A DNA stretch of 64,000 nucleotides, from contig NZ_JACYFS010000001.1 of the NCBI RefSeq assembly GCF_014837145.1, positions 186,001-250,000 on the forward strand, read 5' to 3'. The notes under the pieces were generated by a model. That model searched no databases, was not told the DNA's origin, and worked only from the letters and a program-made list of their open reading frames with translations. The translations under genes were made by a program, and so were the position numbers. Shown one piece after another: positions 1 to 64,000 of the stretch (the first letter of the stretch is position 1; every line of letters begins with the position of its first letter). Origin of the DNA: Chryseobacterium caseinilyticum (GTDB lineage Bacteria > Bacteroidota > Bacteroidia > Flavobacteriales > Weeksellaceae).

Positions 1-1
1 T

Positions 2-253
2 GGATTTGATGACATTTTGTATGGATTTACAGGTGAAATGATCTGGAAAGATTCTCAAAAATCAAAGGAAGATTTAGGATTAGAAGCAACAATGAAATTC
101 TACGAAATTAAAATCAGCCAAGGAAAACCATTCAATATCAATTTGGCCCGGCAAAAACTGGATGATTTGATTTCCGGCAACGGACAGACATTGTACGATA
201 TTTTAATTGAAATTATTGAATCGCATAAAAATATAACCTTAGTTTTAGATTAA
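2..253 (+). CDS. C-terminal part of an unrecognised protein (5' truncated by window edge)
   Basis: The reading frame is open from base 2 to the stop at 253, and no credible ATG with an upstream stop is visible, so this is the 3' end of a gene that begins before the window. A TTG at 17 could formally start it, but the codons before it also read through. The visible 83 residues are soluble, with a short positively charged stretch (KDSQKSKED) and a leucine-rich C-terminal helix. I recognise no domain. It ends one base before the SGNH hydrolase start, which suggests co-transcription. Confidence 0.55.
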   Translation, partial: GFDDILYGFTGEMIWKDSQKSKEDLGLEATMKFYEIKISQGKPFNINLARQKLDDLISGNGQTLYDILIEIIESHKNITLVLD

Positions 254-254
254 A

Positions 255-884
255 ATGAAGAAGAAAATGATGTACGGATTATTTTTTGGCGACAGCATAA
301 CTTATGGCGAATACGATGGCGTTTTCGGTGGCTGGGTCGATATTCTCAAACGGTACGCTTTGCAGAAGTACAATGAAGGAGGGAATGAATTAATTCTTTT
401 CAATCTTGGTATCGGCGGTGAAACTTCACAAGGTTTGGTTAAAAGAATTCAAAACGAAATGACTGCCAGAAATGCTGAAGATGGAAATATTGTATTCATC
501 GGTTACGGCGCCAATGACTTGGCTGTGAAAGATCAAAAGCAGATGATAAATCCTGAACAATTTAAAGCGAATATTGAAAAGGCAATTCAACAGGCACAGG
601 ATTTTTCAAACGAGATTTATCTGGTGAGTATTCTTCCCATTTCAGAAAAAGTAGCGGGTAAAATTTCCGCAACCGGAAAAGTAAGAAGGAATGAAGAAGT
701 TTTGGTTTACAATCAAATTCTGAAAGGTATTGCCATTGAAAATTCTTTAATTTATATTGATTTTCATTCGGCATTTTTAGAAGATAAAGAAGTTTTACTT
801 TCACAAGACGGTGTACATCCCAACGAAAAAGGATATGGAATGATGGCTGAAATTGCAATTCCAATTATTGAAAAATATTTATAA
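255..884 (+). CDS. SGNH/GDSL-family hydrolase (lysophospholipase/esterase L1-like)
   Basis: This 209-residue protein has the blocks of the SGNH hydrolase superfamily: GDSITYGE near residue 12 with the nucleophilic serine, a glycine block (GIGGETSQG), the GxND-type block (GYGAND) and the C-terminal DGVHPNEKG block with the catalytic Asp and His. These enzymes cleave ester or thioester bonds in lipids or acylated sugars. There is no signal peptide, so it should be cytoplasmic. It lies one base after the upstream gene, and its stop abuts the ATG of the next gene, so the three probably share a transcript. The exact substrate cannot be read from sequence. Confidence 0.9.
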   Translation: MKKKMMYGLFFGDSITYGEYDGVFGGWVDILKRYALQKYNEGGNELILFNLGIGGETSQGLVKRIQNEMTARNAEDGNIVFIGYGANDLAVKDQKQMINPEQFKANIEKAIQQAQDFSNEIYLVSILPISEKVAGKISATGKVRRNEEVLVYNQILKGIAIENSLIYIDFHSAFLEDKEVLLSQDGVHPNEKGYGMMAEIAIPIIEKYL

Positions 885-1217
885 ATGCCTAACTTATTTT
901 CATACGGAACTTTGCAGAAAGAGCAGGTTCAGCTCGAAACATTTGGAAGAATTTTAAGAGGTGAAAAAGATATTGTTGTTGGATATCAACTGAAAATGCT
1001 TGAAATAAAAGATCCCGAAGTTCTACGGAAAAGCAATCAGAAATACCATCCGATTTTGGAATTTTCAGGAAACAGTGCAGATGAAGTGGAAGGTGTCCTT
1101 TTTCAAGTGAGTGATGAGGAAATTCTTCACGCTGATGAATATGAAGTGGACGACTACAAAAGAATTGAAACTGTTTTTAAATCCGAAAAGAAAGGATTTA
1201 TCTACGTAGGAAAATAG
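885..1217 (+). CDS. Gamma-glutamylcyclotransferase-like (AIG2/GGCT fold) protein
   Basis: The 110-residue product opens with the FSYGTLQ signature of the GGCT/AIG2 fold, which forms the substrate pocket. It retains the acidic residues downstream (DEYEVDDYKRI), where the catalytic Glu of the family sits. Members cyclise gamma-glutamyl peptides to 5-oxoproline; the small bacterial ones often lack a proven substrate. The ATG at 885 directly follows the stop of the SGNH gene, which implies translational coupling. No signal peptide is present. Confidence 0.88.
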   Translation: MPNLFSYGTLQKEQVQLETFGRILRGEKDIVVGYQLKMLEIKDPEVLRKSNQKYHPILEFSGNSADEVEGVLFQVSDEEILHADEYEVDDYKRIETVFKSEKKGFIYVGK

Positions 1218-1277
1218 ACTTGAAGGTCCATTAGAGAATTACAGCAAAAAAATCTGTGAAATCTGTGGGAACATAAA

Positions 1278-1634
1278 TTAACAAAAAATATATTTCCAGT
1301 ATACAAAAACACCCACGATGACAGAAGCTGCCGCAATCATAGTCACAGCTCCAGCGGAAATATCTTTAATGAAACCGATTCTTTTATCAAATTCAGGATG
1401 AATAATATCGCAAATCTTTTCGATGGCTGTATTGAAAGTTTCAGCGGCTAAAACTCCGATAGAAACTGTTAAGACCAAAACAGTGTCAAGCACAGAAAGT
1501 TTCAGATAAAAAATCAAAAAAATATTAATCAGCAGAGCCACCACTTCAATCTGAAAATTTCTTTCAGACTTAAGCATCATCCAAATTCCACGAAAGGAGT
1601 TGATAAAGCTTTTGTGAATAGGAGGTTTTTTCAT
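1278..1634 (-). CDS. dgkA: Diacylglycerol/undecaprenol kinase, DgkA family
   Basis: This 118-residue integral membrane protein matches the small prokaryotic DgkA family in length and layout: an amphipathic N-terminus with the conserved ERNFQIE stretch, three hydrophobic helices, and the catalytic segment AAETFNTAIEKICD followed by KDISAGAV. DgkA enzymes phosphorylate diacylglycerol or undecaprenol with ATP at the inner membrane. Substrate preference is not predictable from this sequence alone. It is convergent with the upstream operon, and a TATCTTTG -7 element lies 19 bases before its ATG. Confidence 0.92.
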   Translation of the reverse strand: MKKPPIHKSFINSFRGIWMMLKSERNFQIEVVALLINIFLIFYLKLSVLDTVLVLTVSIGVLAAETFNTAIEKICDIIHPEFDKRIGFIKDISAGAVTMIAAASVIVGVFVYWKYIFC

Positions 1635-1653
1635 TTTTAAAATTGATGTTTGG

Positions 1654-1661
1654 CAAAGATA
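1654..1661 (-). promoter_or_regulatory. Putative -7 element of dgkA
   Basis: On the minus strand this reads TATCTTTG, an exact match to the Bacteroidota -7 consensus TAnnTTTG, 19 bases upstream of the dgkA ATG. No clear TTTG -33 box is visible at the usual spacing. Confidence 0.4.
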
Positions 1662-1790
1662 GTTGATTAAATAATTCAGGAAAAAAATAATTCTTTTGAT
1701 GGTTGTTAATAACTCTCAGTATTATTCTTTTCTATCTGTGTTCTATTTGTTATATTTGTAAAAACTTATTTTTAAATCTATGAAATCGCT

Positions 1791-1825
1791 TTTGTTTTCT
1801 AAAATAAACTTTTGTTTTAGTTTTG
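1791..1825 (+). promoter_or_regulatory. Putative dnaN promoter
   Basis: A TTTG at 1791-1794 and a TAGTTTTG -7 element at 1818-1825 (matching TAnnTTTG) are separated by 23 bases, at the long end of the known TTG-N17-23-TAnnTTTG arrangement. The -7 box ends 40 bases before the dnaN ATG. A second TATATTTG at 1751-1758 is an alternative further upstream. Confidence 0.4.
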
Positions 1826-1865
1826 CGATTACATGTGACCAATTAAAAACAATAATAATCTACAT

Positions 1866-2996
1866 ATGAAATTTATTATTTCAAGTGGTGAACTGCAGAA
1901 AGCATTGCAAACTGTAAGTGGCGTAATATCAAGCTCTCAGTCGAGACCGATTTTAGAAAACTATCTTTTTGAGTTAAACGAAAATAACCTTACCATAACC
2001 GCCTCTGACGGCGAAACAACTTTGGTAACTTCACTGGATGTAAAGTCTGATGATGCCGGTAAATTTGCGGTTCCTGCCAAAATTTTTCAGGATTTTATAA
2101 AAACCTATGGCGAACAGCCGCTGACGCTTGTCGTAAAAGACAACGCTGAAGGTACCGGAAGCCAACTTGAGATTTTAGATGAGAAAGATAATTTTGCGGT
2201 GGCATTAGACAATGCAGACGATTATCCTGAACTTCCGGAATTTGAATCTGCGCAAAGCGTGACCATGCCTGCGGGAGTTTTATCTGAAGCTTTAACCAAC
2301 ACACTTTTCGCTACAAGTAACGATTCTCTACGTCCGGTAATGACAGGAGTTCTATTCCAGTTTGGCGAAAACGAAACAAATTTTGTTTCTACCGATTCCC
2401 ACAGATTGGTAGTGTACAAAAGAACAGATTTGATAAATGCCGAGCCAATGGAATTCATTATGCCTAAAAAACCTCTGAATATTTTCAAAAATATTTTAGC
2501 AAGCTCAAACGAAGATCTTACCATCGACTTCAATGAGAATATGGCTAAATTTACTTTCGGAAAACACATCTGGATCTGTAGATTAATCGACGGAAAATAT
2601 CCAAATTATACTGCTGTAATTCCTAAAGAGAACCCGAATGTATTGACGATTAACAGAAATTTACTGTTGGGAGCGATCAGAAGGGCTTCTATCATGTCAA
2701 ATAAATCGACAAATCAGGTGAGATTTAAACTCTCTGCCAACATTCTTCACCTTCACGCAGAAGATACAGAATATGCAAACAAAGCCGATATGCAGATACC
2801 TTGTGATTACAATGGTGAAGATATCAACATTGGTTTCAGCTCTAAATTTTTAACTGAAATGTTAGGTATTTTGGCAGCAGACGATATCACCATGAAAATG
2901 TCGCAACCAAACAGACCCGGAATCATTGAGCCGTTGGATGGTCTGGAAGAAAACGAAAATATTTTAATGTTATCAATGCCGGTAATCGGGTTGTAA
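1866..2996 (+). CDS. dnaN: DNA polymerase III beta subunit (sliding clamp)
   Basis: The 376-residue protein has the normal length of the beta clamp. It starts MKFIISSGELQKALQTVSGVI and shows the three repeated clamp domains (about 1-120, 130-250 and 255-376), including RPILENYLFE, the SLRPVMTGVLF loop, the DSHRLVVYKR segment and the C-terminal MPVIGL. It forms a dimeric ring that tethers polymerase III to DNA and recruits repair factors. In this lineage it stands alone, away from dnaA. A strong hairpin terminator follows the stop codon. Confidence 0.98.
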   Translation: MKFIISSGELQKALQTVSGVISSSQSRPILENYLFELNENNLTITASDGETTLVTSLDVKSDDAGKFAVPAKIFQDFIKTYGEQPLTLVVKDNAEGTGSQLEILDEKDNFAVALDNADDYPELPEFESAQSVTMPAGVLSEALTNTLFATSNDSLRPVMTGVLFQFGENETNFVSTDSHRLVVYKRTDLINAEPMEFIMPKKPLNIFKNILASSNEDLTIDFNENMAKFTFGKHIWICRLIDGKYPNYTAVIPKENPNVLTINRNLLLGAIRRASIMSNKSTNQVRFKLSANILHLHAEDTEYANKADMQIPCDYNGEDINIGFSSKFLTEMLGILAADDITMKMSQPNRPGIIEPLDGLEENENILMLSMPVIGL

Positions 2997-3016
2997 GATT
3001 AAATTTAATAATACTG

Positions 3017-3051
3017 AAAGAGGTTTTGATAATTTTCAAAGCCTCTTTTTT
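3017..3051 (+). terminator. Rho-independent terminator after dnaN
   Basis: A 13-bp stem (3017-3029 with 3036-3048, one G-U pair) encloses a six-base loop and runs into a T tract, 20 bases after the dnaN stop. Confidence 0.85.
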
Positions 3052-3310
3052 GTTTTCTGCAAATTAATTTTCGGGATAAAATGCTTTCGTTTGTCTATAC
3101 AATTGGCAAGTTCGTCTATTAAATTTGAGATTAAGCTTTAATTGATTTTACTTTGTCTTATAAAACAGGATAAAAGTGATTGATGTAAATATTAACTCAA
3201 GGTTTAAAATCACAATATTGATTTGAAAAAAATGTTTCTGATCAGAAAAGATCATTTGGAATAATTGAATTTAATCTTTTTAAATTTAAACTGTTTAAAA
3301 AAATAAAAAA
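3052..3310. other. Intergenic region before the M19 gene
   Basis: This AT-rich stretch contains no plausible ORF and no convincing TAnnTTTG box. It presumably carries the promoter of the downstream gene, but I cannot place it. Confidence 0.4.
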
Positions 3311-4537
3311 TTGGAGAATAGTCATCATCATTGGTCACGACGTAAATTTATCGCTGCAATGGGCGGTGCGGGTGCGTTTGTTTTTATAAATCCTTTCTCG
3401 TCATGGACTGATTTCAGTGCAAAAGACGATAAGATTGCAAGAATTGTTTCAAAAACTTTCGGTATTGATACACATAATCATGTCGATGTTCCGTTGAATC
3501 TCAGCGAACTGCCCGGACCGAAGTTGGATTTGAGAGGTGAAATTAAAAAATCGGGACTCTCTGGAATCGTGATGACTTTTGCAGTAGACTATCAAATACT
3601 CACTGAAGAAGGCCAAGCTTATGACAGGTTTTTAAATGGTTTGACTGCGATGGATCAGGTACTTGAAGATAATTCAATGAAAAGAGCTCTCAATCTTGCA
3701 GATCTTGAGACGGCGAAGAAAGCAAAAACACCCATCGTAATTCAGTCTGTAGAAGGCGGACATTTTTTAGAAGGAAAAATTGAACGGTTGGAAGTTGCTT
3801 ACAGTCGCGGTTTAAGACATTTTGGATTGCTTCATGACAACGATGCATCGGTGCCGTTGGGCGACGTATTTACAAATCCTCCACAATGGGGTGGACTGAC
3901 AGCTTTTGGTGCAGAAGTGATCAGAGAATGTGAACGGCTTGGGATTTTAATTGACCTTTCGCATTGCGATAACAATACCATCAATGCCGCACTCAAAATA
4001 GCAAAAAAACCTGTTCTCGTTTCCCATTCCGGCCTCAATACAAGACTTGGAAATAATGAAATGATGTCTAAAATGATGCTTCCGAGACTCATTAGTAAAG
4101 AACAGGCAAAAATAGTTGCCGGAAACGGCGGCGTCATTGGAGTATGGACTCACCTTGCTGAGAAACCTTCCGACTTTGCAGAGAATATCAAAGGAATGGT
4201 TGATGTGGTCGGAATCGATCATGTCGCGATAGGCACCGATACCAAAATGACACCTGCTTATCATTCACCAAATGATAAATGGGGACAGTCTCAAAATAAA
4301 CCTAAACAGGATAAAAATACAGATAAAGGTCATCAGTCTGAACAGAATTCTGGTAAGCAGGAACAGAAACACATTCAAAAAACGACCAATACAAATTGGG
4401 ATGACCAGAAACGTGGTTTTTATTACAGCGTTGTTGAATCTTTATTACACGCTGGTTTCAGTGAAAACGAAATCGGAAAAATTGGTGGAAGAAATTATTG
4501 CAGAATTTTTGGTGAAGCAACTAATCATAAAAATTAA
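3311..4537 (+). CDS. Tat-exported M19 dipeptidase-like amidohydrolase with atypical metal motif
   Basis: The frame opens at a TTG (3311) because an in-frame stop lies 15 bases upstream and no ATG is available. The N-terminus carries a twin-arginine signal (SRRKFIAAMGGAGAFVF). The rest follows the renal-dipeptidase (M19) plan: a metal motif at 53-57 (DTHNH), QSVEGGH with the bridging Glu, IDLSHC and PVLVSHSG with the two metal histidines, then IGTDTK and a C-terminal KIGGRNYCRIFG. Canonical members have HND in the first motif; here it is HNH. Residues about 321-362 are a Gln/Lys/Asn-rich, probably disordered insert. It is likely periplasmic and hydrolyses dipeptides or a related amide. The substrate is uncertain. 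Confidence 0.85.
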   Translation: MENSHHHWSRRKFIAAMGGAGAFVFINPFSSWTDFSAKDDKIARIVSKTFGIDTHNHVDVPLNLSELPGPKLDLRGEIKKSGLSGIVMTFAVDYQILTEEGQAYDRFLNGLTAMDQVLEDNSMKRALNLADLETAKKAKTPIVIQSVEGGHFLEGKIERLEVAYSRGLRHFGLLHDNDASVPLGDVFTNPPQWGGLTAFGAEVIRECERLGILIDLSHCDNNTINAALKIAKKPVLVSHSGLNTRLGNNEMMSKMMLPRLISKEQAKIVAGNGGVIGVWTHLAEKPSDFAENIKGMVDVVGIDHVAIGTDTKMTPAYHSPNDKWGQSQNKPKQDKNTDKGHQSEQNSGKQEQKHIQKTTNTNWDDQKRGFYYSVVESLLHAGFSENEIGKIGGRNYCRIFGEATNHKN

Positions 4538-4578
4538 ATGGTGCTGAGCCATATTACATAAAGAGCAAATAATAAACT

Positions 4579-4689
4579 GAACTTTTTTGCAAAACCGAAA
4601 TGCTGAGGAAATGAAAAGGCAATGAAGCAGCAAATGAGAACCGAAAATGAAGAGTAGAGAAGAGGTCGGTTTTGCAAAAAGTTTTTTTT
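4579..4689 (+). repeat. Long inverted repeat with T tract: large-loop terminator or small RNA
   Basis: The arms AACTTTTTTGCAAAACCGA (from 4580) and TCGGTTTTGCAAAAAGTT (from 4666) are complementary over about 18 bp with one unpaired base. They flank a 67-base, nearly pyrimidine-free loop and are followed by eight Ts. It lies 42 bases after the M19 stop. It may terminate that gene or be a stable small RNA. Confidence 0.5.
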
Positions 4690-4890
4690 AAAAATAATCA
4701 TCTGAACAGTTCAGTTTCAGAAATAAAAAGAGAATTGAAAAAGAATGATGCTTGAAAAAATCTTAAATTCACTTCTGGAAAACTTTCACCGGTCCGGTAT
4801 TTTTAAAGGATTGGACAGATTTAAGTTTTAAAAAAAGATGAAGAGACAGATCTTACTTATCTGATTCTTTAATATCCGTTTACAATAAAA
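4690..4890. other. Intergenic region upstream of the first LytS kinase
   Basis: No ORF of note is present. It contains the near-palindrome ACCGGTCCGGT at about 4789-4799. No clear promoter box was found. Confidence 0.3.
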
Positions 4891-5916
4891 ATGATAAACT
4901 TAAAAAACAGAAACCTTGAAATCAGCTTACATCTTTTGATATGGCTGGTTTTGTTCTTTTTGCCTACGGCATTTACGATTGGTTCAGAAACTGACTGGAA
5001 TGGGATTTTCAGACATTTTTGGCTGCAACTGATCTTTCTTGCAGTGATTTTCTACGTCAATTATTTTGTTCTGGTCAAAAGGTTTTTTGATAACAGAAAA
5101 TTATGGTTTTTTATATTTAATTTTTTGTTGCTGATCATTCTCGTGATTTTAAAAAGTCAGATTTTTGAATGGCTGGAACCACAGAGATTAAAAATGCCTC
5201 GAAGACGCCCGCCCGATGGGATTCGTTATTTTTTTGATTTCCTGATTTACCTTATTCCGGTTGCCTTTTCAATTGCCATCAACGCAAGCAAAAGGATGCA
5301 GAAAGCGGAAGAAATGAAAATTGAAGCAGACAATATTAAACTGCAGTCTGAACTCAAACATCTGAAATATCAGTTGCAGCCCCATTTTTTCTTTAATTCT
5401 CTCAATAATATCTACGCACTGATCGATTTTGATTCTGAGAAAGCAAAACAAAGCGTTCACAGCTTAAGCAAACTGATGCGTCATCTTTTATATAAAACCG
5501 ATGTCGACAAAATCAGCCTTTCAGAAGAGATCGACTTTCTGAATAAATATATTGATTTAATGTCTGTGAGATTGAATGACAAAACCAAAGTGTACACCAA
5601 TTTTCCAACGAAGATTCCGAATTTGGAAGTTGCGCCTCTGCTTTTTATCTCAATCGTTGAGAATGCCTTCAAACACGGTGTTTCTGCTACACAGCATTCA
5701 GATATCAGTTTTAAAATGGAGATTTTCGATAATGAAATTCAGTTCACAGCCTCCAATTCCAATTTTCCAAAAACGGACACTGACAAAAGCGGTTCGGGAA
5801 TTGGTGTAGAAAATCTGCAAAAAAGACTGAACCTGCTTTACCCAGAAAAACACGAGTTTCATTCCTGTCTGAACGACGGAATGTATATTGCGGAAGTGAA
5901 ATTGAAAACGAAGTAA
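4891..5916 (+). CDS. LytS/YehU-type sensor histidine kinase
   Basis: This 341-residue protein has four hydrophobic segments in the first about 130 residues, then a short coiled coil and a His_kinase domain. The phospho-acceptor is His165 in LQPHFFFNSLNN. The N box is IVENAFKHG (Asn258), and a GSGIGVENLQKRL glycine box completes the ATPase. This family pairs with LytTR response regulators. The partner is almost certainly the LytTR gene at 6845, but two toxin-antitoxin-like genes intervene, although kinase and regulator are normally adjacent. The signal it senses is unknown. Confidence 0.93.
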   Translation: MINLKNRNLEISLHLLIWLVLFFLPTAFTIGSETDWNGIFRHFWLQLIFLAVIFYVNYFVLVKRFFDNRKLWFFIFNFLLLIILVILKSQIFEWLEPQRLKMPRRRPPDGIRYFFDFLIYLIPVAFSIAINASKRMQKAEEMKIEADNIKLQSELKHLKYQLQPHFFFNSLNNIYALIDFDSEKAKQSVHSLSKLMRHLLYKTDVDKISLSEEIDFLNKYIDLMSVRLNDKTKVYTNFPTKIPNLEVAPLLFISIVENAFKHGVSATQHSDISFKMEIFDNEIQFTASNSNFPKTDTDKSGSGIGVENLQKRLNLLYPEKHEFHSCLNDGMYIAEVKLKTK

Positions 5917-5936
5917 ATCCTTAATTTTAAAATTCT

Positions 5937-5944
5937 TATCTTTG
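5937..5944 (+). promoter_or_regulatory. Putative -7 element of the AbiEii-type pair
   Basis: TATCTTTG matches TAnnTTTG exactly. It lies 20 bases after the kinase stop and 14 bases before the ATG of the small gene, so the inserted pair seems to have its own promoter. No -33 box is evident. Confidence 0.45.
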
Positions 5945-5958
5945 AGTTAGTTGAAATA

Positions 5959-6198
5959 ATGCATAAATCTTCAAAACTTCATCCAGATTTTTCCAAAATC
6001 CCAAGATTTCTTTTTTGGGATACAGATTTTGATGGGATTGATTGGGAAAAAAAATATGTTGCAGTTATTAAACGAGTCTTCGAGAGAGGAAGTGATGAAG
6101 CAAAATCGGAAATTGAGCAATTTTACGGTAAGGAATTAGTTACGATGGTTCTGAATTCTAAATCAACAAAACCAATGCATCTTCACATCAATAAATAA
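5959..6198 (+). CDS. Small DUF6922-like protein, probable partner (antitoxin) of the AbiEii toxin
   Basis: The 79-residue product contains FLFWDTDFDGIDWEKKYVAV followed by IKRVFERG, which resembles the short DUF6922-type proteins (FWD..DWEK..VIERVLERG) commonly encoded just before AbiEii nucleotidyltransferases in Bacteroidota. Its stop overlaps the next ATG by one base (TAATG), so the two are translationally coupled. The antitoxin role is inferred from position and coupling. No DNA-binding domain is obvious, so it might instead be a regulatory subunit. Confidence 0.75.
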   Translation: MHKSSKLHPDFSKIPRFLFWDTDFDGIDWEKKYVAVIKRVFERGSDEAKSEIEQFYGKELVTMVLNSKSTKPMHLHINK

Positions 6199-6848
6199 TG
6201 TTGTATTATTCTACCATCTCTACGGAATTAAGATCCGCGCTTGAAATTGTTATGGATGCTGATATTCTGAAGCCATTTCGCCTGGTTGGTGGAACTTCTC
6301 TTTCTTTGCAGCTCGGACATCGTATTTCCATTGATATAGATCTTTTTACAGAAGCAACTTATGGAAGTCTCAATTTCGAGCACATAGAAACTTATTTAAA
6401 GTCAGAATTTCCGCACATCAGTTTTTCTTCAGACATTACTTCATTTGGTAAGTCATATTTTGTTGGAAAAGATCCGGAAAATGCAGTTAAACTTGATATT
6501 TTTTATTCTGACCCTTTTATTGAAGATGAGCTTTTAGTTAATAAAATTCGTTTGGCAGGTCTTAAAGATATTTCAGCGATGAAAATTGAGGTAGTACAAA
6601 ATGGTGGAAGGAAGAAAGACTTTTGGGATCTGCACGAACTCCTGAATCATTTTTCAATTGATCAGATGTTGGAATTTCATAAAAACAGATATCCGTACAA
6701 CCACGACTACGATTTGATTATTAAAAATTTTACAAATTTTGAAATAGCTGATGAAGATTTTGATGTGTTGTGTCTAAAAGGTAAGCATTGGGAAATTATC
6801 AAAACGGACTTTGAGAATATTGTAAAAAATTTCACAGACACGCAATGA
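6198..6848 (+). CDS. AbiEii/AbiGii-type nucleotidyltransferase toxin
   Basis: The 216-residue protein has the DNA polymerase beta-like nucleotidyltransferase signature of AbiEii: GGTSLSLQLGHRISIDIDLF near residues 29-48, then a third acidic position (KLDIFYSD) and the C-terminal GGRKKDFWDLHELL segment. AbiEii proteins act as toxins of type IV systems and, in studied cases, as tRNA-modifying nucleotidyltransferases that block translation and abort phage infection. This one is shorter than classical AbiEii but keeps the catalytic core. Its stop overlaps the start of the LytTR gene (ATGA), so the regulator may be translated from the toxin transcript. Confidence 0.88.
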   Translation: MLYYSTISTELRSALEIVMDADILKPFRLVGGTSLSLQLGHRISIDIDLFTEATYGSLNFEHIETYLKSEFPHISFSSDITSFGKSYFVGKDPENAVKLDIFYSDPFIEDELLVNKIRLAGLKDISAMKIEVVQNGGRKKDFWDLHELLNHFSIDQMLEFHKNRYPYNHDYDLIIKNFTNFEIADEDFDVLCLKGKHWEIIKTDFENIVKNFTDTQ

Positions 6849-7570
6849 AAAAAATATCCTGCCTAATCGCCGACGACGAACCCATGGCCCTCAGTCTGAT
6901 AGAAACTTATGTCCTAAAAACCCCTTTTCTGGAACTGAAAGCCAGGTGTAACAATGCAATCGAAGCGATGCAGATTCTGGAAGAAGATAAAAATATCGAC
7001 CTTTTCTTCTTAGATATTCAGATGCCGGATCTTTCAGGGCTGGAATTTTCAAAATTGGTTCCACAAAGCAGCAGGGTAATTTTTACAACTGCTTTTGATC
7101 AGTATGCAATTGATGGCTATAAAGTCAACGCACTTGATTACCTGCTGAAGCCATTTGATTACAATGAATTCCTGAACGCAGCCACAAAAGCCAGAAATTA
7201 TTTTGAATCTCAGCAGCCGGTTTCGGTGTTAAAGCCAGAGAAAAAGCAGGAGTTTTTCTTCGTGAAATCAGAATACAGACAGATTAAAATCAGTTTTTCT
7301 GAAATTTTATACATTGAAGGTTTAAAGGATTACGTTAAAATTTATCTGAAAGACAATCCAAAACCGGTTTTAACTTTAATGAGTTTAAAAAAATTAGAGG
7401 AAGAATTACCTTCTGAAAATTTCATGAGAATTCACCGTTCCTACATAATTGCTCTGGATAAAATTGAAGCTATTGAAAGAAATCACATCATCATCGGCAA
7501 AGAGCAGATTGCAATTGCACCCAACTATAAAGATGCTTTGATGGAGTACATCGGCGGAAAAAGTTTGTAA
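6845..7570 (+). CDS. LytTR-family response regulator
   Basis: The 241-residue protein has an N-terminal receiver domain with the acidic pair at residues 10-11 (ADDEP), the phospho-acceptor Asp57 (FFLDIQMPD) and the conserved Lys in LLKPFDY, then a LytTR DNA-binding domain from about 137 to 238 (FVKSEYRQIKI, FMRIHRSYI). It is the expected partner of the LytS kinase at 4891-5916. Its ATG overlaps the stop of the AbiEii gene, so expression appears coupled to the inserted pair. Confidence 0.94.
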   Translation: MKKISCLIADDEPMALSLIETYVLKTPFLELKARCNNAIEAMQILEEDKNIDLFFLDIQMPDLSGLEFSKLVPQSSRVIFTTAFDQYAIDGYKVNALDYLLKPFDYNEFLNAATKARNYFESQQPVSVLKPEKKQEFFFVKSEYRQIKISFSEILYIEGLKDYVKIYLKDNPKPVLTLMSLKKLEEELPSENFMRIHRSYIIALDKIEAIERNHIIIGKEQIAIAPNYKDALMEYIGGKSL

Positions 7571-7697
7571 AATTTCAACTTTCAATTTCTGAAATTTTTC
7601 ATCATCATAAAAATTGATAAATCTGACATCGTGCATGTTCGGAAATTTCTTTGTTTCTCAAAAAAACACGATATTTGCTAACTTAAAAATCGTTTTG

Positions 7698-7732
7698 CAA
7701 TTTCAAATTTCAAAACTCAAATTTCAAATTCA
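7698..7732. repeat. Periodic CAAATTTC-type intergenic repeat
   Basis: Tandem degenerate copies of an ATTTCAAA unit lie just before the pheT ATG. Very similar periodic sequence (either strand) recurs near 20901, 27157, 28518, 30981, 34018 and 49041. Confidence 0.5.
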
Positions 7733-7738
7733 GCATTA

Positions 7739-10141
7739 ATGAAAATATCAAATAACTGGCTTAAAGATTTTATCAAAACAGATATTAAAACCGAGAGAAT
7801 CGGGGAATTTCTTACCGATATAGGTCTTGAAGTTGAAGGAATAGAAAAATTTGAAAGCATCAAAGGCAGCCTTGAAGGAATCGTCGTGGGAAAAGTTTTG
7901 ACCTGCGAAAAGCACCCCAATGCTGATAAACTAAACAAAACAACCGTAGATGTTGGTACAGGAAAGATTCTGAATATCGTTTGCGGAGCTCCGAATGTAG
8001 CTGAAGGACAGACTGTTCCAGTAGCTGTAGTAGGAACAAAAATTTACGCCAAAGACGGAAGTTTTTTTGAAATCAAGGAAGCCAAAATCCGTGGTGAAGT
8101 TTCACAAGGGATGATCTGTGCAGAAGATGAATTGGGTTTGAGCGATGATCACGGCGGAATTATGGTTTTGGATGAGACAAAATATGAAGTAGGAAAGAAG
8201 TTTGCAGACTATTTCGAACTTGCGAATGACGAAGTTTTTGAAATCGGTTTAACGCCAAACAGAACTGATGCGATGTCACATTATGGCGTTGCGAGAGACC
8301 TTTTTGCTTATCTTTCAACCAATCAGCAAAAGTCAGAATTCAATAAAGTTTCTTCTGAAGTTTTAAATAATGAAGGTTCACATAATTTCAGTCTTGAAGT
8401 TGAGAATACAGATCTCACACCGAGATATATTGGTGCTGTAATTGAAAATGTGAAAGTTGCAGAATCTCCGGCATGGCTTAAAGACAGATTGAAAGCCATC
8501 GGACTGAGCCCGATTAACAACGTTGTAGATATCACCAATTATATTCTTCATGGCCTCGGTCAGCCGCTTCACGCTTTTGACGCCGATAAAATTGAAGGCA
8601 GAAAAGTAAAAGTGGGAACTGTTGCTGAAGGAACAAAATTTAAAACATTAGACGGTGTTGAAAGAACATTAAACGGTTCAGAAATCATCATCAAAGACGG
8701 AAATGATCATCCTTTGTGTATTGCAGGAGTTTTCGGTGGTGCCCATTCCGGAGTTTCTACCGAGACGAAAACAATTTTCCTTGAAAGTGCTTACTTCAAT
8801 CCTGTTGCTGTCCGAAAAGCAGCAAAAGCCCATGGTTTAAATACCGATGCTTCTTTCAGATTTGAAAGAGGAGTGGATCCGAATATTACCAGAACCGCTC
8901 TTACGCACGCTGTAAAATTAATCAGCGAACTGGCGGAAGGGAAATTGGTTGGAGAAATTCTTGAAGAATATCCAAATAAAATTAAAGACAACTATGTGAT
9001 CATCAGATTCTCAAAAATCGAGCAGATTTTAGGAACAAAAATTCACAGAGAAAAAGTAAAAGAGATTTTAAAAGCACTTGATATTCAGGTTTTGAATGAA
9101 ATTCAGAATGGTTTTGAAGTTTCAGTTCCTGCATACAGAGCCGATGTAACAAGAGAAATCGACATCATCGAAGAACTTTTAAGAATTTACGGTTACAATA
9201 AAATTGATGCTCCGCAGAAAATTTCATTTACACCGGTTAAATTAAATGCAAAAGATCAGGACGAACTTGAAAACTCCTGGGCAAGAACGCTTCAGAGTTT
9301 AGGTTTCAATGAAGTAATGAATAATTCTTTGACTTCAGTTAAAGATGAAACCGATGCAGTGAAACTTCTGAATCCTTTAAGCAATGATTTGGCATTTATG
9401 AGAAAGTCTTTACTGGAAGGTCTTTTACAGAATGCAATCTACAATATCAACAGAAAAAATCAGGACATCAAATTTTTTGAATTCGGAAAAATCTATCATA
9501 AAAAAGAGAAGTACGAAGAAAGAAAACAACTTGCAGTTTTGGTTTCAGGAAGAGATGTTGCCGAAAACTGGCTTCAGCCAAAATCTGCGACAGGTTTCTA
9601 CAATCTGAAAGCGTATGTAAAAGTTCTGCTTGAAAAATTAGCGGTTGATTACAAAGAAATTGCTTCTTCTGACGGGAGATTTTCTGATGCTTTGGAATAT
9701 GAGATCAATGGTGAAACCGTAGTAATAATCGGTAAAGTAGCTCCTCAAATGCTGAAGGATTTTGATATTGATCAGGATTGTTTCTACGCAGAAATCGAAC
9801 TTGAACGGGCACAAAAATTAAGATCTGAAAACGAACTTAAATTTAAAGATATTCCTAAATTCAACAAAATAAGAAGAGATCTGGCTTTGCTGATTGATAA
9901 AAATGTTCAGTATCAGGATCTTTATCAGACAGCGAAAAAGAATAAGTCTCCGTTCATCAAAAACATCAATCTTTTTGACGTTTATGAAGGGAAAAATCTT
10001 CCTGAAGGCAAGAAATCTTATGCCATGAGTTTTGAACTTTTAAATGAAGAAAAAACTCTGGAAGAAAAAGAAATCGCTTCCGTAATGGAATCTCTGATTA
10101 AATCTTTCCAGAAAGAATTCAATGCAGAATTAAGATCTTAG
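7739..10141 (+). CDS. pheT: Phenylalanine-tRNA ligase beta subunit
   Basis: At 800 residues this is a normal-length bacterial PheT. It starts MKISNNWLKDFI. It then has the EMAP-like tRNA-binding domain (about 40-150, with HPNADKL), the B3/B4 editing region (about 210-360), the B5 domain (about 405-475), the catalytic-like core (about 490-690) and the C-terminal ferredoxin-fold anticodon-binding domain (about 705-800, FNKIRRDLALLID). It pairs with PheS, which is not in the window; separated pheS and pheT are usual in Flavobacteriia. A terminator follows immediately. Confidence 0.98.
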   Translation: MKISNNWLKDFIKTDIKTERIGEFLTDIGLEVEGIEKFESIKGSLEGIVVGKVLTCEKHPNADKLNKTTVDVGTGKILNIVCGAPNVAEGQTVPVAVVGTKIYAKDGSFFEIKEAKIRGEVSQGMICAEDELGLSDDHGGIMVLDETKYEVGKKFADYFELANDEVFEIGLTPNRTDAMSHYGVARDLFAYLSTNQQKSEFNKVSSEVLNNEGSHNFSLEVENTDLTPRYIGAVIENVKVAESPAWLKDRLKAIGLSPINNVVDITNYILHGLGQPLHAFDADKIEGRKVKVGTVAEGTKFKTLDGVERTLNGSEIIIKDGNDHPLCIAGVFGGAHSGVSTETKTIFLESAYFNPVAVRKAAKAHGLNTDASFRFERGVDPNITRTALTHAVKLISELAEGKLVGEILEEYPNKIKDNYVIIRFSKIEQILGTKIHREKVKEILKALDIQVLNEIQNGFEVSVPAYRADVTREIDIIEELLRIYGYNKIDAPQKISFTPVKLNAKDQDELENSWARTLQSLGFNEVMNNSLTSVKDETDAVKLLNPLSNDLAFMRKSLLEGLLQNAIYNINRKNQDIKFFEFGKIYHKKEKYEERKQLAVLVSGRDVAENWLQPKSATGFYNLKAYVKVLLEKLAVDYKEIASSDGRFSDALEYEINGETVVIIGKVAPQMLKDFDIDQDCFYAEIELERAQKLRSENELKFKDIPKFNKIRRDLALLIDKNVQYQDLYQTAKKNKSPFIKNINLFDVYEGKNLPEGKKSYAMSFELLNEEKTLEEKEIASVMESLIKSFQKEFNAELRS

Positions 10142-10166
10142 CAACAAGATTCATATTTAAATACAG

Positions 10167-10193
10167 GACTGTTCGCAAGAGCAGTCTTTTTTT
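10167..10193 (+). terminator. Rho-independent terminator after pheT
   Basis: GACTGTTC and GAGCAGTC form an 8-bp stem (one G-U pair) around a GCAA tetraloop, followed by seven Ts, 25 bases after the pheT stop. Confidence 0.88.
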
Positions 10194-10506
10194 ATTTGTG
10201 TGATAATTTTAAAATTAGCGTACTTACTTAATTTCCATTTTATGTATAATTATGACTTCGGAAACGGAAGCGTTAAGAAATTTTAAAAAAATTCCGTAAA
10301 GAAATTTCCACTGTTTGAGTGACGGCAATGAAAGTTATTCAAGAAACTACTTTCTTTCCGTCCGAGTTTGGAAATTTTAGGAATTTATTTAAAATTTTAG
10401 CTGAGTTTCCAAGTCTTGAATTTTTGATTCTTTTGTTTCAAGACAAAAGAATAAATAGTGAATTTTACTTTCCAATTTTAATTATATTTACGTTTTACAA
10501 AACTAA
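10194..10506. other. Intergenic region between pheT and the APC permease
   Basis: No convincing gene is present; a 67-codon frame from a GTG at 10319 has low-complexity, unlikely protein sequence. A perfect 10-bp hairpin occurs at 10427-10452 (ATTCTTTTGT, six-base loop, ACAAAAGAAT) without a T tract. It may act on the leader of the permease mRNA. Confidence 0.4.
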
Positions 10507-11919
10507 ATGCAGAAAAAACTAAAACTTTGGGATGCCATCATGCTCGTAATGGGTTCAATGATCGGAAGCGGAATTTTTATCGTCAGCTCAGATATCATGA
10601 GAAACCTCGGTTCCGGCTGGTGGCTCGTAATCGTGTGGATTATCACAGGTGTGATGACGGTGGCAGCAGCAATCAGCTACGGCGAACTCTCTGCGATATT
10701 TCCCAAAGCCGGCGGACAGTATGTCTATTTAAAAGAAATCTTCGGAAGACGGATAGGCTTTCTGTACGGATGGGGACTTTTTTCTGTCATCCAAACCGGT
10801 ACAATTGCAGCTGTGGCTGTAGCTTTCGGGAAATTTACAGCATATCTTATTCCTGCTTTGAATAACGCCCAACCTATTTTTCAGCAGGGAGAATTTAAAA
10901 TTACCTACATTCAGATTCTGGCAATTTTTGTCATCATGCTGCTCACCTTCATCAATACAAAAGGTGTAGAAAGCGGTAAATTTTTACAGAACCTCTTTAC
11001 AGGCTCCAAAATTTTAGCTTTAATCGGAATTATCGTAGCCGGAATTTTCTTTGTAAGCAACAGTTATTTATCGGAAAATTTCAGTGCGGGTTTAAATGCA
11101 TTTAATAATTTAGAAAAAGATTCTTTAGGGAATTTCCTTCAGACTGGCTGGAAATCAGTTTCAGGGCTAACACTTTTTGGAGGAATCGCTTCAGCAATGG
11201 TGGGTGCAGTTTTCAGTTCTGTCGCCTGGGAGAGTGTAACTTTTGTTTCCGGTGAAATTGAAAATCCTAAAAAGAATGTTGTAAGGTCAATGATTTTCGG
11301 AACTTCAGCGGTGATGGTACTTTATCTTGCCGTTAACATAGTTTATCTTTCAACATTATCCCGGGACCAAATCGCTTTTGCAGCAGACGACAGGGTAGCG
11401 GTTTCTTCAGCTTTGGCAATTTTTGGCAACACCGGAACTCTGATTATCGCTTTGCTTGTAATGATCTCTACATTTGGTTGCAATAACGGTTTGATTTTAT
11501 CAGGAGCGAGAGTTTTTCAAACCATGTCAAAAGACGGAATGTTCTTTAAATCAGCTTCCGAAAACAATAAAAATCAGGTTCCCGAAAATGCCTTGTGGAT
11601 GCAGGGAGTCTGGGCAAGCGTTCTTTGCCTCAGCGGACAGTATGGTAATTTACTGGATATGATTTCATTTGTCATCGTTTTATTCTATATGATCACTGTT
11701 TTTGGGGTTATTTATTTAAGAATTAAAAAACCTGAACTTGAAAGACCATATAAAACGTGGCTATATCCTGTTACTCCGCTTATTTATCTGGTTATCGGTA
11801 CAGCATTCTGTGTATTGCTTCTTTTCTTCAAAACACAGTACACGTGGCCGGGATTGCTTTTGGTATTGATTGGTCTTCCTATTTATTACTTCATCAATTC
11901 CCACAAAAAGGATGTTTGA
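10507..11919 (+). CDS. APC-superfamily amino acid permease
   Basis: This 470-residue protein has about 12 hydrophobic segments and starts close to the first helix, with the family's unwound-helix motif MGSMIGSGIF near residues 16-25. A conserved AISYGELSAIFPKAGGQYVYLKE region and a central SSVAWESVTFVSGEIENPKKN stretch are typical of LAT/AdiC-like APC transporters. It should be an inner-membrane amino acid:proton symporter or antiporter. The substrate cannot be assigned. It follows the pheT terminator and seems to be monocistronic. Confidence 0.93.
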   Translation: MQKKLKLWDAIMLVMGSMIGSGIFIVSSDIMRNLGSGWWLVIVWIITGVMTVAAAISYGELSAIFPKAGGQYVYLKEIFGRRIGFLYGWGLFSVIQTGTIAAVAVAFGKFTAYLIPALNNAQPIFQQGEFKITYIQILAIFVIMLLTFINTKGVESGKFLQNLFTGSKILALIGIIVAGIFFVSNSYLSENFSAGLNAFNNLEKDSLGNFLQTGWKSVSGLTLFGGIASAMVGAVFSSVAWESVTFVSGEIENPKKNVVRSMIFGTSAVMVLYLAVNIVYLSTLSRDQIAFAADDRVAVSSALAIFGNTGTLIIALLVMISTFGCNNGLILSGARVFQTMSKDGMFFKSASENNKNQVPENALWMQGVWASVLCLSGQYGNLLDMISFVIVLFYMITVFGVIYLRIKKPELERPYKTWLYPVTPLIYLVIGTAFCVLLLFFKTQYTWPGLLLVLIGLPIYYFINSHKKDV

Positions 11920-11980
11920 TTTGTCATAAAAAATGTTTATTTTGGTATAACCAATTCCTTAATAAATATGAAGTCAGTTT

Positions 11981-12421
11981 ATGGATAAAACCAATTACAG
12001 AATGCCCTTTTCTCCGGACAGCTTGATGGTAGAGGGCGGAAGTGTGGATACATGCGATGAAGCCGAAAGTATTGCCCACAACATCATGCTTCTGATCACC
12101 ACAAAAAAAGGTGAAAACCGGTATGATGACAACTACGGAAACGAAGTCTGGAATCTCGAATTTGACAACGGCGTAAGCTCCGGAATGTGGGAAACCATCT
12201 TTATCAACAGTCTCAAACAGCAGATCAGAGCCTACGAACCCAGAATTGTAGATGCAAAAGTAGATGCTCACCTCGAATTTGTAGAGCATAATTACGACAC
12301 CAAAGAGCATACAGAAATCAAAAAAAAGGTAAGAATTGCCGTCAATGCCAGAATGGAGGCAAGTGGCGAACGGTATAGTTTTGTCACCGAAATTTTTCTC
12401 AGCCCGATGTCGATTGACTGA
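11981..12421 (+). CDS. tssE: gp25/TssE-like T6SS baseplate protein (GPW_gp25 family)
   Basis: The 146-residue product resembles the GPW/gp25 baseplate-wedge family: an N-terminal AESIAHNIMLLITTKKGENRYDDNYG segment and a C-terminal KKKVRIAVNARMEASGERYSF strand. In Bacteroidota these proteins form the TssE-like part of the T6SSiii contractile injection machine, at the cytoplasmic face where the sheath docks. The gene lies 43 bases before a tssF-like gene, which supports the call. No other T6SS gene (sheath, ATPase, Hcp, membrane complex) is in the window. Confidence 0.8.
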   Translation: MDKTNYRMPFSPDSLMVEGGSVDTCDEAESIAHNIMLLITTKKGENRYDDNYGNEVWNLEFDNGVSSGMWETIFINSLKQQIRAYEPRIVDAKVDAHLEFVEHNYDTKEHTEIKKKVRIAVNARMEASGERYSFVTEIFLSPMSID

Positions 12422-12464
12422 GGCTTTTCCATTTAATTATTTTTAATTTTTTTCAAAAACATTT

Positions 12465-14339
12465 ATGAATCTGGATCAGAATATATATTCAAAAGAATCT
12501 GTAAAGGCGAGAATGCTGCAGAACGCGACCAAAATCTGGGGTGTGAAAAGTCCCCAGTCGCTGGATCCTTTTGTGAAACTGCTTATTGATGCCTTCAGCA
12601 CAGAAATATTCAAAACCAATAACGAGGTACAGTCGGTGAACAGCAGGATTCTGGAGAAACTATCCAAACTGCTTACCCCCAATATTTATACACATCCTTT
12701 TCCGGCACATGCCATAGCGTTTGTAAACCCGACTGAAATGTCAGAAAAACTTTGGGAGCACACGGAATTTTTTTTCAAGAAAACAATTTCTTCCAGTGTC
12801 AAAGGCGAATCTGACCGCCAGGTAAGCATTCCTTTTACGCCGATTGATTCTGTAGTTTTAAACAGATTGCAGACTTCGGTAATGATAGTAGGCAACAACT
12901 GCTATGGAATCGATGAAAAACTCAATAAAATTCCTATGGGTAGGTTTCAGGGAAAAATTGATGACTACCGGAAAATTACAATCGGAATTGATGCAAGCCA
13001 GCTGAAAGGCGAAAAATTTCCGAAACATCTCAGTATTTATTGCTCAAATCCTTCTTTCGAACATTTGGATTTTGTTTTTAAACTGTTACCATTCACCGAA
13101 ATTACTTCCAACGGAAACCCTATTGCAGTGCGCGGAGGTCTTTCGTACGAGAAAAACGTTTCCTATCAGGGTTATGAAGAGATTTTCAACGAACAATCCA
13201 TCAGAACCAAAGTAAAAGCATCTTTAAAGAATGTGTATGATCAGAAATTTATAGAAATCACCGGACTTTCGGATAAACTTTTGCTTGAAAATGTTCTTCC
13301 CGAAGAAATTCAGCATCTTGCAGATCAGGAATCTTTAGAGAAGTTTGTTTCCGGTAAAAATATGCTCTGGCTCACCATTAGATTTCCACCACAGTTTACT
13401 GCTGAGATTTTAGATAATTTTTCTTTTATTTTAAATGCTTTTCCTGTCTACAACAGAGGCTGGAAAAAAACTGAATACAGTCTCGATGTGATGGGCAACA
13501 ATATCCCGCTGATTACCGATGTCGGTGAGCATTTTCTCTATGTGGATGAAGTACAGGACGGCGACGGAAATTATTATCAGGAAATTCCTTTTACCCCAAA
13601 TGACCATCTTAAAAAAGGACTTTATACCGTTCGGAAAGGTGGAATGGAACGATTCAACAACAGAAATGCTGTTGATATGATTGCCAATGTTCTGGAATTG
13701 ACAAGAGATGAAATTACAGCTTTCTCTCTTTTAAACCGCGATAATGTGAAAACGGTTCTCAATGAAATTTCAGGTCAGATGAAAACCATGATGCAGAAAA
13801 TTAATAACGTACGACAGAATACCAGACAGGATTTTAACTACGTCATTCTTGAACCCCTGGAAAACTCGCGTCACACTTTTGCGGCTTTTTGGTACACCAA
13901 CTGTACTTTAGCCAACCAAATGCGACCGGGAACCGAACTTTCAAATCAGAAAAAATCGCAGTTTATGACACTGCTTACGGAAACTTTGGGTGGAGCAGAA
14001 GAGCAAACGGGAACAGACAGTATTCAGGCTTTTAAATTTGCTTTGACGTCTACAGATAAAATCATTACCATTCAGGATGTGAAAAATTATTGTGAAATGG
14101 TACTGAAAGATGAGCTGAAGGAAATCCGCGTGACACGCGGAACGATGATCAGCAGCAAGCCGAAAGAAGGTTTCATCAGAACGGTTCAGATTCAGATTAT
14201 CCCGCAAAATTATGCTTTTTATGGGAAAAGATATTGGGATAATATGGCGGGCGTGTTGAAAAATCAAATCATTTCCCGTGCAATCGACGGTCTGGAATAC
14301 ATTTTGGAAGTGAAAGACGAAGATGATTTACTCAACTAA
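12465..14339 (+). CDS. tssF: T6SSiii baseplate subunit TssF-like
   Basis: The 624-residue soluble protein has the TssF-like opening: a helical segment (SLDPFVKLLIDAFSTEIFKTN) followed by ILEKLSKLLTPNIYTHPFPAHAIAFV, matching the arrangement by which TssF starts its wedge bundle. The length fits the Bacteroidota TssF. It would form, with TssE/TssG/TssK homologues, the baseplate on which the contractile sheath polymerises. It follows the gp25 gene with the same orientation and no terminator between, so the pair is probably one operon. Confidence 0.82.
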   Translation: MNLDQNIYSKESVKARMLQNATKIWGVKSPQSLDPFVKLLIDAFSTEIFKTNNEVQSVNSRILEKLSKLLTPNIYTHPFPAHAIAFVNPTEMSEKLWEHTEFFFKKTISSSVKGESDRQVSIPFTPIDSVVLNRLQTSVMIVGNNCYGIDEKLNKIPMGRFQGKIDDYRKITIGIDASQLKGEKFPKHLSIYCSNPSFEHLDFVFKLLPFTEITSNGNPIAVRGGLSYEKNVSYQGYEEIFNEQSIRTKVKASLKNVYDQKFIEITGLSDKLLLENVLPEEIQHLADQESLEKFVSGKNMLWLTIRFPPQFTAEILDNFSFILNAFPVYNRGWKKTEYSLDVMGNNIPLITDVGEHFLYVDEVQDGDGNYYQEIPFTPNDHLKKGLYTVRKGGMERFNNRNAVDMIANVLELTRDEITAFSLLNRDNVKTVLNEISGQMKTMMQKINNVRQNTRQDFNYVILEPLENSRHTFAAFWYTNCTLANQMRPGTELSNQKKSQFMTLLTETLGGAEEQTGTDSIQAFKFALTSTDKIITIQDVKNYCEMVLKDELKEIRVTRGTMISSKPKEGFIRTVQIQIIPQNYAFYGKRYWDNMAGVLKNQIISRAIDGLEYILEVKDEDDLLN

Positions 14340-14365
14340 ATTTCGGGCAGACAATTTATTTTGCC

Positions 14366-14373
14366 TAAATTTG
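14366..14373 (+). promoter_or_regulatory. Putative -7 element of the META lipoprotein gene
   Basis: TAAATTTG matches TAnnTTTG, 18 bases before the ATG at 14392. A -33 box at the usual spacing is not clear. Confidence 0.35.
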
Positions 14374-14391
14374 AATTATAAAATTTAAAAA

Positions 14392-14805
14392 ATGAAAAAT
14401 TATATCTTAGGTCTTTTAGGAGCTGCAACAATAGTTTCATGCGGATCGATGGGTGGAAGTTCTGCTTCATCCAAAGTAGGTAAAACTCAGGCTTCTATTG
14501 CCAATACAAAATGGGTTTTGGCGGACAAAGTAAAAGGAACTGTGCCAACGTTAAACATTGAAGGCGAGAAAATCAACGGTAACGGAGGCTGCAACAGATT
14601 TTTCGGAACTGTGGCTATGGATGCGCAGTCAGGAACATTTACACCATCAGGCGTTGGTTCTACAAAAATGGCCTGCGAAAACATGAGTGTAGAAAACAAT
14701 TACCTCGGAGCTTTGCAGAAAGTAAATAAATATGTGGTTACTGACTCAAGTCTTGAACTTTACCAAGGGAGTCTGTTGCTTTTAAAATTTAATAAAGCTG
14801 ACTAA
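14392..14805 (+). CDS. META-domain lipoprotein (HslJ-like)
   Basis: The 137-residue precursor has a lipoprotein signal with the lipobox Cys at residue 17 (TIVSCGS), a short Gly/Ser linker and one META domain (about 36-135). The domain includes the hallmark GGCNRFFG segment and a later MACENMSVENNYLGAL. META proteins such as HslJ are envelope-located and linked to heat shock or novobiocin resistance; the molecular activity is unknown. It should be anchored in the outer membrane or periplasmic face. A bidirectional terminator separates it from the convergent gene. Confidence 0.9.
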   Translation: MKNYILGLLGAATIVSCGSMGGSSASSKVGKTQASIANTKWVLADKVKGTVPTLNIEGEKINGNGGCNRFFGTVAMDAQSGTFTPSGVGSTKMACENMSVENNYLGALQKVNKYVVTDSSLELYQGSLLLLKFNKAD

Positions 14806-14824
14806 AGAATTTAAATTATAACAG

Positions 14825-14850
14825 AAAACCTGATCGTCGGTCAGGTTTTT
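14825..14850. terminator. Bidirectional terminator between the META and phosphatase genes
   Basis: AAAACCTGA (14825-14833) and TCAGGTTTT (14841-14849) form a 9-bp stem with A tract on one side and T tract on the other. It lies between two convergent genes and can serve both. Confidence 0.8.
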
Positions 14851-14856
14851 CTTTTT

Positions 14857-15936
14857 TTATTCTGTTACGATGGCATCGCGCTGGCCGTCTTCCTTTTTGC
14901 CCTCTTCAATCATTTCTTCGGCCTCGGCTTTTTCTTCAGCATCCGCAGTATCTATTCTTTCCTCCTGATCATCATTCACATGATCGATTTTAAATTTACA
15001 GTACACCGGAAGATGGTCTGAACCAAAGTTTTCCAACGTTTTTAAGGTATCAATGAAAATTTCCTCGCTGTGAAACATCAGATCAATCGGAAATCTGAAA
15101 AATCTGTATTTCGCATGGAAAGTCGAAATAAACGCATGCCCAACTCTCGGATCGATCAGTTCACTTGTTTTTCTGAACAGGATGGATGATTTTGACCATG
15201 CCACATTATTAAAATCACCAACAACAATTACAGGCTTATCAATTTCCTTCACTCTTTTTGCTGTGCTGAGAAGGTCGCCGTCTCTTTCTTTTGAGGTTTT
15301 TTCTTCGGTAGGACTTGGCGGCGGAGGATGAACTCCGAAAAATACAAATTCAAAACCATCTTCCGTTTTCAAATGCGCTTCAATGCTCGGGATATCGTCA
15401 GCTACAAAGAAATGCGTTTTAGATTCTGAAATTTCCAGTTTGGAGTAAAAGTGCATTCCGTAAGTATTCTCCAAGGTAACTTTATGCTGAAACGGATAAT
15501 CTTTTTCAAGAACCGTCAGTGCATTTTCCCAGTCACCATTGCTTTCCATGGTCAGGAAAACGTCTGGTTTGCATTTATTAATCAGATTAATAAACTGATT
15601 ATAATCGGTATTAAACTGATACACATTTGCAGAAATAAACTGTAAAGGTTTTGAAGCTTTATCTGATGGTTTGTGGTCTTTAACAGGGTAGAGTGGCGTA
15701 TATTTGATCAGGACAATGCCGTGATAAATAATTAAAAAGGCCAGAATTCCCTGAGCAATTTTCCAGGTTAAATCTTTTTCAAGAAAAAATCCGAACCCAA
15801 AAGTAAGTACTGCGATGATAAAAACCTGAATTTTACCGAAGTCCGGAACGCGGAAAACCCAATAAGTACCGGGAATTTTTGGAAGAACGGAAAATAAAAC
15901 GATTAAAATACTCAGTACAAAATATAGTTCCCACAT
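14857..15936 (-). CDS. Membrane-anchored endonuclease/exonuclease/phosphatase-family protein
   Basis: This 359-residue protein has three hydrophobic segments in the first about 80 residues, then an EEP domain with the metal Glu (LTMESNGDW), GDFNN and the C-terminal SDHLPV catalytic His/Asp motif. The last about 35 residues are a Glu/Asp-rich tail (DAEEKAEAEEMIEEGKK). EEP enzymes hydrolyse phosphodiesters or phosphate esters. The placement of the domain outside the inner membrane is inferred. The substrate could be DNA, a phospholipid or a nucleotide. Confidence 0.88.
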   Translation of the reverse strand: MWELYFVLSILIVLFSVLPKIPGTYWVFRVPDFGKIQVFIIAVLTFGFGFFLEKDLTWKIAQGILAFLIIYHGIVLIKYTPLYPVKDHKPSDKASKPLQFISANVYQFNTDYNQFINLINKCKPDVFLTMESNGDWENALTVLEKDYPFQHKVTLENTYGMHFYSKLEISESKTHFFVADDIPSIEAHLKTEDGFEFVFFGVHPPPPSPTEEKTSKERDGDLLSTAKRVKEIDKPVIVVGDFNNVAWSKSSILFRKTSELIDPRVGHAFISTFHAKYRFFRFPIDLMFHSEEIFIDTLKTLENFGSDHLPVYCKFKIDHVNDDQEERIDTADAEEKAEAEEMIEEGKKEDGQRDAIVTE

Positions 15937-16009
15937 AGTTCATCAAACGAAAGCACTAATTTAGATATAATTAAAAATCTACCAAAAGAAAATATGTTAC
16001 ATTTAAAAT

Positions 16010-16036
16010 AAAAAAAGCCGCCCATTTCTGAGCGAC
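16010..16036 (-). terminator. Terminator of the first M13 peptidase gene
   Basis: On the minus strand GTCGCTCA pairs with TGGGCGGC through a GAAA loop, using G-U pairs, and runs into a seven-T tract, 11 bases after the stop. Confidence 0.75.
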
Positions 16037-16046
16037 CTTAGGTATA

Positions 16047-18083
16047 TTACCAAATCTTAATTCTTTCTTCAGGAGCTTTATATAATTTGTCTCCTTTTTT
16101 TACGTCGAATGCTTTGTAGAAAGCGTCAACATTCATTAAAGGTGCAAAACTTCTGAAATATCCCGGAGAGTGCGGGTCTGTTTTTACCTGATTGATCATG
16201 TATTTTTCGCTTGATAATGTTCTCCAGACAGTCGCCCAGCTCAGGAAAAATCTCTGATCCTGAGTGTAACCACTTATAACACCAGGATTTCCTTTGTCTT
16301 TCAGATACATTTGTAATGCATCATAAGCGATATTTACACCACCTAAATCAGCGATATTTTCACCGTTGGTAAACGTTCCGTTAACGAAAGTTCCTTTTAC
16401 AGGCTCGTATTTATCGTATTGGGCAGCCAGAGCTTTTGTCGCTTTTTCGAAATTGGCTTTATCTTCCGGCGTCCACCAGTCTACTAAGTTTCCGTCAGCA
16501 TCAAACTGAGCACCGGAATCATCAAATCCGTGAGAAATTTCGTGACCGATTACAGCACCGATTCCTCCAAAATTTACAGCTGCATCAGCTTTAGGATTGA
16601 AGAAAGGCGGCTGAAGAATCGCAGCAGGGAAAACAATCTCGTTGTTTACCGGATTGTAGTAAGCGTTTACCGTCTGTGGCGTCATTCCCCATTCAGTTTT
16701 ATCTACCGGTTTTCCTATTTTCTCCAGGCTTTTTCCGTATTGCCATTCTCCAATGTTCTGAAGGTTGGCATACAGATTTCCTCCCTTAGATTCCGAAGTG
16801 ATTTTCAGTTTAGAATAATCTTTCCATTTATCAGGATAGGCTACTTTTACAGTGAATTTGTTTAATTTTTCCAAAGCTTTAACCTTCGTTGTAGAAGACA
16901 TCCAGCTTAATCCGTTGATGTGAACGACGAAACTTTTCTTTAAATAATCGATCAGTTCCACCATCTGAGCTTTTGCTTCAGCAGGGAAATATTTTTCAAC
17001 ATACAGTTTACCGAAAGCTTCACCCAGAGATCCATTGATTAATTCAAAACCTCTTTTGTTTAAAGCTCTCTGCTCCTGCTGACCTCTCAGATTTTTACCG
17101 TAGAACGCAAATTTCATATCACCTAATTTCTGACTCAGGTAAGATGCATTTCCGCTGATCATGTGGAATTTCAAATAATCTTTAATTACAGGAAGTGTTT
17201 TTGCATTCACCAATTGATCAAAGTTTTTATAATAGCCTAATTCACTGATGATTACTCTGTCTGTGTCTACACCAACTTTTTTAAGATAGGCAGGAAGGTC
17301 TACATTTTTCACCAAAGTTTTCAGTTCAGACATCGTTTTAGGATTGTACTGAAGTGTATTGTCACGGCTTTGCTCGTTGGTCAAAAGGTTTTTGGCGATG
17401 CTTTTTTCATACTCCACGATTCCTTTTGCAGCAGCATCAGCGTTGGTATAACCCAATTCTTTCAGCATGGAAGCCACATATTTTTCGTAATCGGCAAGAG
17501 CTTCGGTATTTTTAGCATCAACTTTCTGGTAGTAATCTCTTCCCATTCCCAAAGAAGCGTCACCAAGGTAAACGGCATTCATATTAGAATTTTTAAGGTC
17601 AGAGTAAACGCCCCATCCGTAGAAATTATTTTCACCTTCTTTTGTTACAGAAGCTAAATAATTCTGAAGATCTGTAAGGTTTTTAATGGCATCAATTTTC
17701 GAGATATTGGCTTGGATAGGCTTGATACCGTCAGCATTTCTCTTCTCCATGTTCATGTAAGTCGCATAGAGATCCTGAATTTTTTTTCCTTCACTTCCGT
17801 CAGCAAATTTGTCCTTCAGAAGAGAATTTAAAATCGTCATCGAGTTGTTGTCTGTATCATCAGCCAATTTGTTGAAACTTCCCCATGTTGGTTTATCAGA
17901 AGGAATTTTCGCAGTTTTCATCCAGCTTCCGTTTACATAATTGTAAAAGTCATCCTGTGGACGGACGTTTTTGTCCATATAATTCAGTTCCAAACCGGTT
18001 TCTGTAACCGTTTTAGCAGACTTCTGTGCCTGTACGGCAAAAGTTCCGGCTAAAAGAACTAAAGACAAAGTGAGTTTCTTCAT
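16047..18083 (-). CDS. Secreted M13 (neprilysin/PepO) metallopeptidase
   Basis: The 678-residue protein has a Sec signal peptide (MKKLTLSLVLLAGTFAVQA) and the M13 architecture: a large helical N-terminal domain and a C-terminal catalytic domain with HEISH at 514-518, the third zinc ligand in GENIADLGG (about Glu575), and NAYYNPVNNEIVFPAAIL upstream. It should be a periplasmic or secreted zinc endopeptidase acting on short peptides. It lacks the lipobox of the paralogue at 34663-36747, to which it is closely similar throughout. It is transcribed alone. Confidence 0.95.
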   Translation of the reverse strand: MKKLTLSLVLLAGTFAVQAQKSAKTVTETGLELNYMDKNVRPQDDFYNYVNGSWMKTAKIPSDKPTWGSFNKLADDTDNNSMTILNSLLKDKFADGSEGKKIQDLYATYMNMEKRNADGIKPIQANISKIDAIKNLTDLQNYLASVTKEGENNFYGWGVYSDLKNSNMNAVYLGDASLGMGRDYYQKVDAKNTEALADYEKYVASMLKELGYTNADAAAKGIVEYEKSIAKNLLTNEQSRDNTLQYNPKTMSELKTLVKNVDLPAYLKKVGVDTDRVIISELGYYKNFDQLVNAKTLPVIKDYLKFHMISGNASYLSQKLGDMKFAFYGKNLRGQQEQRALNKRGFELINGSLGEAFGKLYVEKYFPAEAKAQMVELIDYLKKSFVVHINGLSWMSSTTKVKALEKLNKFTVKVAYPDKWKDYSKLKITSESKGGNLYANLQNIGEWQYGKSLEKIGKPVDKTEWGMTPQTVNAYYNPVNNEIVFPAAILQPPFFNPKADAAVNFGGIGAVIGHEISHGFDDSGAQFDADGNLVDWWTPEDKANFEKATKALAAQYDKYEPVKGTFVNGTFTNGENIADLGGVNIAYDALQMYLKDKGNPGVISGYTQDQRFFLSWATVWRTLSSEKYMINQVKTDPHSPGYFRSFAPLMNVDAFYKAFDVKKGDKLYKAPEERIKIW

Positions 18084-18146
18084 TTTTTTATAATTTGTAC
18101 TATAAGTAGTTTATGATTGAATATTGTTACTGAAAATCGCAATTAT

Positions 18147-19397
18147 TTATTCAGAAATTAACATCGAAACCAGATCCTGAATTACCTTCTGCGCTGTGAA
18201 ATGCATGAAATCAAGCCTTTCGAGATGTGGCATGTATAATTTCGAATTATGAATTTTGTCGCCGACTTTGATAGAGTAGTACACCAAACCGATGTCTTTT
18301 CCGTCTTCACCTTTTCCGGGACCGGCGACTCCCGTTGTAGATAGTGAAATATCAGTTTTAAATAGAATCTGACAACCGGAAGCCATTTCTGAAGCAACCT
18401 CCTCACTCACGACAGTGTGTTGATCCACGGTGTCTTTTTTTACATTTAAAATATCAATTTTTTTCTGAGTATCGTAAGGAATGATTCCTCCCAAAAAATA
18501 TTTTGAACTGCCGGGATTGGATGTGATTAATTTTGCCAGTTCGCCGCCAGTGCAGCTTTCAGCGGTAGATAAAGTCAGTTTTTTTTCTGCTAAAATTTCC
18601 GCCAGAATCTTTTCAATTTTATCCTCTGAAGTGGCAATTACATTTGGTTTTATTAAAGGTAAAAGCTTTTGAATCTCCTCCTCAAGTTCCTGCTTGAGAT
18701 CATTTTCGTTGTTTCCACTTGCTGTGATTCTCAATTTTACACGGGTTCCCACCGGAAGATAAGAAAGTGAGATGTGCTGAGGCAGAGCAAGCTCCCAGTC
18801 TTCAATCATATCTGCCAAAATACTTTCAGGAATTCCTACAACAGAAACAATTCTTGTCGTAAGATAATTTAAACTGAATTTTTCCTTTAAGTAAGGAACA
18901 ATCTGATCTTTAATCAACGGTTTCACTTCGTAAGGAACGCCCGGAAGGCTGAAAACAATCTTTCCGTTTTCTTCCATCATCATGCACGGAGCGGTACCGA
19001 AATGGTTTTGGAAAACTGTTGATTTCGTTGGAACAAATGCCTGTTCACGGTTTCTTTCCAGAATTTCTATTCTTCCACGTTTTTCCATGTAGGCTTTGAG
19101 ATGTTCAAAAGTGGTCTCATCCAGAGCAATTTCATCATCAAAAAAATCAGCGATGGCTTTCTTGGTTTTATCATCTCTTGTAGGTCCCAAACCTCCGGTC
19201 GTAATCACCAAATCTCCCAATACAAAAGCAGATTTCAAAATGTTTTTAATGATTTCGATCTCATCTGAAATGGTGAAAATCTGAACGGTTTTGATTCCGA
19301 TATTTTTAAGTTCGGTAGCTATAAAATTCGAGTTGGTATCGACGGTATTTCCGGAAAGAATTTCGTCACCGATGGTGATAAGAACTGCGTTTTGCAT
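18147..19397 (-). CDS. cinA: CinA-family protein (competence/damage-inducible, nicotinamide-nucleotide amidase)
   Basis: I start the gene at the ATG at 19397, which gives 416 residues beginning MQNAVLITIGDEILSG, the normal CinA start. The frame stays open further upstream to 19592, but that extension is unlike CinA. The N-terminal molybdopterin-binding-like domain spans about 4-170 (ITTGGLGPTRDD). The C-terminal amidase domain (about 260-410) contains TAESCTGGELAKLITSNPGS and STTGVAGPG. The family includes enzymes that deamidate NMN and hydrolyse ADP-ribose in pyridine nucleotide salvage. It is cytoplasmic. Confidence 0.94.
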   Translation of the reverse strand: MQNAVLITIGDEILSGNTVDTNSNFIATELKNIGIKTVQIFTISDEIEIIKNILKSAFVLGDLVITTGGLGPTRDDKTKKAIADFFDDEIALDETTFEHLKAYMEKRGRIEILERNREQAFVPTKSTVFQNHFGTAPCMMMEENGKIVFSLPGVPYEVKPLIKDQIVPYLKEKFSLNYLTTRIVSVVGIPESILADMIEDWELALPQHISLSYLPVGTRVKLRITASGNNENDLKQELEEEIQKLLPLIKPNVIATSEDKIEKILAEILAEKKLTLSTAESCTGGELAKLITSNPGSSKYFLGGIIPYDTQKKIDILNVKKDTVDQHTVVSEEVASEMASGCQILFKTDISLSTTGVAGPGKGEDGKDIGLVYYSIKVGDKIHNSKLYMPHLERLDFMHFTAQKVIQDLVSMLISE

Positions 19398-19473
19398 GCT
19401 TTTAATTTTGAAAAAAAATTCGTTACAAATGACGTAAAAATCTCGGTAGCGAACAAAAGAAAATGATTTTTTA

Positions 19474-19481
19474 TATCTTTG
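19474..19481 (+). promoter_or_regulatory. Putative -7 element before the DUF7832-like gene
   Basis: TATCTTTG matches TAnnTTTG and ends 30 bases before the ATG at 19512. It overlaps the alternative TTG start at 19479, which argues against that start. Confidence 0.4.
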
Positions 19482-19511
19482 ATTTCTACTGTTGACAACT
19501 ATAATTATACT

Positions 19512-19988
19512 ATGACAAAATACGATGATGCTTCGTGGCATACCGGCGGAGATTTTCCCGAAGAAATTCCCGGGAAAAACGGAGCAACACACACAGGAAT
19601 GTTTCTAAACTGGTGTATTAGCCATAATCTGCATTCTGCCGAACTTCAGGAAGACCATGAAAATGAGATTGAAAGCCTTAAAAGGCGCGATATCACGGGA
19701 GCAGAATTTGTAATGGAAGCTTTAGACGGAAAATTTTCTGAATCTGATCTGAATGATTTCGGAAATGCTTTTGCAAAAGATTATTACGTTGATGAAACGG
19801 ATTTTGCTGACAAATTCAGTTCATTTGCGACTGATTACATCAATATTTTCGACAGCATTGCAGAAGAAAGTGATTTTGAATATGAAACTTTTTATCACAT
19901 CGAAGATAATTATGAAAATTACGATGTAATGAAGCAGGTAATTGATCACCGTTTTGAGGAGTGGAAGGAATATAAAAATCTTAATTAA
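19512..19988 (+). CDS. Uncharacterised acidic protein, DUF7832-like
   Basis: The chosen ATG gives 158 residues starting MTKYDDASWHTGGDFP, a start seen in small cytosolic proteins of the DUF7832 type, with a conserved THTGMFLNWCISHNL segment. The rest is strongly acidic and Asp/Phe rich (ALDGKFSESDLNDFGNAFAKDYY). The function is unknown. Such proteins are often found near polymorphic-toxin immunity genes, but no toxin gene is adjacent here, so I do not assign that role. An 11-bp hairpin follows the stop. Confidence 0.75.
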   Translation: MTKYDDASWHTGGDFPEEIPGKNGATHTGMFLNWCISHNLHSAELQEDHENEIESLKRRDITGAEFVMEALDGKFSESDLNDFGNAFAKDYYVDETDFADKFSSFATDYINIFDSIAEESDFEYETFYHIEDNYENYDVMKQVIDHRFEEWKEYKNLN

Positions 19989-20001
19989 AATTTTGCGAAC
20001 A

Positions 20002-20035
20002 AAACCTCACAGGTTGGCGAAAATCTGTGAGGTTT
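20002..20035 (+). terminator. Hairpin after the DUF7832-like gene
   Basis: AAACCTCACAG (20002-20012) and CTGTGAGGTTT (20025-20035) form a perfect 11-bp stem around a 12-base loop. The T tract is short, so termination may be weak. Confidence 0.55.
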
Positions 20036-20047
20036 GAGAGTTGATTT

Positions 20048-20146
20048 AAACCATTAAGATTTATTAAGTTGTTTAGAATGATTAAGATGAGCTTCGCTTT
20101 AAGCTAAGCTTGATAAAACTTAACTCCTTAAATGTTCTTAATGGTT
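20048..20146. repeat. Long imperfect palindrome (intergenic repeat element)
   Basis: The ends AACCATTAAGA (from 20049) and TCTTAATGGTT (to 20146) are perfect complements. Inside them TTAAGTT pairs with AACTTAA, and a central AGCTTcgctttAAGCT hairpin completes a nested structure of about 99 bp. It lies between two converging genes and looks like a palindromic mobile or REP-like repeat. I cannot test its copy number from one window. Confidence 0.6.
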
Positions 20147-20161
20147 CAAGTTTGTCAATAA

Positions 20162-20896
20162 TTACGAAAAAACTTTCAGAAACTGCTCTTTAAAACTCCC
20201 CGAAACTTCAATTTCAGTTTGATCAGCCAATGTTGCTGTGCCGCTTTTGTGATAAGATTTCACAAACCCAGTATTGATGATATGCGAACGGTGAACTCTT
20301 ACAAAAGGATTTTCCAGCAAGTCATCGAAGTGTTTCAAAAAACGGCAGACCATTTTCTTCGAGCCGTCGATAAGATATACCTGAGTGAAATTTCCATCTG
20401 CCTGAAGTCTCACGATATCTTCAGTTTTTACCACGTCAAAGCCCTGCAAAGTCGGAAGAATCAACTGTTGTTTTTCAGGTTTTAATTTTAAATTTTCTAA
20501 AAGAATTTTATTCCGGTTGAGTTCTTCTTTATTCTGAATACTTTCTGCCACTTTATTCACAGCTAAAATCAGTTCCTGAATATCGATGGGTTTTAAAATA
20601 TAATAACTCGCAGATTTATTCAAAGCCTGAAGCGAATATTGTGAAAATGCCGTGATGAAAATTGTTTCGTAGGAAAATGCTTTGGTCGCTTCCAACACAT
20701 CAAAAGCGTTCCCAAAAGGCATTTCCACATCCAAAAAAACCAGTTGTGGCTGCATTTCAGCAATTAACGGAACGGCTTCTTTAATATTTTCCGCTTCGCC
20801 CAAAATCTCGATTTGAGGACAGTATTTGGTAAGGTAGTTTCTGAGAACTTCTCTGGCAATTTTTTCGTCGTCTACGATTACGGATTTTATTTTCAT
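20162..20896 (-). CDS. LytTR-family response regulator of the SIMPL/DUF4139 regulon
   Basis: The 244-residue protein has a receiver domain with the acidic pair at residues 9-10 (VDDE), phospho-acceptor Asp56 (VFLDVEMP) and Lys in YILKPIDI, and a LytTR domain from about 145 to 242 (VVKTEDIVRLQ, FVRVHRSHI). It is 43 bases downstream of its kinase in the same operon. LytTR regulators bind paired direct repeats about 21 bp apart. Four such pairs (ACCAAG twice, 21-bp period) lie in the promoters just beyond the kinase, so this protein is the likely activator of the neighbouring genes. That link is inferred. Confidence 0.94.
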   Translation of the reverse strand: MKIKSVIVDDEKIAREVLRNYLTKYCPQIEILGEAENIKEAVPLIAEMQPQLVFLDVEMPFGNAFDVLEATKAFSYETIFITAFSQYSLQALNKSASYYILKPIDIQELILAVNKVAESIQNKEELNRNKILLENLKLKPEKQQLILPTLQGFDVVKTEDIVRLQADGNFTQVYLIDGSKKMVCRFLKHFDDLLENPFVRVHRSHIINTGFVKSYHKSGTATLADQTEIEVSGSFKEQFLKVFS

Positions 20897-20939
20897 GCTG
20901 GAAAATTTAATATTTAAGATTCAATATTTAAAATTAAAA

Positions 20940-22724
20940 TCAGTTGGACAGTTTAAAAGAAATTTCTACAAAAACTCCCTGAGAATCACTTTTATCAGTG
21001 ATTTTACATTCAATATTTTGTTTGTACAAATCATTCAGCAAAGCTATTCTTTCCAAAGTATTTTTCATGCCGCGGCCTTTTCGGGTTTTCTGATGTTCGG
21101 TTTTTTGCTTTTTACTTTCTTCGATCCCGATGCCGTTGTCTTCGATGGTAATTTTCAGATTTTCGGATGATTTTTCAAATTTTAATTTCAAAAATCCTTT
21201 TGTAGTGCGATAACGTAAACCATGCCACACGGCATTTTCAAGAAATGGCTGCACCAACATTCCGGGAACTTTTAAACTTTGCGTATTCAAAGTATCATCC
21301 ACTTCAATTTCATAATCAAACTTATCTGCGAATCGGGTTTTTTCTAAAGCTAAATAGTTTTGGAGCAAATCTAATTCCTGCTGAAACGGAATAAAATCAT
21401 CTGTAGAATTTTCCATTACGCCCCGCATCAGCTTTGAGAATTTGGTTAAATATTGGTTGGCTTCGAGTTCGTTATTTGTCGCAATAAAATGATTTACAGA
21501 GTTTAAGCTGTTGAAAATAAAATGCGGATTCATCTCACGACGCAACGACTGCAAAGCGATTTTTTTGTTTTTAATCTGAACTTTTTTCAAGGTTCTGAAA
21601 ATAAAAATTATTAAACCTATTAAAATTACCAATGCAGCAATGAGGCTGTAGTTGAAAAGGTTTTTCTTCCTGATGAGTTCATCTTTCAGTTTCTTTTCCT
21701 GTTCGAGCTGTGAAATTCTCTGTTCGGTATCCTCAAGAATTTTATTGTCGACCAAACTTCGGTCTTTTGAAACCAAATCTGGTAATTTCCCTAGAAAATC
21801 TCTGTACAGTTGTACGGAAGCATCTGTATTTTCAGAGATAGCATATAAACTGTCGAGTCTTTTCACACTTTTCTGTGCTTCTAAAGTATGACCTTTATTT
21901 AGAGCAATATCGTACGCATTTTTAAGTAAAAAAATTGCTTCCTCCGGATCATTTTTCCTGATGTAAATATCTGCAAGTTCCTGAATCTGTTCAACTTTTT
22001 TCTGAGAATTTTCGTTAACGAAATCTTCCTTCAGAACCTTCTTTTTAACTTCAATCGCCTTGTCAAAATCTTTATTAACAATATATAGATCGGTCAGTTT
22101 TTGGTTGATCGCCAAAGCCTGCTGGGGAGATTCGTCTTTTGAAATTTTGTATGCCGTGGTGAGGTTTTCTTCTGCTTTGGGGATATTTTTGACCTCAAGA
22201 TTAGCCTCAGCCATTTGAGAATATCCGGCCGCAAGATCTTCCTTATTATTTTCCTTCTCGCTGTTTTGGATGTTGTTTTGAATCGCTTCCATCCTTACAA
22301 CCGGTGAGTTGGAATTCAGCCTGGAAGCATCATTGGAATTCTGTATTTTTTTCGCCCTAGAATAACCGACTTTTGAAGCGACCTCATAATTTCTTGCCGC
22401 CGCTGTCAGTTTATTCTGACTTTCCTGAGATTGTGCCAGTTTTCTGGTGACCTTTTCGAGATTCTGTTTGTCATTCAGCTTTTCGTAAATGTTTTTAGAT
22501 TTTAAAAAGTATTCTTCACTTTTAGAAAAATTGGAAGCATTAAAATAAGATTCACCGATTTTAAAATAGGATTCAGCTTCTGCAGATTCATCTTTTTTGT
22601 CGACGGCTTTTCGTAAAATTTTACTTTCGCTGGTGACTTCTTCAACTACTTTATTGCTTTGAGAATACATTTTATTCCCAAGAAAAGTGAAGGCCAGTGC
22701 GAAAAAGAAATAATAGAATTTCAT
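20940..22724 (-). CDS. LytS-type sensor histidine kinase with TPR sensor domain
   Basis: The 594-residue protein starts with a signal peptide (cleavage near MYSQ). An exported TPR array from about 45 to 300 follows, then a coiled coil (about 330-352), one transmembrane helix (about 357-377) and a His_kinase domain with phospho-acceptor His401 (MNPHFIFNSLNSVNHF), N box Asn497 (FLENAVWHGL) and glycine boxes (DNGIGIEESK, KGRGMKNTLERI). Periplasmic TPRs suggest sensing of an envelope protein. The TATCTTTG -7 element ends four bases before the ATG, so the mRNA may be leaderless. Confidence 0.94.
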   Translation of the reverse strand: MKFYYFFFALAFTFLGNKMYSQSNKVVEEVTSESKILRKAVDKKDESAEAESYFKIGESYFNASNFSKSEEYFLKSKNIYEKLNDKQNLEKVTRKLAQSQESQNKLTAAARNYEVASKVGYSRAKKIQNSNDASRLNSNSPVVRMEAIQNNIQNSEKENNKEDLAAGYSQMAEANLEVKNIPKAEENLTTAYKISKDESPQQALAINQKLTDLYIVNKDFDKAIEVKKKVLKEDFVNENSQKKVEQIQELADIYIRKNDPEEAIFLLKNAYDIALNKGHTLEAQKSVKRLDSLYAISENTDASVQLYRDFLGKLPDLVSKDRSLVDNKILEDTEQRISQLEQEKKLKDELIRKKNLFNYSLIAALVILIGLIIFIFRTLKKVQIKNKKIALQSLRREMNPHFIFNSLNSVNHFIATNNELEANQYLTKFSKLMRGVMENSTDDFIPFQQELDLLQNYLALEKTRFADKFDYEIEVDDTLNTQSLKVPGMLVQPFLENAVWHGLRYRTTKGFLKLKFEKSSENLKITIEDNGIGIEESKKQKTEHQKTRKGRGMKNTLERIALLNDLYKQNIECKITDKSDSQGVFVEISFKLSN

Positions 22725-22728
22725 AAAA

Positions 22729-22736
22729 CAAAGATA
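22729..22736 (-). promoter_or_regulatory. Putative -7 element of the TPR-kinase operon, probable leaderless start
   Basis: On the minus strand TATCTTTG is followed by four bases and then the ATG at 22724. The nearest ACCAAG repeat lies 30 bases further upstream, close to the spacing seen at the other sites, but in inverted orientation. Confidence 0.5.
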
Positions 22737-22766
22737 TACATATATTTAGTTCGCCAAAAACGATTC

Positions 22767-22793
22767 ACCAAGCGAAAACCTGTTTTTACCAAG
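22767..22793 (+). promoter_or_regulatory. Predicted LytTR site A (ACCAAG pair, 21-bp period)
   Basis: ACCAAG occurs at 22767-22772 and again at 22788-22793. The period of 21 bp, two helical turns, is that of known LytTR sites such as those of AgrA. The site lies in the divergent region between the kinase and the first SIMPL gene. It shares the 15-base ACCAAGCGAAAACCT with site B. Confidence 0.7.
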
Positions 22794-22985
22794 TTGAAAA
22801 TTTTATGAGCAACAACTTTTAATTAAAAAACAGAATTGTGAATGGTGATTTTGATTGTAGTTTTCGCAAAGATTTTAAAGATCGAGCAGATTAAATATTC
22901 CAAAATTCAGCATTAAGTAAAATGTTTCTGACAATTAATTTTATTTAAACTGAAAATTCTTCTGAGTTGTCTCTTTTTTAATTCT
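22794..22985. other. Divergent intergenic region between LytTR sites A and B
   Basis: This AT-rich stretch separates the two sites in the kinase/SIMPL divergent region. I see no ORF, hairpin terminator or further ACCAAG copy in it. Confidence 0.4.
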
Positions 22986-23012
22986 ACCAAGCGAAAACCT
23001 CAATTGACCAAG
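22986..23012 (+). promoter_or_regulatory. Predicted LytTR site B (ACCAAG pair, 21-bp period)
   Basis: ACCAAG occurs at 22986-22991 and 23007-23012. The second copy ends 29 bases before the TAAGTTTG -7 element of the first SIMPL gene, so a bound regulator would contact polymerase near -35. Confidence 0.75.
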
Positions 23013-23041
23013 TTGGCTTTAAATTGTTTTTGTGGGGCGAT

Positions 23042-23049
23042 TAAGTTTG
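23042..23049 (+). promoter_or_regulatory. -7 element of the first SIMPL gene
   Basis: TAAGTTTG matches TAnnTTTG, 25 bases before the ATG. There is no good TTTG -33 box at standard spacing, which is expected of an activator-dependent promoter. Confidence 0.5.
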
Positions 23050-23074
23050 CATTATAATTTTAAACTTAATCATT

Positions 23075-24022
23075 ATGAAAAACATTTTATGCCTTGCTTC
23101 GGCTGTATTTTTTCAATTCAGTTTTGCACAGGTTTCAGGAAATATTAATTATCAAAATCAGGTACATTATCAGGAAAACAACATGAGCGTCAATGTTCCT
23201 TCAGAGAATAATATAGTTATAAGTATCAAGGGAATGGCAAATGTAAAAGCGGATAAGTATGTTGCAATTTTTAGCCTGACACAGGTAGCAGAAACATCGG
23301 ATGAAGTGAATTCGCTGATGGATAAACGCCTAAAGAACGCATTAGATCTGATCAGTAATAATAAAGGAATTGAAACTTTTGTTGATATGGTTTCTTTTGT
23401 TCCTGTTTATCAGTATGCGGTTGAGAAAAAGATTTTCAGCAGAAAAACGTACAATGAAGTTCCTACAGGTTTTGAACTTAAAAAAAATCTGCACATTAAA
23501 TTCTCAAATCCTTCTCAGCTGAACGAACTCATTACAGTTCTATCAAAAAATGAAATTTATGATCTTGTAAGAGTAGATTATTTTGCAAACAGCCTCGAAA
23601 CCATTAAAAAAGAATTGATGATTAAAGCAAAAATTGCACTTCAGGAAAAAGTAAAAAACTATGAAACTTTACTTGGAGAAACTTTTGCCAACAGTAGAAA
23701 ATCGATTAATGATGGCTTTCAAACCAAACTACCGACAGAAATGTATAAATCCTATGAGGCTTACAACAGTTCTTCCTTAGCCTTGACAAAGCTGGCAAAT
23801 GTAAATCAGACCAATAAATCAACAACCCTGTATTATCAACCGGTTTTAGACAAAGAATTTGATTTTGTTATTAATCCTACAATTATGGAACCCGTTATTC
23901 AGGTAATGTACGAAGTAAAATTAGCAATTACTAAAGAGGAAAAGATTGAAAACAAGAACAGCAAATCTTTTATTCTGATCACGCCAAATGGAGAGATGAG
24001 AGATTTGAATGTTGGAAAGTAA
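23075..24022 (+). CDS. Secreted SIMPL-domain (DUF541) protein 1
   Basis: The 315-residue precursor has a signal peptide ending FSFAQ at about residue 19 and a SIMPL (DUF541) domain from about 45 to 240. The domain starts with the characteristic VISIKGMANVKADKYVAIFSL strand and contains the paired helix EVNSLMDKRLKNALDLI. SIMPL proteins such as YggE are periplasmic, oligomeric and linked to oxidative or membrane stress; no enzymatic activity is known. Site B and an activator-type promoter precede it. It may be paired with the second SIMPL gene at 24744. Confidence 0.88.
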   Translation: MKNILCLASAVFFQFSFAQVSGNINYQNQVHYQENNMSVNVPSENNIVISIKGMANVKADKYVAIFSLTQVAETSDEVNSLMDKRLKNALDLISNNKGIETFVDMVSFVPVYQYAVEKKIFSRKTYNEVPTGFELKKNLHIKFSNPSQLNELITVLSKNEIYDLVRVDYFANSLETIKKELMIKAKIALQEKVKNYETLLGETFANSRKSINDGFQTKLPTEMYKSYEAYNSSSLALTKLANVNQTNKSTTLYYQPVLDKEFDFVINPTIMEPVIQVMYEVKLAITKEEKIENKNSKSFILITPNGEMRDLNVGK

Positions 24023-24058
24023 GTACGTCTAAAATAAATCACCAGCTTCAAAGATATT

Positions 24059-24355
24059 TTATACAGGTCGTTTATATGTGTTTTGCCTTCCATGGAAAAC
24101 ACCTTTCACATAAATAAGTTTTTGCTCTTCATCAATCTGATAGAAAATTACATATGGATATTTTTTGAATGGCAACCCTCTAAAGTCTTTATAATAAATT
24201 TTAAAAAATGGACTGCGCAGGATGGTTTGCAAAGTTAATTCATAATCTTTAACAAAATTCTGAGCAACTTTTAGTGAAGCAACTTTTTTGTAATAGGCAA
24301 CAGCTTCTCTCACATTAAATTTTGCAACAGGAGATATTATTGCTTTATAGCCCAT
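24059..24355 (-). CDS. RelE/ParE-family toxin
   Basis: The 98-residue protein has the RelE/ParE layout: an N-terminal strand (YKAIISPVAKFNVREAVAYY), helices with AQNFVKDYELTLQTILRSP, and a C-terminal sheet with FRGLPFKKYPYVIFYQIDEEQKLIYVKGVFHGRQ. Members cleave ribosome-bound mRNA or poison gyrase; which applies here is not decidable. It overlaps its antitoxin by 11 bases, antitoxin first. The pair is oriented against the surrounding SIMPL genes and has no LytTR site, so it seems to be an insertion. Confidence 0.9.
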   Translation of the reverse strand: MGYKAIISPVAKFNVREAVAYYKKVASLKVAQNFVKDYELTLQTILRSPFFKIYYKDFRGLPFKKYPYVIFYQIDEEQKLIYVKGVFHGRQNTYKRPV

Positions 24356-24563
24356 ATTCCTTTTTTAGTTCATCTAAAAATTCATCACTGTCCTGATATT
24401 CAGATATATCTAAATTGGATTGGCTGTCAAGTATTTTTTTTTGTTCGTCTGACAGTTCAAAAGAATCTTCATTCTCCTTTGTGTATTTCGCACCAATAAG
24501 TTCTAAAAACTCCAGAAAGAAAGAGTTTTTGTCATCTGGTATAGAAACGTTGTAAGTTGTCAT
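24345..24563 (-). CDS. Antitoxin of the RelE/ParE pair
   Basis: I take the ATG at 24563, giving 72 residues from MTTYNVSIPDD; a TTG nine bases upstream is less likely. The protein is small and acidic, with a Phe/Leu-rich N-terminal helix and a C-terminal helix (DSDEFLDELKKEYGL) of the type that wraps a RelE toxin. No ribbon-helix-helix or HTH motif is clear. The antitoxin role rests on its position and 11-base overlap with the toxin. Confidence 0.8.
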   Translation of the reverse strand: MTTYNVSIPDDKNSFFLEFLELIGAKYTKENEDSFELSDEQKKILDSQSNLDISEYQDSDEFLDELKKEYGL

Positions 24564-24652
24564 AATGCACAAATTGAATTATTAGAGTTGAATATAAACA
24601 AAATTAAGAAATAAAATTTAAAACAATTTGAAAGTAAAAGCAGAAGGCGTCT

Positions 24653-24679
24653 ACCAAGCCAAATCCCCATTTCACCAAG
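24653..24679 (+). promoter_or_regulatory. Predicted LytTR site C (ACCAAG pair, 21-bp period)
   Basis: ACCAAG occurs at 24653-24658 and 24674-24679. The second copy ends 28 bases before TAATTTTA (24708-24715), a near -7 element upstream of the second SIMPL gene. Confidence 0.75.
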
Positions 24680-24743
24680 TCTGCAGATTTTCAGTTTTAA
24701 ATTAGCGTAATTTTACTTTAGAAATTTAAAACAACAGGAACAT

Positions 24744-25418
24744 ATGAAACTGAAACACCTTTTATTAGTCGGAATTTTTGCAGCAGGAAGTTTGGTGAAT
24801 GCGCAGGAAATTAAAAAAAATGCAATCGAGGTAACAGGAGTTGCCGAAATGGAAGTGGAACCGGATGAAATCATCTTCAACATCGGAATCAAAGCTGATA
24901 ACAAGAATCAACTGGCTGATAACGAAAAACTTTTGTTTGAAATCCTGAAGAACGATGGAGTAAAAAATGAAGACATCAAATTCAAATCGATGTATCAGAA
25001 TTTATACTCAAAAACCACAAAGTTTACGAAGAGTTTTCAGTTTAAAGTCAATGCGAAAACCAATGTGAGTAAGCTTTTTGAAGATTTGAACCAGAAATGG
25101 GTCAGCAATCTGAATATTGCGGAAATTAAAAACACAAAAATTGCCGATTTCAGAAAAACCGTAAAGATCAATGCATTGAAAGCAGCAAAAGAAAAAGCAG
25201 ACTATCTTTTGGAAAGCATCGGTAAAAAGACCGGAACGCCTTTGGAAATCACTGAAATTGAAGATTACATGAGCGATTCTGTAATGCCCGTTGCTTACCG
25301 AAGCAAAATGGCAAACGTACAGCTGGAAGCAGCCGACCAAAGTCTGGATTATTCTTTTGATAACATCGAAAATATCAAACTCAAATTCAGCATCAAAACA
25401 AGATACGAAATTCTTTAG
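24744..25418 (+). CDS. Secreted SIMPL-domain (DUF541) protein 2, YggE-like
   Basis: The 224-residue precursor has a signal peptide (MKLKHLLLVGIFAAGSLVNAQ) and a full SIMPL domain that starts IEVTGVAEMEVEPDEIIFNI, close to the YggE consensus, with the typical late KTVKINALKAAKEKADYLLE helix. It is probably periplasmic. Site C precedes it and its own terminator follows, so it is an independent unit of the predicted LytTR regulon. The two SIMPL proteins differ strongly in sequence and may form mixed rings. Confidence 0.92.
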   Translation: MKLKHLLLVGIFAAGSLVNAQEIKKNAIEVTGVAEMEVEPDEIIFNIGIKADNKNQLADNEKLLFEILKNDGVKNEDIKFKSMYQNLYSKTTKFTKSFQFKVNAKTNVSKLFEDLNQKWVSNLNIAEIKNTKIADFRKTVKINALKAAKEKADYLLESIGKKTGTPLEITEIEDYMSDSVMPVAYRSKMANVQLEAADQSLDYSFDNIENIKLKFSIKTRYEIL

Positions 25419-25429
25419 TGTGTGAAAAG

Positions 25430-25457
25430 GACGGTCAGAAATGGCTGTCTTTTTTTT
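25430..25457 (+). terminator. Terminator after SIMPL gene 2
   Basis: GACGGTC (25430-25436) pairs with GGCTGTC (25443-25449) using G-U pairs, followed by eight Ts. The next LytTR site begins 15 bases later. Confidence 0.8.
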
Positions 25458-25472
25458 GACGTCAAAACTTTC

Positions 25473-25499
25473 ACCAAGTGAGAATATGGTTTCACCAAG
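25473..25499 (+). promoter_or_regulatory. Predicted LytTR site D (ACCAAG pair, 21-bp period)
   Basis: ACCAAG occurs at 25473-25478 and 25494-25499. The second copy ends 28 bases before TAATTTTA (25528-25535). The sequence from the second repeat to the -7 region is nearly the same as at site C. Confidence 0.78.
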
Positions 25500-25560
25500 T
25501 CTGCTGAAAGTCAGTTTAAATTCAGGGTAATTTTACTGTAGAACTTTAAAATAATAAACA

Positions 25561-27156
25561 ATGCGACACTCCATCTTCTTAGTAATGCTCACGTTTTCTT
25601 TATTTAAATCTCAGGAAATTAAAAAAGAAATTGAAGTGAAACAGGCAACGGTATTTCTGCAGGGTGCCAAAGTTTTTGGAAGCACTAATGTCAGTCTTCA
25701 AAAAGGAAGAAACGTAGTAAAGATCATCAATCTTCCAAACGATCTGGATGAAAATACCTACAAAATCAATCTTGAAAAAAACACAACACTTTTATCCATC
25801 ACTCCACAAAGTAATTATCTGAAAAATGATGAGATGTCTGAAGGCGAAAAAAAACTGGATGATGAAAAGAAAAAATTTCAGAGAGAGGTTAACTTACTGA
25901 ATATTAAAATTAAAAATCTGACGGGCGAACAGAATATCATCAATGACAATCTTAAAGTATCTACCAACGATAAATCGACTCCGCAGGAACAGCTGATCAA
26001 ACTGACGGAATTTTACAGAAAAAGAATGCTGGAAATCGACAATCAGGTTTTTCTTTTGAATGAACAGAAATCTGTTTTGGATGAAAGTATTGCCAAAATC
26101 AATAAGCAGTTTTCTGAGGAGCAGACACACAAAAATCAGAATAAAAAAGAACTGTTGCTTGAAATTCTCGCTGAAAATGAGATGAATCTGAATTTAGGCG
26201 TGAGCTACATTGTTTCCAATGCTGGATGGGTTCCTTCTTATGATTTGCGGGCATTGTCAACCAAGAAACCGCTGGAAATTGTTTACAAAGGAAAAATTTA
26301 TCAGAAAACCGGACAGGACTGGAATAATGTGAAACTTTTTGTTTCGACTTACAGGCCTTCTTACAATCAGAACCGACCGATTTTATCGCCACTTTATGTT
26401 GCAGAATATACTGCTCACAATTATGATGATGCTAAAATGGGGTACATGAAAAAAGCTGAAATGTCAGCTGTTAATTCTTACCAGATGCGTGAGGAAGTTG
26501 CGGCTCCAAGCCAGATTCCTGTGGCAACGGTTTCAGACAGCCAGATGAATGTTTTGTATGAACTGAAATTTAACCAAACCATTGTCAGTCAGGAGAAAGA
26601 GCAGTATGTGATTCTGGATAAAAAAGATGTGGATGCAACCTATAAATATCACACGGTTCCGAAGCTGAACAATCAGGTTTTCCTGATGGCTTTCGTGAAA
26701 GACTGGCAGAATTTAAATCTGATTTCAGGCGAAGGAAACATTTATTTTGAAGATAATTATATCGGAAAAACCAATATCACAAGCAATTATGTGAAAGAAG
26801 AATTCCCAATTTCTTTAGGTGTTGATGAAAGAATTGTAGTAAAACGCATCAAACTTGAAGATAAGACATCACAGAAAACGCTTAACTCAAATAAATGGGA
26901 AACTGAATCTTATCAAATAACGGTGAGAAACAACACCAAAGAAAATATCGAGCTGGAAATTCTGGACCAGCTTCCTTTAAGTGAGAATTCAAAAATTACG
27001 GTCAAATCTTTAGAAATAGGAAACGGAATTCTGGATGACAAAACCGGCAGTATTCTTTGGAACAGAAACATTTCGAGCGGAGCTTCAGATAAAATCAACT
27101 TCTCTTACGAAGTAAAATATCCAAAAGAAATGCAGATTCAGTATTACAGTCGATAA
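25561..27156 (+). CDS. DUF4139/MuiA-family surface protein
   Basis: The 531-residue precursor has a short signal peptide (to about residue 17), an N-terminal DUF4140-type segment (KQATVFLQGAKVFGSTNVSL), a coiled coil (about 95-205) and a C-terminal DUF4139 domain from about 215 (LGVSYIVSNAGWVPSYDLRA) ending in SYEVKYPKEMQIQYY. The family is annotated as mucoidy inhibitor A from one early report; the biochemical role is unknown. Site D lies just upstream. The VWA gene follows in the same direction without a LytTR site, so it may be co-transcribed. Confidence 0.9.
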   Translation: MRHSIFLVMLTFSLFKSQEIKKEIEVKQATVFLQGAKVFGSTNVSLQKGRNVVKIINLPNDLDENTYKINLEKNTTLLSITPQSNYLKNDEMSEGEKKLDDEKKKFQREVNLLNIKIKNLTGEQNIINDNLKVSTNDKSTPQEQLIKLTEFYRKRMLEIDNQVFLLNEQKSVLDESIAKINKQFSEEQTHKNQNKKELLLEILAENEMNLNLGVSYIVSNAGWVPSYDLRALSTKKPLEIVYKGKIYQKTGQDWNNVKLFVSTYRPSYNQNRPILSPLYVAEYTAHNYDDAKMGYMKKAEMSAVNSYQMREEVAAPSQIPVATVSDSQMNVLYELKFNQTIVSQEKEQYVILDKKDVDATYKYHTVPKLNNQVFLMAFVKDWQNLNLISGEGNIYFEDNYIGKTNITSNYVKEEFPISLGVDERIVVKRIKLEDKTSQKTLNSNKWETESYQITVRNNTKENIELEILDQLPLSENSKITVKSLEIGNGILDDKTGSILWNRNISSGASDKINFSYEVKYPKEMQIQYYSR

Positions 27157-27323
27157 TTTAAGATTCAAAATTTAAGGTTCGAGATGCGGGATTCGGGGTG
27201 CGGGATTTGGAGATATTTTTACTAAAATCTTTTCAACAAACACCACTTTATAATTCGCATCCGGCAACGTAACCCGAATCCCGTAACCCATAATCCGTAA
27301 CAAAATCATTAAAAACATACGAT
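27157..27323. repeat. Intergenic region with GC-rich inverted repeat
   Basis: It begins with AT-rich periodic sequence and then has CGGGATTCGGG at 27187-27197 and its exact complement CCCGAATCCCG at 27273-27283, with related degenerate copies around both arms. The GC content is well above the neighbourhood. It could be a palindromic repeat element. No promoter was recognised. Confidence 0.5.
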
Positions 27324-28517
27324 ATGAACACTTTAAAATTTTTAGCATTAACAACCGGTGCAGTTGCTTTTTTAAGCGCAGGAAAATTATCAGACATCCG
27401 TTGCAGCAGCAAAGCCAACGATAGAGAAGTGGTGGAAAGTCATATTTCTCCAGAACCGCAGATTACCGTTTCAAAAGACAATAAAATTCAGGTTGCACTG
27501 CTTTTGGACACGTCAAACAGTATGGATGGACTTATTGATCAGGCAAAATCCAGACTTTGGAATATTGTGAATACGCTGACCACTTTGAAGTACAACGGAA
27601 AGGCGCCGCAAGTAGAAATTGCCCTTTATGAATACGGAAATGACGGTTTGCAGGATGAAAATTATATAAGACAGGTTACACCGCTCACTCAGGATCTGGA
27701 TTTGGTTTCAGAAAAACTGTTTGCTTTGAGAACCAACGGTGGAAATGAATATTGTGGTGCAGTCATTCGTGATGCCGCAAGCAATCTGAGTTGGGACGGA
27801 AATGAGAAAAGTATGAAGCTGATTTATATTGCCGGAAACGAACCTTTTGATCAGGGAAAAATTAATTATAAAGAAACCATTTCAGGCGCAAAGAAAAAAA
27901 ATATTTATACGAACACCATTTTCTGCGGAAGCCGTGATGAGGGAATTCAGACATTCTGGCAAAACGGAGCGAGTCTTGGCGACGGAAAGTTTTTTAACAT
28001 CGACAGCGACCAAAAAGTGATTTACATTGAAACTCCTTACGATGTGAAAATTGCTCAGTACAATTCGCAGTTAAATGACACCTACATTTCTTACGGGCGG
28101 AGAGGGAGTGAGATGAAAATGAAACAGTCCACTCAGGATTCCAACGCAGAAATGCAGTCGGCATCAAATGCTGTTGAACGGGCCGTAAGTAAGTCGAAGA
28201 AAAATGCCTACAAAAATGATCACTGGGATCTGGTGGATAAAGTTGAAAAAGACAAAAGCTACATCTCATCCATCAGAGAAGAAGAATTACCTTCTGAACT
28301 GAAAGGAAAAAGCAAAGCGGAAATCAATAAAATTGTTGCTCAGAAATCTGCAGACCGTGATAAAATTCAGAAAGAAATTGAAGTTTTAGCCAAGCAAAGA
28401 CAAAGCTTTATCGATTCTGAAATGAAAAAACGCGGAAATGCTGAAGGCGATGATTTGGGAAAGGCGATTGAAAAATCGATAGTTGAATTGGCGAAGAAAA
28501 ATGGGTATAGTTTTTAA
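27324..28517 (+). CDS. VWA-domain protein with C-terminal coiled coil
   Basis: The 397-residue product starts with a hydrophobic segment that is probably an export signal. The VWA domain spans about 55-245 and has an intact MIDAS (Asp62, Ser64, Ser66 in DTSNSMDG) and a LRTNGGNEYCGAVI stretch typical of a periplasmic VWA subfamily. The C-terminal third is Lys/Glu-rich coiled coil (about 260-397). VWA domains bind proteins through a divalent metal. It probably acts with the DUF4139 protein encoded 167 bases upstream. Confidence 0.9.
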   Translation: MNTLKFLALTTGAVAFLSAGKLSDIRCSSKANDREVVESHISPEPQITVSKDNKIQVALLLDTSNSMDGLIDQAKSRLWNIVNTLTTLKYNGKAPQVEIALYEYGNDGLQDENYIRQVTPLTQDLDLVSEKLFALRTNGGNEYCGAVIRDAASNLSWDGNEKSMKLIYIAGNEPFDQGKINYKETISGAKKKNIYTNTIFCGSRDEGIQTFWQNGASLGDGKFFNIDSDQKVIYIETPYDVKIAQYNSQLNDTYISYGRRGSEMKMKQSTQDSNAEMQSASNAVERAVSKSKKNAYKNDHWDLVDKVEKDKSYISSIREEELPSELKGKSKAEINKIVAQKSADRDKIQKEIEVLAKQRQSFIDSEMKKRGNAEGDDLGKAIEKSIVELAKKNGYSF

Positions 28518-28657
28518 TTTGAAATTTGAAGTTTGAGTTTTGAAAATAAGAACTTCATAAATTGAATTGTAATTGTTGCAGAGCTAGTCTCAAAACAGGT
28601 TCGCAAATGATTGGAAGATATTAAAATAGACAGGTGAGTGTTAGTATTGTTTATTGA

Positions 28658-28694
28658 GTTTGGGGCTGCAAATCGATGCCGCCCCAAACGTTTT
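28658..28694 (+). terminator. Terminator-like hairpin after the VWA gene
   Basis: GTTTGGGGC (28658-28666) and GCCCCAAAC (28681-28689) form a perfect 9-bp stem with a 14-base loop and a four-T tract. It lies 140 bases after the stop. Confidence 0.6.
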
Positions 28695-28770
28695 GTATAC
28701 CAATGAATTTTTAATAGATTTTCAAGTAAAAATTATAAAATCTTCCCAATCAGCAAAATCTGCATGAGAT

Positions 28771-29313
28771 TTACTGATTATGCTTTACCCAAATCAGATC
28801 ATCCGTATTATATCCCAGTTTCTGAGCTTTTTCGAGGAAACGGAGTTTTATGCTTTCAGGAATTTCGGTTGTTCTGGAAAGAATCCAGATGTATTTTAAA
28901 TTGTGACCGACAACCAAGGCATATTGGTAATTTTCATCAATATCAATAACATTATAACCTGCCCAGATCGGCTTGAAAAAAGAAACTTTCAGTCGGGCTT
29001 CGTTCGGTGAGTTGACAAATCTTGCTTCACCTACAGACTCTTTCCATTCTTTTTTCACGTAATTGTAACCACGGTTCTGAACTTTGATATTTCCATTTTC
29101 ATTTAAAGAATAAGTCGCTGTTACATTGTCCATATCCTTCTCAAATTTGTAATCGAATCTTGCAATTTCATACCATTTTCCGAGATATTTGTCGGCATTA
29201 AAATTCTGCACGGCTACTGCATTTTCAGGAATTCCCACAGAGCATGAGTTTAAAATTAAAAGTCCCAAAACTCCGGCTGCCACGGGCAATAATATTTTTT
29301 GATAGGTTTTCAT
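28771..29313 (-). CDS. Outer-membrane lipocalin (Blc-like lipoprotein)
   Basis: The 180-residue precursor has a lipoprotein signal with lipobox LNSC (Cys24) and a lipocalin domain with the GxW motif GKWYEIARFDYKFEKDM, then NGNIKVQNRGY and a C-terminal WILSRTTEIPESI strand/helix. Blc-type lipocalins bind lysophospholipids or fatty acids at the outer membrane and are often stress induced. A TATTTTTG -7 element (29348-29355, minus) lies 34 bases before the ATG. Confidence 0.93.
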   Translation of the reverse strand: MKTYQKILLPVAAGVLGLLILNSCSVGIPENAVAVQNFNADKYLGKWYEIARFDYKFEKDMDNVTATYSLNENGNIKVQNRGYNYVKKEWKESVGEARFVNSPNEARLKVSFFKPIWAGYNVIDIDENYQYALVVGHNLKYIWILSRTTEIPESIKLRFLEKAQKLGYNTDDLIWVKHNQ

Positions 29314-29435
29314 AAAGAATATTTTGTGAGTTGATTTTATTTAAATTCAAAAATAATGCCTTGGAAATTTTAAAAGACTTTCCCCGTGTTCTCAAATAAT
29401 TTTTATATTTTTAAAATCATCAAACATTAAAAACC

Positions 29436-29612
29436 ATGAAACGGATTGTTGCGTTGACGTTCATTCTGATGTCATCATTCTTCACAGCTCAGGAAGTTAC
29501 GTTTACAGAATCTCAAATAAGTCAGAAACTTGATTCAATCACGGCAGAAGGTAATTTGCTGTTTTCACTCGAGAAAAAATGGACGATTGATTTTCCTCAA
29601 ATTAATGATTAA
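29436..29612 (+). CDS. 58-residue exported peptide, possibly a truncated gene
   Basis: An ATG at 29436 opens 58 codons ending TAA at 29612. The product starts with a good signal peptide (MKRIVALTFILMSSFFTAQ), leaving about 39 mature residues rich in Glu, Ser and Lys. It could be a small secreted protein or the start of a larger gene cut short. The stop lies five bases before the next small gene, so the two probably share a transcript. No homologue is recognised. Confidence 0.6.
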   Translation: MKRIVALTFILMSSFFTAQEVTFTESQISQKLDSITAEGNLLFSLEKKWTIDFPQIND

Positions 29613-29617
29613 GAGAA

Positions 29618-29800
29618 ATGAGTAAAGTAAAAGGATTTAGTATATCAATTGTTAGTTTTATCTTAGGATTTATTTTAAATGGTCTGGCCTGGACAATTTT
29701 ACCAGGGCCAAATTTGAATACATTAGCATTAATAGTTGGCTTACTTCTTGTGCTGATTGGTGGATGTTTTTTTGTAGCAAGTTTTTTCTTTGAAAACTAA
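29618..29800 (+). CDS. Small two-helix membrane protein
   Basis: The 60-residue product is almost entirely two hydrophobic helices (about 7-30 and 35-57) separated by a PGPN turn. It begins five bases after the exported peptide gene and ends just before a strong terminator, which supports it being real. Function is unknown. Confidence 0.65.
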   Translation: MSKVKGFSISIVSFILGFILNGLAWTILPGPNLNTLALIVGLLLVLIGGCFFVASFFFEN

Positions 29801-29801
29801 A

Positions 29802-29828
29802 AAAGACTGCTTTCCGGCAGTCTTTCTT
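29802..29828. terminator. Bidirectional terminator between the small membrane gene and purK
   Basis: AAAGACTGC (29802-29810) and GCAGTCTTT (29817-29825) form a perfect 9-bp stem with a six-base loop between convergent genes. Confidence 0.85.
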
Positions 29829-29845
29829 AATATATTTTAAAGATC

Positions 29846-30955
29846 TTAAGCGATCACTCTCACCATGGCTTTTACTTCCACCAACTTCTCCATCAGTTCC
29901 TCGCGTGAATCTGCCAAAACATTGATGTGTCCCATCTTTCTGCCGGGTTTGGTTTCTGTTTTTCCGTAAAGATGAACGTAGGTTTCAGGAAGTTTTAAAA
30001 CTTCTTCCATCCCTTCATAAATTACTTTTCCCGAAAATCCTTCAGCACCGACCAAATTCAGCATGCCGCTGTAAATAATGGCGTCGGTGTCGGCTAACGG
30101 TAAATTTTTCACCACACGGTACATCTGCTCAAACTGCGAATTGGCATTTCCCTCCTGACTTTGATGTCCGGAATTGTGCAGTCTCGGAGCAGTTTCGTTC
30201 ACCCAAACTTTTCCCTCTTTGTCTAAAAACAATTCGATTGCAAACAATCCCGGTGAATTTACAGCATTCAAAAATTTCTCTGTAATAGAATCTATTTGAC
30301 TTTCAATTTCTTCACTTAAGAAAACCGGACAGATATTAAAATCAAGCAAATTTAATTTCGGGTCGGCAACCATTTCTGTTACTGGGAAAGTCTGTGTTTC
30401 TCCGTTTTCGTTTCTGGCTACAATGACAGAAAGTTCCTTATCAATATCAACCAGTTTTTCCAATACAGAATCCTGAGTCCAGAGATTTTTCATGTCTTCT
30501 TTGGTGCGGATGACCTGTACACCTTTTCCGTCGTAACCGCCTGTATTCAGTTTTTGTACGAAAGGCAGTGCGATTTTAATTTCATCTTCCGTTCCATCCA
30601 TAATTTCAAATTCAGGACTTGGAATATTGTGTTCTTCATAGAATTTCTTCTGAAGAATTTTCTGTTGAATTGTTTTAATAATAGCAGAATTCGGAACTAC
30701 CTTCACCCCTTGATTTTCAAGTTCAGCCAAAGCGTCTGCGTTCACATGTTCGATTTCAATCGTCACCACATCTTTATCTCGTCCAAAATCCAGAACGGTT
30801 TCGTAATCATTGAAACTTCCCTGAGTAAAATATGAAATATTGTGACAAGGCGCATCAGCAGCCGGATCTAAAGTGTAAAACTCATCATCATATTTCAACG
30901 CTTCCTGAATGAGCATTCTTCCGAGCTGTCCGCCACCTAAAATTCCTATTTTCAT
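29846..30955 (-). CDS. purK: 5-(carboxyamino)imidazole ribonucleotide synthase
   Basis: The start is the ATG at 30955, giving 369 residues from MKIGILGGGQLGRML, the standard PurK N-terminus. The open frame upstream to 31033 covers low-complexity repeat sequence and is rejected. The ATP-grasp fold is clear: QKILQKKFYEEHNIPSPEFE, KLNTGGYDGKGVQVI, FAIELFLDKEGKVWVNETAPRLHNSGH. PurK uses ATP and bicarbonate to convert AIR to N5-CAIR in purine synthesis. PurE is not in the window. The gene is cytoplasmic and transcribed after the DUF1543 gene. Confidence 0.97.
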   Translation of the reverse strand: MKIGILGGGQLGRMLIQEALKYDDEFYTLDPAADAPCHNISYFTQGSFNDYETVLDFGRDKDVVTIEIEHVNADALAELENQGVKVVPNSAIIKTIQQKILQKKFYEEHNIPSPEFEIMDGTEDEIKIALPFVQKLNTGGYDGKGVQVIRTKEDMKNLWTQDSVLEKLVDIDKELSVIVARNENGETQTFPVTEMVADPKLNLLDFNICPVFLSEEIESQIDSITEKFLNAVNSPGLFAIELFLDKEGKVWVNETAPRLHNSGHQSQEGNANSQFEQMYRVVKNLPLADTDAIIYSGMLNLVGAEGFSGKVIYEGMEEVLKLPETYVHLYGKTETKPGRKMGHINVLADSREELMEKLVEVKAMVRVIA

Positions 30956-30980
30956 TAGTTTACTTTTTTTATTTTTATTT

Positions 30981-31020
30981 AAATTTAATTTGAGATTTGA
31001 TGTTTGAAATTTGAGATTCG
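30981..31020. repeat. Periodic TTTGAGATTTGA-type intergenic repeat
   Basis: Tandem degenerate units (TTTGAGATTTGA, TTTGAAATTTGA) lie just upstream of the purK ATG. They belong to the same family as the repeats at 7698, 28518 and 34018. Confidence 0.5.
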
Positions 31021-31058
31021 TTGGAGGAGGCATTTAGCAACATCCCGCATCATCATCC

Positions 31059-31607
31059 CTACAGCTTATCAATCTTGAAATATCCCAATCCCATTACATT
31101 TTCCTGATTTTCCTCCTCAGATTTAACCAAAACAATCGAATATTTTTCTTTCATTTTGTCCGGAAGAATATCATTAACATTAAAAATATCATCGATATCA
31201 ACCCCGTGTTTATCATCGATATGACTCACTGCACCTTCAAAACCCATTGTTTTATAAAACTTCGTTTGCCTGGCTTTTTTCACAATCTCAGCCATTGAAA
31301 TTCCCACCATTAGATGTTGCTCGTGAAATTCTTCAAAATATCCTTTTTTGTATCCACCTAAATTAATAAAATACAGCTGGTTTTCTGAAATTTCGGATCC
31401 TTTTTCAACGATTTTCACTTCAAAACCATCAGCAAATTTCACTTCCTGATAGGCATCAATGTGAATTTTTCCTTTTGCTTCGGGCCAGAAATCTTTCATA
31501 GCAGGAACCAGATCTTTCAGAGTTTCCGCAATTCCGAAAAACACATCATGCTGTTCGATATTCCGGCCTTTAGGTGTGGCGCCTAAAATGATATAGAATA
31601 ATTTCAT
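31059..31607 (-). CDS. DUF1543-family protein
   Basis: The 182-residue soluble protein begins MKLFYIILGATPKGRNIEQHDVFFGI, the DUF1543 signature, and has the duplicated layout of this family (IDAYQEVKFADGFEV in the first half, GVDIDDIFNVNDILP in the second). The function is unknown. It lies 103 bases upstream of purK on the same strand, separated by a periodic repeat. Confidence 0.85.
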   Translation of the reverse strand: MKLFYIILGATPKGRNIEQHDVFFGIAETLKDLVPAMKDFWPEAKGKIHIDAYQEVKFADGFEVKIVEKGSEISENQLYFINLGGYKKGYFEEFHEQHLMVGISMAEIVKKARQTKFYKTMGFEGAVSHIDDKHGVDIDDIFNVNDILPDKMKEKYSIVLVKSEEENQENVMGLGYFKIDKL

Positions 31608-31907
31608 TTGTAGATATTTTATTTTTCAAAGTTCTCCCGAATGATTTGGGCAGGTTACGCAAACGCCTGACTTGACAGGTTTCTATCTGAAAAATCCTTT
31701 AAAATATTTTCGGATTGTTTTGCATGAGTACAAAAATACGTCAAATTTATCTTTTATTAAATGTTTGAAAAGTGACACCCGAATTGTTTTGGGAATTTTA
31801 AGTTTTAAAACTAAATAAAGCTATTACAGAAAGACTAGGATTTAAATAAAATAATTTTCAAATTTAAACAGAACTTTTACGTTAGATGAAAAACTTTTAT
31901 CAAAACC
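31608..31907. other. Divergent intergenic region
   Basis: This 300-base region separates the DUF1543 gene from the outer-membrane protein gene. Around 31650-31680 there is a GC-richer stretch with CCTGACTTGACAGG-like partial symmetry. I see no ORF, terminator or exact TAnnTTTG box. Confidence 0.35.
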
Positions 31908-32645
31908 ATGAGATTATCTTTTAAAATTGCTGCTGCAGCGCTGTTTTTCTTTTCCATTAAATGTTTTTCTCAGTCTGACTATTCTTTGGGAATTACTGCA
32001 GGAACAGGGATGAATTTTTACAGAAATAATTTATCCGCAGACAAAAATCACTTCAGTGCAAATAAGCCAATATCATTTTATTTTGGAGGCAAACTGCTGA
32101 AAAATCTGGATGAAGAAAACAAACTTTTTGCTGATTTTATTATCTCCAGAAAAAAGATAGAGTACGAATACAATCTTAATGAAACCGAAATTCCATTTAC
32201 GAATAAAGAGATTTTCGGACAGAAATATGACTGTATTTCAATTTTTGTGGGATACAGAAGATTATTTCCGGTGAAAGAAAAGTATATCTACATCGAGGGA
32301 AGTGTGGGTGCTGATTACAACAATAATGTGATGATTTACAACGAGGGAAATGGTCAGTCGAACGAAAACCTGTTTGAAACCGTTTATTATGAAAGTTTTT
32401 ACAACACACATATAGGCGAAAAAAGCTATACTATCAGTTCAAATATCGGTTTTGGGTTAAATTTTGGGTTCAGAAATCAATATGATTTGGGAATATCGCT
32501 GAATATACCAATACAGAAAATTCAGACAAAAGAATCCGAATATCAGTCTTCATGGAATTATAAAAATAAAACCTACATACATCAGTTAAAATACATCGGA
32601 AATATATATTATCCAGCCTTAAGGTTCACTTATTATTTTTTTTAG
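31908..32645 (+). CDS. Outer-membrane beta-barrel protein, function unknown
   Basis: The 245-residue precursor has a signal peptide ending CFSQ (residue 22) and alternating beta strands through to a terminal aromatic LRFTYYFF, the usual end of an outer-membrane barrel. The size suggests an 8-10 stranded barrel. I recognise no specific family. It is alone between two intergenic regions. Confidence 0.8.
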   Translation: MRLSFKIAAAALFFFSIKCFSQSDYSLGITAGTGMNFYRNNLSADKNHFSANKPISFYFGGKLLKNLDEENKLFADFIISRKKIEYEYNLNETEIPFTNKEIFGQKYDCISIFVGYRRLFPVKEKYIYIEGSVGADYNNNVMIYNEGNGQSNENLFETVYYESFYNTHIGEKSYTISSNIGFGLNFGFRNQYDLGISLNIPIQKIQTKESEYQSSWNYKNKTYIHQLKYIGNIYYPALRFTYYFF

Positions 32646-32770
32646 GAACTTTTCTGAATTTGATTATTGCCTTAAATCAATTAAATTAATCAACAAAATT
32701 TAAATTTTTAAGTGAACAAAAAATCTTTCTAACCTTATGAAATACGGCAAAAAATAATCTCGTACTAATG

Positions 32771-32802
32771 TTTGCCTGAAAACCCCAAAGGTTTTATATT
32801 TG
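32771..32802 (+). promoter_or_regulatory. Strong Bacteroidota promoter of the TauE operon, probable leaderless start
   Basis: TTTG (32771-32774), 20-base spacer and TATATTTG (32795-32802) match the consensus fully. The box ends four bases before the ATG at 32807, so transcription should start at or next to the start codon. Confidence 0.7.
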
Positions 32803-32806
32803 TAGC

Positions 32807-33637
32807 ATGTCTGAAATCATCATTCTCTTCCTTGGAGCAATATCTGCAGGACTTTTGGGTTCTCTCACAGGTTTAGGAGGTGGAGTTATTATTATTCCTT
32901 TACTGACGCTGGGTTTCGGCGTTCCTATGCATTACGCAATCGGTGCTTCGCTTATTTCGGTAATCGGAACTTCTTCAGGTGCCGCAGTTGCGTTTGTAAA
33001 AGAAGGTTTCACCAATATGAGAATTGGTATGTTTCTGGAGATTGCTACCACGGCTGGAGCCATCGCAGGAGCTTTGGTTTCAGGGATGCTCAATCCCAAT
33101 ACCATCGGAATTATCTTCGCAAGTATTCTTTTGCTGACTGTCATTTTAAATTTAAAAGGTAAACCGGATCATCAGGAACCTAGAATAAAAGGTACTTTAG
33201 AAGATAAATTGAAATTATACGGAACTTTTCCGGACAAAGGTGTTCTTAAAAGTTATTCCGCACGAAATACCGTTCCCGGATTTTTTATGATGATGTTTGC
33301 TGGTGCGATGTCCGGACTTTTAGGAATCGGTTCCGGTGCTTTGAAAGTTCTGGCAATGGATAATATGATGAGGTTGCCGTTTAAGGTTTCTACAACGACG
33401 AGTAATTTTATGATTGGTGTAACTGCCGTTGCGAGTTCATTAATTTATTTCCAGAGAGGTGAAATTATTCCTGTCATCGTTGCTCCGGTTCTGGTTGGAG
33501 TAGTTGTTGGAAGTTTTATCGGTTCCAAAACTTTAATGGTTTCAAAAACAAAAAAGTTGAAGACATTTTTCGCAATTGTCATTACAATACTTTCAGTCTA
33601 CATGATGTATAACGGAATTAGTAAAAACTTCTCATGA
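32807..33637 (+). CDS. TauE/SafE-family anion exporter
   Basis: The 276-residue protein has about eight hydrophobic helices in two repeats, each starting with the family's Gly-rich motif: SAGLLGSLTGLGGGVIIIPL near residue 13 and AGAMSGLLGIGSGALKVLAM near residue 166. TauE/SafE proteins export sulfite or organosulfur anions across the inner membrane. It overlaps the next gene by four bases (ATGA), a pairing with DUF1634 that recurs in bacteria and suggests a two-part transporter. Confidence 0.93.
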   Translation: MSEIIILFLGAISAGLLGSLTGLGGGVIIIPLLTLGFGVPMHYAIGASLISVIGTSSGAAVAFVKEGFTNMRIGMFLEIATTAGAIAGALVSGMLNPNTIGIIFASILLLTVILNLKGKPDHQEPRIKGTLEDKLKLYGTFPDKGVLKSYSARNTVPGFFMMMFAGAMSGLLGIGSGALKVLAMDNMMRLPFKVSTTTSNFMIGVTAVASSLIYFQRGEIIPVIVAPVLVGVVVGSFIGSKTLMVSKTKKLKTFFAIVITILSVYMMYNGISKNFS

Positions 33638-34017
33638 GAAAGAACTTCACTGATGTAGACCTGAACCGTTCTGTTGGAAATCTTCTTCGTCTGGGCGTAA
33701 TTTTATCCGTTGTGACTTCGCTGATTGGCTTTATTAAACTTTTCATGGAAGGTTTCAAAATGCCACGAAAATACAAACTTCTCGATATGGGAACGTCTTC
33801 AGAAAAGGTCTGGAGTCATTTCTGGGAAACGCTTTGCAAAGGCGAAGGCATGGCAATCATACAATTGGGAATTCTGATGCTGATTTTCACACCTTTGATG
33901 AGAATTATTTTTGCCTTGATTGGGTATTTAAAGGAAAAAGATTACACTTATGTGATTATTTCGTCCATTGTTCTGGCGATTATGGCAGTGAGTTTCTTCA
34001 CGGGTTATGCGCATTAA
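33634..34017 (+). CDS. DUF1634 membrane protein, partner of TauE
   Basis: The 127-residue product has three predicted transmembrane helices (about 15-36, 70-92, 100-122) and the conserved N-terminal NRSVGNLLRLGVILS. Genes of this family typically overlap a TauE/SafE gene, as here with an ATGA junction, so the protein is probably an accessory subunit. Its specific function is not known. Confidence 0.9.
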   Translation: MRKNFTDVDLNRSVGNLLRLGVILSVVTSLIGFIKLFMEGFKMPRKYKLLDMGTSSEKVWSHFWETLCKGEGMAIIQLGILMLIFTPLMRIIFALIGYLKEKDYTYVIISSIVLAIMAVSFFTGYAH

Positions 34018-34050
34018 AATTTTAGATTAGAAGTTTGAGATTCGAAATTT
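34018..34050. repeat. Periodic TTTGAGATTCGAAATTT-type intergenic repeat
   Basis: Degenerate TTAGA/TTTGAGA/TTCGAAA units follow the DUF1634 stop; same family as the other periodic repeats. Confidence 0.4.
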
Positions 34051-34154
34051 ATGTAGGCTGAAAAGCTCTTTCTTATTTAAGTGGAACGGCTTTGTGAAAC
34101 AGATGCAGCATCATTGTAGATAAACCTTGTGCACTACGTTCAAAATAGTAAACC

Positions 34155-34532
34155 TCACTCTTCGTAAAATTCCAGAGGCAATTGATCAGGATCCTGCGTA
34201 AAGAAAAATTCTTTTCCGGTAAATTCATCGATCCGGATTTCTTCGCAGTTTAAGCCTTTCTGAATTAATTCTTCTCTTTTTTCATTCACATTTTCAACAG
34301 AAAAAGCCAAATGTCTCAAGCCGCAGGATTCCGGTCTGGACGGTCGTTCCGTAGGATTGGGAAATGAAAATAATTCGATCACATAATGTTCTCCGATAGC
34401 TAAATCGAGTTTGTAAGATTGCCTTTCTTCACGATATACTTCACGGATAATATTTAAACCTAAAATTTCGGTGTAAAACATTTTCGAGACCTTGTAATCT
34501 GAGCAAATTATGGCAATGTGATGAATTTTCAT
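34155..34532 (-). CDS. VOC-family (glyoxalase-like) protein, YaeR-type
   Basis: The 125-residue protein is a single glyoxalase/bleomycin-resistance fold with metal-site residues in MKIHHIAI, YVIELF, LRHLAF and the C-terminal LPLEFYEE. It resembles the YaeR/GloA2 subgroup, whose activity is not well established. It is cytoplasmic. A TACATTTG -7 element ends four bases before its ATG. Confidence 0.9.
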   Translation of the reverse strand: MKIHHIAIICSDYKVSKMFYTEILGLNIIREVYREERQSYKLDLAIGEHYVIELFSFPNPTERPSRPESCGLRHLAFSVENVNEKREELIQKGLNCEEIRIDEFTGKEFFFTQDPDQLPLEFYEE

Positions 34533-34536
34533 AGTT

Positions 34537-34544
34537 CAAATGTA
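34537..34544 (-). promoter_or_regulatory. Putative -7 element of the VOC gene, probable leaderless start
   Basis: On the minus strand TACATTTG matches TAnnTTTG and is followed by four bases and the ATG at 34532, the same geometry as the TauE and TPR-kinase genes. Confidence 0.45.
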
Positions 34545-34621
34545 AAGTTTTTCTTTTATTGCCGAAAATCCTCGTTTTGATTTAATAAAAGGTTATCTCT
34601 CTGTTTTCCACAACAATTTAT

Positions 34622-34629
34622 TATATTTG
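34622..34629 (+). promoter_or_regulatory. Putative -7 element of the second M13 gene
   Basis: TATATTTG matches TAnnTTTG and lies 33 bases before the ATG. No -33 box is clear. Confidence 0.4.
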
Positions 34630-34662
34630 ATTTGCTTTTTAAAATCATAAATTAAAATTTTA

Positions 34663-36747
34663 ATGAAAAAAATAAATATTGCCGTTTTGGCATTTTCAGG
34701 TCTTGTTTTTTTGAATTCTTGCGGCTCGAACAAAAAAGTAGCTGTAAACAGAGAACAGCCCGTTACCGCAAAAACAGATTCTGTATTTGTTGGAATGAAG
34801 GAAGAAGGAATAAACCTTTCTTACATGGATAAATCTGTGCGGCCTCAGGATGATTTTTTCACCTTCGTCAACGGAAACTGGGTGAAAGAAACCCAAATCC
34901 CTTCTGACAAGGCGAGTTGGGGCTCGTTCAATGCTTTAAGAGAAAATGTAGACGATGCTTCTCTAGATATTTTAAATAAAATTTTGAGCGAAACTTATCC
35001 TGAAGCTTCAGAAGGTCAGAAAATCCAGAATCTGTATGCAAGTTTTATGGATACGTCAAAACGAAATGCTGAAGGTTTAGCTCCAATTAAATCTGATCTG
35101 GCAAAAATTGATGCTATTAAAAATGTCGCAGATCTTCAAAAATATTTACTGGAAGCTACAAAATTAGGTGACAATTCATTCTACGGATGGAGAGTGAGTG
35201 CAGATTTGAAAGATTCTAACATGAATGCTGTTTATCTTGGTGGCCCCGACCTTGGTTTAGGAAGAGATTATTACCAAAAAGTAAATGAAGCCAACACCAA
35301 AACTCTGGCAGAATATCAAAGTTATATTTCTAAACTTTTCGTGATTTTAGGTTATAAAAATTCTGATGCTGCCGCTAAAAATGTGGTTGATTTTGAGAAA
35401 AAAATGGCAAATGACCTTCTTACATTAGAGCAAAACCGTGACGCTAATTTAAGATATAATCCGAAAAAAGTTTCTGAATTGCCTGCTTTGGTAAAAAATG
35501 TAAACCTTTCGAAATACCTTAAAGATGCCGGCGTAAATACCGATCGTGTGATTATTGGCGAACTGAAATATTACCAAAACATGGATCAGATTTTCACGCA
35601 GAAAAATATTCCTTTGCTGAAAGATTATCTGAAATACCATATCATCAACGGAAATGCTTCCAATCTTGATGAAAATTTAGAGAAAATCCGGTTTGATTTT
35701 TATGCTAAATATTTACAGGGCCAGAAAGAGCAGCGGGCTATGAACAAAAGAGGTCTGGCAATGGTAAATTCTATACTGGGTGAGGCTTTCGGGAAATTAT
35801 ATGTTGAAAAGTACTTCACTGCGGAGTCTAAGCAACAGATGGAAACCTACATAGATTACATTGTGAAGGCATTCGATAAACACATCACGGAGATCGACTG
35901 GATGTCTCCTGAAACGAAAATTAAAGCGCATGAAAAACTTTCTAAATTCAGCGTGAAAATCGCCTATCCGGATCAGTGGAAAGATTATTCTAAATTGAAA
36001 GTGGAAAAAGGAACATCATTATATTCCAATCTTCAAAACGTGTCGGCATGGCAATATGAGAAAAGTCTGGAAAAAGTAGGAAAACCTGTTGACAAAAAAG
36101 AATGGGGGATGACACCGCAAACGGTTAACGCTTATTACAGTGGTTCAAACAACGAGATTGTTTTCCCAGCGGCAATTTTGCAACCTCCTTTTTATAATCC
36201 AAAAGCTGATGCTGCAGTAAACTTTGGTGGAATTGGTGCCGTGATCGGTCATGAGATTTCCCATGGATTTGACGACAGTGGTTCGAGATTCGATGGTGAT
36301 GGAAATTTAAATAACTGGTGGACAGCCGAAGACCGCAAAAACTTCGATGCAAAAGTAGCTCAGCTGGCTGCTCAGTACAACGCTTACGAGCCTGTGAAAG
36401 GAAGTTTCGTAAACGGTAAATTCACAAGCGGTGAAAATATTGGCGATCTTGGCGGAGTTTCAGTTGCATACGAAGCGTTGCAAATGTATCTCAAAGACAA
36501 AGGAAATCCTGGTTTGATCAGTGGTTACAATCAGGATCAGAGGTTTTTCCTAAGCTGGGCAACCGTTTGGCGTACGAAATCTACCGAACAGTACATGATC
36601 AATCAGGTAAAAACAGATCCGCATTCACCGGGAGTTTTCAGGGCTTTTGGGCCTTTGGTGAATCAGGATTCGTTTATCAAAGCGTTTGATATAAAGGAAG
36701 GTGATAAAATGTACAAAGCACCATCGGAAAGAATAATGATTTGGTAA
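34663..36747 (+). CDS. M13 metallopeptidase, lipoprotein form
   Basis: The 694-residue precursor has a lipoprotein signal with lipobox Cys at residue 22 (FLNSCGS) and a full M13 peptidase. Zinc ligands are HEISH at 530-534 and Glu591 in GENIGDLGG; the substrate strand NAYYSGSNNEIVFPAAIL precedes them. It is closely similar to the secreted paralogue at 16047-18083 along the whole mature sequence but is membrane anchored. A terminator follows directly. Confidence 0.95.
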   Translation: MKKINIAVLAFSGLVFLNSCGSNKKVAVNREQPVTAKTDSVFVGMKEEGINLSYMDKSVRPQDDFFTFVNGNWVKETQIPSDKASWGSFNALRENVDDASLDILNKILSETYPEASEGQKIQNLYASFMDTSKRNAEGLAPIKSDLAKIDAIKNVADLQKYLLEATKLGDNSFYGWRVSADLKDSNMNAVYLGGPDLGLGRDYYQKVNEANTKTLAEYQSYISKLFVILGYKNSDAAAKNVVDFEKKMANDLLTLEQNRDANLRYNPKKVSELPALVKNVNLSKYLKDAGVNTDRVIIGELKYYQNMDQIFTQKNIPLLKDYLKYHIINGNASNLDENLEKIRFDFYAKYLQGQKEQRAMNKRGLAMVNSILGEAFGKLYVEKYFTAESKQQMETYIDYIVKAFDKHITEIDWMSPETKIKAHEKLSKFSVKIAYPDQWKDYSKLKVEKGTSLYSNLQNVSAWQYEKSLEKVGKPVDKKEWGMTPQTVNAYYSGSNNEIVFPAAILQPPFYNPKADAAVNFGGIGAVIGHEISHGFDDSGSRFDGDGNLNNWWTAEDRKNFDAKVAQLAAQYNAYEPVKGSFVNGKFTSGENIGDLGGVSVAYEALQMYLKDKGNPGLISGYNQDQRFFLSWATVWRTKSTEQYMINQVKTDPHSPGVFRAFGPLVNQDSFIKAFDIKEGDKMYKAPSERIMIW

Positions 36748-36751
36748 AATC

Positions 36752-36787
36752 AACAAGACCTGCAAATTTTGAAGGTCTTGTTTTTAT
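36752..36787 (+). terminator. Terminator after the second M13 gene
   Basis: AACAAGACCT (36752-36761) and AGGTCTTGTT (36773-36782) form a perfect stem followed by a T tract. Confidence 0.88.
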
Positions 36788-36851
36788 TGTATCTCGCTGA
36801 TTTTATGGATTTTGCTGATTTTAAAAGTTATTAAATTAAATCCAACAAATC

Positions 36852-37559
36852 TTAAACTGTTTCCTGAGTTGTGTAAGCTGTAAATGCTTCTTCAAGACTG
36901 TTGAATTTTCCTTTGAAATCTTCAATGGCACAATCCTGTAAAATGTTTCCTTTGTGGATCAAAATTACTCTGCTGCACAAAGCCTCAACTTCCTGCATAA
37001 TGTGTGTAGAAAGGATTACCGTTTTTTTATTGCCGATTTCTTTGATAACGCTTCTTATCTCAAGAATTTGATTCGGGTCTAAACCATTGGTCGGTTCATC
37101 TAAAATTAGAAGTTCCGGCTGGTGAATAATCGCCTGCGCAAGGCCAACTCTTTGTTTGTAACCTTTAGAAAGCTGACTGATTTTCTTAGATTTTTCGGGA
37201 CTTAAACCCACTGTTTCAATCACTTCATCCACTCTCGACATCGGGATTTTGTGGATATTCGCCACAAACTGCAGATATTCTTTTACATACATTTCCAGAT
37301 ATAGCGGATTGTTTTCCGGAAGAAAACCAATTTTCTTTTTAGTTTCGATTTCGTTGTCAACAATATTTTTTCCGTCTAAAAAGATTTCGCCCTTTTCGAT
37401 TTTCAGAGCACCAACGATAGATTTCATCAGCGTGGATTTTCCTGCACCATTTGGGCCTAAAAGACCGATGATTTCGTTCTTTTCTGTTGAAATATTGATA
37501 CCGTTCAGTGCAATCTGAGTTCCGAAAGTTTTGGTTAAATTATTTATAATTAATGACAT
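36852..37559 (-). CDS. gldA: ABC transporter ATPase, GldA-like
   Basis: From the ATG at 37559 the product is 235 residues (MSLIINNLTKTFG). It has Walker A GPNGAGKST, the signature LSKGYKQRVGLAQA, Walker B LLILDEPTNGLDPNQ and the switch His in LSTHIMQEVEAL. The GFLPENNPLYLEMYVKEYL segment is typical of GldA, the ATPase of the GldAFG transporter needed for gliding in some Flavobacteriia. It is shorter than the Flavobacterium johnsoniae protein at its C-terminus, and gldF/gldG are not adjacent, so the specific GldA role is probable only. Confidence 0.85.
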   Translation of the reverse strand: MSLIINNLTKTFGTQIALNGINISTEKNEIIGLLGPNGAGKSTLMKSIVGALKIEKGEIFLDGKNIVDNEIETKKKIGFLPENNPLYLEMYVKEYLQFVANIHKIPMSRVDEVIETVGLSPEKSKKISQLSKGYKQRVGLAQAIIHQPELLILDEPTNGLDPNQILEIRSVIKEIGNKKTVILSTHIMQEVEALCSRVILIHKGNILQDCAIEDFKGKFNSLEEAFTAYTTQETV

Positions 37560-37578
37560 GTTTTGTATTGATATTTTA

Positions 37579-37586
37579 CAAAAATA
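37579..37586 (-). promoter_or_regulatory. Putative -7 element of the GldA-like gene
   Basis: On the minus strand TATTTTTG matches TAnnTTTG, 19 bases before the ATG and immediately after the upstream gene's terminator. Confidence 0.4.
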
Positions 37587-37587
37587 A

Positions 37588-37619
37588 AACAAAAAAACTC
37601 ATCCGTAAAGAATGAGTTT
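37588..37619 (-). terminator. Terminator of the exported 192-residue protein gene
   Basis: On the minus strand AAACTCAT and ATGAGTTT form an 8-bp stem followed by seven Ts, 20 bases after the stop at 37640. Confidence 0.75.
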
Positions 37620-37639
37620 AAATATTGTTGTAACTGTGA

Positions 37640-38218
37640 CTATTTTCTTTTTCTGACAGGCTTTTTTGCCGGTTGCGCTGTCGGAGTACTGGGTTGTGTG
37701 TAAGTCTGCTGAGTCTGAGCTGGCTGAGGGTTTACTGCAGGCTGTTGCTTCACAGGTTTGTTATAAAGCGCAGCTTTTGGAGTACCGACACCGAAGATTT
37801 TATCCAACTGTTTTTTGTTTAAAAACTGAGATTTACCAACGTATTTTTTGTTTTTGTTGATATACTGAATAAACTGCATCGTCGGCTGACCGTAGTTTTT
37901 CTCGAAATGAAGCTCAATAATATCATTCGGAAGTTCAAGAGAAATATTTCCTGAAGGTTCGTCGATGAAACCGTCTGAAATCATCTTATAAAGTCCCATC
38001 ACATCACCATTCAAATCAATAAAAGAGAATGATCTGAAGGTATTTAGATTTGAATTGTTGATATCCTGATAGTTGAAAGTATATCTGTTATCTTTTTTGT
38101 ACAGGCCCACAGAATTATCTTTTCCGATTTCTACCAAAGTCTCATTTTTAAGAACTTTAATCTGTGAAAATGCAGTGAAGCCAATCACAATAGCAAATAG
38201 TAAAAATATTTTTTTCAT
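37640..38218 (-). CDS. Exported protein with Pro/Gln/Thr-rich tail, unknown function
   Basis: The ATG at 38218 gives 192 residues with a clear signal peptide (MKKIFLLFAIVIGFTAFSQ). The upstream 30 codons of open frame lack a signal and are rejected. The mature part has a folded region of about 130 residues (GLYKKDNRYTFNYQDINNS). A low-complexity tail follows (QPAVNPQPAQTQQTYTQPST region) and ends in Lys/Arg (KKPVRKRK). Such a basic tail could contact peptidoglycan or lipid. I recognise no family. Confidence 0.8.
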   Translation of the reverse strand: MKKIFLLFAIVIGFTAFSQIKVLKNETLVEIGKDNSVGLYKKDNRYTFNYQDINNSNLNTFRSFSFIDLNGDVMGLYKMISDGFIDEPSGNISLELPNDIIELHFEKNYGQPTMQFIQYINKNKKYVGKSQFLNKKQLDKIFGVGTPKAALYNKPVKQQPAVNPQPAQTQQTYTQPSTPTAQPAKKPVRKRK

Positions 38219-38779
38219 GCTTTTTCCTTTTAATATTTTTGATATGGTAACGCTAAGATAGCGATTATAACAAAATTGACATTTTTTTTTCTCCGGCAAA
38301 AGTAACATTTTTTTTTCAACAAGATTTTAAACAGAACATGATATTTCTTGTGGTATTTTGTTACCATTACTTTTACATCTTTTCTTTCAGTTTAATTTTT
38401 AAGTATTTATAACAAAAATTCATTATGACTGACATAGTGTTAAATTTAGTTTAAATAAAATTTCATCTTAAACTAAAGTTTAAATTATATCACACATTGA
38501 TAGAAAAATGAACAATCTTTGAGCCAATTTTCTTCAAAATTTAAGAATTTCTAATAACTGATACATTTCTATTATAAATTACTGAATTTTCATCGAAAAT
38601 TATATATCTGTTTTTGACCAATCGATGGAATTGGCTAAAAACATCAATGTCAGTCAGTACAGATTACGTTTCAAAATGGTGATAAAAGCTAAGATCGGAG
38701 AACAAATCTGGGATGATTTCTACAAACAGGATAGATCTTTTTGGTAATCAGTTCGTGGTCTTCCATTCCTTTTAGCTGG

Positions 38780-38911
38780 ATGTTGAGCACACGCCTGGCT
38801 GCATCTGAAAGAACAAAGAAAGTGATCAGCGAAGTGCTAATTGCTTATGGAAAACTGGATATTTTGGTAAACAATCTTGGTTCATCATCAACACCGGCAG
38901 GTGTTACTTGA
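38780..38911 (+). pseudogene. Fragment of a short-chain dehydrogenase/reductase gene
   Basis: One frame reads 43 residues that include YGKLDILVNNLGSSSTPAG, the NNxG region of a classical SDR, and ends at a TGA. Neither the N-terminal Rossmann TGxxxGIG motif nor the YxxxK active site is found nearby in any frame. This is a short relic, presumably left by deletion. Confidence 0.65.
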
Positions 38912-39027
38912 CTTTAGTTTTCTTCAGCTGTTTTTTAATTTCCTCATAAGATTTTATAAAGATTACAACGAAATTTGGCAGTCACCAACTGATTTTTCAT
39001 TTACGTCTGAAAGAGAAACGATTTACT

Positions 39028-39035
39028 TATATTTG
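39028..39035 (+). promoter_or_regulatory. Putative -7 element of the PIG-L gene
   Basis: TATATTTG matches TAnnTTTG, 18 bases before the ATG at 39054. This placement supports the shorter start. Confidence 0.45.
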
Positions 39036-39053
39036 CCCGCAAAGCAAATTCAA

Positions 39054-41558
39054 ATGTTCAACAAAGCAATCATTGTATTTATTCTTGGCTTTTTTACGGT
39101 TTTTTGTTCGGCCCAACAGATTCGGCCTTCAAAGTCTTCGGTAATTTACCGCGACCTCAAAACTCTGAAAAATATTCCTAAAGTTCTATACCTTGCTGCT
39201 CATCCCGATGATGAAAATACAGGATTGCTATCATGGCTGATCAACGAACAGAATGTGGAAACGGGCTATTTGTCTTTAACCAGAGGTGATGGTGGCCAGA
39301 ATTTATTGGGAACAGAGCAGAATGCTGCATTGGGTTTAATCAGAACGCATGAGCTTCTGGAGGCAAGAAAGTTAGATGGTGCACAACAGTTTTTTACCCG
39401 AGCGATTGATTTTGGTTTTTCTAAAAATACGACCGACACTTTTAAACAGTGGGATGAGAACAGTATTACTGCGGATGTCGTTTGGGTCATCCGTCAATTC
39501 CGTCCTGATGTAATCATTTGTCGTTTTCCTCCTACTTCTGCGGCAGGTCACGGGCAACACGCAGCTTCGGCGGTCGTTGCTGAAAGAGCTTTTAAACTGG
39601 CAGGCGATAAAAAGGCTTTTCCTGATCAATTGAAATATGTGAATGTTTGGCAACCAAAACGTTTGTTGTGGAATACTTTCCGATTTGGGAACAACAATAC
39701 GACGGCTGAAAACCAACTCAAAATTACCGTTGGACAATATGATGCGCAACTGGGAATGGGCTATGGTGAATTGGCAGGATTAAGCAGAAGTTTACATAAA
39801 AGTCAGGGTGCAGGAACTCAGTCTGTAGCTGGTATCAAAACTGAATATTTTTCTCACGTTGCTGGCGAACCTGCAAAAGCAACCCTTTTTGATGGAATCA
39901 ATAAAACCTGGACAAACGAAGGAAACCCGGAAATCGACCAGTCTCTAGATAAAATTATTTCAACTTTCAATTTCAACCAGCCGGATCAAAGTTTATCAGC
40001 TTTATTGGCTTTAAGAAAAAAGGTTATTTCATTAAATGATTCAGATTTAAAAAAAGATAAAATTAAATCACTTGACCAAATCATTCTAAGCTGTGCTGGA
40101 TTTATGGGCGAAGTGGTTACCAATCAGGCTGAAGCGGTTGCAGGAGAAAGTCATAATTTCAGGTTAAATCTGATTTCTAGAGCTGAAAATACTGTGATTT
40201 TAGAAAATGTAAAATGGCTGAATCAGTCTGAAAACTTCAACAGAAAACTTTCAAAAGATTCTTTAATTACTATTCAGCATCAAATTCAGATTCCGGCAGA
40301 TGCAGCACTCACAGAACCTTACTGGTTGGCAAAACCAGCAAAGGACGCAGCAACATTTTCTGTTCCAAATGAGACTTTAGTCGGTTTGCCTGAAGCAGAA
40401 TCACCATTAAATGTTTTGCTTGATTTAAAAATCGGTTCTGAAAAATTTGAGGTGAAACTTCCTTTATCATTTAAAAAATTAGATCCGGTACGTGGGGATG
40501 TGGTCGAAGGCTTACGCATTGTTCCTGCATTGGAACTTAAATTTACCCAACCTCTTTATATGGTTAAAGAAAATGAAGATTTGAATGTAAGCTTAAATTT
40601 TAAGGTGAATTCCAACAAACAATTCAATAATGGAAAAGTAAATATGATGTTTAACGGAGAAAGATTAGGCGGCGGCGATTTAAAATCGATTAACGGAAAA
40701 GATTTTACGGTCGATTACATCATTCCAAAAGCTAAATTGACCTCCATAAAATCAAATCAGTTACAATTGGAAGCTAATTTTGTTGCAGATGGAGTCACTT
40801 TTAATAAAAAACAGGTATTGATTCAGTATCCGCATTTATCTTCTCTACAATATTTTGCACCTGCTACAGTTGCTGTGATGAAAGGTGATATTCAGATGAA
40901 AGTGAAAAAAGTAGGTTATATTCAGGGTGCAGGAGATTTTATTCCTGAGTTCCTGAGAATTACAGGTATTCAGGTTGATGTTTTGAAAGGCGAAGATTTT
41001 TATGGGAATCCTGATGAATCAGCCGGAAACAGCAGTCTAAACAGACTTTCGCAATATGACGCCATCGTTCTTGGTGTTCGTGCCAATAATACAGAGAAAA
41101 AACTGGGTCGCTGGATGCCTTTTTTATGGTCTTATGTAAAAGCCGGAGGTAATCTGGTGATGCAGTACAACACCAATCAGGATACAACCGTTGATCAATT
41201 GGGAATGTACAGTTTCAACATTGCCAATAAGCGTGTTACTGAAGAAAATGCGGCCGTTAAATTTTTAAATCCAAATCATCAATTACTGAATTTTCCAAAC
41301 AAAATTACTGCGGATGATTTTAAAGGTTGGGTTCAGGAGCGTGGTGCCTATTTCCCGGATAGTTGGGATGAAGCATACGAACCACTTTTTGAAATGCACG
41401 ATACAAATGAAGAACCTCTAAAAGGATCAACTTTATATGCCAAATACGGAAAGGGTAATTTCATTTACACACCGTTGGCGTTTTTCAGACAGTTGCCTGC
41501 GGGAAATGTGGGTGCGGCAAGATTATTTTTAAACTTTTTATCTGCACAGAAAAACTGA
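39054..41558 (+). CDS. Exported PIG-L-family deacetylase, large multidomain form
   Basis: From the ATG at 39054 the protein is 834 residues with a signal peptide ending CSAQQ. The frame extends upstream to 38877, but that part overlaps the SDR relic. The PIG-L/LmbE domain has the zinc motif HPDDE at 50-54, RGDGGQNLLG, and the late HGQH at 166-169. The family removes acetyl groups from GlcNAc-type sugars. The C-terminal about 600 residues form beta-rich domains and end with a glutamine-amidotransferase-like segment. Its stop overlaps the start of a 34-codon gene. Confidence 0.93.
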   Translation: MFNKAIIVFILGFFTVFCSAQQIRPSKSSVIYRDLKTLKNIPKVLYLAAHPDDENTGLLSWLINEQNVETGYLSLTRGDGGQNLLGTEQNAALGLIRTHELLEARKLDGAQQFFTRAIDFGFSKNTTDTFKQWDENSITADVVWVIRQFRPDVIICRFPPTSAAGHGQHAASAVVAERAFKLAGDKKAFPDQLKYVNVWQPKRLLWNTFRFGNNNTTAENQLKITVGQYDAQLGMGYGELAGLSRSLHKSQGAGTQSVAGIKTEYFSHVAGEPAKATLFDGINKTWTNEGNPEIDQSLDKIISTFNFNQPDQSLSALLALRKKVISLNDSDLKKDKIKSLDQIILSCAGFMGEVVTNQAEAVAGESHNFRLNLISRAENTVILENVKWLNQSENFNRKLSKDSLITIQHQIQIPADAALTEPYWLAKPAKDAATFSVPNETLVGLPEAESPLNVLLDLKIGSEKFEVKLPLSFKKLDPVRGDVVEGLRIVPALELKFTQPLYMVKENEDLNVSLNFKVNSNKQFNNGKVNMMFNGERLGGGDLKSINGKDFTVDYIIPKAKLTSIKSNQLQLEANFVADGVTFNKKQVLIQYPHLSSLQYFAPATVAVMKGDIQMKVKKVGYIQGAGDFIPEFLRITGIQVDVLKGEDFYGNPDESAGNSSLNRLSQYDAIVLGVRANNTEKKLGRWMPFLWSYVKAGGNLVMQYNTNQDTTVDQLGMYSFNIANKRVTEENAAVKFLNPNHQLLNFPNKITADDFKGWVQERGAYFPDSWDEAYEPLFEMHDTNEEPLKGSTLYAKYGKGNFIYTPLAFFRQLPAGNVGAARLFLNFLSAQKN

Positions 41559-41662
41559 TGAACAATCAACTTAAAAACTGGAATACTTGGTACATATTAC
41601 TGGCTGTCGCGCTGGTAGTTCAAATTACATTTTATTACGTGTTTACTAAATTTTGGGCATGA
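41558..41662 (+). CDS. 34-residue single-helix membrane protein coupled to PIG-L and symporter
   Basis: The ATG overlaps the PIG-L stop (TGATG) and the TGA stop overlaps the symporter ATG (ATGA). The product, starting MNNQLKNWNTWYILLAV, has one transmembrane helix (about 11-30). The double overlap argues that it is translated. It may be a small subunit of the symporter. No named family is known to me. Confidence 0.75.
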   Translation: MNNQLKNWNTWYILLAVALVVQITFYYVFTKFWA

Positions 41663-43350
41663 GTACGATAGACTGGACAGTTCTTATTTTTACACTCGTT
41701 GCAGTGGTGGTTTACGGCGTATTCATCGGACGTGGACAGAAAAGCAACGAATCTTATCTGAAAGCAGACAACAAAATGCCTTGGTACATCGTGCTTATCG
41801 GGATTATGGCTACTCAGGCAAGTGCGATTACATTTCTTTCGGCACCGGGACAGGCTTACACAGACGGGATGCGTTTCGTTCAGTATTATTTTGGTTTGCC
41901 GTTGGCGATGATTGTAATTTGTATCACTTTCATCCCGATTTTTCAGCGCTTAAATGTTTACACAGCTTATGAATATTTAGAAAATCGTTTTGATAAGAAA
42001 ACAAGGGTGCTTACTTCACTGCTTTTTCTTTTTTCCAGAGGTTTATCAACAGGAATCAGTATTTACGCTCCAAGTATTATTTTATCAAGTGTTTTAAATT
42101 GGGATATTTATCTGACAAATGTTTTAACAGGTGGAATTTTATTGATTTACACTTACATTGGCGGTGCTAAAGCGATTGCTCACACTCAAAAATTACAGTT
42201 TCTAATTATTCTCGGAACAATGGCTTTTGCAGGATATCTTCTTATTGAAAATATGCCGAATGGAATTGGTTTTAAGGATGCGCTTTATCTTGCTGGGAAA
42301 TCAGGAAAGCTTAATGTAATTACCACAGAATTTGACTGGAAAGATAAATACAACATCTGGAGCGGACTAATTGGCGGTTTTTTTCTGGCACTTTCATATT
42401 TCGGTACAGATCAGAGTCAGGTCGGGAGGTATATTACTGCGAAAGACAATACCAATGCAAAAATGGGTTTGCTTCTGAATGGTTTGGTTAAAATACCAAT
42501 GCAGTTTGCAATTCTTTTAATTGGTGCTCTGCTTTTCGCATTCTTTTCACTTAAGCCGGCTCCGGTTTATTTTAATGAAAGGTCTTATCAGCATTTAAAA
42601 GAGACAAAACCTGAACAGGCTGCGGTTTTTGAAAAAGAACATCAGGATTTACAGGAAAAATTTAATTCAGAATCGAAAGAAATTTTAAAATTAAAAGGAA
42701 CTCAGTCTCCTCAACTTAACAAGACAATTCATGATTTTAAAAAGACACAAACTGAGGTAAAAGATCTACACGGCAGGGTAGAAGAAGCGATCAATAAATC
42801 AAATTACAATGCAGAGAAAACAGACACGAATTATATTTTCCTGTATTTTGTAAAAAACACTTTGCCTGTCGGGATGATTGGATTGTTGTTCGCTGTTATT
42901 TTTTTGGCAAGCTGGGGTTCAATTTCTGCAGCACTGAATTCTCTTGCAGCCTGTTCATTAAAAGATGTTCATTTAATATTTAAAAAAGAAATTCCTGATG
43001 ACGCGACCGAATTGAAGTACAGTCGACTGCACACTTTAGCCTGGGGGATTTTCTCCATTGGTGTTGCTATGTTTGCCACTCAGATGGGTTCACTTATTGA
43101 AGCGGTCAATGTTTTAGGGTCGCTTTTCTACGGTCCGATTTTAGGGATTTTTCTTGTTGCATTTTACTTTAAAAAAATCAACGGACCCAATGTATTTATC
43201 TCTGCAATTTTGTCGGAAATTACGGTTATCGCAGTTTATCAGTTCGACATTGTCTCTTTCCTTTGGCTTAACGTCATTGGAGCAGCGGCGGTGATTATAT
43301 TTTCTGCAATTGGGTTACTGTTTTATAAGCCAAAAGCAGTAAATTCGTAG
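41659..43350 (+). CDS. Sodium:solute symporter (SSS family)
   Basis: The ATG at 41659 gives 563 residues starting MSTIDWTVLIFTLV; a TTG six bases upstream is rejected. The SSS fold is shown by about 13 helices, with GIMATQASAITFLSAPGQAY and a later LSYFGTDQSQVGRYITAKD, the SSS signature region. A charged, coiled-coil-like loop (about residues 310-395) breaks the helix series after the eighth helix and is longer than usual. The substrate is unknown; linkage to PIG-L suggests an acylated or amino sugar. Inner membrane. Confidence 0.93.
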   Translation: MSTIDWTVLIFTLVAVVVYGVFIGRGQKSNESYLKADNKMPWYIVLIGIMATQASAITFLSAPGQAYTDGMRFVQYYFGLPLAMIVICITFIPIFQRLNVYTAYEYLENRFDKKTRVLTSLLFLFSRGLSTGISIYAPSIILSSVLNWDIYLTNVLTGGILLIYTYIGGAKAIAHTQKLQFLIILGTMAFAGYLLIENMPNGIGFKDALYLAGKSGKLNVITTEFDWKDKYNIWSGLIGGFFLALSYFGTDQSQVGRYITAKDNTNAKMGLLLNGLVKIPMQFAILLIGALLFAFFSLKPAPVYFNERSYQHLKETKPEQAAVFEKEHQDLQEKFNSESKEILKLKGTQSPQLNKTIHDFKKTQTEVKDLHGRVEEAINKSNYNAEKTDTNYIFLYFVKNTLPVGMIGLLFAVIFLASWGSISAALNSLAACSLKDVHLIFKKEIPDDATELKYSRLHTLAWGIFSIGVAMFATQMGSLIEAVNVLGSLFYGPILGIFLVAFYFKKINGPNVFISAILSEITVIAVYQFDIVSFLWLNVIGAAAVIIFSAIGLLFYKPKAVNS

Positions 43351-43382
43351 AAGATAAATAAATCAAAAATTAAAAAAATATT

Positions 43383-43901
43383 ATGAATACAATTTTTAAA
43401 TCGGCTACCGCTCTTGTGGCTGCAATGACAATTTCAGTTAATGCATTTGCACAGGAAACTAAAAAACCAGCCAGTCCTGCAATGACGGCTACCGGAAAAG
43501 TTAAAGATGCAAATATTACCATTGCCTATGGCAGTCCTTCTTTGAAAGGTCGTACCATCTGGGGTGATTTGGTACCTTACGATAAAATTTGGCGTGCAGG
43601 TGCCAATGATGCAACAACTTTCGAAACCAGTAAAGACATTACTGTTCAGGGTAAAAAACTTCCTGCAGGTAAATACAGCTTTTTCTTGGTTCCAAAAACA
43701 TCCGGAACCTGGACTGCAGTTTTTAACAAAGAAGCAAAACAGTGGGGCGCTTATAAATATGAAGAATCGAAGGATGTTTTGCGTGTTGATGTAAAAACAA
43801 AGGCTTTGAAAGCGGCACAGGAAAGTTTGGTTTATAAAGTAAACAGCAGTGGATTCACGATGGATTGGGATAAAATCTCAGTTCCTGTAGAGATCAAATA
43901 A
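43383..43901 (+). CDS. Exported DUF2911 protein
   Basis: The 172-residue precursor has a signal peptide (to about NAFAQ) and one DUF2911 domain: [33 protein letters not shown], then [12 protein letters not shown] and a C-terminal [17 protein letters not shown]. The function is unknown. The gene follows the symporter by 32 bases and ends at a strong terminator, so it may belong to the same operon. Confidence 0.93.
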
Positions 43902-43905
43902 ATTT

Positions 43906-43933
43906 AAATCCCGTTCATTCGGGATTTTTTTTT
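43906..43933 (+). terminator. Terminator after the DUF2911 gene
   Basis: AAATCCCG (43906-43913) and CGGGATTT (43920-43927) form a perfect 8-bp stem with a TTCATT loop and a long T tract. Confidence 0.9.
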
Positions 43934-44337
43934 GTTCTATACTTTATGAATGTATGAAAAAATCACCGTGGTAAATTACAGTAATGCTTAGAAAATCGTC
44001 TTCTCACAAAAAAGTAAGGTTTAACAGTCAAAAATAGTTGGTTAATTTTTTGCAATGCTGATTATTCTGATTAAATAGATGTGAAGTTCAGAAAATTTTT
44101 GAATTAAAACTGGCTCATTTTACAAACCTCAAGATCATCGGTTACAGTGAGATCAGTATTCCCGTAGAATTGGTGATGACGACCTCCATGAAGTGAATGG
44201 CTATAAAATTGAAGGGGCAACAGCTAAAATAATTATTGAGTTATTATTTGTTCTGAATAATAATCTATCATTCCAAAAAGATATAATAAACGTTAAAATA
44301 TAAGATCAGCTTTTATTTAGAGAAGTTTTTTTAGTGA
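43934..44337. other. Gene-poor intergenic region
   Basis: About 400 bases between the DUF2911 terminator and the convergent Crp gene. No frame is convincing. A GC-richer patch around 44130-44225 could be a decayed gene but matches nothing I know. Confidence 0.35.
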
Positions 44338-44934
44338 TTACTTCTTTAACATATTCTTTCGGATGCGGCTTAAAGTTTCCGGTGAAATTCCTAAGTAAGA
44401 AGCAATCATATTTTGCGGAAAACGGCTTAAAAATTCAGGATAAGATTTTATCAAATTATCATAACGCTCTTCTGCGCTTAGGCTGATGGAAGAATGGATG
44501 CGTTTTTGGGTGGCAGCAATCCCTTTTTTGTCAATTTCTTTTACCATTACATCAATTGCAGGTATTGCAACTCTAAGTTCCTGCAATTTGTTTTGCCCAA
44601 TCATCAGAACTTCAGAATCTTCAAGAACTTCAATATTATAAAGAGAAACTGTATGGAAATTATAACTTTCATAATCTCCCAGCCACCAATTTTCAACCGC
44701 AAATCTAATAGTGTGTTCCTGACCCTTTTCATTTACAGAATACATCCGTCCGGAACCTTTTACAATGAAAGACATATACTTACAGACATCTCCTTCCTCT
44801 AACAGATATTGCTTTTTGCGTAAATGTTTTGATCTAAATGTATTTTGTATAAGAATTTTCTCTTCATCACTCAGTGTAAGTGCTGACTTAGATTCAATGT
44901 AAATAAAGAGAGGTTCAAATGGTATGGAAGCCAA
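44338..44934 (-). CDS. Crp/Fnr-family transcription regulator
   Basis: The 198-residue protein has an N-terminal cyclic-nucleotide-binding fold (about 20-120, LLEEGDVCKYMSFIVKGSGRMY) and a C-terminal winged helix with MIASYLGISPETLSRIRK. The start is a TTG at 44934 because an in-frame stop lies 12 bases upstream and no ATG fits. The cysteines needed for an Fe-S Fnr are absent, so it is a Crp-type regulator with unknown effector. It is divergent from the quinone oxidoreductase and probably controls it. Confidence 0.92.
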   Translation of the reverse strand: MASIPFEPLFIYIESKSALTLSDEEKILIQNTFRSKHLRKKQYLLEEGDVCKYMSFIVKGSGRMYSVNEKGQEHTIRFAVENWWLGDYESYNFHTVSLYNIEVLEDSEVLMIGQNKLQELRVAIPAIDVMVKEIDKKGIAATQKRIHSSISLSAEERYDNLIKSYPEFLSRFPQNMIASYLGISPETLSRIRKNMLKK

Positions 44935-45091
44935 TGGAAAAAGTATTTAACATTAATAATTACGTGAAAATACAGAATATTTATCAATCCACTTAATAAA
45001 TGTCAAGAATAAATTACTGCATTTGTCAATGTGTATGTTTTTGCACTGTCGCAACTTTGTCAAGTCAAAAAGTTTAACAAAAATCTAAAAA

Positions 45092-46075
45092 ATGGAGAAA
45101 AATAATGAAACCGCAATTGTCAGAATGGGCAGACAAGGTTCGCCTGCAGTTCTCGAATATGGCTTAGAAACAATTGGTACACCAAACGCAGATCAGGTAG
45201 TACTTAACCAAAAAGCAATTGCTTTGAATTTTGTAGATGTGATGTTCCAAAACGGAACTTTTCCACTCAATAATTTTCCGGTGACCATTGGGGTGGAAGC
45301 GGCAGGTATTGTAGAATCTGTAGGAGAAAATGTGAAAGATATTGCTGCAGGAGATAGGGTAGGATATTTTTTCGCGCTTGGAGCTTATGCAGAACGCAGA
45401 TTGATAAATGCTTCCGAACTTATAAAACTTCCGGATGATGTTTCTTTTGATGAGGCTACAGCAATTATGGCGAAAGGTCTTACTGCAAGAATGCTCATCA
45501 AACAGGCTTATTCTTTGAAAGAGGGTGATACAATTTTAGTTCACGCAGCGGCGGGAGGAGTCGGTTCATTAGTAAGCAGATGGGCGAAAGCTTTAGGTGC
45601 AATAGTGATTGGATCAGTGGGAAACAGCAGTAAAAAATCTTATGCTCTTAGCCACGGAATTGACCTTGTCGTTGCTTTGGATACTGAAAATTTAACTGAA
45701 TCTGTAGACAATTTCACAAAAGGAAAGGGAGTGGATGCTGTTTTTGATGGTGTCGGAAATACAACTTTCAATGATTCTCTTAATGTCCTGAAAACTGGAG
45801 GAACATATTTGTTGTTCGGAAACTCTTCCGGAGTTCCAGACATTGATAATAAAATTTTAAATGACAGGGAAATTAATTTCATCCGTCCCAGTTTAGGAAG
45901 TTATTTTCCTGACAAAGCAAGCATTCAATCTGCTGCAACAGAAATGTTTGATGCTTTACGAAACGGAATATTAGGAGAAATCAATCCTACAGTTTATTCT
46001 TTATCAGATGTGGCAAAAGCTCATCAGGATTTGGAGTCAGGTACTACAAAGGGTTCAATTATATTTCATATTTAA
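45092..46075 (+). CDS. Zinc-independent quinone oxidoreductase (MDR family)
   Basis: The 327-residue protein has the GroES-like N-terminal domain (NFVDVMFQNGTFPLNNFPVTIGVEAAG) and a Rossmann domain with AAGGVGSLVSRWAKALGA, matching NADPH:quinone reductase. The zinc-binding residues of alcohol dehydrogenases are lacking. It reduces quinones or enones in the cytoplasm. It starts a two-gene unit with the SDR gene 20 bases downstream and is divergent from the Crp regulator. Confidence 0.93.
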   Translation: MEKNNETAIVRMGRQGSPAVLEYGLETIGTPNADQVVLNQKAIALNFVDVMFQNGTFPLNNFPVTIGVEAAGIVESVGENVKDIAAGDRVGYFFALGAYAERRLINASELIKLPDDVSFDEATAIMAKGLTARMLIKQAYSLKEGDTILVHAAAGGVGSLVSRWAKALGAIVIGSVGNSSKKSYALSHGIDLVVALDTENLTESVDNFTKGKGVDAVFDGVGNTTFNDSLNVLKTGGTYLLFGNSSGVPDIDNKILNDREINFIRPSLGSYFPDKASIQSAATEMFDALRNGILGEINPTVYSLSDVAKAHQDLESGTTKGSIIFHI

Positions 46076-46095
46076 TCATAAAAATCATAACTATT

Positions 46096-46836
46096 ATGTC
46101 AAAATTAAAAAATAAAACAGCATTTGTAACAGGTGGAAGCCGTGGAATTGGAGCAGGAATCGTGAGACAGCTTGCATTGGAAGGAGCAAATGTTATTTTC
46201 ACCTATGTAAATTCAAAACAGAAAGCAGAAGATTTGGTTGCAGAGATTGAAGCTTTGGGCGTAAGAATTATGGCAATAAAAGCAGATACCGGAAACTCGG
46301 ATGAAATAAATAATGCGATTCAACAGGCTTCAGAATGGGGAATTGATATTTTAGTAAACAGCGCAGGATTATTTGTAACGGGAGAAATTGATAATAAAGA
46401 TAATGATTTATCTGCGTTACAGCAACAATGGGATGTCAATGTTCATGGTGTGGTAAATACAGTGCGGTATGTATTGCCATTTATGAAAAACGGCGGTCGC
46501 ATTATTTCAATCGGTTCCACCGGAGCTACTCGTTCTCCATATCCCGGAATTGGCGATTATGCCGCTACCAAAGCAGCTTTAGCAGCGTATACAAGAAGCT
46601 GGGCAAGGGATTTGGGAAGTAAAAATATTACCGTGAATATTATTCAGCCAGGACTTATTGATACAGATATGAATCCTTCGGACGGGCCTTTCAGTTCACA
46701 AATGTTACAAGCCGTTGCGTTGGGACATTACGGTGAACCGAAAGATATAGGAATGGCTGTCTCTTTTTTAGCAAGTGATGAGGCGCGATATATCACTGGT
46801 GTAACTCTCAATGTTGATGGCGGACAGACAACTTAA
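46096..46836 (+). CDS. Short-chain dehydrogenase/reductase (FabG-like)
   Basis: The 246-residue enzyme is a classical SDR: TGGSRGIGAGI near residue 12, the NSAG motif, catalytic Ser in SIGSTGAT, and YAATKAAL with catalytic Tyr and Lys. The C-terminal GVTLNVDGGQTT is typical. It is an NAD(P)H-dependent carbonyl reductase with unknown substrate. It lies 20 bases after the quinone oxidoreductase gene and ends at a terminator. Confidence 0.94.
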   Translation: MSKLKNKTAFVTGGSRGIGAGIVRQLALEGANVIFTYVNSKQKAEDLVAEIEALGVRIMAIKADTGNSDEINNAIQQASEWGIDILVNSAGLFVTGEIDNKDNDLSALQQQWDVNVHGVVNTVRYVLPFMKNGGRIISIGSTGATRSPYPGIGDYAATKAALAAYTRSWARDLGSKNITVNIIQPGLIDTDMNPSDGPFSSQMLQAVALGHYGEPKDIGMAVSFLASDEARYITGVTLNVDGGQTT

Positions 46837-46876
46837 TCTTAGATTAATTTCATTATCAAAATTGATATTAAAAACG

Positions 46877-46911
46877 AAAGCCTTTCAAATTTGAGAGGCT
46901 TTAATTTTTTT
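46877..46911 (+). terminator. Terminator after the SDR gene
   Basis: AAAGCCTTTC (46877-46886) and GAGAGGCTTT (46893-46902) pair with one G-U, followed by a T tract. Confidence 0.82.
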
Positions 46912-46918
46912 ACTGAAA

Positions 46919-47383
46919 TTATTTTTGCGTCGAAAGATAATCTGCAAACTGTTTATTCAAAATCTCACACTCGTGTTGTAAAATTCCCGATTCAATTTCA
47001 GGTCTGTTTCTCCATTTTGGAATACTTTCCGTTTCAAGAATTTTAAAATCAGAAGATTGCCCACCAACAAAAGGAACAGAAACTCCAAAAACTAATTTTG
47101 CAATTTGATGATGTCTGATAAGATAAGAACACATAATACAGGGCTCGTGAGTAGAAAACATCACAGATTTTTCAAGAACATCCTTATAACCATTTTTCAA
47201 AGCATCTTTTACCGCTAAAATCTCTGCGTGTTGCGTAATATCTCCGCTGGATTTCCCGGATTCTATTCCTCTGCCGATGATTTTATCCTCAAAAACCAAT
47301 AAAGAACCTACTGGCGGATTTCCCTTTTCCAAAGCCTTTTTTGCAAGTTCAATGCATTCAAGCATATATTTGTTCTTGTCCAT
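46919..47383 (-). CDS. Nucleoside deaminase (cytidine deaminase-like fold)
   Basis: The 154-residue enzyme has the zinc motifs HAE (His52-Glu54) and PCIMC (Cys82, Cys85). The layout (PPVGSLLV, VMFSTHEPCIMC) fits guanine or related base deaminases more than tRNA TadA. It lies nine bases after the AraC-type gene on the same strand, so both are probably one operon. Cytoplasmic. Confidence 0.92.
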   Translation of the reverse strand: MDKNKYMLECIELAKKALEKGNPPVGSLLVFEDKIIGRGIESGKSSGDITQHAEILAVKDALKNGYKDVLEKSVMFSTHEPCIMCSYLIRHHQIAKLVFGVSVPFVGGQSSDFKILETESIPKWRNRPEIESGILQHECEILNKQFADYLSTQK

Positions 47384-47392
47384 TTTTTAAAT

Positions 47393-48280
47393 TTAATTAG
47401 ATTCTGCACCTCTGTTGAAACCAATGGTATTTCGGTAAATCTGTGGGGAAATATCCGTTTTATTTTTAAAAAGTCTGCTGAAATAATATTCATCCTCATA
47501 TCCCAACTCGTAGGCAATTTCTTTAATCGTTTTGTCCGTGAGGTACAATTCTCTTTTGGCTTCAATAATAATCCGTTCGGTAATTAAATCAGAAAGTGTT
47601 TTATTAAAATGATTTTTCGTAATCCTTGCGAGTGAAGCAGGAGTTTGATTCAGTAAATCCGCATAATCACTGGCTGAATGTTTGGTTCGGAAATTATCCT
47701 CAATAGCATTTTTCAGATTCTGAATCATAAATTGTTGCTTAATATTTGCCGTTTCAGAATTTCGGATGGTTTGCTGTTCCAATTTAATTCTTGTCGCCGT
47801 AACCAGCAAAATTTTTAAATAAGAAATCAAAACTTCATCTTTTCTGAAAGCATCGTTTTTAAGCTCATTGGCAATTCCATTAATCAAATTTAAAATCGAA
47901 CTTTTACTATATTCATTTAAACTGATAAATGGCTGTTGATAGACATTATTAAACAAAATTCCATTCGCTGCGATTTCCTTCTGATGCCTGTAAATACAGA
48001 AAAAATCGTGATGAAACTGTATCGAAATTCCCATAATTGGTTTTGCAGACTGCAACATAAAAGGCTGATACGGATAAAACGAAAACAAAGTATCCTGCTT
48101 GAAAGAATAATCGCAAAGGTCAACCCTTGCCACGCCTTCTCCCGAAGTAATCAGGATCAAAGTAAAATAATTATTCCTCTGAATATGGTCAAAATAACTA
48201 TTGTTGTCAAACTCAAAAAGCTTGAAAGCCAGATTCCCATTCTGCCCGTTTAGGAGCGTATAGATAGATTGTGATAGCAT
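47393..48280 (-). CDS. AraC-family transcription regulator
   Basis: The 295-residue protein has an N-terminal cupin-like effector domain (about 1-160) and a C-terminal AraC helix-turn-helix pair (about 190-285): SASDYADLLNQTPASLARITKNHF, then KTIKEIAYELGYEDEYYFSRLFKN. The effector is unknown. It is the first gene of a unit with the nucleoside deaminase. Confidence 0.93.
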   Translation of the reverse strand: MLSQSIYTLLNGQNGNLAFKLFEFDNNSYFDHIQRNNYFTLILITSGEGVARVDLCDYSFKQDTLFSFYPYQPFMLQSAKPIMGISIQFHHDFFCIYRHQKEIAANGILFNNVYQQPFISLNEYSKSSILNLINGIANELKNDAFRKDEVLISYLKILLVTATRIKLEQQTIRNSETANIKQQFMIQNLKNAIEDNFRTKHSASDYADLLNQTPASLARITKNHFNKTLSDLITERIIIEAKRELYLTDKTIKEIAYELGYEDEYYFSRLFKNKTDISPQIYRNTIGFNRGAESN

Positions 48281-48357
48281 TATAGCTGCAATTTAATTAT
48301 TATTTTTAAATCAAAACTGCCCTCTGAAAAATTTCAAAAGGCAGTTTAAAAACAAGA

Positions 48358-48723
48358 TTAGAAAATCAAAATATCATAGCCCTCGTTTCTCAAATTGAGG
48401 AAGCTTGGTAAACCGGGCGTTCCCGGAACCTCATTTTCGTTCAATAATTCGTACCCTGAAACTTCCGTTCCGAATACCGCGACGCAACCTTTCGAAAGAC
48501 CGTGAACGTAATCTTTTACCTCGTTGTAAAGCCCATGAACAGGATGATTAGCTTTTTCCAGTTGTTCCGGCCATCTGATTCCCGTTCCCTGAAAAATGAT
48601 TTTCACGTCTTCGCCCGCATGCTTGAATTCGTAAGCCGATGCCAAAGCGTTGAACACTCTTCCCAAAGCTTCTTCCGAACCGGATTTTGGGTCCGAAAGA
48701 ATAATAACTGCTGTTTTTTTCAT
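48358..48723 (-). CDS. DsrE-family protein
   Basis: The 121-residue protein shows the DsrE fold: TAVIILSDPKSGSEEALGRVFNAL at the start, VKIIFQGTGIRWPEQL in the middle and a C-terminal GYDILIF. Catalytic cysteines of sulfur-transfer DsrE are not placed as usual; only Cys in GLSKGCVAVFG is visible. It is a small cytoplasmic protein of uncertain role. Confidence 0.85.
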   Translation of the reverse strand: MKKTAVIILSDPKSGSEEALGRVFNALASAYEFKHAGEDVKIIFQGTGIRWPEQLEKANHPVHGLYNEVKDYVHGLSKGCVAVFGTEVSGYELLNENEVPGTPGLPSFLNLRNEGYDILIF

Positions 48724-49072
48724 TGTATAAAAATTTATTTACACTGCAAAGATGTGGGAATAATGATGGCCAAAGAATGGATGATTTTCATTTTGTAATG
48801 GAAATTTTCTCAGTTCATCTTTCTTTTTTTGGAGCTTAATCCCGCTTTCCGCTATGTCTTTTTTGTCATTGCGAACAAGGTGAAGCAATCCGTTGAACTT
48901 TTTCGCAACCGCGATAAGAAAAAAGGATGCCGCTGAAATGGTTATAACCGTATTCTACGATTAAATATTTTGGTTTCAAATTCCTTTTTTGTATCCGCTT
49001 CTAAAAAAAAAAAAACGAACCTTAATAAAAAAGTTCGTCTAAATTTAAACCTTAAATTTCAAACCTCAAATC
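48724..49072. other. Intergenic region with a dispersed-repeat relic
   Basis: It contains CATTGCGAACAAGGTGAAGC (48866-48885), the core of a widespread intergenic repeat (CATTGCGA...GAAGCAATC), and a run of 14 As at about 49000. The periodic AT repeat at 49041-49076 lies next to the OYE stop. No gene is visible. Confidence 0.45.
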
Positions 49073-50158
49073 CTAAGATCCCGGTTTTACAAAAGTCTGC
49101 CAACCTCTCATTGTTTCAATAAAACGTTCACTCAGCCCGCCTTCACGGAGAAAATCAGCCGTCACAGGCAATTGCGGACTGTCATACATCGGATTAGCTT
49201 TTACCTGAAGCGGAAAATCCCGCTGGAGAATTCCTGCTCTTGCAATCAAAACAAAATCACAACCCTCATCCAGTAATTCTCCAGCACGTTGTGCACTCAT
49301 TATTTTTCCGGCCGCACCCAAACGAACGCCTTTTCGTGGAAGTTCTGTGAAAACACTCAACATCGTCTTCCCCTGAAAACTTCCTTCCCTCACAAGCTGA
49401 GCAGAATCCCAAAGTGCTAAATCCAGATAATCAATTAATTGCTTATCAAAAATTGCGGCAGTAATTTCGCGCAATTCTTCCAGACGAAGTCCGTACCGCT
49501 CAATCGATAATCGCCATCCAATTTGAAAGTCAGAACCGCAAGCTTTTCGTATTCCTTCAATCACTTCCATCGTAAAACGTGCTCTGTTTTCTACATTTCC
49601 TCCATATTTATCAGTTCTGTCATTCAGATTTGGAGATAGAAATTCAGACAAAATCCAACCAAAAGCACCGTGAACAGAAACGCCGTCAAATCCTGCCAAT
49701 TTTGCTCTTTTTGCAGCTTCAATAAAACTGTCACGGACTCTTTCCACTCCTTCTGTAGATAGCGCTTTGACATTTTTTAATGTTTTGCCTGATGCAGGAG
49801 CCGGAATTCCGCCTAACGACAGAACAGCTCTGTGTCCGGCGTGATGCAGTTGTACAGCCGATAATGCACCGCCTTTCCGAATTGCTGTAGCTATTTTCGT
49901 TAATCCGGGTAAATGTTTATCACTGTGGATTCCCAACTGACGTTCAAATGCGATCGCTCCTGCCTCTACAGTTGATGCACTTGTTTGAATTAATCCGTAA
50001 CCACTCTGCGCCAATTGCTCCATCCAAAATTGGTCATATTGAGAAGCGGTTCCATCAAAATCACTTTGTTGACTTGTTAATGGAGCCATCATAAAACGGT
50101 TCCTCATCGGTGATCCGTGAAGAAATGTGAGGGGTTTAAATAAATCAGAAACAGACAT
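49073..50158 (-). CDS. Old yellow enzyme-family NADH:flavin oxidoreductase
   Basis: The 361-residue protein is a TIM barrel of the OYE/NADH:flavin oxidoreductase family. Motifs include RNRFMMAPLTSQQSD, VQLHHAGHRAVLSLGG with the substrate His, FDGVSVHGAFGWILSEFLSP, and DFVLIARAGILQRDFP that binds FMN phosphate. It reduces electrophilic alkenes or nitro compounds with FMN. No N-terminal extension or Fe-S domain is present. Together with the neighbouring reductases it fits an electrophile-detoxifying group. Confidence 0.93.
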   Translation of the reverse strand: MSVSDLFKPLTFLHGSPMRNRFMMAPLTSQQSDFDGTASQYDQFWMEQLAQSGYGLIQTSASTVEAGAIAFERQLGIHSDKHLPGLTKIATAIRKGGALSAVQLHHAGHRAVLSLGGIPAPASGKTLKNVKALSTEGVERVRDSFIEAAKRAKLAGFDGVSVHGAFGWILSEFLSPNLNDRTDKYGGNVENRARFTMEVIEGIRKACGSDFQIGWRLSIERYGLRLEELREITAAIFDKQLIDYLDLALWDSAQLVREGSFQGKTMLSVFTELPRKGVRLGAAGKIMSAQRAGELLDEGCDFVLIARAGILQRDFPLQVKANPMYDSPQLPVTADFLREGGLSERFIETMRGWQTFVKPGS

Positions 50159-50293
50159 TTATTTTATTTTTTAGATTTTACTTTCACTGAGTTTTGTCTG
50201 TTGCAAAGTTGGATTTTTAAGAGACTGCTGAAAATGGAGGATTTTTATTTTATGATGGATATTTTAATGATGATTTGGGCTAAAACAAGAAAT
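50159..50293. other. Upstream region of the OYE gene
   Basis: No gene or clear promoter box is visible; the sequence runs into the hairpin cluster starting at 50294. Confidence 0.3.
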
Positions 50294-50455
50294 GATACCA
50301 TTTAAATAAATGGCATCAGTTGGCTGTTTGTGCCTAAACGAGTTTATCTTAAAACACTTTTTAGAGATTATTTGATTTGTTTAGCCAAATCAAATAATCC
50401 AGACAATAATTTTAAGTCAATAAAATAGCACCAACTGTCTGTAGTTGATGCTATT
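50294..50455. repeat. Cluster of three hairpins
   Basis: There are three stem-loops in a row. The first is at 50294-50317 (10-bp stem, one G-U). The second is at 50366-50399 (a perfect 14-bp stem starting GATTATTTGATTTG, six-base loop). The third is at 50424-50455 (13-bp stem, one mismatch). They lie between the PUL terminator and the OYE gene. They may be a decayed palindromic element. Confidence 0.6.
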
Positions 50456-50503
50456 ATAAAAAAAGGCTGTCTTAATAATCAATTTGAAATTAAAACAGCC
50501 TTT
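50456..50503 (-). terminator. Terminator of the PUL operon
   Basis: On the minus strand AAAGGCTGT and ACAGCCTTT form a perfect 9-bp stem, with an extra A/T stem inside, followed by seven Ts. It lies 23 bases after the GH5 stop. Confidence 0.82.
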
Positions 50504-50525
50504 GATAAAAATATATGAAGTGTTT

Positions 50526-51656
50526 TTACTGCAACATAAACGGAACGATATTATAAACAAAAGATGTTCCTGCAGGATTGGCAAGAGCGAACCAGCCTCT
50601 GTCGTCCCATACACTGTAAGACATGGATTGTGCTAAGGTTGTTTTTGCCATTGTGCGGTAATAACCTCTTACAAGATCAGTGTTTCTTTCTGCGGTATTG
50701 GTGGTTCTTCCTACGCCAAATTCACCGTAATGAATGGGAACGTTTAGTTTTACAGATTGAATTTTTACATCCTGAATTCCTTTTTCAAAAGTTGCTGATC
50801 CGGGAAAAGCTGCGTTGCTTCCTGTTTCTCCACAAAATGCCCACGGTGTGTAAGTGTGAACCTGAAGCGTAACATAATCATCATTTCCGGTACCCGGCAA
50901 ACTTGCTTTGTTGGGGTAAACATTGGCGATGTAGAGTGCATTTCCCTGACCGTTCATTCCGACCATGATGATTCTTTTATCATTGTTTCCGCCGGTCGTT
51001 CTTATGGCATTGTAGCCGACAAGATTTACTCTTCTAGTATATTCTAAGGCCTTTGCATCTGTAGGATCAGGAAACGGACCTGATCCGTCGAGCTCTCCTA
51101 AATACCCTTCAGGCTCATTCAAAACTTCAAAAATTAATTTTTTCGGATAATTTTTGAAATAACTGGCAATTCCCGTCCATAGAGTACGGAATTTTGTGTC
51201 ATAAGCTGCAGAACCGTCGTAATGATCTTTTAGCCAGGACTCATGATGTGTATTAAGAATTACATAGAGGTTCTGACTGAGTGCGTAGTCGATTGTTGCA
51301 ACAAGTTCTAAAAATCTTGGGTGATTCACATTAAGATTCCCATTTGAGTCTGCCAGATTATCAGGGAATCTGTCCATCCAGGTTGTAGGAATTCTTATAT
51401 GTTTCATTCCCGCATTTTTATACAAATCTATAATAGGTTTAATGGATGTAAAAGTGGTGGGATTGTTTCCATTATCGAAAGTATTTCCCAGATTAAAGCC
51501 GGGTCCCATATCTACAGTCACTTTTTTTGCTGAAAACGGATCAGGATTTTCTGTCTGCGTTGTCTCACCATCGGTAAACTCAACCTTATCTACATGAGTA
51601 CATGCAAGTACAGAGAAAATCAGAAAAGATCCTGCAATGCTAAATATATTTTTCAT
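50526..51656 (-). CDS. GH5-family endoglycanase lipoprotein
   Basis: The 376-residue precursor has a lipobox Cys at residue 19 (VLACTH) and a GH5 (cellulase-like) TIM barrel: GPGFNLGNTFDNG, HIRIPTTW, the acid/base Glu181 in FEVLNEPEG and the nucleophile Glu312 in HYGEFGVGR. GH5 enzymes cleave beta-1,4-glucans, mannans or xylans. The lipoprotein signal places it at the cell surface or in the periplasm. It is the last gene of the PUL, 14 bases after the GH2 gene. Exact specificity is unknown. Confidence 0.93.
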   Translation of the reverse strand: MKNIFSIAGSFLIFSVLACTHVDKVEFTDGETTQTENPDPFSAKKVTVDMGPGFNLGNTFDNGNNPTTFTSIKPIIDLYKNAGMKHIRIPTTWMDRFPDNLADSNGNLNVNHPRFLELVATIDYALSQNLYVILNTHHESWLKDHYDGSAAYDTKFRTLWTGIASYFKNYPKKLIFEVLNEPEGYLGELDGSGPFPDPTDAKALEYTRRVNLVGYNAIRTTGGNNDKRIIMVGMNGQGNALYIANVYPNKASLPGTGNDDYVTLQVHTYTPWAFCGETGSNAAFPGSATFEKGIQDVKIQSVKLNVPIHYGEFGVGRTTNTAERNTDLVRGYYRTMAKTTLAQSMSYSVWDDRGWFALANPAGTSFVYNIVPFMLQ

Positions 51657-51670
51657 TTTGATGATGATTT

Positions 51671-53500
51671 TTATTTTTTATTTAAATTTTTATTTTTGTA
51701 ATAATTCTGAAGAATATAATATGCTTTTTTCTTGTAGCCTGTTTCAGAAATCAGACCTTTTCGGTTCCAGAAATTCTGATATTTAGGGTTTTGTCTCCGC
51801 GGAGATTTAAAATCAACCAAAATCCATGGGGTCATACCTCGTAAACCGTCAATTTTCTCCAACATATTGAGCTGGTTTTTGTAAAATAATTCCTGATACT
51901 CTTCACTCCAGACTGTGTCGTCATCTGCATGAAAACCAGCCAGAGCATCAGCTCCGAATTCTGAAATCACTACGGGTTTATTAAATTTAATTTCAAAATT
52001 ATACTTTGGCAATTCTTTAGGTTCAGACCAATACCAACCTCCGTATTCGTTGAAACTTGCCAGATCAAGCTTGTCTCCCAGAGGATCTTCTACGGTCACA
52101 GCATAGCCATCTCTTTCAATCTCAAGCGCTGCGGCGACAAGTCTGGTGTCATCAATAGCTCTTACTTTATCGATAAGTTTCCCCATAAAAACGTTACGTT
52201 CTTTGCTTACAGGTGTTTCATTTCCTACAGACCAGATAATTACTGATGCTCTGTTTTTATCTCTTTCGATGCCTACCGCAAGCTGATTTTCTGCGTTTTT
52301 ATAAGTTTCTTCATTGTTCCATGAAATCGTCCAGTATACAGGAACTTCTGCCCATACCATAAGACCTATCTCGTCTGCGAGACGGAGCATGGTTTCGTTG
52401 TGTGTATAATGTGCTAAACGGATATAGTTACAACCCAGTTCTTTCGCCCAGTTGAGAATCATCCTGATGTCTCCTTCAGATTTCAGACGACCGCCGACCA
52501 ATGGGTTTTCATCGTGTACAGAAATACCTTTTAGAAAGATTGATTTTCCGTTCAAAATAATGTCTTTGTCAACTGTTTTAATGGTTCTAAAACCTATTTT
52601 ATCCGAATTTTTATCTGTTTTTGTGCTGATTTTTACATCATATAATTTGGGATTTTCAGGCGACCAGTAATCAATGTTTTTTACAGGGATTTTAATTTTA
52701 ACAAATCCGTTTTCATCAGCAGTGAAAGAAGATTTTATCTTTAATTCAGGGATTTCAACGGTTACTTTTTCTTTTTCAGTCGCACCTTTTAATTGAATAA
52801 AACCTTCGATGACATCTTTTTCATTTTTAGCCAGCTGAATTTTATAATCTTCTATAAATGATTTTGGAGTGGAAACTAATGTGACATCTCGGGTGATTCC
52901 GCCATAGTTCCACCAGTCGGTATTAATAGTAGGTACCTCATCTTTTTTTCTGACATTATCAACCATTACAACAACGAAATTTTTACCGTTATTCAGCTTC
53001 TCGGTAACATCAAACTGAAAAGGTGTAAAACCTCCTTTGTGTGTTCCTATTTTTTTGCCATTTAAATAAACATGGCACTCATAATTTACTGCAGCGAAAT
53101 AAAGAAAATAGTTTTTATCCTGTTTTTGATTAACATTAAAATCTTTCCTGTACCAAAGTGTTCCTTCATAAAAAAGCAGTCGGGAATCCTGAGAATTCCA
53201 GTCGCCGGGAACCTGAAGTGATGGTTCAAAGTCGAAATTGTATTCTACTCTCGTTTTTTTATCGGGTGTGGTGATATTATCATAAAAACCGCCTTTACCG
53301 CCTTTGCTCTGGTCGAAAGGTTTCTGTCTGTAGTCGAGATAACCCATCTGATAAGGATCTATAATGTACTGCCAAGCTCCGTTTAAACTGAGGTTTTCTC
53401 TGCCAAAGGCGTTCTGCATTACTTTCTGTGCCTGTATTTCGAATGGAAATATATTGAAAACAAACAGCAGAAGTAATATGATGTTTTTATTTAATGACAT
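51671..53500 (-). CDS. GH2 beta-glucuronidase
   Basis: The 609-residue precursor has a signal peptide ending IQAQ. The sugar-binding, immunoglobulin-like and TIM-barrel domains of GH2 follow. Acid/base is Glu428 (WSVGNETP) and nucleophile Glu514 (VVISEFGADALAGFH). The stretch WSEEYQ after the nucleophile and the NRKG at 579-582 match the beta-glucuronidase pattern: the N-x-K motif (Asn579, Lys581) contacts the carboxylate of glucuronic acid. It therefore probably releases glucuronate from the non-reducing end. The gene sits between GH5 and SusD. Periplasmic location is inferred. Confidence 0.9.
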   Translation of the reverse strand: MSLNKNIILLLLFVFNIFPFEIQAQKVMQNAFGRENLSLNGAWQYIIDPYQMGYLDYRQKPFDQSKGGKGGFYDNITTPDKKTRVEYNFDFEPSLQVPGDWNSQDSRLLFYEGTLWYRKDFNVNQKQDKNYFLYFAAVNYECHVYLNGKKIGTHKGGFTPFQFDVTEKLNNGKNFVVVMVDNVRKKDEVPTINTDWWNYGGITRDVTLVSTPKSFIEDYKIQLAKNEKDVIEGFIQLKGATEKEKVTVEIPELKIKSSFTADENGFVKIKIPVKNIDYWSPENPKLYDVKISTKTDKNSDKIGFRTIKTVDKDIILNGKSIFLKGISVHDENPLVGGRLKSEGDIRMILNWAKELGCNYIRLAHYTHNETMLRLADEIGLMVWAEVPVYWTISWNNEETYKNAENQLAVGIERDKNRASVIIWSVGNETPVSKERNVFMGKLIDKVRAIDDTRLVAAALEIERDGYAVTVEDPLGDKLDLASFNEYGGWYWSEPKELPKYNFEIKFNKPVVISEFGADALAGFHADDDTVWSEEYQELFYKNQLNMLEKIDGLRGMTPWILVDFKSPRRQNPKYQNFWNRKGLISETGYKKKAYYILQNYYKNKNLNKK

Positions 53501-53534
53501 AGATTTAAATTAAAATATATAGGAATGTGTTTTT

Positions 53535-55148
53535 TTAGTATCCGATATTAAACTGCGAAGCACTTGCTCCCATGATATCAATCTGACTTTGCGGAACGGG
53601 GCAGTTTACATACCAGGATTTCCAGGGAGTCTGGCTGTTGACTGCATCATTGGCTTCTGTGCTTGAATTGTCTCCGTTTCTGTAATGCAGCATTATTCTT
53701 TCGCCTAAGATTCCCAGTCTTTTCAGTAAAAACCACCGTTCGTTTTCAAAAGCGAGTTCTCTTGCAGATTCTTCAAGGTATCTTTCCTGCGTCCATGAAG
53801 TAAAATCATAAGTAGATGAAGCGCTTGGATTTAAACCGTAACCTCTTCTTCTTACTCTGTTCATATACTCTAAAGCTAAAGCATCGTTCCCTAACTGATG
53901 ATTGGCTTCTGAAGCGAGAAGCAGTGTTTCGGCAAATCTGTAGTAGATGTAATTTTTATAGCTGTTTTCTGTACCCACAAGTTTAGTCTGGAAATCTGCA
54001 TATTTTTTTAAGCTCCAGTGATATCTTCTGTAATTATCTTCAGGCTGAGTAATTGGAAGGCCAAAACGCGGATGACTCGGGTTATTTACCAGATACGACG
54101 TGTAATTATCCGGCCAGTAATAGGTTGTAAATCTTTTGTCATTTACCTTGTCATATAAAGATTTCAGATAATTATTAGGAAAAAACCATCCTAATGATTG
54201 TCCACCGTAGTTTACATCCAAAATAACTTCATTTCCTGCAGCTGGAGTTGCACCAGATTGCTTCTCATAAAGCCTTTGCGTGAAAACTGAACCGAGCCAG
54301 AAACCGCCACCACCTGCTAAATCATCACCCTGTCCCAAACTTTGATTTCTCTGGTAAACAAATAATGCCTCTTTATGATTCACATCTGGACCAAAAACCT
54401 GATTGAGATCTACAAGGCCATGCGTACCGTTTGAGATAATGGCACCAAACTCATTTGCAGCTCTCTGATAATCTTTTCTCCACAAGGCAGCTTTCCCTCT
54501 GATGTGTCTTGCCACGCCCTGCCCATATCTTCCTGCAGGAACCTGCCAATCGAGATTTTGTACGGCAAAGTCTAAATCTGCATTAATCACTCCAAAAACT
54601 GCTTCTTCAGTAGCGGCCTTATAATTTACAGGATCGTTGATGTTATCCGGATTAGTAGCAATGGTGTCCAGCAAAATATTGCCATACATTCTTACCAAAT
54701 CTAAGTACAGTTCACCTCTGATCACTCTTGCCTGTGCTACCAGTTTTTTCTTGGCAGTTTCATCCATTTTCACTTTTCTGGAACTTGAGATAATGGCAGA
54801 AGCTCTGTCTATGATGATGTAGGCATTTACCCATTTTTCTTTAGGAAATCTTGCCGGAGTATGTTCTGTAGCACCGTAAGGAGTAAACCATGTTCTATGA
54901 AGTCCCAAATCTGTTGCTGCCAAAAAGAAAACATTGGCCTGAAGATTTGTGTTGTCTCCGGAAGGAGCGTTGTAGTTACGCATTTTGTTGTAAAGAGCAT
55001 TTACACCAACTTCAAGACCTTCAGGGGTGGTGTAAATGTAATCTACCGACACCTGATCAAGAATCTCCTCTTCCAAAAATTTTTCACAGGAAATGAATGT
55101 TATCGAAACTAAAATCATTGAGAATAAGATGTATTTTAATTTTTTCAT
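53535..55148 (-). CDS. SusD/RagB-family glycan-binding lipoprotein
   Basis: The 537-residue precursor has a lipobox Cys at residue 21 (SITFISCEKFLEE) and the SusD helical TPR-type fold, with the N-terminal GLEVGVNALYNKMRN, the RVIRGELYLDLVRMYGN helix and the C-terminal RYLEESARELAFENERWFLLKRLG. It caps the SusC channel and binds the target glycan at the cell surface. It follows SusC by 36 bases. Confidence 0.96.
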   Translation of the reverse strand: MKKLKYILFSMILVSITFISCEKFLEEEILDQVSVDYIYTTPEGLEVGVNALYNKMRNYNAPSGDNTNLQANVFFLAATDLGLHRTWFTPYGATEHTPARFPKEKWVNAYIIIDRASAIISSSRKVKMDETAKKKLVAQARVIRGELYLDLVRMYGNILLDTIATNPDNINDPVNYKAATEEAVFGVINADLDFAVQNLDWQVPAGRYGQGVARHIRGKAALWRKDYQRAANEFGAIISNGTHGLVDLNQVFGPDVNHKEALFVYQRNQSLGQGDDLAGGGGFWLGSVFTQRLYEKQSGATPAAGNEVILDVNYGGQSLGWFFPNNYLKSLYDKVNDKRFTTYYWPDNYTSYLVNNPSHPRFGLPITQPEDNYRRYHWSLKKYADFQTKLVGTENSYKNYIYYRFAETLLLASEANHQLGNDALALEYMNRVRRRGYGLNPSASSTYDFTSWTQERYLEESARELAFENERWFLLKRLGILGERIMLHYRNGDNSSTEANDAVNSQTPWKSWYVNCPVPQSQIDIMGASASQFNIGY

Positions 55149-55184
55149 GATTTTATTATTTTAAATTTTTTTGAATATTATTAT

Positions 55185-58022
55185 TTAGAAACCTAATCTA
55201 ACTCCAGCCACTACTGTCACCGCTTCAGGATAATCTCCCGGTGTTTTTTCAGGACTGTAAGACTGATAATCTGTGATGGTAAAAAGGTTGCTTCCGGTAA
55301 GGAAAATTCTCAGATTGCTCAAACCAATTTTTGAAACCTGATCTTTAGGAAAAGAGTAGCCAAAAGTGATGTTTTGCAGACGTACATAAGAGGCATCCTG
55401 TAACCCCAGATTATAAATATTGCTGGGATCGTTTCCTTCACTAGGTCTTGGGAAATTTCCGCCAGGGTTTTCGGGTGTCCAGTAATCCTGTTTGATTCCG
55501 TTTTTGATTCCTCTCAAAGATCCACCCTGTGTGTAGCCGTATAAAAACGGGTTGTCTTTTGTAACACCCTGTACCGTGTAGAAATCTGCAGAAAGATCCC
55601 AGCCTTTGTATTCCAAACCTAAAGAAACAGTTCCGTACCAATCCGGAGCCTGAGAAGTGATCACTCTGTCTTTGTCATTAATAACTCCGTCTCCATTTAC
55701 ATCTCTGATTTTAATGTCTCCAGGTAATGCAAGAGGCTGTGCAGAATTGGCAATATCTTCACCCTGCTGGAAAATACCGATTGGCTGATATTGATAATAC
55801 ACATTTATAGCTTGCCCAATAAATCTTCTGTTAAGCACATCATCATCTTCAATACCGTCTCCGTTGGCATCTCTTCCGTAAAGACTGATGATTTTATTTC
55901 TGTTTCTTGTGTACGAAAGACCAAGTTTAAACTTAAAATCTTTCTTTTTAATAACATCAGCATTAATGGTGGCTTCAAAACCTTTGTTTTCAACTTCCCC
56001 AAGATTGCTCCATCTGTTGGTATATCCCGAAGACTGATCAAGCTGTTCCTGTACGAGAAGATCTTTTGTTCTTGTAATATAATATTCCACTGTTGCTGTA
56101 ATTCTGTCTCTGAATAAACCTAAATCTACAGCAGAATTAAAAGTTGTAGATGTTTCCCATTTCAAATTAGGATTAGGTAGGGTAGGTCCCGGAATGTATC
56201 CTGAAACCTGAACGCCACCGATTACATAGTTGCTCTGATTAGCAATACTTTGGCTTAAACCCGGCGAGATTGCTTCATTTCCAACACTTCCGTAGCTGAA
56301 TCTTAATTTTAAATTATTGATCTGCTTAAGATTCTGCATGAAGTTTTCACGATGCACATTCCAACCTACGTTTGCAGATGGAAAAAATGCCCATTTATTG
56401 TTTTTACCAAAAACTGTGGAACCGTCCATTCTTCCGGCGATGGTAAAGTAGTATTTATTGTCATAATCGTATTCCATTCTTCCTACTGCCGAGACGATAC
56501 CTCTTTTGTACTCAGAAATTGTTGGTGTGTTGATTAATGCTGATTCTAAACCATTGATTCCTAAAATATCATTCGGAATATTCTGTGAAGCATTTTCAAA
56601 GCTGTTGTTTCTTGTCTGTGAAATACTTTGAACTACTGTTGCTCCAAAGTGATTCTTTTCTGCAAGATTAAAATTATACGTGAAAATATTTTCGATTTGC
56701 CATTCGGTTTCATCCTGAAACTGGATGCTTCCGCTTCCTAAACCATTATTTGCAAGCCCCGAAATTGATTTGGTAGTGCTGTAAGATTTTCTCTTATAAT
56801 TCCATGATCTTCTGCTGGCATTAAGTCTATATTTAAAACCTTTGAATGGTGTAAAATCTAAAAACATATTCAGAATATCGTTTCTGTTCTGAACGAAATT
56901 GGTGGTTTCACTTAAATCAATCAGTGGATTCTTATTTTCGGCAAAACCTCCCGGCAAAAGGCGAAGTGAGCCATCGTCGTTATACACTTTTCCCAAAGGT
57001 GAAGTTGTGATTGAATTGAGTATAACACCAGAACTATTAGGGTTATTGGCCTCCGAAAACTGAAAAGAAGTGTTGAAACCGATTTTGATCCAGTCATTAA
57101 TTTTTTGGTCAACATTGATACGGACTCCTGTTTTGTTGTAATCAGAATTTGGAATTACTCCTTTCGTATTGATATAATTTAAACTGCTGAAAATACTGAA
57201 TTTATCGTTGCCTGAGGAGATATTCAAAGCGTGGTTCTGGGTTTCTCCGGTTCTTAAAACCAATTTTTCCCAGTCGATGTATCTTCCGCTTTGAAGACTT
57301 TCCAGCTCCAGCGCTGAAAATATTTCCGAATCTGGTCTGTAAACTCCACCATTATTGGTACGGAACGCTTCTCTTTTCAACTGAACAAACTCATCCCCGC
57401 TGTAGATATCAAAGTTTCTGTTAATCGTCTGAAATCCGGAAAATCCAGTGTAATTCACCCTTGCTTTTCCGTCTTTTCCTCGTTTAGTAGTGATTAAAAT
57501 AACACCGTTTGATGCTCTCGCTCCATAAATAGATTGTGCTGCAGCATCTTTCAGTACTTCCATAGACTCTATGTCGTTTGCATTAACATCATTAATGCTT
57601 CCCACACGTACACCATCTACAATAACAATAGGGTTATTTCCTCCCGAAATCGATCTTTGCCCACGAATCTGAATATTTGAAGAGCTTCCCGGTGCACCGT
57701 TGGCAAGGGTAACCTGTACTCCGGCAGCTTTACCTCTCAGCATTTCTCCGATGTCGGAAGTCGCAACTTTTACAAGATCTTCTGCTTTTACTTTTACTAC
57801 AGAACTTATGACGTCGCTTTTCTTTTTAGATCCGTAACCTACGATTACGACCTGTTCTATTTCTTTTTCGCCCGCAGATCCCGTAGAATCAGTCACTTTA
57901 CCTGAGTTGTTTTTCTCCTGAGCAGCACCTTCAGCTGAAAAAAGAAAAACGGATAATAGCAGAATAAGTTTTATCTCAGAAGACCTTTTTTTTCTTACGA
58001 TACACTCATTTATATTTTTCAT
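55185..58022 (-). CDS. SusC/RagA-family TonB-dependent glycan transporter
   Basis: The 945-residue precursor has a signal peptide, a short linker, the plug starting EQVVIVGYGSKKKSDVISSV and a TonB barrel that ends in VTVVAGVRLGF. The ~80-residue CarboxypepD_reg-like domain that usually precedes the plug is missing, since only about 25 residues separate the signal peptide from the plug. It imports oligosaccharides together with the SusD partner using TonB energy. The preceding 211-base region carries a perfect AT-rich palindrome. Confidence 0.95.
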   Translation of the reverse strand: MKNINECIVRKKRSSEIKLILLLSVFLFSAEGAAQEKNNSGKVTDSTGSAGEKEIEQVVIVGYGSKKKSDVISSVVKVKAEDLVKVATSDIGEMLRGKAAGVQVTLANGAPGSSSNIQIRGQRSISGGNNPIVIVDGVRVGSINDVNANDIESMEVLKDAAAQSIYGARASNGVILITTKRGKDGKARVNYTGFSGFQTINRNFDIYSGDEFVQLKREAFRTNNGGVYRPDSEIFSALELESLQSGRYIDWEKLVLRTGETQNHALNISSGNDKFSIFSSLNYINTKGVIPNSDYNKTGVRINVDQKINDWIKIGFNTSFQFSEANNPNSSGVILNSITTSPLGKVYNDDGSLRLLPGGFAENKNPLIDLSETTNFVQNRNDILNMFLDFTPFKGFKYRLNASRRSWNYKRKSYSTTKSISGLANNGLGSGSIQFQDETEWQIENIFTYNFNLAEKNHFGATVVQSISQTRNNSFENASQNIPNDILGINGLESALINTPTISEYKRGIVSAVGRMEYDYDNKYYFTIAGRMDGSTVFGKNNKWAFFPSANVGWNVHRENFMQNLKQINNLKLRFSYGSVGNEAISPGLSQSIANQSNYVIGGVQVSGYIPGPTLPNPNLKWETSTTFNSAVDLGLFRDRITATVEYYITRTKDLLVQEQLDQSSGYTNRWSNLGEVENKGFEATINADVIKKKDFKFKLGLSYTRNRNKIISLYGRDANGDGIEDDDVLNRRFIGQAINVYYQYQPIGIFQQGEDIANSAQPLALPGDIKIRDVNGDGVINDKDRVITSQAPDWYGTVSLGLEYKGWDLSADFYTVQGVTKDNPFLYGYTQGGSLRGIKNGIKQDYWTPENPGGNFPRPSEGNDPSNIYNLGLQDASYVRLQNITFGYSFPKDQVSKIGLSNLRIFLTGSNLFTITDYQSYSPEKTPGDYPEAVTVVAGVRLGF

Positions 58023-58156
58023 AATTATTAGACTGGTTTCGTTAGTTTGTTTTAAATCTGTTTTTATAGTCTCTACAATTACAAATATGTTTTATACAGA
58101 TTATATCATGGTAGAAATATATTCGTTTTGGGGGTGTAAAACGTGTTTTAAAACTT

Positions 58157-58179
58157 AATTAATTGAAAATCAATTAATT
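58157..58179. promoter_or_regulatory. AT-rich perfect palindrome upstream of susC
   Basis: AATTAATTGA and TCAATTAATT form a 10-bp inverted repeat with a three-base centre, between the hybrid regulator stop and the susC start. It could be a weak terminator or an operator for the regulator. Confidence 0.4.
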
Positions 58180-58233
58180 TGATATTAATTAAAAGTTAAA
58201 TCAAAATGAAAAATACCCTGAAAGATTTCAGAA

Positions 58234-61200
58234 TCAGTTGATTTCGCCTGATTCAGTATCGTTTTTGTATGAAGTGGGAGATACTTTGTACACTTTTTTG
58301 AATTCCTTGCTGAAATGTTTTCTGTCATTAAACCCAACCATGAAGGCTACTTCAGAAATAGGATGACTTGTGGTAAGAATTATATTCGCAGCTTTTTTAA
58401 GTCTGAGGTTTTTGATGAGGTTTGCTACAGAATGATTGGTCAGCGTATTTACTTTTTTGTACAGAATCGTTCTGCTCATTCCTATTTTATCTACAAGCAT
58501 GTTGACATCGAAATCAGGATTTTCGAGATTTTCTTCGATGATGCGCATCAGTTTTTTAATGAAAAGTTCTTCCGGGGTTTTAAGTTTGTTTGAGTCGGAA
58601 TTCAGAATGAAATTACCACTGTATTTTAATCTCAGAATTTCTTTTGAAGATAAAAGATTGGCGATGTTCAGTCTTAGTTCTTTGGTGTTGAAAGGTTTTG
58701 TAATATATGCATCTGCACCTGTAGAAAGGCCTTCAATCTTGTTATCCGTCGAGGCTTTTGCAGTAAGTAAAATAACAGGTATGTGATTGGTACCTTCGGT
58801 AGTTTTAATATGTCTGCAAAAATCGATTCCGTCCATTTCCGGCATCATAACGTCGCAGATAATCAAATCAGGAATTTCTTTTTCTAGAAAAATGATGGCT
58901 TCTTTGGCTTCGGCAAATTCAATCATATGATATTCATCAGACAAAATACTGATGATAAATTTTCGCATCTCTTCATTGTCTTCTACAATCATGATTGTTT
59001 TTTTGTCAAGTTCAGACTCATCTTCCTCTTCGTAATTAAAAATTTTAGATTCTTCAGCGGGAGAATATTCTGTATCTATCAGCATTTGTTTAGTATCCTC
59101 TGAAGCTGTATTTTCTACAATCTGCTGTTCAGTAAGATGCTTTTTACCCAGCTGAAGTTTAATCTGAAAGACGGTTTTTGCCCATGAACCTTCTTCATCC
59201 GGTGTACTAATTTCTCCATGATGAAGCTCCACGATATTTTTCGAAAGTGCAAGACCAACACCGCTTCCCATGTTATGCACTCCTCTGTCATCTACCTGAA
59301 AGAATCTGTCGAAAACACTCGTTTTGCTATTCTCAGGAATGCCTATTCCGTTGTCTTTTATTTTAATGAAAACTGCATTTTCGGCAGGCGAGCCTTTTTC
59401 CACCGCAAATACTATTTTTCCGTTTTTCTTGGTAAATTTAAATGCGTTGGATAGCAGATTAAAAACCACTTTCTCCATTTGGTTTTTGTCGAAGTATGCA
59501 AAAATGGTGTTAGAATTTAAGACAAATTTGTATTCAATATTTTTTTCTTCTGCGAGATTTTTATAAGATTCGAATATTTCGAAGCAAAAAGAAACCACGT
59601 CCTGTTTCTGACAGTAGATTTTCATATATCCCTTTTCGGCTTTTCTGAAGTCTAAAAGCTCATTCACAAGCTTCAGTAAACGGTCAGAATTCTGCTTGAT
59701 CGTTTTCAGTTTATACGTTGTCTTTTCATCATTTTCAGATGATAATAATTCTTCCACCGGACCTTTGATCAGCGTCAAAGGTGTTCTGATCTCATGGGAA
59801 ATATTGGTAAAAAAATTAATTTGGGTGGTTAAAATTTCCTGCTTCTGTTCATTTTCAATCTGTTCCAGAAATTTCTCTCTTCTCTGCTTTATTCTTTCCT
59901 TTATAAAACGGTAAACTGCATAATTCGCCCCCACAAATATGATTACATAACACAAATAAGCCCACCATGTTCTCCACCAAGGTGGTAAAACCTCAATTTT
60001 GAGTTCTTTGATGTTGGTATTCCAGTTTCCGTCTCCGTTATTTGATTTTATTGAAAGGGTATAGGTCCCCGGATCCAAATTGGAAAGGCTTATCCTGTTC
60101 TGTGATCCTATAAAACGCCAATCGTCTTCAGATGGAGATTTGCTGATTTTATAGGCATATTTGCTTTTTTGAGGATTAATGAAATTAAGATTGCTGAATT
60201 CTAACGCGATATAGCCCTGGTCATAGTTTATTTTGATTTCGTCAACTTCTGAAATTGTTTTTTTCAGAACATCATTTTCTCTGCCAGCTTCTATGGATTC
60301 ATTATTTACAACAAGTTTTGTAAGCACCGTTTTTCCCACGTTGGAAGTTTTCACAATTTTTTCAGGATTACAAAGTAAAATTCCTCTGGATGAACCAAAA
60401 ACAAGCAGTCGGTCATTCAGCTGTACCCCTGCATTATAAAAGAATTGTTTCACCGAAATACCATCGTCTGAAGAATATCTTGTGATTTGAAAATCTGAGT
60501 CTTTTAAAAATCTTCCGTTGTTTTTAATTTTTATTTTGTATAAAAAATCTTCAGCAGCAACCCAAAGATTTCCCTGTGCGTCTTCGGTAATGCTTTTGAT
60601 GGTAGCGTCTGTAAGGCCTTTGTTTTTATTTAAGACAAAAAATTTGTTATTAGATTCATTCAGGTAATATAATCCATCGTAGTCTGCACCTATCCAGAGT
60701 CTTTTTTTAGAATCGGTGAACATGACGGTAAGGCTGTTGTTATCTAAGGGTTTAGAGTTTTTTGCATTGAAAATTTTAGTTACTTTATTAAGCTTTTTAT
60801 CAAAATAATTAAGTCCGTTTTGTGTGCTAATCCAAATTCCATCGGGTCTGTTTTGCAATGCCATGACGAAGTTATCAGAAAGAGAACCACCTGAATATCC
60901 GTTTTTATAATTTAAAATTTTTCCATCGGAGGTTATTTTTTTTAATCCGTTTCCATTGGTTCCCACCCAGATATCGCTTCCATCGACCATTAAAGCGGTA
61001 ACAGGTCTTTCGTTTTCTTTAGAGTTGCCCCCGTTTAAAGGAATGTGAGAAAAATGTTTCGAATTTTTATCAAATTGAAATAAACCGTTAAAAGTTCCGC
61101 AGAGAAGCGTATTTCTGTCTTTTTCAACCAGAGAAGTGATGATGTTTTTTAAATTTTTATCATCATTATTGGCGATGGAGTAGTATTGTGAAATTTTGTT

Positions 61201-62397
61201 GGTGACGTCCAGATAATTCAGTCCGCCACCATTTGTTCCTACCCAAATCGCATGGTCATTTTCTTTTACAATCCCAGTTGCCGTAGAATTATTTAACCCG
61301 AAACTTCCGTTCGAAGCTTCTGAAATTTTTGTGAAATTTAAATTAGCCCTGTTGTAAAAATTTATTCCTCCAATGGCAGTTCCTATCCAGATTGAGCTGC
61401 TCTGATCTTTGAGAAAACATTTGAGATCATTATCGCTCAGGCTGAAATTATTTAGCGGATTATGCTTTACTCTCGCAAATATTTTTTTATGATTGTTAAA
61501 AATGCTGAGTCCATCTTTTGTGGCAAACCAAATGTAATTATCATCCCATTGAACGATATCACTGATCCAGTTGGATGAAATAGAGGTTGGATCATTAGGA
61601 TTAAATTTAAATTGTTTCAGCAAATTTTCTTTTGCAGAATAGAGAAAAGCACCTGATGTTTCCGTACCAAACCACAAATCACCGTTTTTGGTTTTCAGAA
61701 TCTTTTTTATTTTAGATTTTAAAAATTCTGAGTTTGCAGACATCACTTTTGGAAGTAATTTTTGTTTCAGACTTTTAGGATCAAAACATTTCAACCCTGT
61801 GGAGCCACCCACAAAAATGCCAAAACTTTTATCATAAAATAAAGATAAAACACGTGTTTTATCTAGCTCACTGTTAATGCTTTCGAGCTTTTTCGTTTTC
61901 TTATTTATTTTTTTTAAACCGCCGAAAGTTCCTGCCCAAAGACTTTTCTGCTCATCTTCCACAAAAGAAGTGATGTAATTTCTGCCTCCCTTATCATTAG
62001 AAATATCTACTGAATGAAAATTATTGGCGTTTTTATCAAAGAAATTTACGCCGTGGTTGGTTCCTATCCAGAGATTTTTATCACTGTCTTCAAAAATGAT
62101 GTTGATGTGATTGTTGCTGAGGTTTCCTGTGGTCTGTTTGTCTCTGGCGTATCGGTTAAAATTGTAGCCGTCATAACGGAAGAGTCCATTTTCGGTGCCG
62201 ATCCAGATAAATCCCTGACTGCTCTGAATCATGCTTGAAATCATGCTGGGCGAAAAATCATCATCATTATTAATCTGATTAAAGTTTAAAACTGTTTCCT
62301 GAGCGCTCAAAAAATTAAAGCTCAATACAACAAAAAGACATTGAATAAAATGTTTCCTGAATGTTTTAAAAATGATATTTAGATTAAAATGATTCAT
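58234..62397 (-). CDS. Hybrid two-component system regulator (HTCS) of the PUL
   Basis: The 1387-residue protein combines a signal peptide, a periplasmic double beta-propeller of Reg_prop repeats (about 45-720), a Y_Y_Y domain (about 740-815), one transmembrane helix (about 820-845), HisKA with His868 (NISHEIRTPLTL), HATPase (KDNGIGIPENS, GSGVGLALSKN), a receiver with Asp1182 (IICDVMMPEMDG) and a C-terminal AraC helix-turn-helix. HTCS proteins bind a glycan fragment outside and activate the neighbouring SusC/D operon. It starts 13 bases after uxuA, so it is probably co-transcribed with the uronate genes. Confidence 0.96.
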   Translation of the reverse strand: MNHFNLNIIFKTFRKHFIQCLFVVLSFNFLSAQETVLNFNQINNDDDFSPSMISSMIQSSQGFIWIGTENGLFRYDGYNFNRYARDKQTTGNLSNNHINIIFEDSDKNLWIGTNHGVNFFDKNANNFHSVDISNDKGGRNYITSFVEDEQKSLWAGTFGGLKKINKKTKKLESINSELDKTRVLSLFYDKSFGIFVGGSTGLKCFDPKSLKQKLLPKVMSANSEFLKSKIKKILKTKNGDLWFGTETSGAFLYSAKENLLKQFKFNPNDPTSISSNWISDIVQWDDNYIWFATKDGLSIFNNHKKIFARVKHNPLNNFSLSDNDLKCFLKDQSSSIWIGTAIGGINFYNRANLNFTKISEASNGSFGLNNSTATGIVKENDHAIWVGTNGGGLNYLDVTNKISQYYSIANNDDKNLKNIITSLVEKDRNTLLCGTFNGLFQFDKNSKHFSHIPLNGGNSKENERPVTALMVDGSDIWVGTNGNGLKKITSDGKILNYKNGYSGGSLSDNFVMALQNRPDGIWISTQNGLNYFDKKLNKVTKIFNAKNSKPLDNNSLTVMFTDSKKRLWIGADYDGLYYLNESNNKFFVLNKNKGLTDATIKSITEDAQGNLWVAAEDFLYKIKIKNNGRFLKDSDFQITRYSSDDGISVKQFFYNAGVQLNDRLLVFGSSRGILLCNPEKIVKTSNVGKTVLTKLVVNNESIEAGRENDVLKKTISEVDEIKINYDQGYIALEFSNLNFINPQKSKYAYKISKSPSEDDWRFIGSQNRISLSNLDPGTYTLSIKSNNGDGNWNTNIKELKIEVLPPWWRTWWAYLCYVIIFVGANYAVYRFIKERIKQRREKFLEQIENEQKQEILTTQINFFTNISHEIRTPLTLIKGPVEELLSSENDEKTTYKLKTIKQNSDRLLKLVNELLDFRKAEKGYMKIYCQKQDVVSFCFEIFESYKNLAEEKNIEYKFVLNSNTIFAYFDKNQMEKVVFNLLSNAFKFTKKNGKIVFAVEKGSPAENAVFIKIKDNGIGIPENSKTSVFDRFFQVDDRGVHNMGSGVGLALSKNIVELHHGEISTPDEEGSWAKTVFQIKLQLGKKHLTEQQIVENTASEDTKQMLIDTEYSPAEESKIFNYEEEDESELDKKTIMIVEDNEEMRKFIISILSDEYHMIEFAEAKEAIIFLEKEIPDLIICDVMMPEMDGIDFCRHIKTTEGTNHIPVILLTAKASTDNKIEGLSTGADAYITKPFNTKELRLNIANLLSSKEILRLKYSGNFILNSDSNKLKTPEELFIKKLMRIIEENLENPDFDVNMLVDKIGMSRTILYKKVNTLTNHSVANLIKNLRLKKAANIILTTSHPISEVAFMVGFNDRKHFSKEFKKVYKVSPTSYKNDTESGEIN

Positions 62398-62410
62398 GGT
62401 TTAGTGGTTT

Positions 62411-63589
62411 TTAAAATAAACTTCGGGAAATTCCCAATTCCAGACCGCGTAATTCTGCAAGACCTCTCAGACGCCCAATTGCAGAATATCCTGGATTTGT
62501 TTTCTTACTTAAATCATCCAGCATCTGATGTCCGTGATCAGGACGCATTGGAATAGAACAATCTTTTCTGCCAAGATTTTTTCTCCTTTTTTCTTCTGTA
62601 ATGATTTCTTTTACAATGCTGTACATGTCTACATCGCCTTCCAGATGATTAGCCTCATAGAAATTTCCCTGAGCATCTCTCTGCGTGCTTCTGAGATGTA
62701 AAAAATGTACTCTGTCTGAAAATCTTCTGAAAATCTTCACCAAATCATTGTCTGATCTCACCCCTAAAGAGCCTGTGCAAAAAGTAATGCCGTTGGAATG
62801 ATGGGGGACTTCAGAAAACAAATGAGCAAAATCTTCTTCCGTACTCACCACCCTCGGGAGACCAAGAATAGGATATGGAGGATCATCAGGATGAATACAC
62901 ATCAATACTTCATTTTCCGCAGCCACAGGAATAATTTCCTTTAAAAATAAAACTAAATTTTCTCTCAGTTTTTGAGCATCAATAGTGGCATAAGTATTTA
63001 AAATTGTTTGAAACTGTTCTAAAGAATATCCTTCTTCAGCACCGGGTAATCCTGCGATGATATTTTTTGTAAGCTTGGTTTTGTCTCCTTCCGAAAGAGT
63101 TTCAAGATATCTTTTTGCTTCAGTTTTAATGCATTCAGAATATTCTGATTCAGCACCCGGTCTTTTCAGTAAAAATAATTCAAAGGCTGCAAAAGCAATG
63201 GTATCAAAACGCAAAGCTTTTGAGCCGTCTTCAAGAGTATATTCAAGATCAGTTCGCGTCCAGTCTAAAACCGGCATGAAGTTGTAACATATGATACTGA
63301 TTCCGCACTTTGCCAGATTTCTGATGCTTTCTTTGTAGTTTTCAATATAAATTTCAAAATTTCCGGAGCGGGTTTTTACATTTTCATGTATCGGAATGCT
63401 TTCCACAACTTTCCATATTAAACCTGCACTTTCGATGATTCTTTTTCTTAAATTAATTTCTTCAGTTGTCCAGACTTTACCATTTGAAATATGATGAAGG
63501 GCAGAGACGACACTCGTTGCTCCTGCCTGTGTGATATCTGATAAACTTACGGGATCATTTGGTCCGTACCAACGCCATGACTGTTCCAT
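62411..63589 (-). CDS. uxuA: Mannonate dehydratase
   Basis: From the ATG at 63589 the enzyme is 392 residues and starts [19 protein letters not shown], the UxuA N-terminus. The upstream frame to 63637 overlaps the next gene and is rejected. It has the [25 protein letters not shown] and [10 protein letters not shown] segments with metal-binding His/Asp/Cys residues. It dehydrates D-mannonate to 2-keto-3-deoxygluconate in glucuronate breakdown. It lies 13 bases downstream of the SDR gene and feeds directly into the HTCS gene. Confidence 0.97.
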
Positions 63590-63602
63590 TTTTTTTATTT
63601 TT

Positions 63603-64000
63603 TTAAACTCCACTGAATGCACTGAAACCACCGTCAACAGGAATAATAACGCCTGTTAGAAAACCTGAAGCATCAGCATCGCACAGAAATAATGTAGTAC
63701 CTAATAAATCTTCAGGCTTCCCGAATCTGCTCATAGGTGTTTGATTGATAATATCGTTTCCACGTTTTGTTAAATTGCCGTTTTCGGTCATCAGAAGATT
63801 TCTGTTTTGGTTGGTGAGGAAAAATCCAGGCGCAATTGCATTTACCCGAATTCCAACTTTAGAAAAATGTACGGCAAGCCACTGTGTAAAGTTTGAAACT
63901 GCAGCTTTTGCTCCACTGTATGCAGGGATTTTTGTTAAAGGTGTAAAAGCATTCATGGAGGAAATATTCAGGATGCTGCAGCCATCTTTTCCGATCATAT
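63603..64000 (-). CDS. SDR, probable D-mannonate oxidoreductase (5' part beyond the window)
   Basis: The visible 132 residues are the C-terminal half of an [11 protein letters not shown] with the catalytic Ser, YSGAKAAV with Tyr and Lys, [13 protein letters not shown] and the ending [12 protein letters not shown]. The frame stays open to the window edge, so the N-terminus is missing. Its position next to uxuA and the F-x-T-N-Q-N segment fit the SDR-type D-mannonate oxidoreductases (fructuronate reductases) of Bacteroidota. It would convert fructuronate to mannonate with NADH. Confidence 0.85.

Follow-up and report, generated by a model that had tools for sequence, protein, structure and literature searches.

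What controls the SIMPL and DUF4139 genes that stand beside a LytTR two-component pair in the window, the whole stretch of 64,000 nucleotides analyzed here? Proteins of both families are widespread and without clear function, and Pfam describes SIMPL and DUF4139 as families of unknown function. The original prediction was that pairs of ACCAAG, 21 bp apart at each of four intergenic sites, place these genes under the neighboring LytTR regulator. We conclude that the locus is a new regulon of a known two-component type. Comparison of sequences makes it very probable that the exported-TPR kinase and the LytTR regulator activate their own operon together with SIMPL, DUF4139 (MuiA), VWA, and other exported proteins.

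Pfam confirmed the identities that had been assigned to the regulator and kinase adjoining the sites (Response_reg and LytTR; TPR and His_kinase) and to the three putative effector genes (SIMPL, SIMPL, and DUF4140 with DUF4139; Table 1). The regulator scores 61.3 bits for PF00072 and 40.8 bits for PF04397, both exceeding the cut-off, and its putative phospho-acceptor is Asp56, judged by position within LDVEMP. The kinase shows a signal-peptide-like N-terminus, TPR repeats, a single hydrophobic segment near residue 355, an H-box (PHFIFN, including His401), and a HATPase domain; it scores 77.3 bits for PF06580 (LytS-type His_kinase) and 25.5 bits for HATPase_c, slightly below the cut-off of 26.4. 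The signal peptide and membrane segment were read by eye, and on this reading the TPR part would lie outside the inner membrane. On the minus strand the regulator gene comes after the kinase gene; we refer to the two as the kinase–regulator operon. SIMPL1 and SIMPL2 are both above the PF04402 cut-off of 25.2, and signal-peptide-like N-termini are seen by eye in these two and in the window proteins generally. SIMPL2 also matches the NCBIfam oxidative stress defense model PRK11087, which we take to be YggE, at 22.3 bits, far below the cut-off of 249. The DUF4140–DUF4139 protein scores 249.3 bits against TIGR02231 (cut-off 112.6). The product of the gene at 27324 falls below the PF13519 cut-off (21.5 bits versus 27) and is labeled VWA-like only for that reason.

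Table 1. Genes, direct-repeat sites, and -7 elements at the locus, in window coordinates.
Feature	Position	Strand	Basis or remark
LytTR response regulator, 244 aa	20162..20896	-	Pfam Response_reg and LytTR above cut-off
Sensor histidine kinase, 594 aa	20940..22724	-	Pfam TPR_12 and His_kinase above cut-off
Kinase-side -7-like element TATCTTTG	22729..22736	-	30 bp from site A, opposite strand
Site A, direct repeat, facing kinase–regulator operon	22767-22793	+	exact ACCAAG-N15-ACCAAG match
Site B, direct repeat ahead of SIMPL1, 62 bp to start codon	22986-23012	+	exact match
-7 element TAAGTTTG for SIMPL1	23042..23049	+	29 bp past site B
SIMPL protein 1 (SIMPL1), 315 aa	23075..24022	+	Pfam SIMPL PF04402, E 1.2e-8, 36.0 bits
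Site C, direct repeat ahead of SIMPL2, 64 bp to start codon	24653-24679	+	exact match
-7 element TAATTTTA	24708..24715	+	28 bp past site C
SIMPL protein 2 (SIMPL2), 224 aa	24744..25418	+	Pfam SIMPL PF04402, E 3.4e-20, 73.6 bits
Site D, direct repeat ahead of DUF4139 gene, 61 bp to start codon	25473-25499	+	exact match
-7 element TAATTTTA	25528..25535	+	28 bp past site D
DUF4140–DUF4139 protein, mucoidy inhibitor MuiA family, 531 aa	25561..27156	+	Pfam; NCBIfam TIGR02231
VWA-like protein, 397 aa	27324..28517	+	weak VWA_2 match, below cut-off

Between SIMPL1 and SIMPL2 (24059–24572, minus strand) lie a ParE-like toxin gene and a small upstream frame (75 aa), likely a toxin–antitoxin pair; a 72-aa part of the small frame had no Pfam match. 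A near relative (L070) has about 100 bp at this gap, so the segment is probably a recent insertion; in the window it left site C and its promoter intact. Three same-genus loci (L074, L072, and L095) encode an extra protein of about 240 aa, mutually similar by eye, between the LytTR and kinase genes.

All four repeats of the original prediction are exact and correctly placed (Table 1), and three of them (B, C, and D) have a -7 element at the predicted distance of 28–29 bp. The Bacteroidota promoter consensus is TAnnTTTG at -7 and TTG at -33. The placement of the sites ahead of the kinase, both SIMPL genes, and the DUF4139 gene also stood, with one refinement: site A, which has no effector-side (plus-strand) -7 element, is better assigned to the kinase operon than to SIMPL1. 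With one mismatch allowed, the window holds 4 matches, compared with a mean of 0.18 and a maximum of 2 in 100 dinucleotide shuffles. The whole 4.3-Mb genome contains 5 exact matches (1 + 1 for a control pattern), of which the fifth, at G000:C12:522602 (L005), falls inside an open frame and was excluded as a site. With two mismatches there were 119 + 97 matches versus 191 + 183 for the control pattern; degenerate copies are thus not enriched genome-wide, and the sites are local to the kinase–SIMPL–DUF4139 locus. We also excluded an exact form that recurs in several genomes (like ACCAAGYGAAATTTC..GG.AAACCAAG), which in the one case checked (L049) is coding within one open frame. The second DUF4139 gene of the same genome (G000:C19:237539-238471, L228) has no relaxed site within 6 kb.

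We examined the form of the motif in 56 loci, 52 from the same genus (the window included) and 4 from other genera. For spacings from 8 to 60 bp, the site strand has 124 ACCAAG pairs with a period of 21 bp, one with 9 bp, and one with 42 bp, and none was found on the opposite strand of these loci. Conservation extends beyond ACCAAG to a unit of about TTCACCAAGTSAAA-N7-TTCACCAAGTCT, the consensus of 108 exact sites, and the second repeat in Flavobacterium-type loci is often ACCCAT or ACCATT. Under a relaxed rule the site strand of the 56 loci holds 140 sites and the opposite strand 10, with at least one site in 55 of 56, and 80 named loci of relatives hold 111 and 1, respectively. For counts in whole genomes we used a strict motif, ACCAAGYSRAA-N7-TTBACC, outside which site D of the window falls (GAG for RAA). 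Both the strict motif and the relaxed rule were derived from loci that are also counted with them; the genome-wide counts, the later-fetched Flavobacterium loci, and the controls are the more independent parts. LytTR operators are described in the available part of PMC4847170 as two repeats of 9–11 nt with a spacer of 11–13 nt and no common consensus sequence, and the TTCACCAAGT-like repeats at a 21-bp period have this form.

Are the repeats kept in orthologous promoters? They are. A LytTR orthologue at least 89% identical is present in 36 of 36 same-genus genomes (the window's included), which are close relatives, and each of these loci holds at least one site with at most one mismatch in the same orientation (in G021, a one-mismatch site only). 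An even draw of 148 genomes of the family gave 19 with the orthologue, 14 of them among the 20 same-genus genomes and 5 from outside the genus. We compared the loci of 35 other same-genus genomes, then of 10 same-genus and 5 other-genus genomes, and then of 5 same-genus genomes and G128. Among the five other-genus carriers, sites were found at L120, L121 (one mismatch), and L123, and two depart from the pattern: L124 lacks a site in the neighborhood of the kinase, and in G061 the kinase locus (L122) is without one even by the relaxed rule, while a site is present ahead of DUF4139 on another contig (L147). Four loci of remote LytTR relatives (L106–L109, 38–48% identical; G058, G016:C1, G041, and G047) have no site at one mismatch or fewer and were left out of the motif counts.

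In Flavobacterium (g3), a scan with a query from G308, six candidates scored per genome, and a threshold of E 1e-100 gave an orthologue about 70% identical in 82 of 398 genomes. The named relatives are the best 80 of 573 and comprise 77 Flavobacterium or Flavobacteriales records and 3 Bacteroidales records (from Prevotella sp. 10(H), Bacteroides sp. 519, and Dysgonomonas UBA7710). A relaxed site lies near the regulator in 78 of these 80, nearly all Flavobacterium; in the other two, L194 and L225, the corresponding position holds a weaker site. Sites are retained with Flavobacterium regulators 64–71% identical to that of the window. The three Bacteroidales loci (L225, L226, and L227) encode regulators 80–81% identical to the Flavobacterium query, possibly acquired by horizontal transfer, and have degenerate sites (ACCAAT...).

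The distance from site to promoter is conserved as well. On the effector side, 105 of the 129 genus-type sites in 56 loci are followed by TAnnTTT[AG] at 28 or 29 bp, and all 98 Flavobacterium-type sites have it at 28 bp (203 of 227 pooled at 28–29 bp); the 24 genus-type sites without this element are mostly kinase-facing. On the kinase side, the distance between the site and T[AT]nnTTT[AG] is 30 or 31 bp in all 52 same-genus loci and in 75 of 79 loci of the Flavobacterium type (127 of 131 together). The four misses are L194 and L202 (32 bp), L212 (31 bp, one letter off by eye), and L153 (a spurious choice of site); the eightieth Flavobacterium-type locus (L184) had no site in the range searched. 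Six loci, the window among them, have two separate sites, and in these the kinase-proximal site keeps the 30–31 bp and lacks an effector-side -7 element, so it probably serves the kinase operon. A TTG at -33 was found in 9 of 113 genus-type promoters (shuffle fraction 0.265) and 2 of 107 Flavobacterium-type promoters (0.185), that is, more rarely than in shuffles. An upstream site at a fixed distance and a scarcity of -33 TTG are as expected for activator-dependent promoters.

To count regulon members, we took the first gene past each site with a -7 element at 28–29 bp and assigned it by its best match to the window proteins. The 113 genus-type promoters precede SIMPL2 (50), DUF4139 (23), SIMPL1 (15), VWA (13), and other genes (12), and the 107 Flavobacterium-type promoters precede VWA (60), SIMPL1 (27), SIMPL2 (2), and other genes (12), with no open frame in reach in 6. 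The 24 other genes encode squalene-cyclase-like proteins (8), a VWA protein (6), a 191-aa protein (5), rhodanese (4), and a YkuD_2 L,D-transpeptidase-like protein (1). These five groups were named from a scan of one member each, which for the 191-aa protein gave no convincing family. The VWA-like gene at 27324 is probably the last member of the regulon in the window; it lacks its own site here, but in many relatives its homologue stands immediately behind one. A rhodanese-like protein is encoded behind a site in one same-genus locus (L115, 7677–8261) and in three Flavobacterium loci (L216, L219, and L220). Occurring thus in both genera, it suggests that members of the regulon are exchanged. 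A frame of about 584 aa past the kinase-proximal site in five loci (an amidohydrolase in the one scanned) was excluded, as these sites have no effector-side -7 element.

The co-occurrence of the repeat with the LytTR gene depended on the pattern used. Bare ACCAAG-N15-ACCAAG is unspecific, occurring in 91 of 148 family genomes versus 19 of 148 for the regulator; it is common by chance, and we therefore used the stricter motif, for which the co-occurrence did emerge. Across 296 genomes of the order, a set that includes every genome listed in the LytTR search of the same draw size, the strict motif is present in 36, and 34 of these are among the 36 with the LytTR gene (both 34, LytTR only 2, motif only 2, neither 258). 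The Fisher p of 8e-40 ignores shared ancestry and so overstates independence. The two genomes with LytTR and no strict motif are G058 (a 49% relative) and G092 (a variant site), and the two with the motif and no LytTR gene are G128, where the contig ends inside the kinase gene, and G290. The match is complete in the 25 Flavobacterium (g3) genomes drawn, of which 11 have both and 14 have neither. The strict motif gave 70 matches; 66 share a contig with the LytTR gene and are no more than about 7 kb from it, and 2 are in G128 next to the cut-off kinase gene. The off-locus matches are one in G290, where no orthologue was found, and one at G014:C4:2491.

Absences and controls point the same way. 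Five same-genus genomes (G100, G154, G168, G180, and G200) have no orthologue with all candidates scored, no motif, and no SIMPL2, and three of them hold LytTR relatives of 36–38% identity. In searching for orthologues we scored no more than 18, 9, and 6 candidates per genome; six absences were rechecked with fuller scoring, and the others are provisional. Of 32 places with DUF4139, 18 served as controls, 8 belong to the LytTR locus or follow a site, and G088, G114, G127 (twice), and G158 (twice) were left out. None of the 18 controls, which lie away from the LytTR gene in carriers and non-carriers, has a good site; two have a weak one (L229 and L239).

In spacing, conservation, co-occurrence, and agreement with the published operator form, the comparative tests accord with the original prediction that the repeats are LytTR-type sites. 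Genes, regulator, and sites move mostly as one block, so the co-occurrence could reflect block inheritance rather than regulation by the LytTR protein. A different transcription factor might then act on the repeat with the LytTR pair as a passenger, and co-occurrence alone cannot separate neighbors of this kind. We consider this quite improbable, however, because the kinase–regulator promoter has its own copy of the site, with the 30–31 bp kept even in the six loci with a separate effector site, because the DUF4139 site of one carrier sits on another contig (L147), and because the repeats fit LytTR operators as given in the accessible text of PMC4847170. That the repeats are recent duplications or chance, and functionless, is scarcely credible: sites A and B of the window do resemble a duplicated stretch by eye, but spacing, orientation, and -7 distance are kept down to 64–71% regulator identity, and the toxin–antitoxin-like insertion spared site C with its promoter.

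An alternative concerns the direction of control. The regulator could bind the sites and repress, or activate the effectors while repressing its own operon, a reading that finds some footing in the flipped position of the site on the kinase side and in the existence of LytTR repressors such as CoxC, whose operator overlaps the -35 box in the portion of PMC11347149 available. Here, however, the sites stop short of the promoter core on its upstream side, at a constant distance, and a -33 TTG is rarer than in shuffles; we regard repression as unlikely and favor activation.

In the mechanism we propose, the membrane kinase with its exported TPR sensor domain would phosphorylate the LytTR regulator at Asp56, and the regulator would bind the 21-bp-period direct repeat. 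Once bound, it would activate weak promoters 28–29 bp downstream, which have a -7 element and mostly no -33 TTG, switching on exported products: two SIMPL proteins, a DUF4139 protein of the MuiA type, and probably also the VWA protein. A site of this type, the other flank of which faces the kinase promoter at 30–31 bp, would make the kinase–regulator operon answer to its own product. Family knowledge and geometry suggest the phosphotransfer, the binding to the repeat, and the activation of both divergent promoters, and we infer that the regulator binds, that it activates rather than represses, that the feedback is positive, and that the products are exported. An envelope-stress role of the regulon is a guess prompted by gene products that look exported.

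Known systems resemble this one in part. In AgrC/AgrA of Staphylococcus aureus, repeats are likewise placed upstream of promoters, P2 and P3, in the part of PMC4227749 consulted. The Agr system differs in sensor, sequence, and targets, and P2 and P3 each have their own repeats, whereas here one site may lie between the two divergent promoters. AgrA was not among the best 60 PDB matches listed for the regulator, which are mostly receiver-domain matches. YpdA/YpdB of E. coli shares a LytS-type kinase, a LytTR regulator, and a direct-repeat operator (GGCATTTCAT, per the same available part of PMC4847170). For BtsS/BtsR, also of E. coli, the likeness is that BtsR is the regulator's best NCBIfam match, at 99.9 bits and far below the cut-off of 246. 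In both E. coli systems the repeat sequence and targets differ from those here, and the YpdA and BtsS sensors are not known to be TPR proteins. The effectors match the SIMPL (DUF541) and MuiA/DUF4139 families above cut-off. The prediction that LytTR control of SIMPL is undescribed held in our literature search, which covered few subscription journals and found no link of LytTR to SIMPL or to DUF4139; within the literature searched, descriptions of LytTR operators from Bacteroidota seem scarce.

In F. johnsoniae coevolved with Burkholderia thailandensis, the LytTR gene FJOH_RS09515 or the next-tagged kinase FJOH_RS09520 was mutated in 5 of 5 lines, according to the part of PMC10197871 at hand. 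A literature search by locus tag found no paper beyond that one, and F. johnsoniae is absent from the named loci kept (best 80 of 573). Orthology of FJOH_RS09515 has no support at present: in 12 Flavobacterium genomes the distance between gldL and the LytTR gene exceeds 0.6 Mb (one counted across the chromosome start), and in F. johnsoniae gldKLMN presumably lie near the locus tags around FJOH_RS09515.

What stands out in this regulon is the two-way operator and how widely it is conserved. Tentatively, and with rather less confidence than in the regulon itself, we suggest that the LytTR operator, at 28–29 bp to the effector and 30–31 bp to its own kinase promoter, may be an old self-amplifying two-way switch of Flavobacteria, weaker in the three Bacteroidales records, that drives exchangeable exported SIMPL, MuiA, VWA, and rhodanese proteins (at one locus an L,D-transpeptidase-like protein), with SIMPL and MuiA as outputs of one cell-envelope repair program. 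The motif is so specific that a search with it suffices to locate the regulon, with 68 of 70 matches in 296 genomes at the regulon locus. For SIMPL and DUF4139, a candidate regulator, kinase, and DNA site would offer a direct route to the inducing signal and to the job that these proteins may share.
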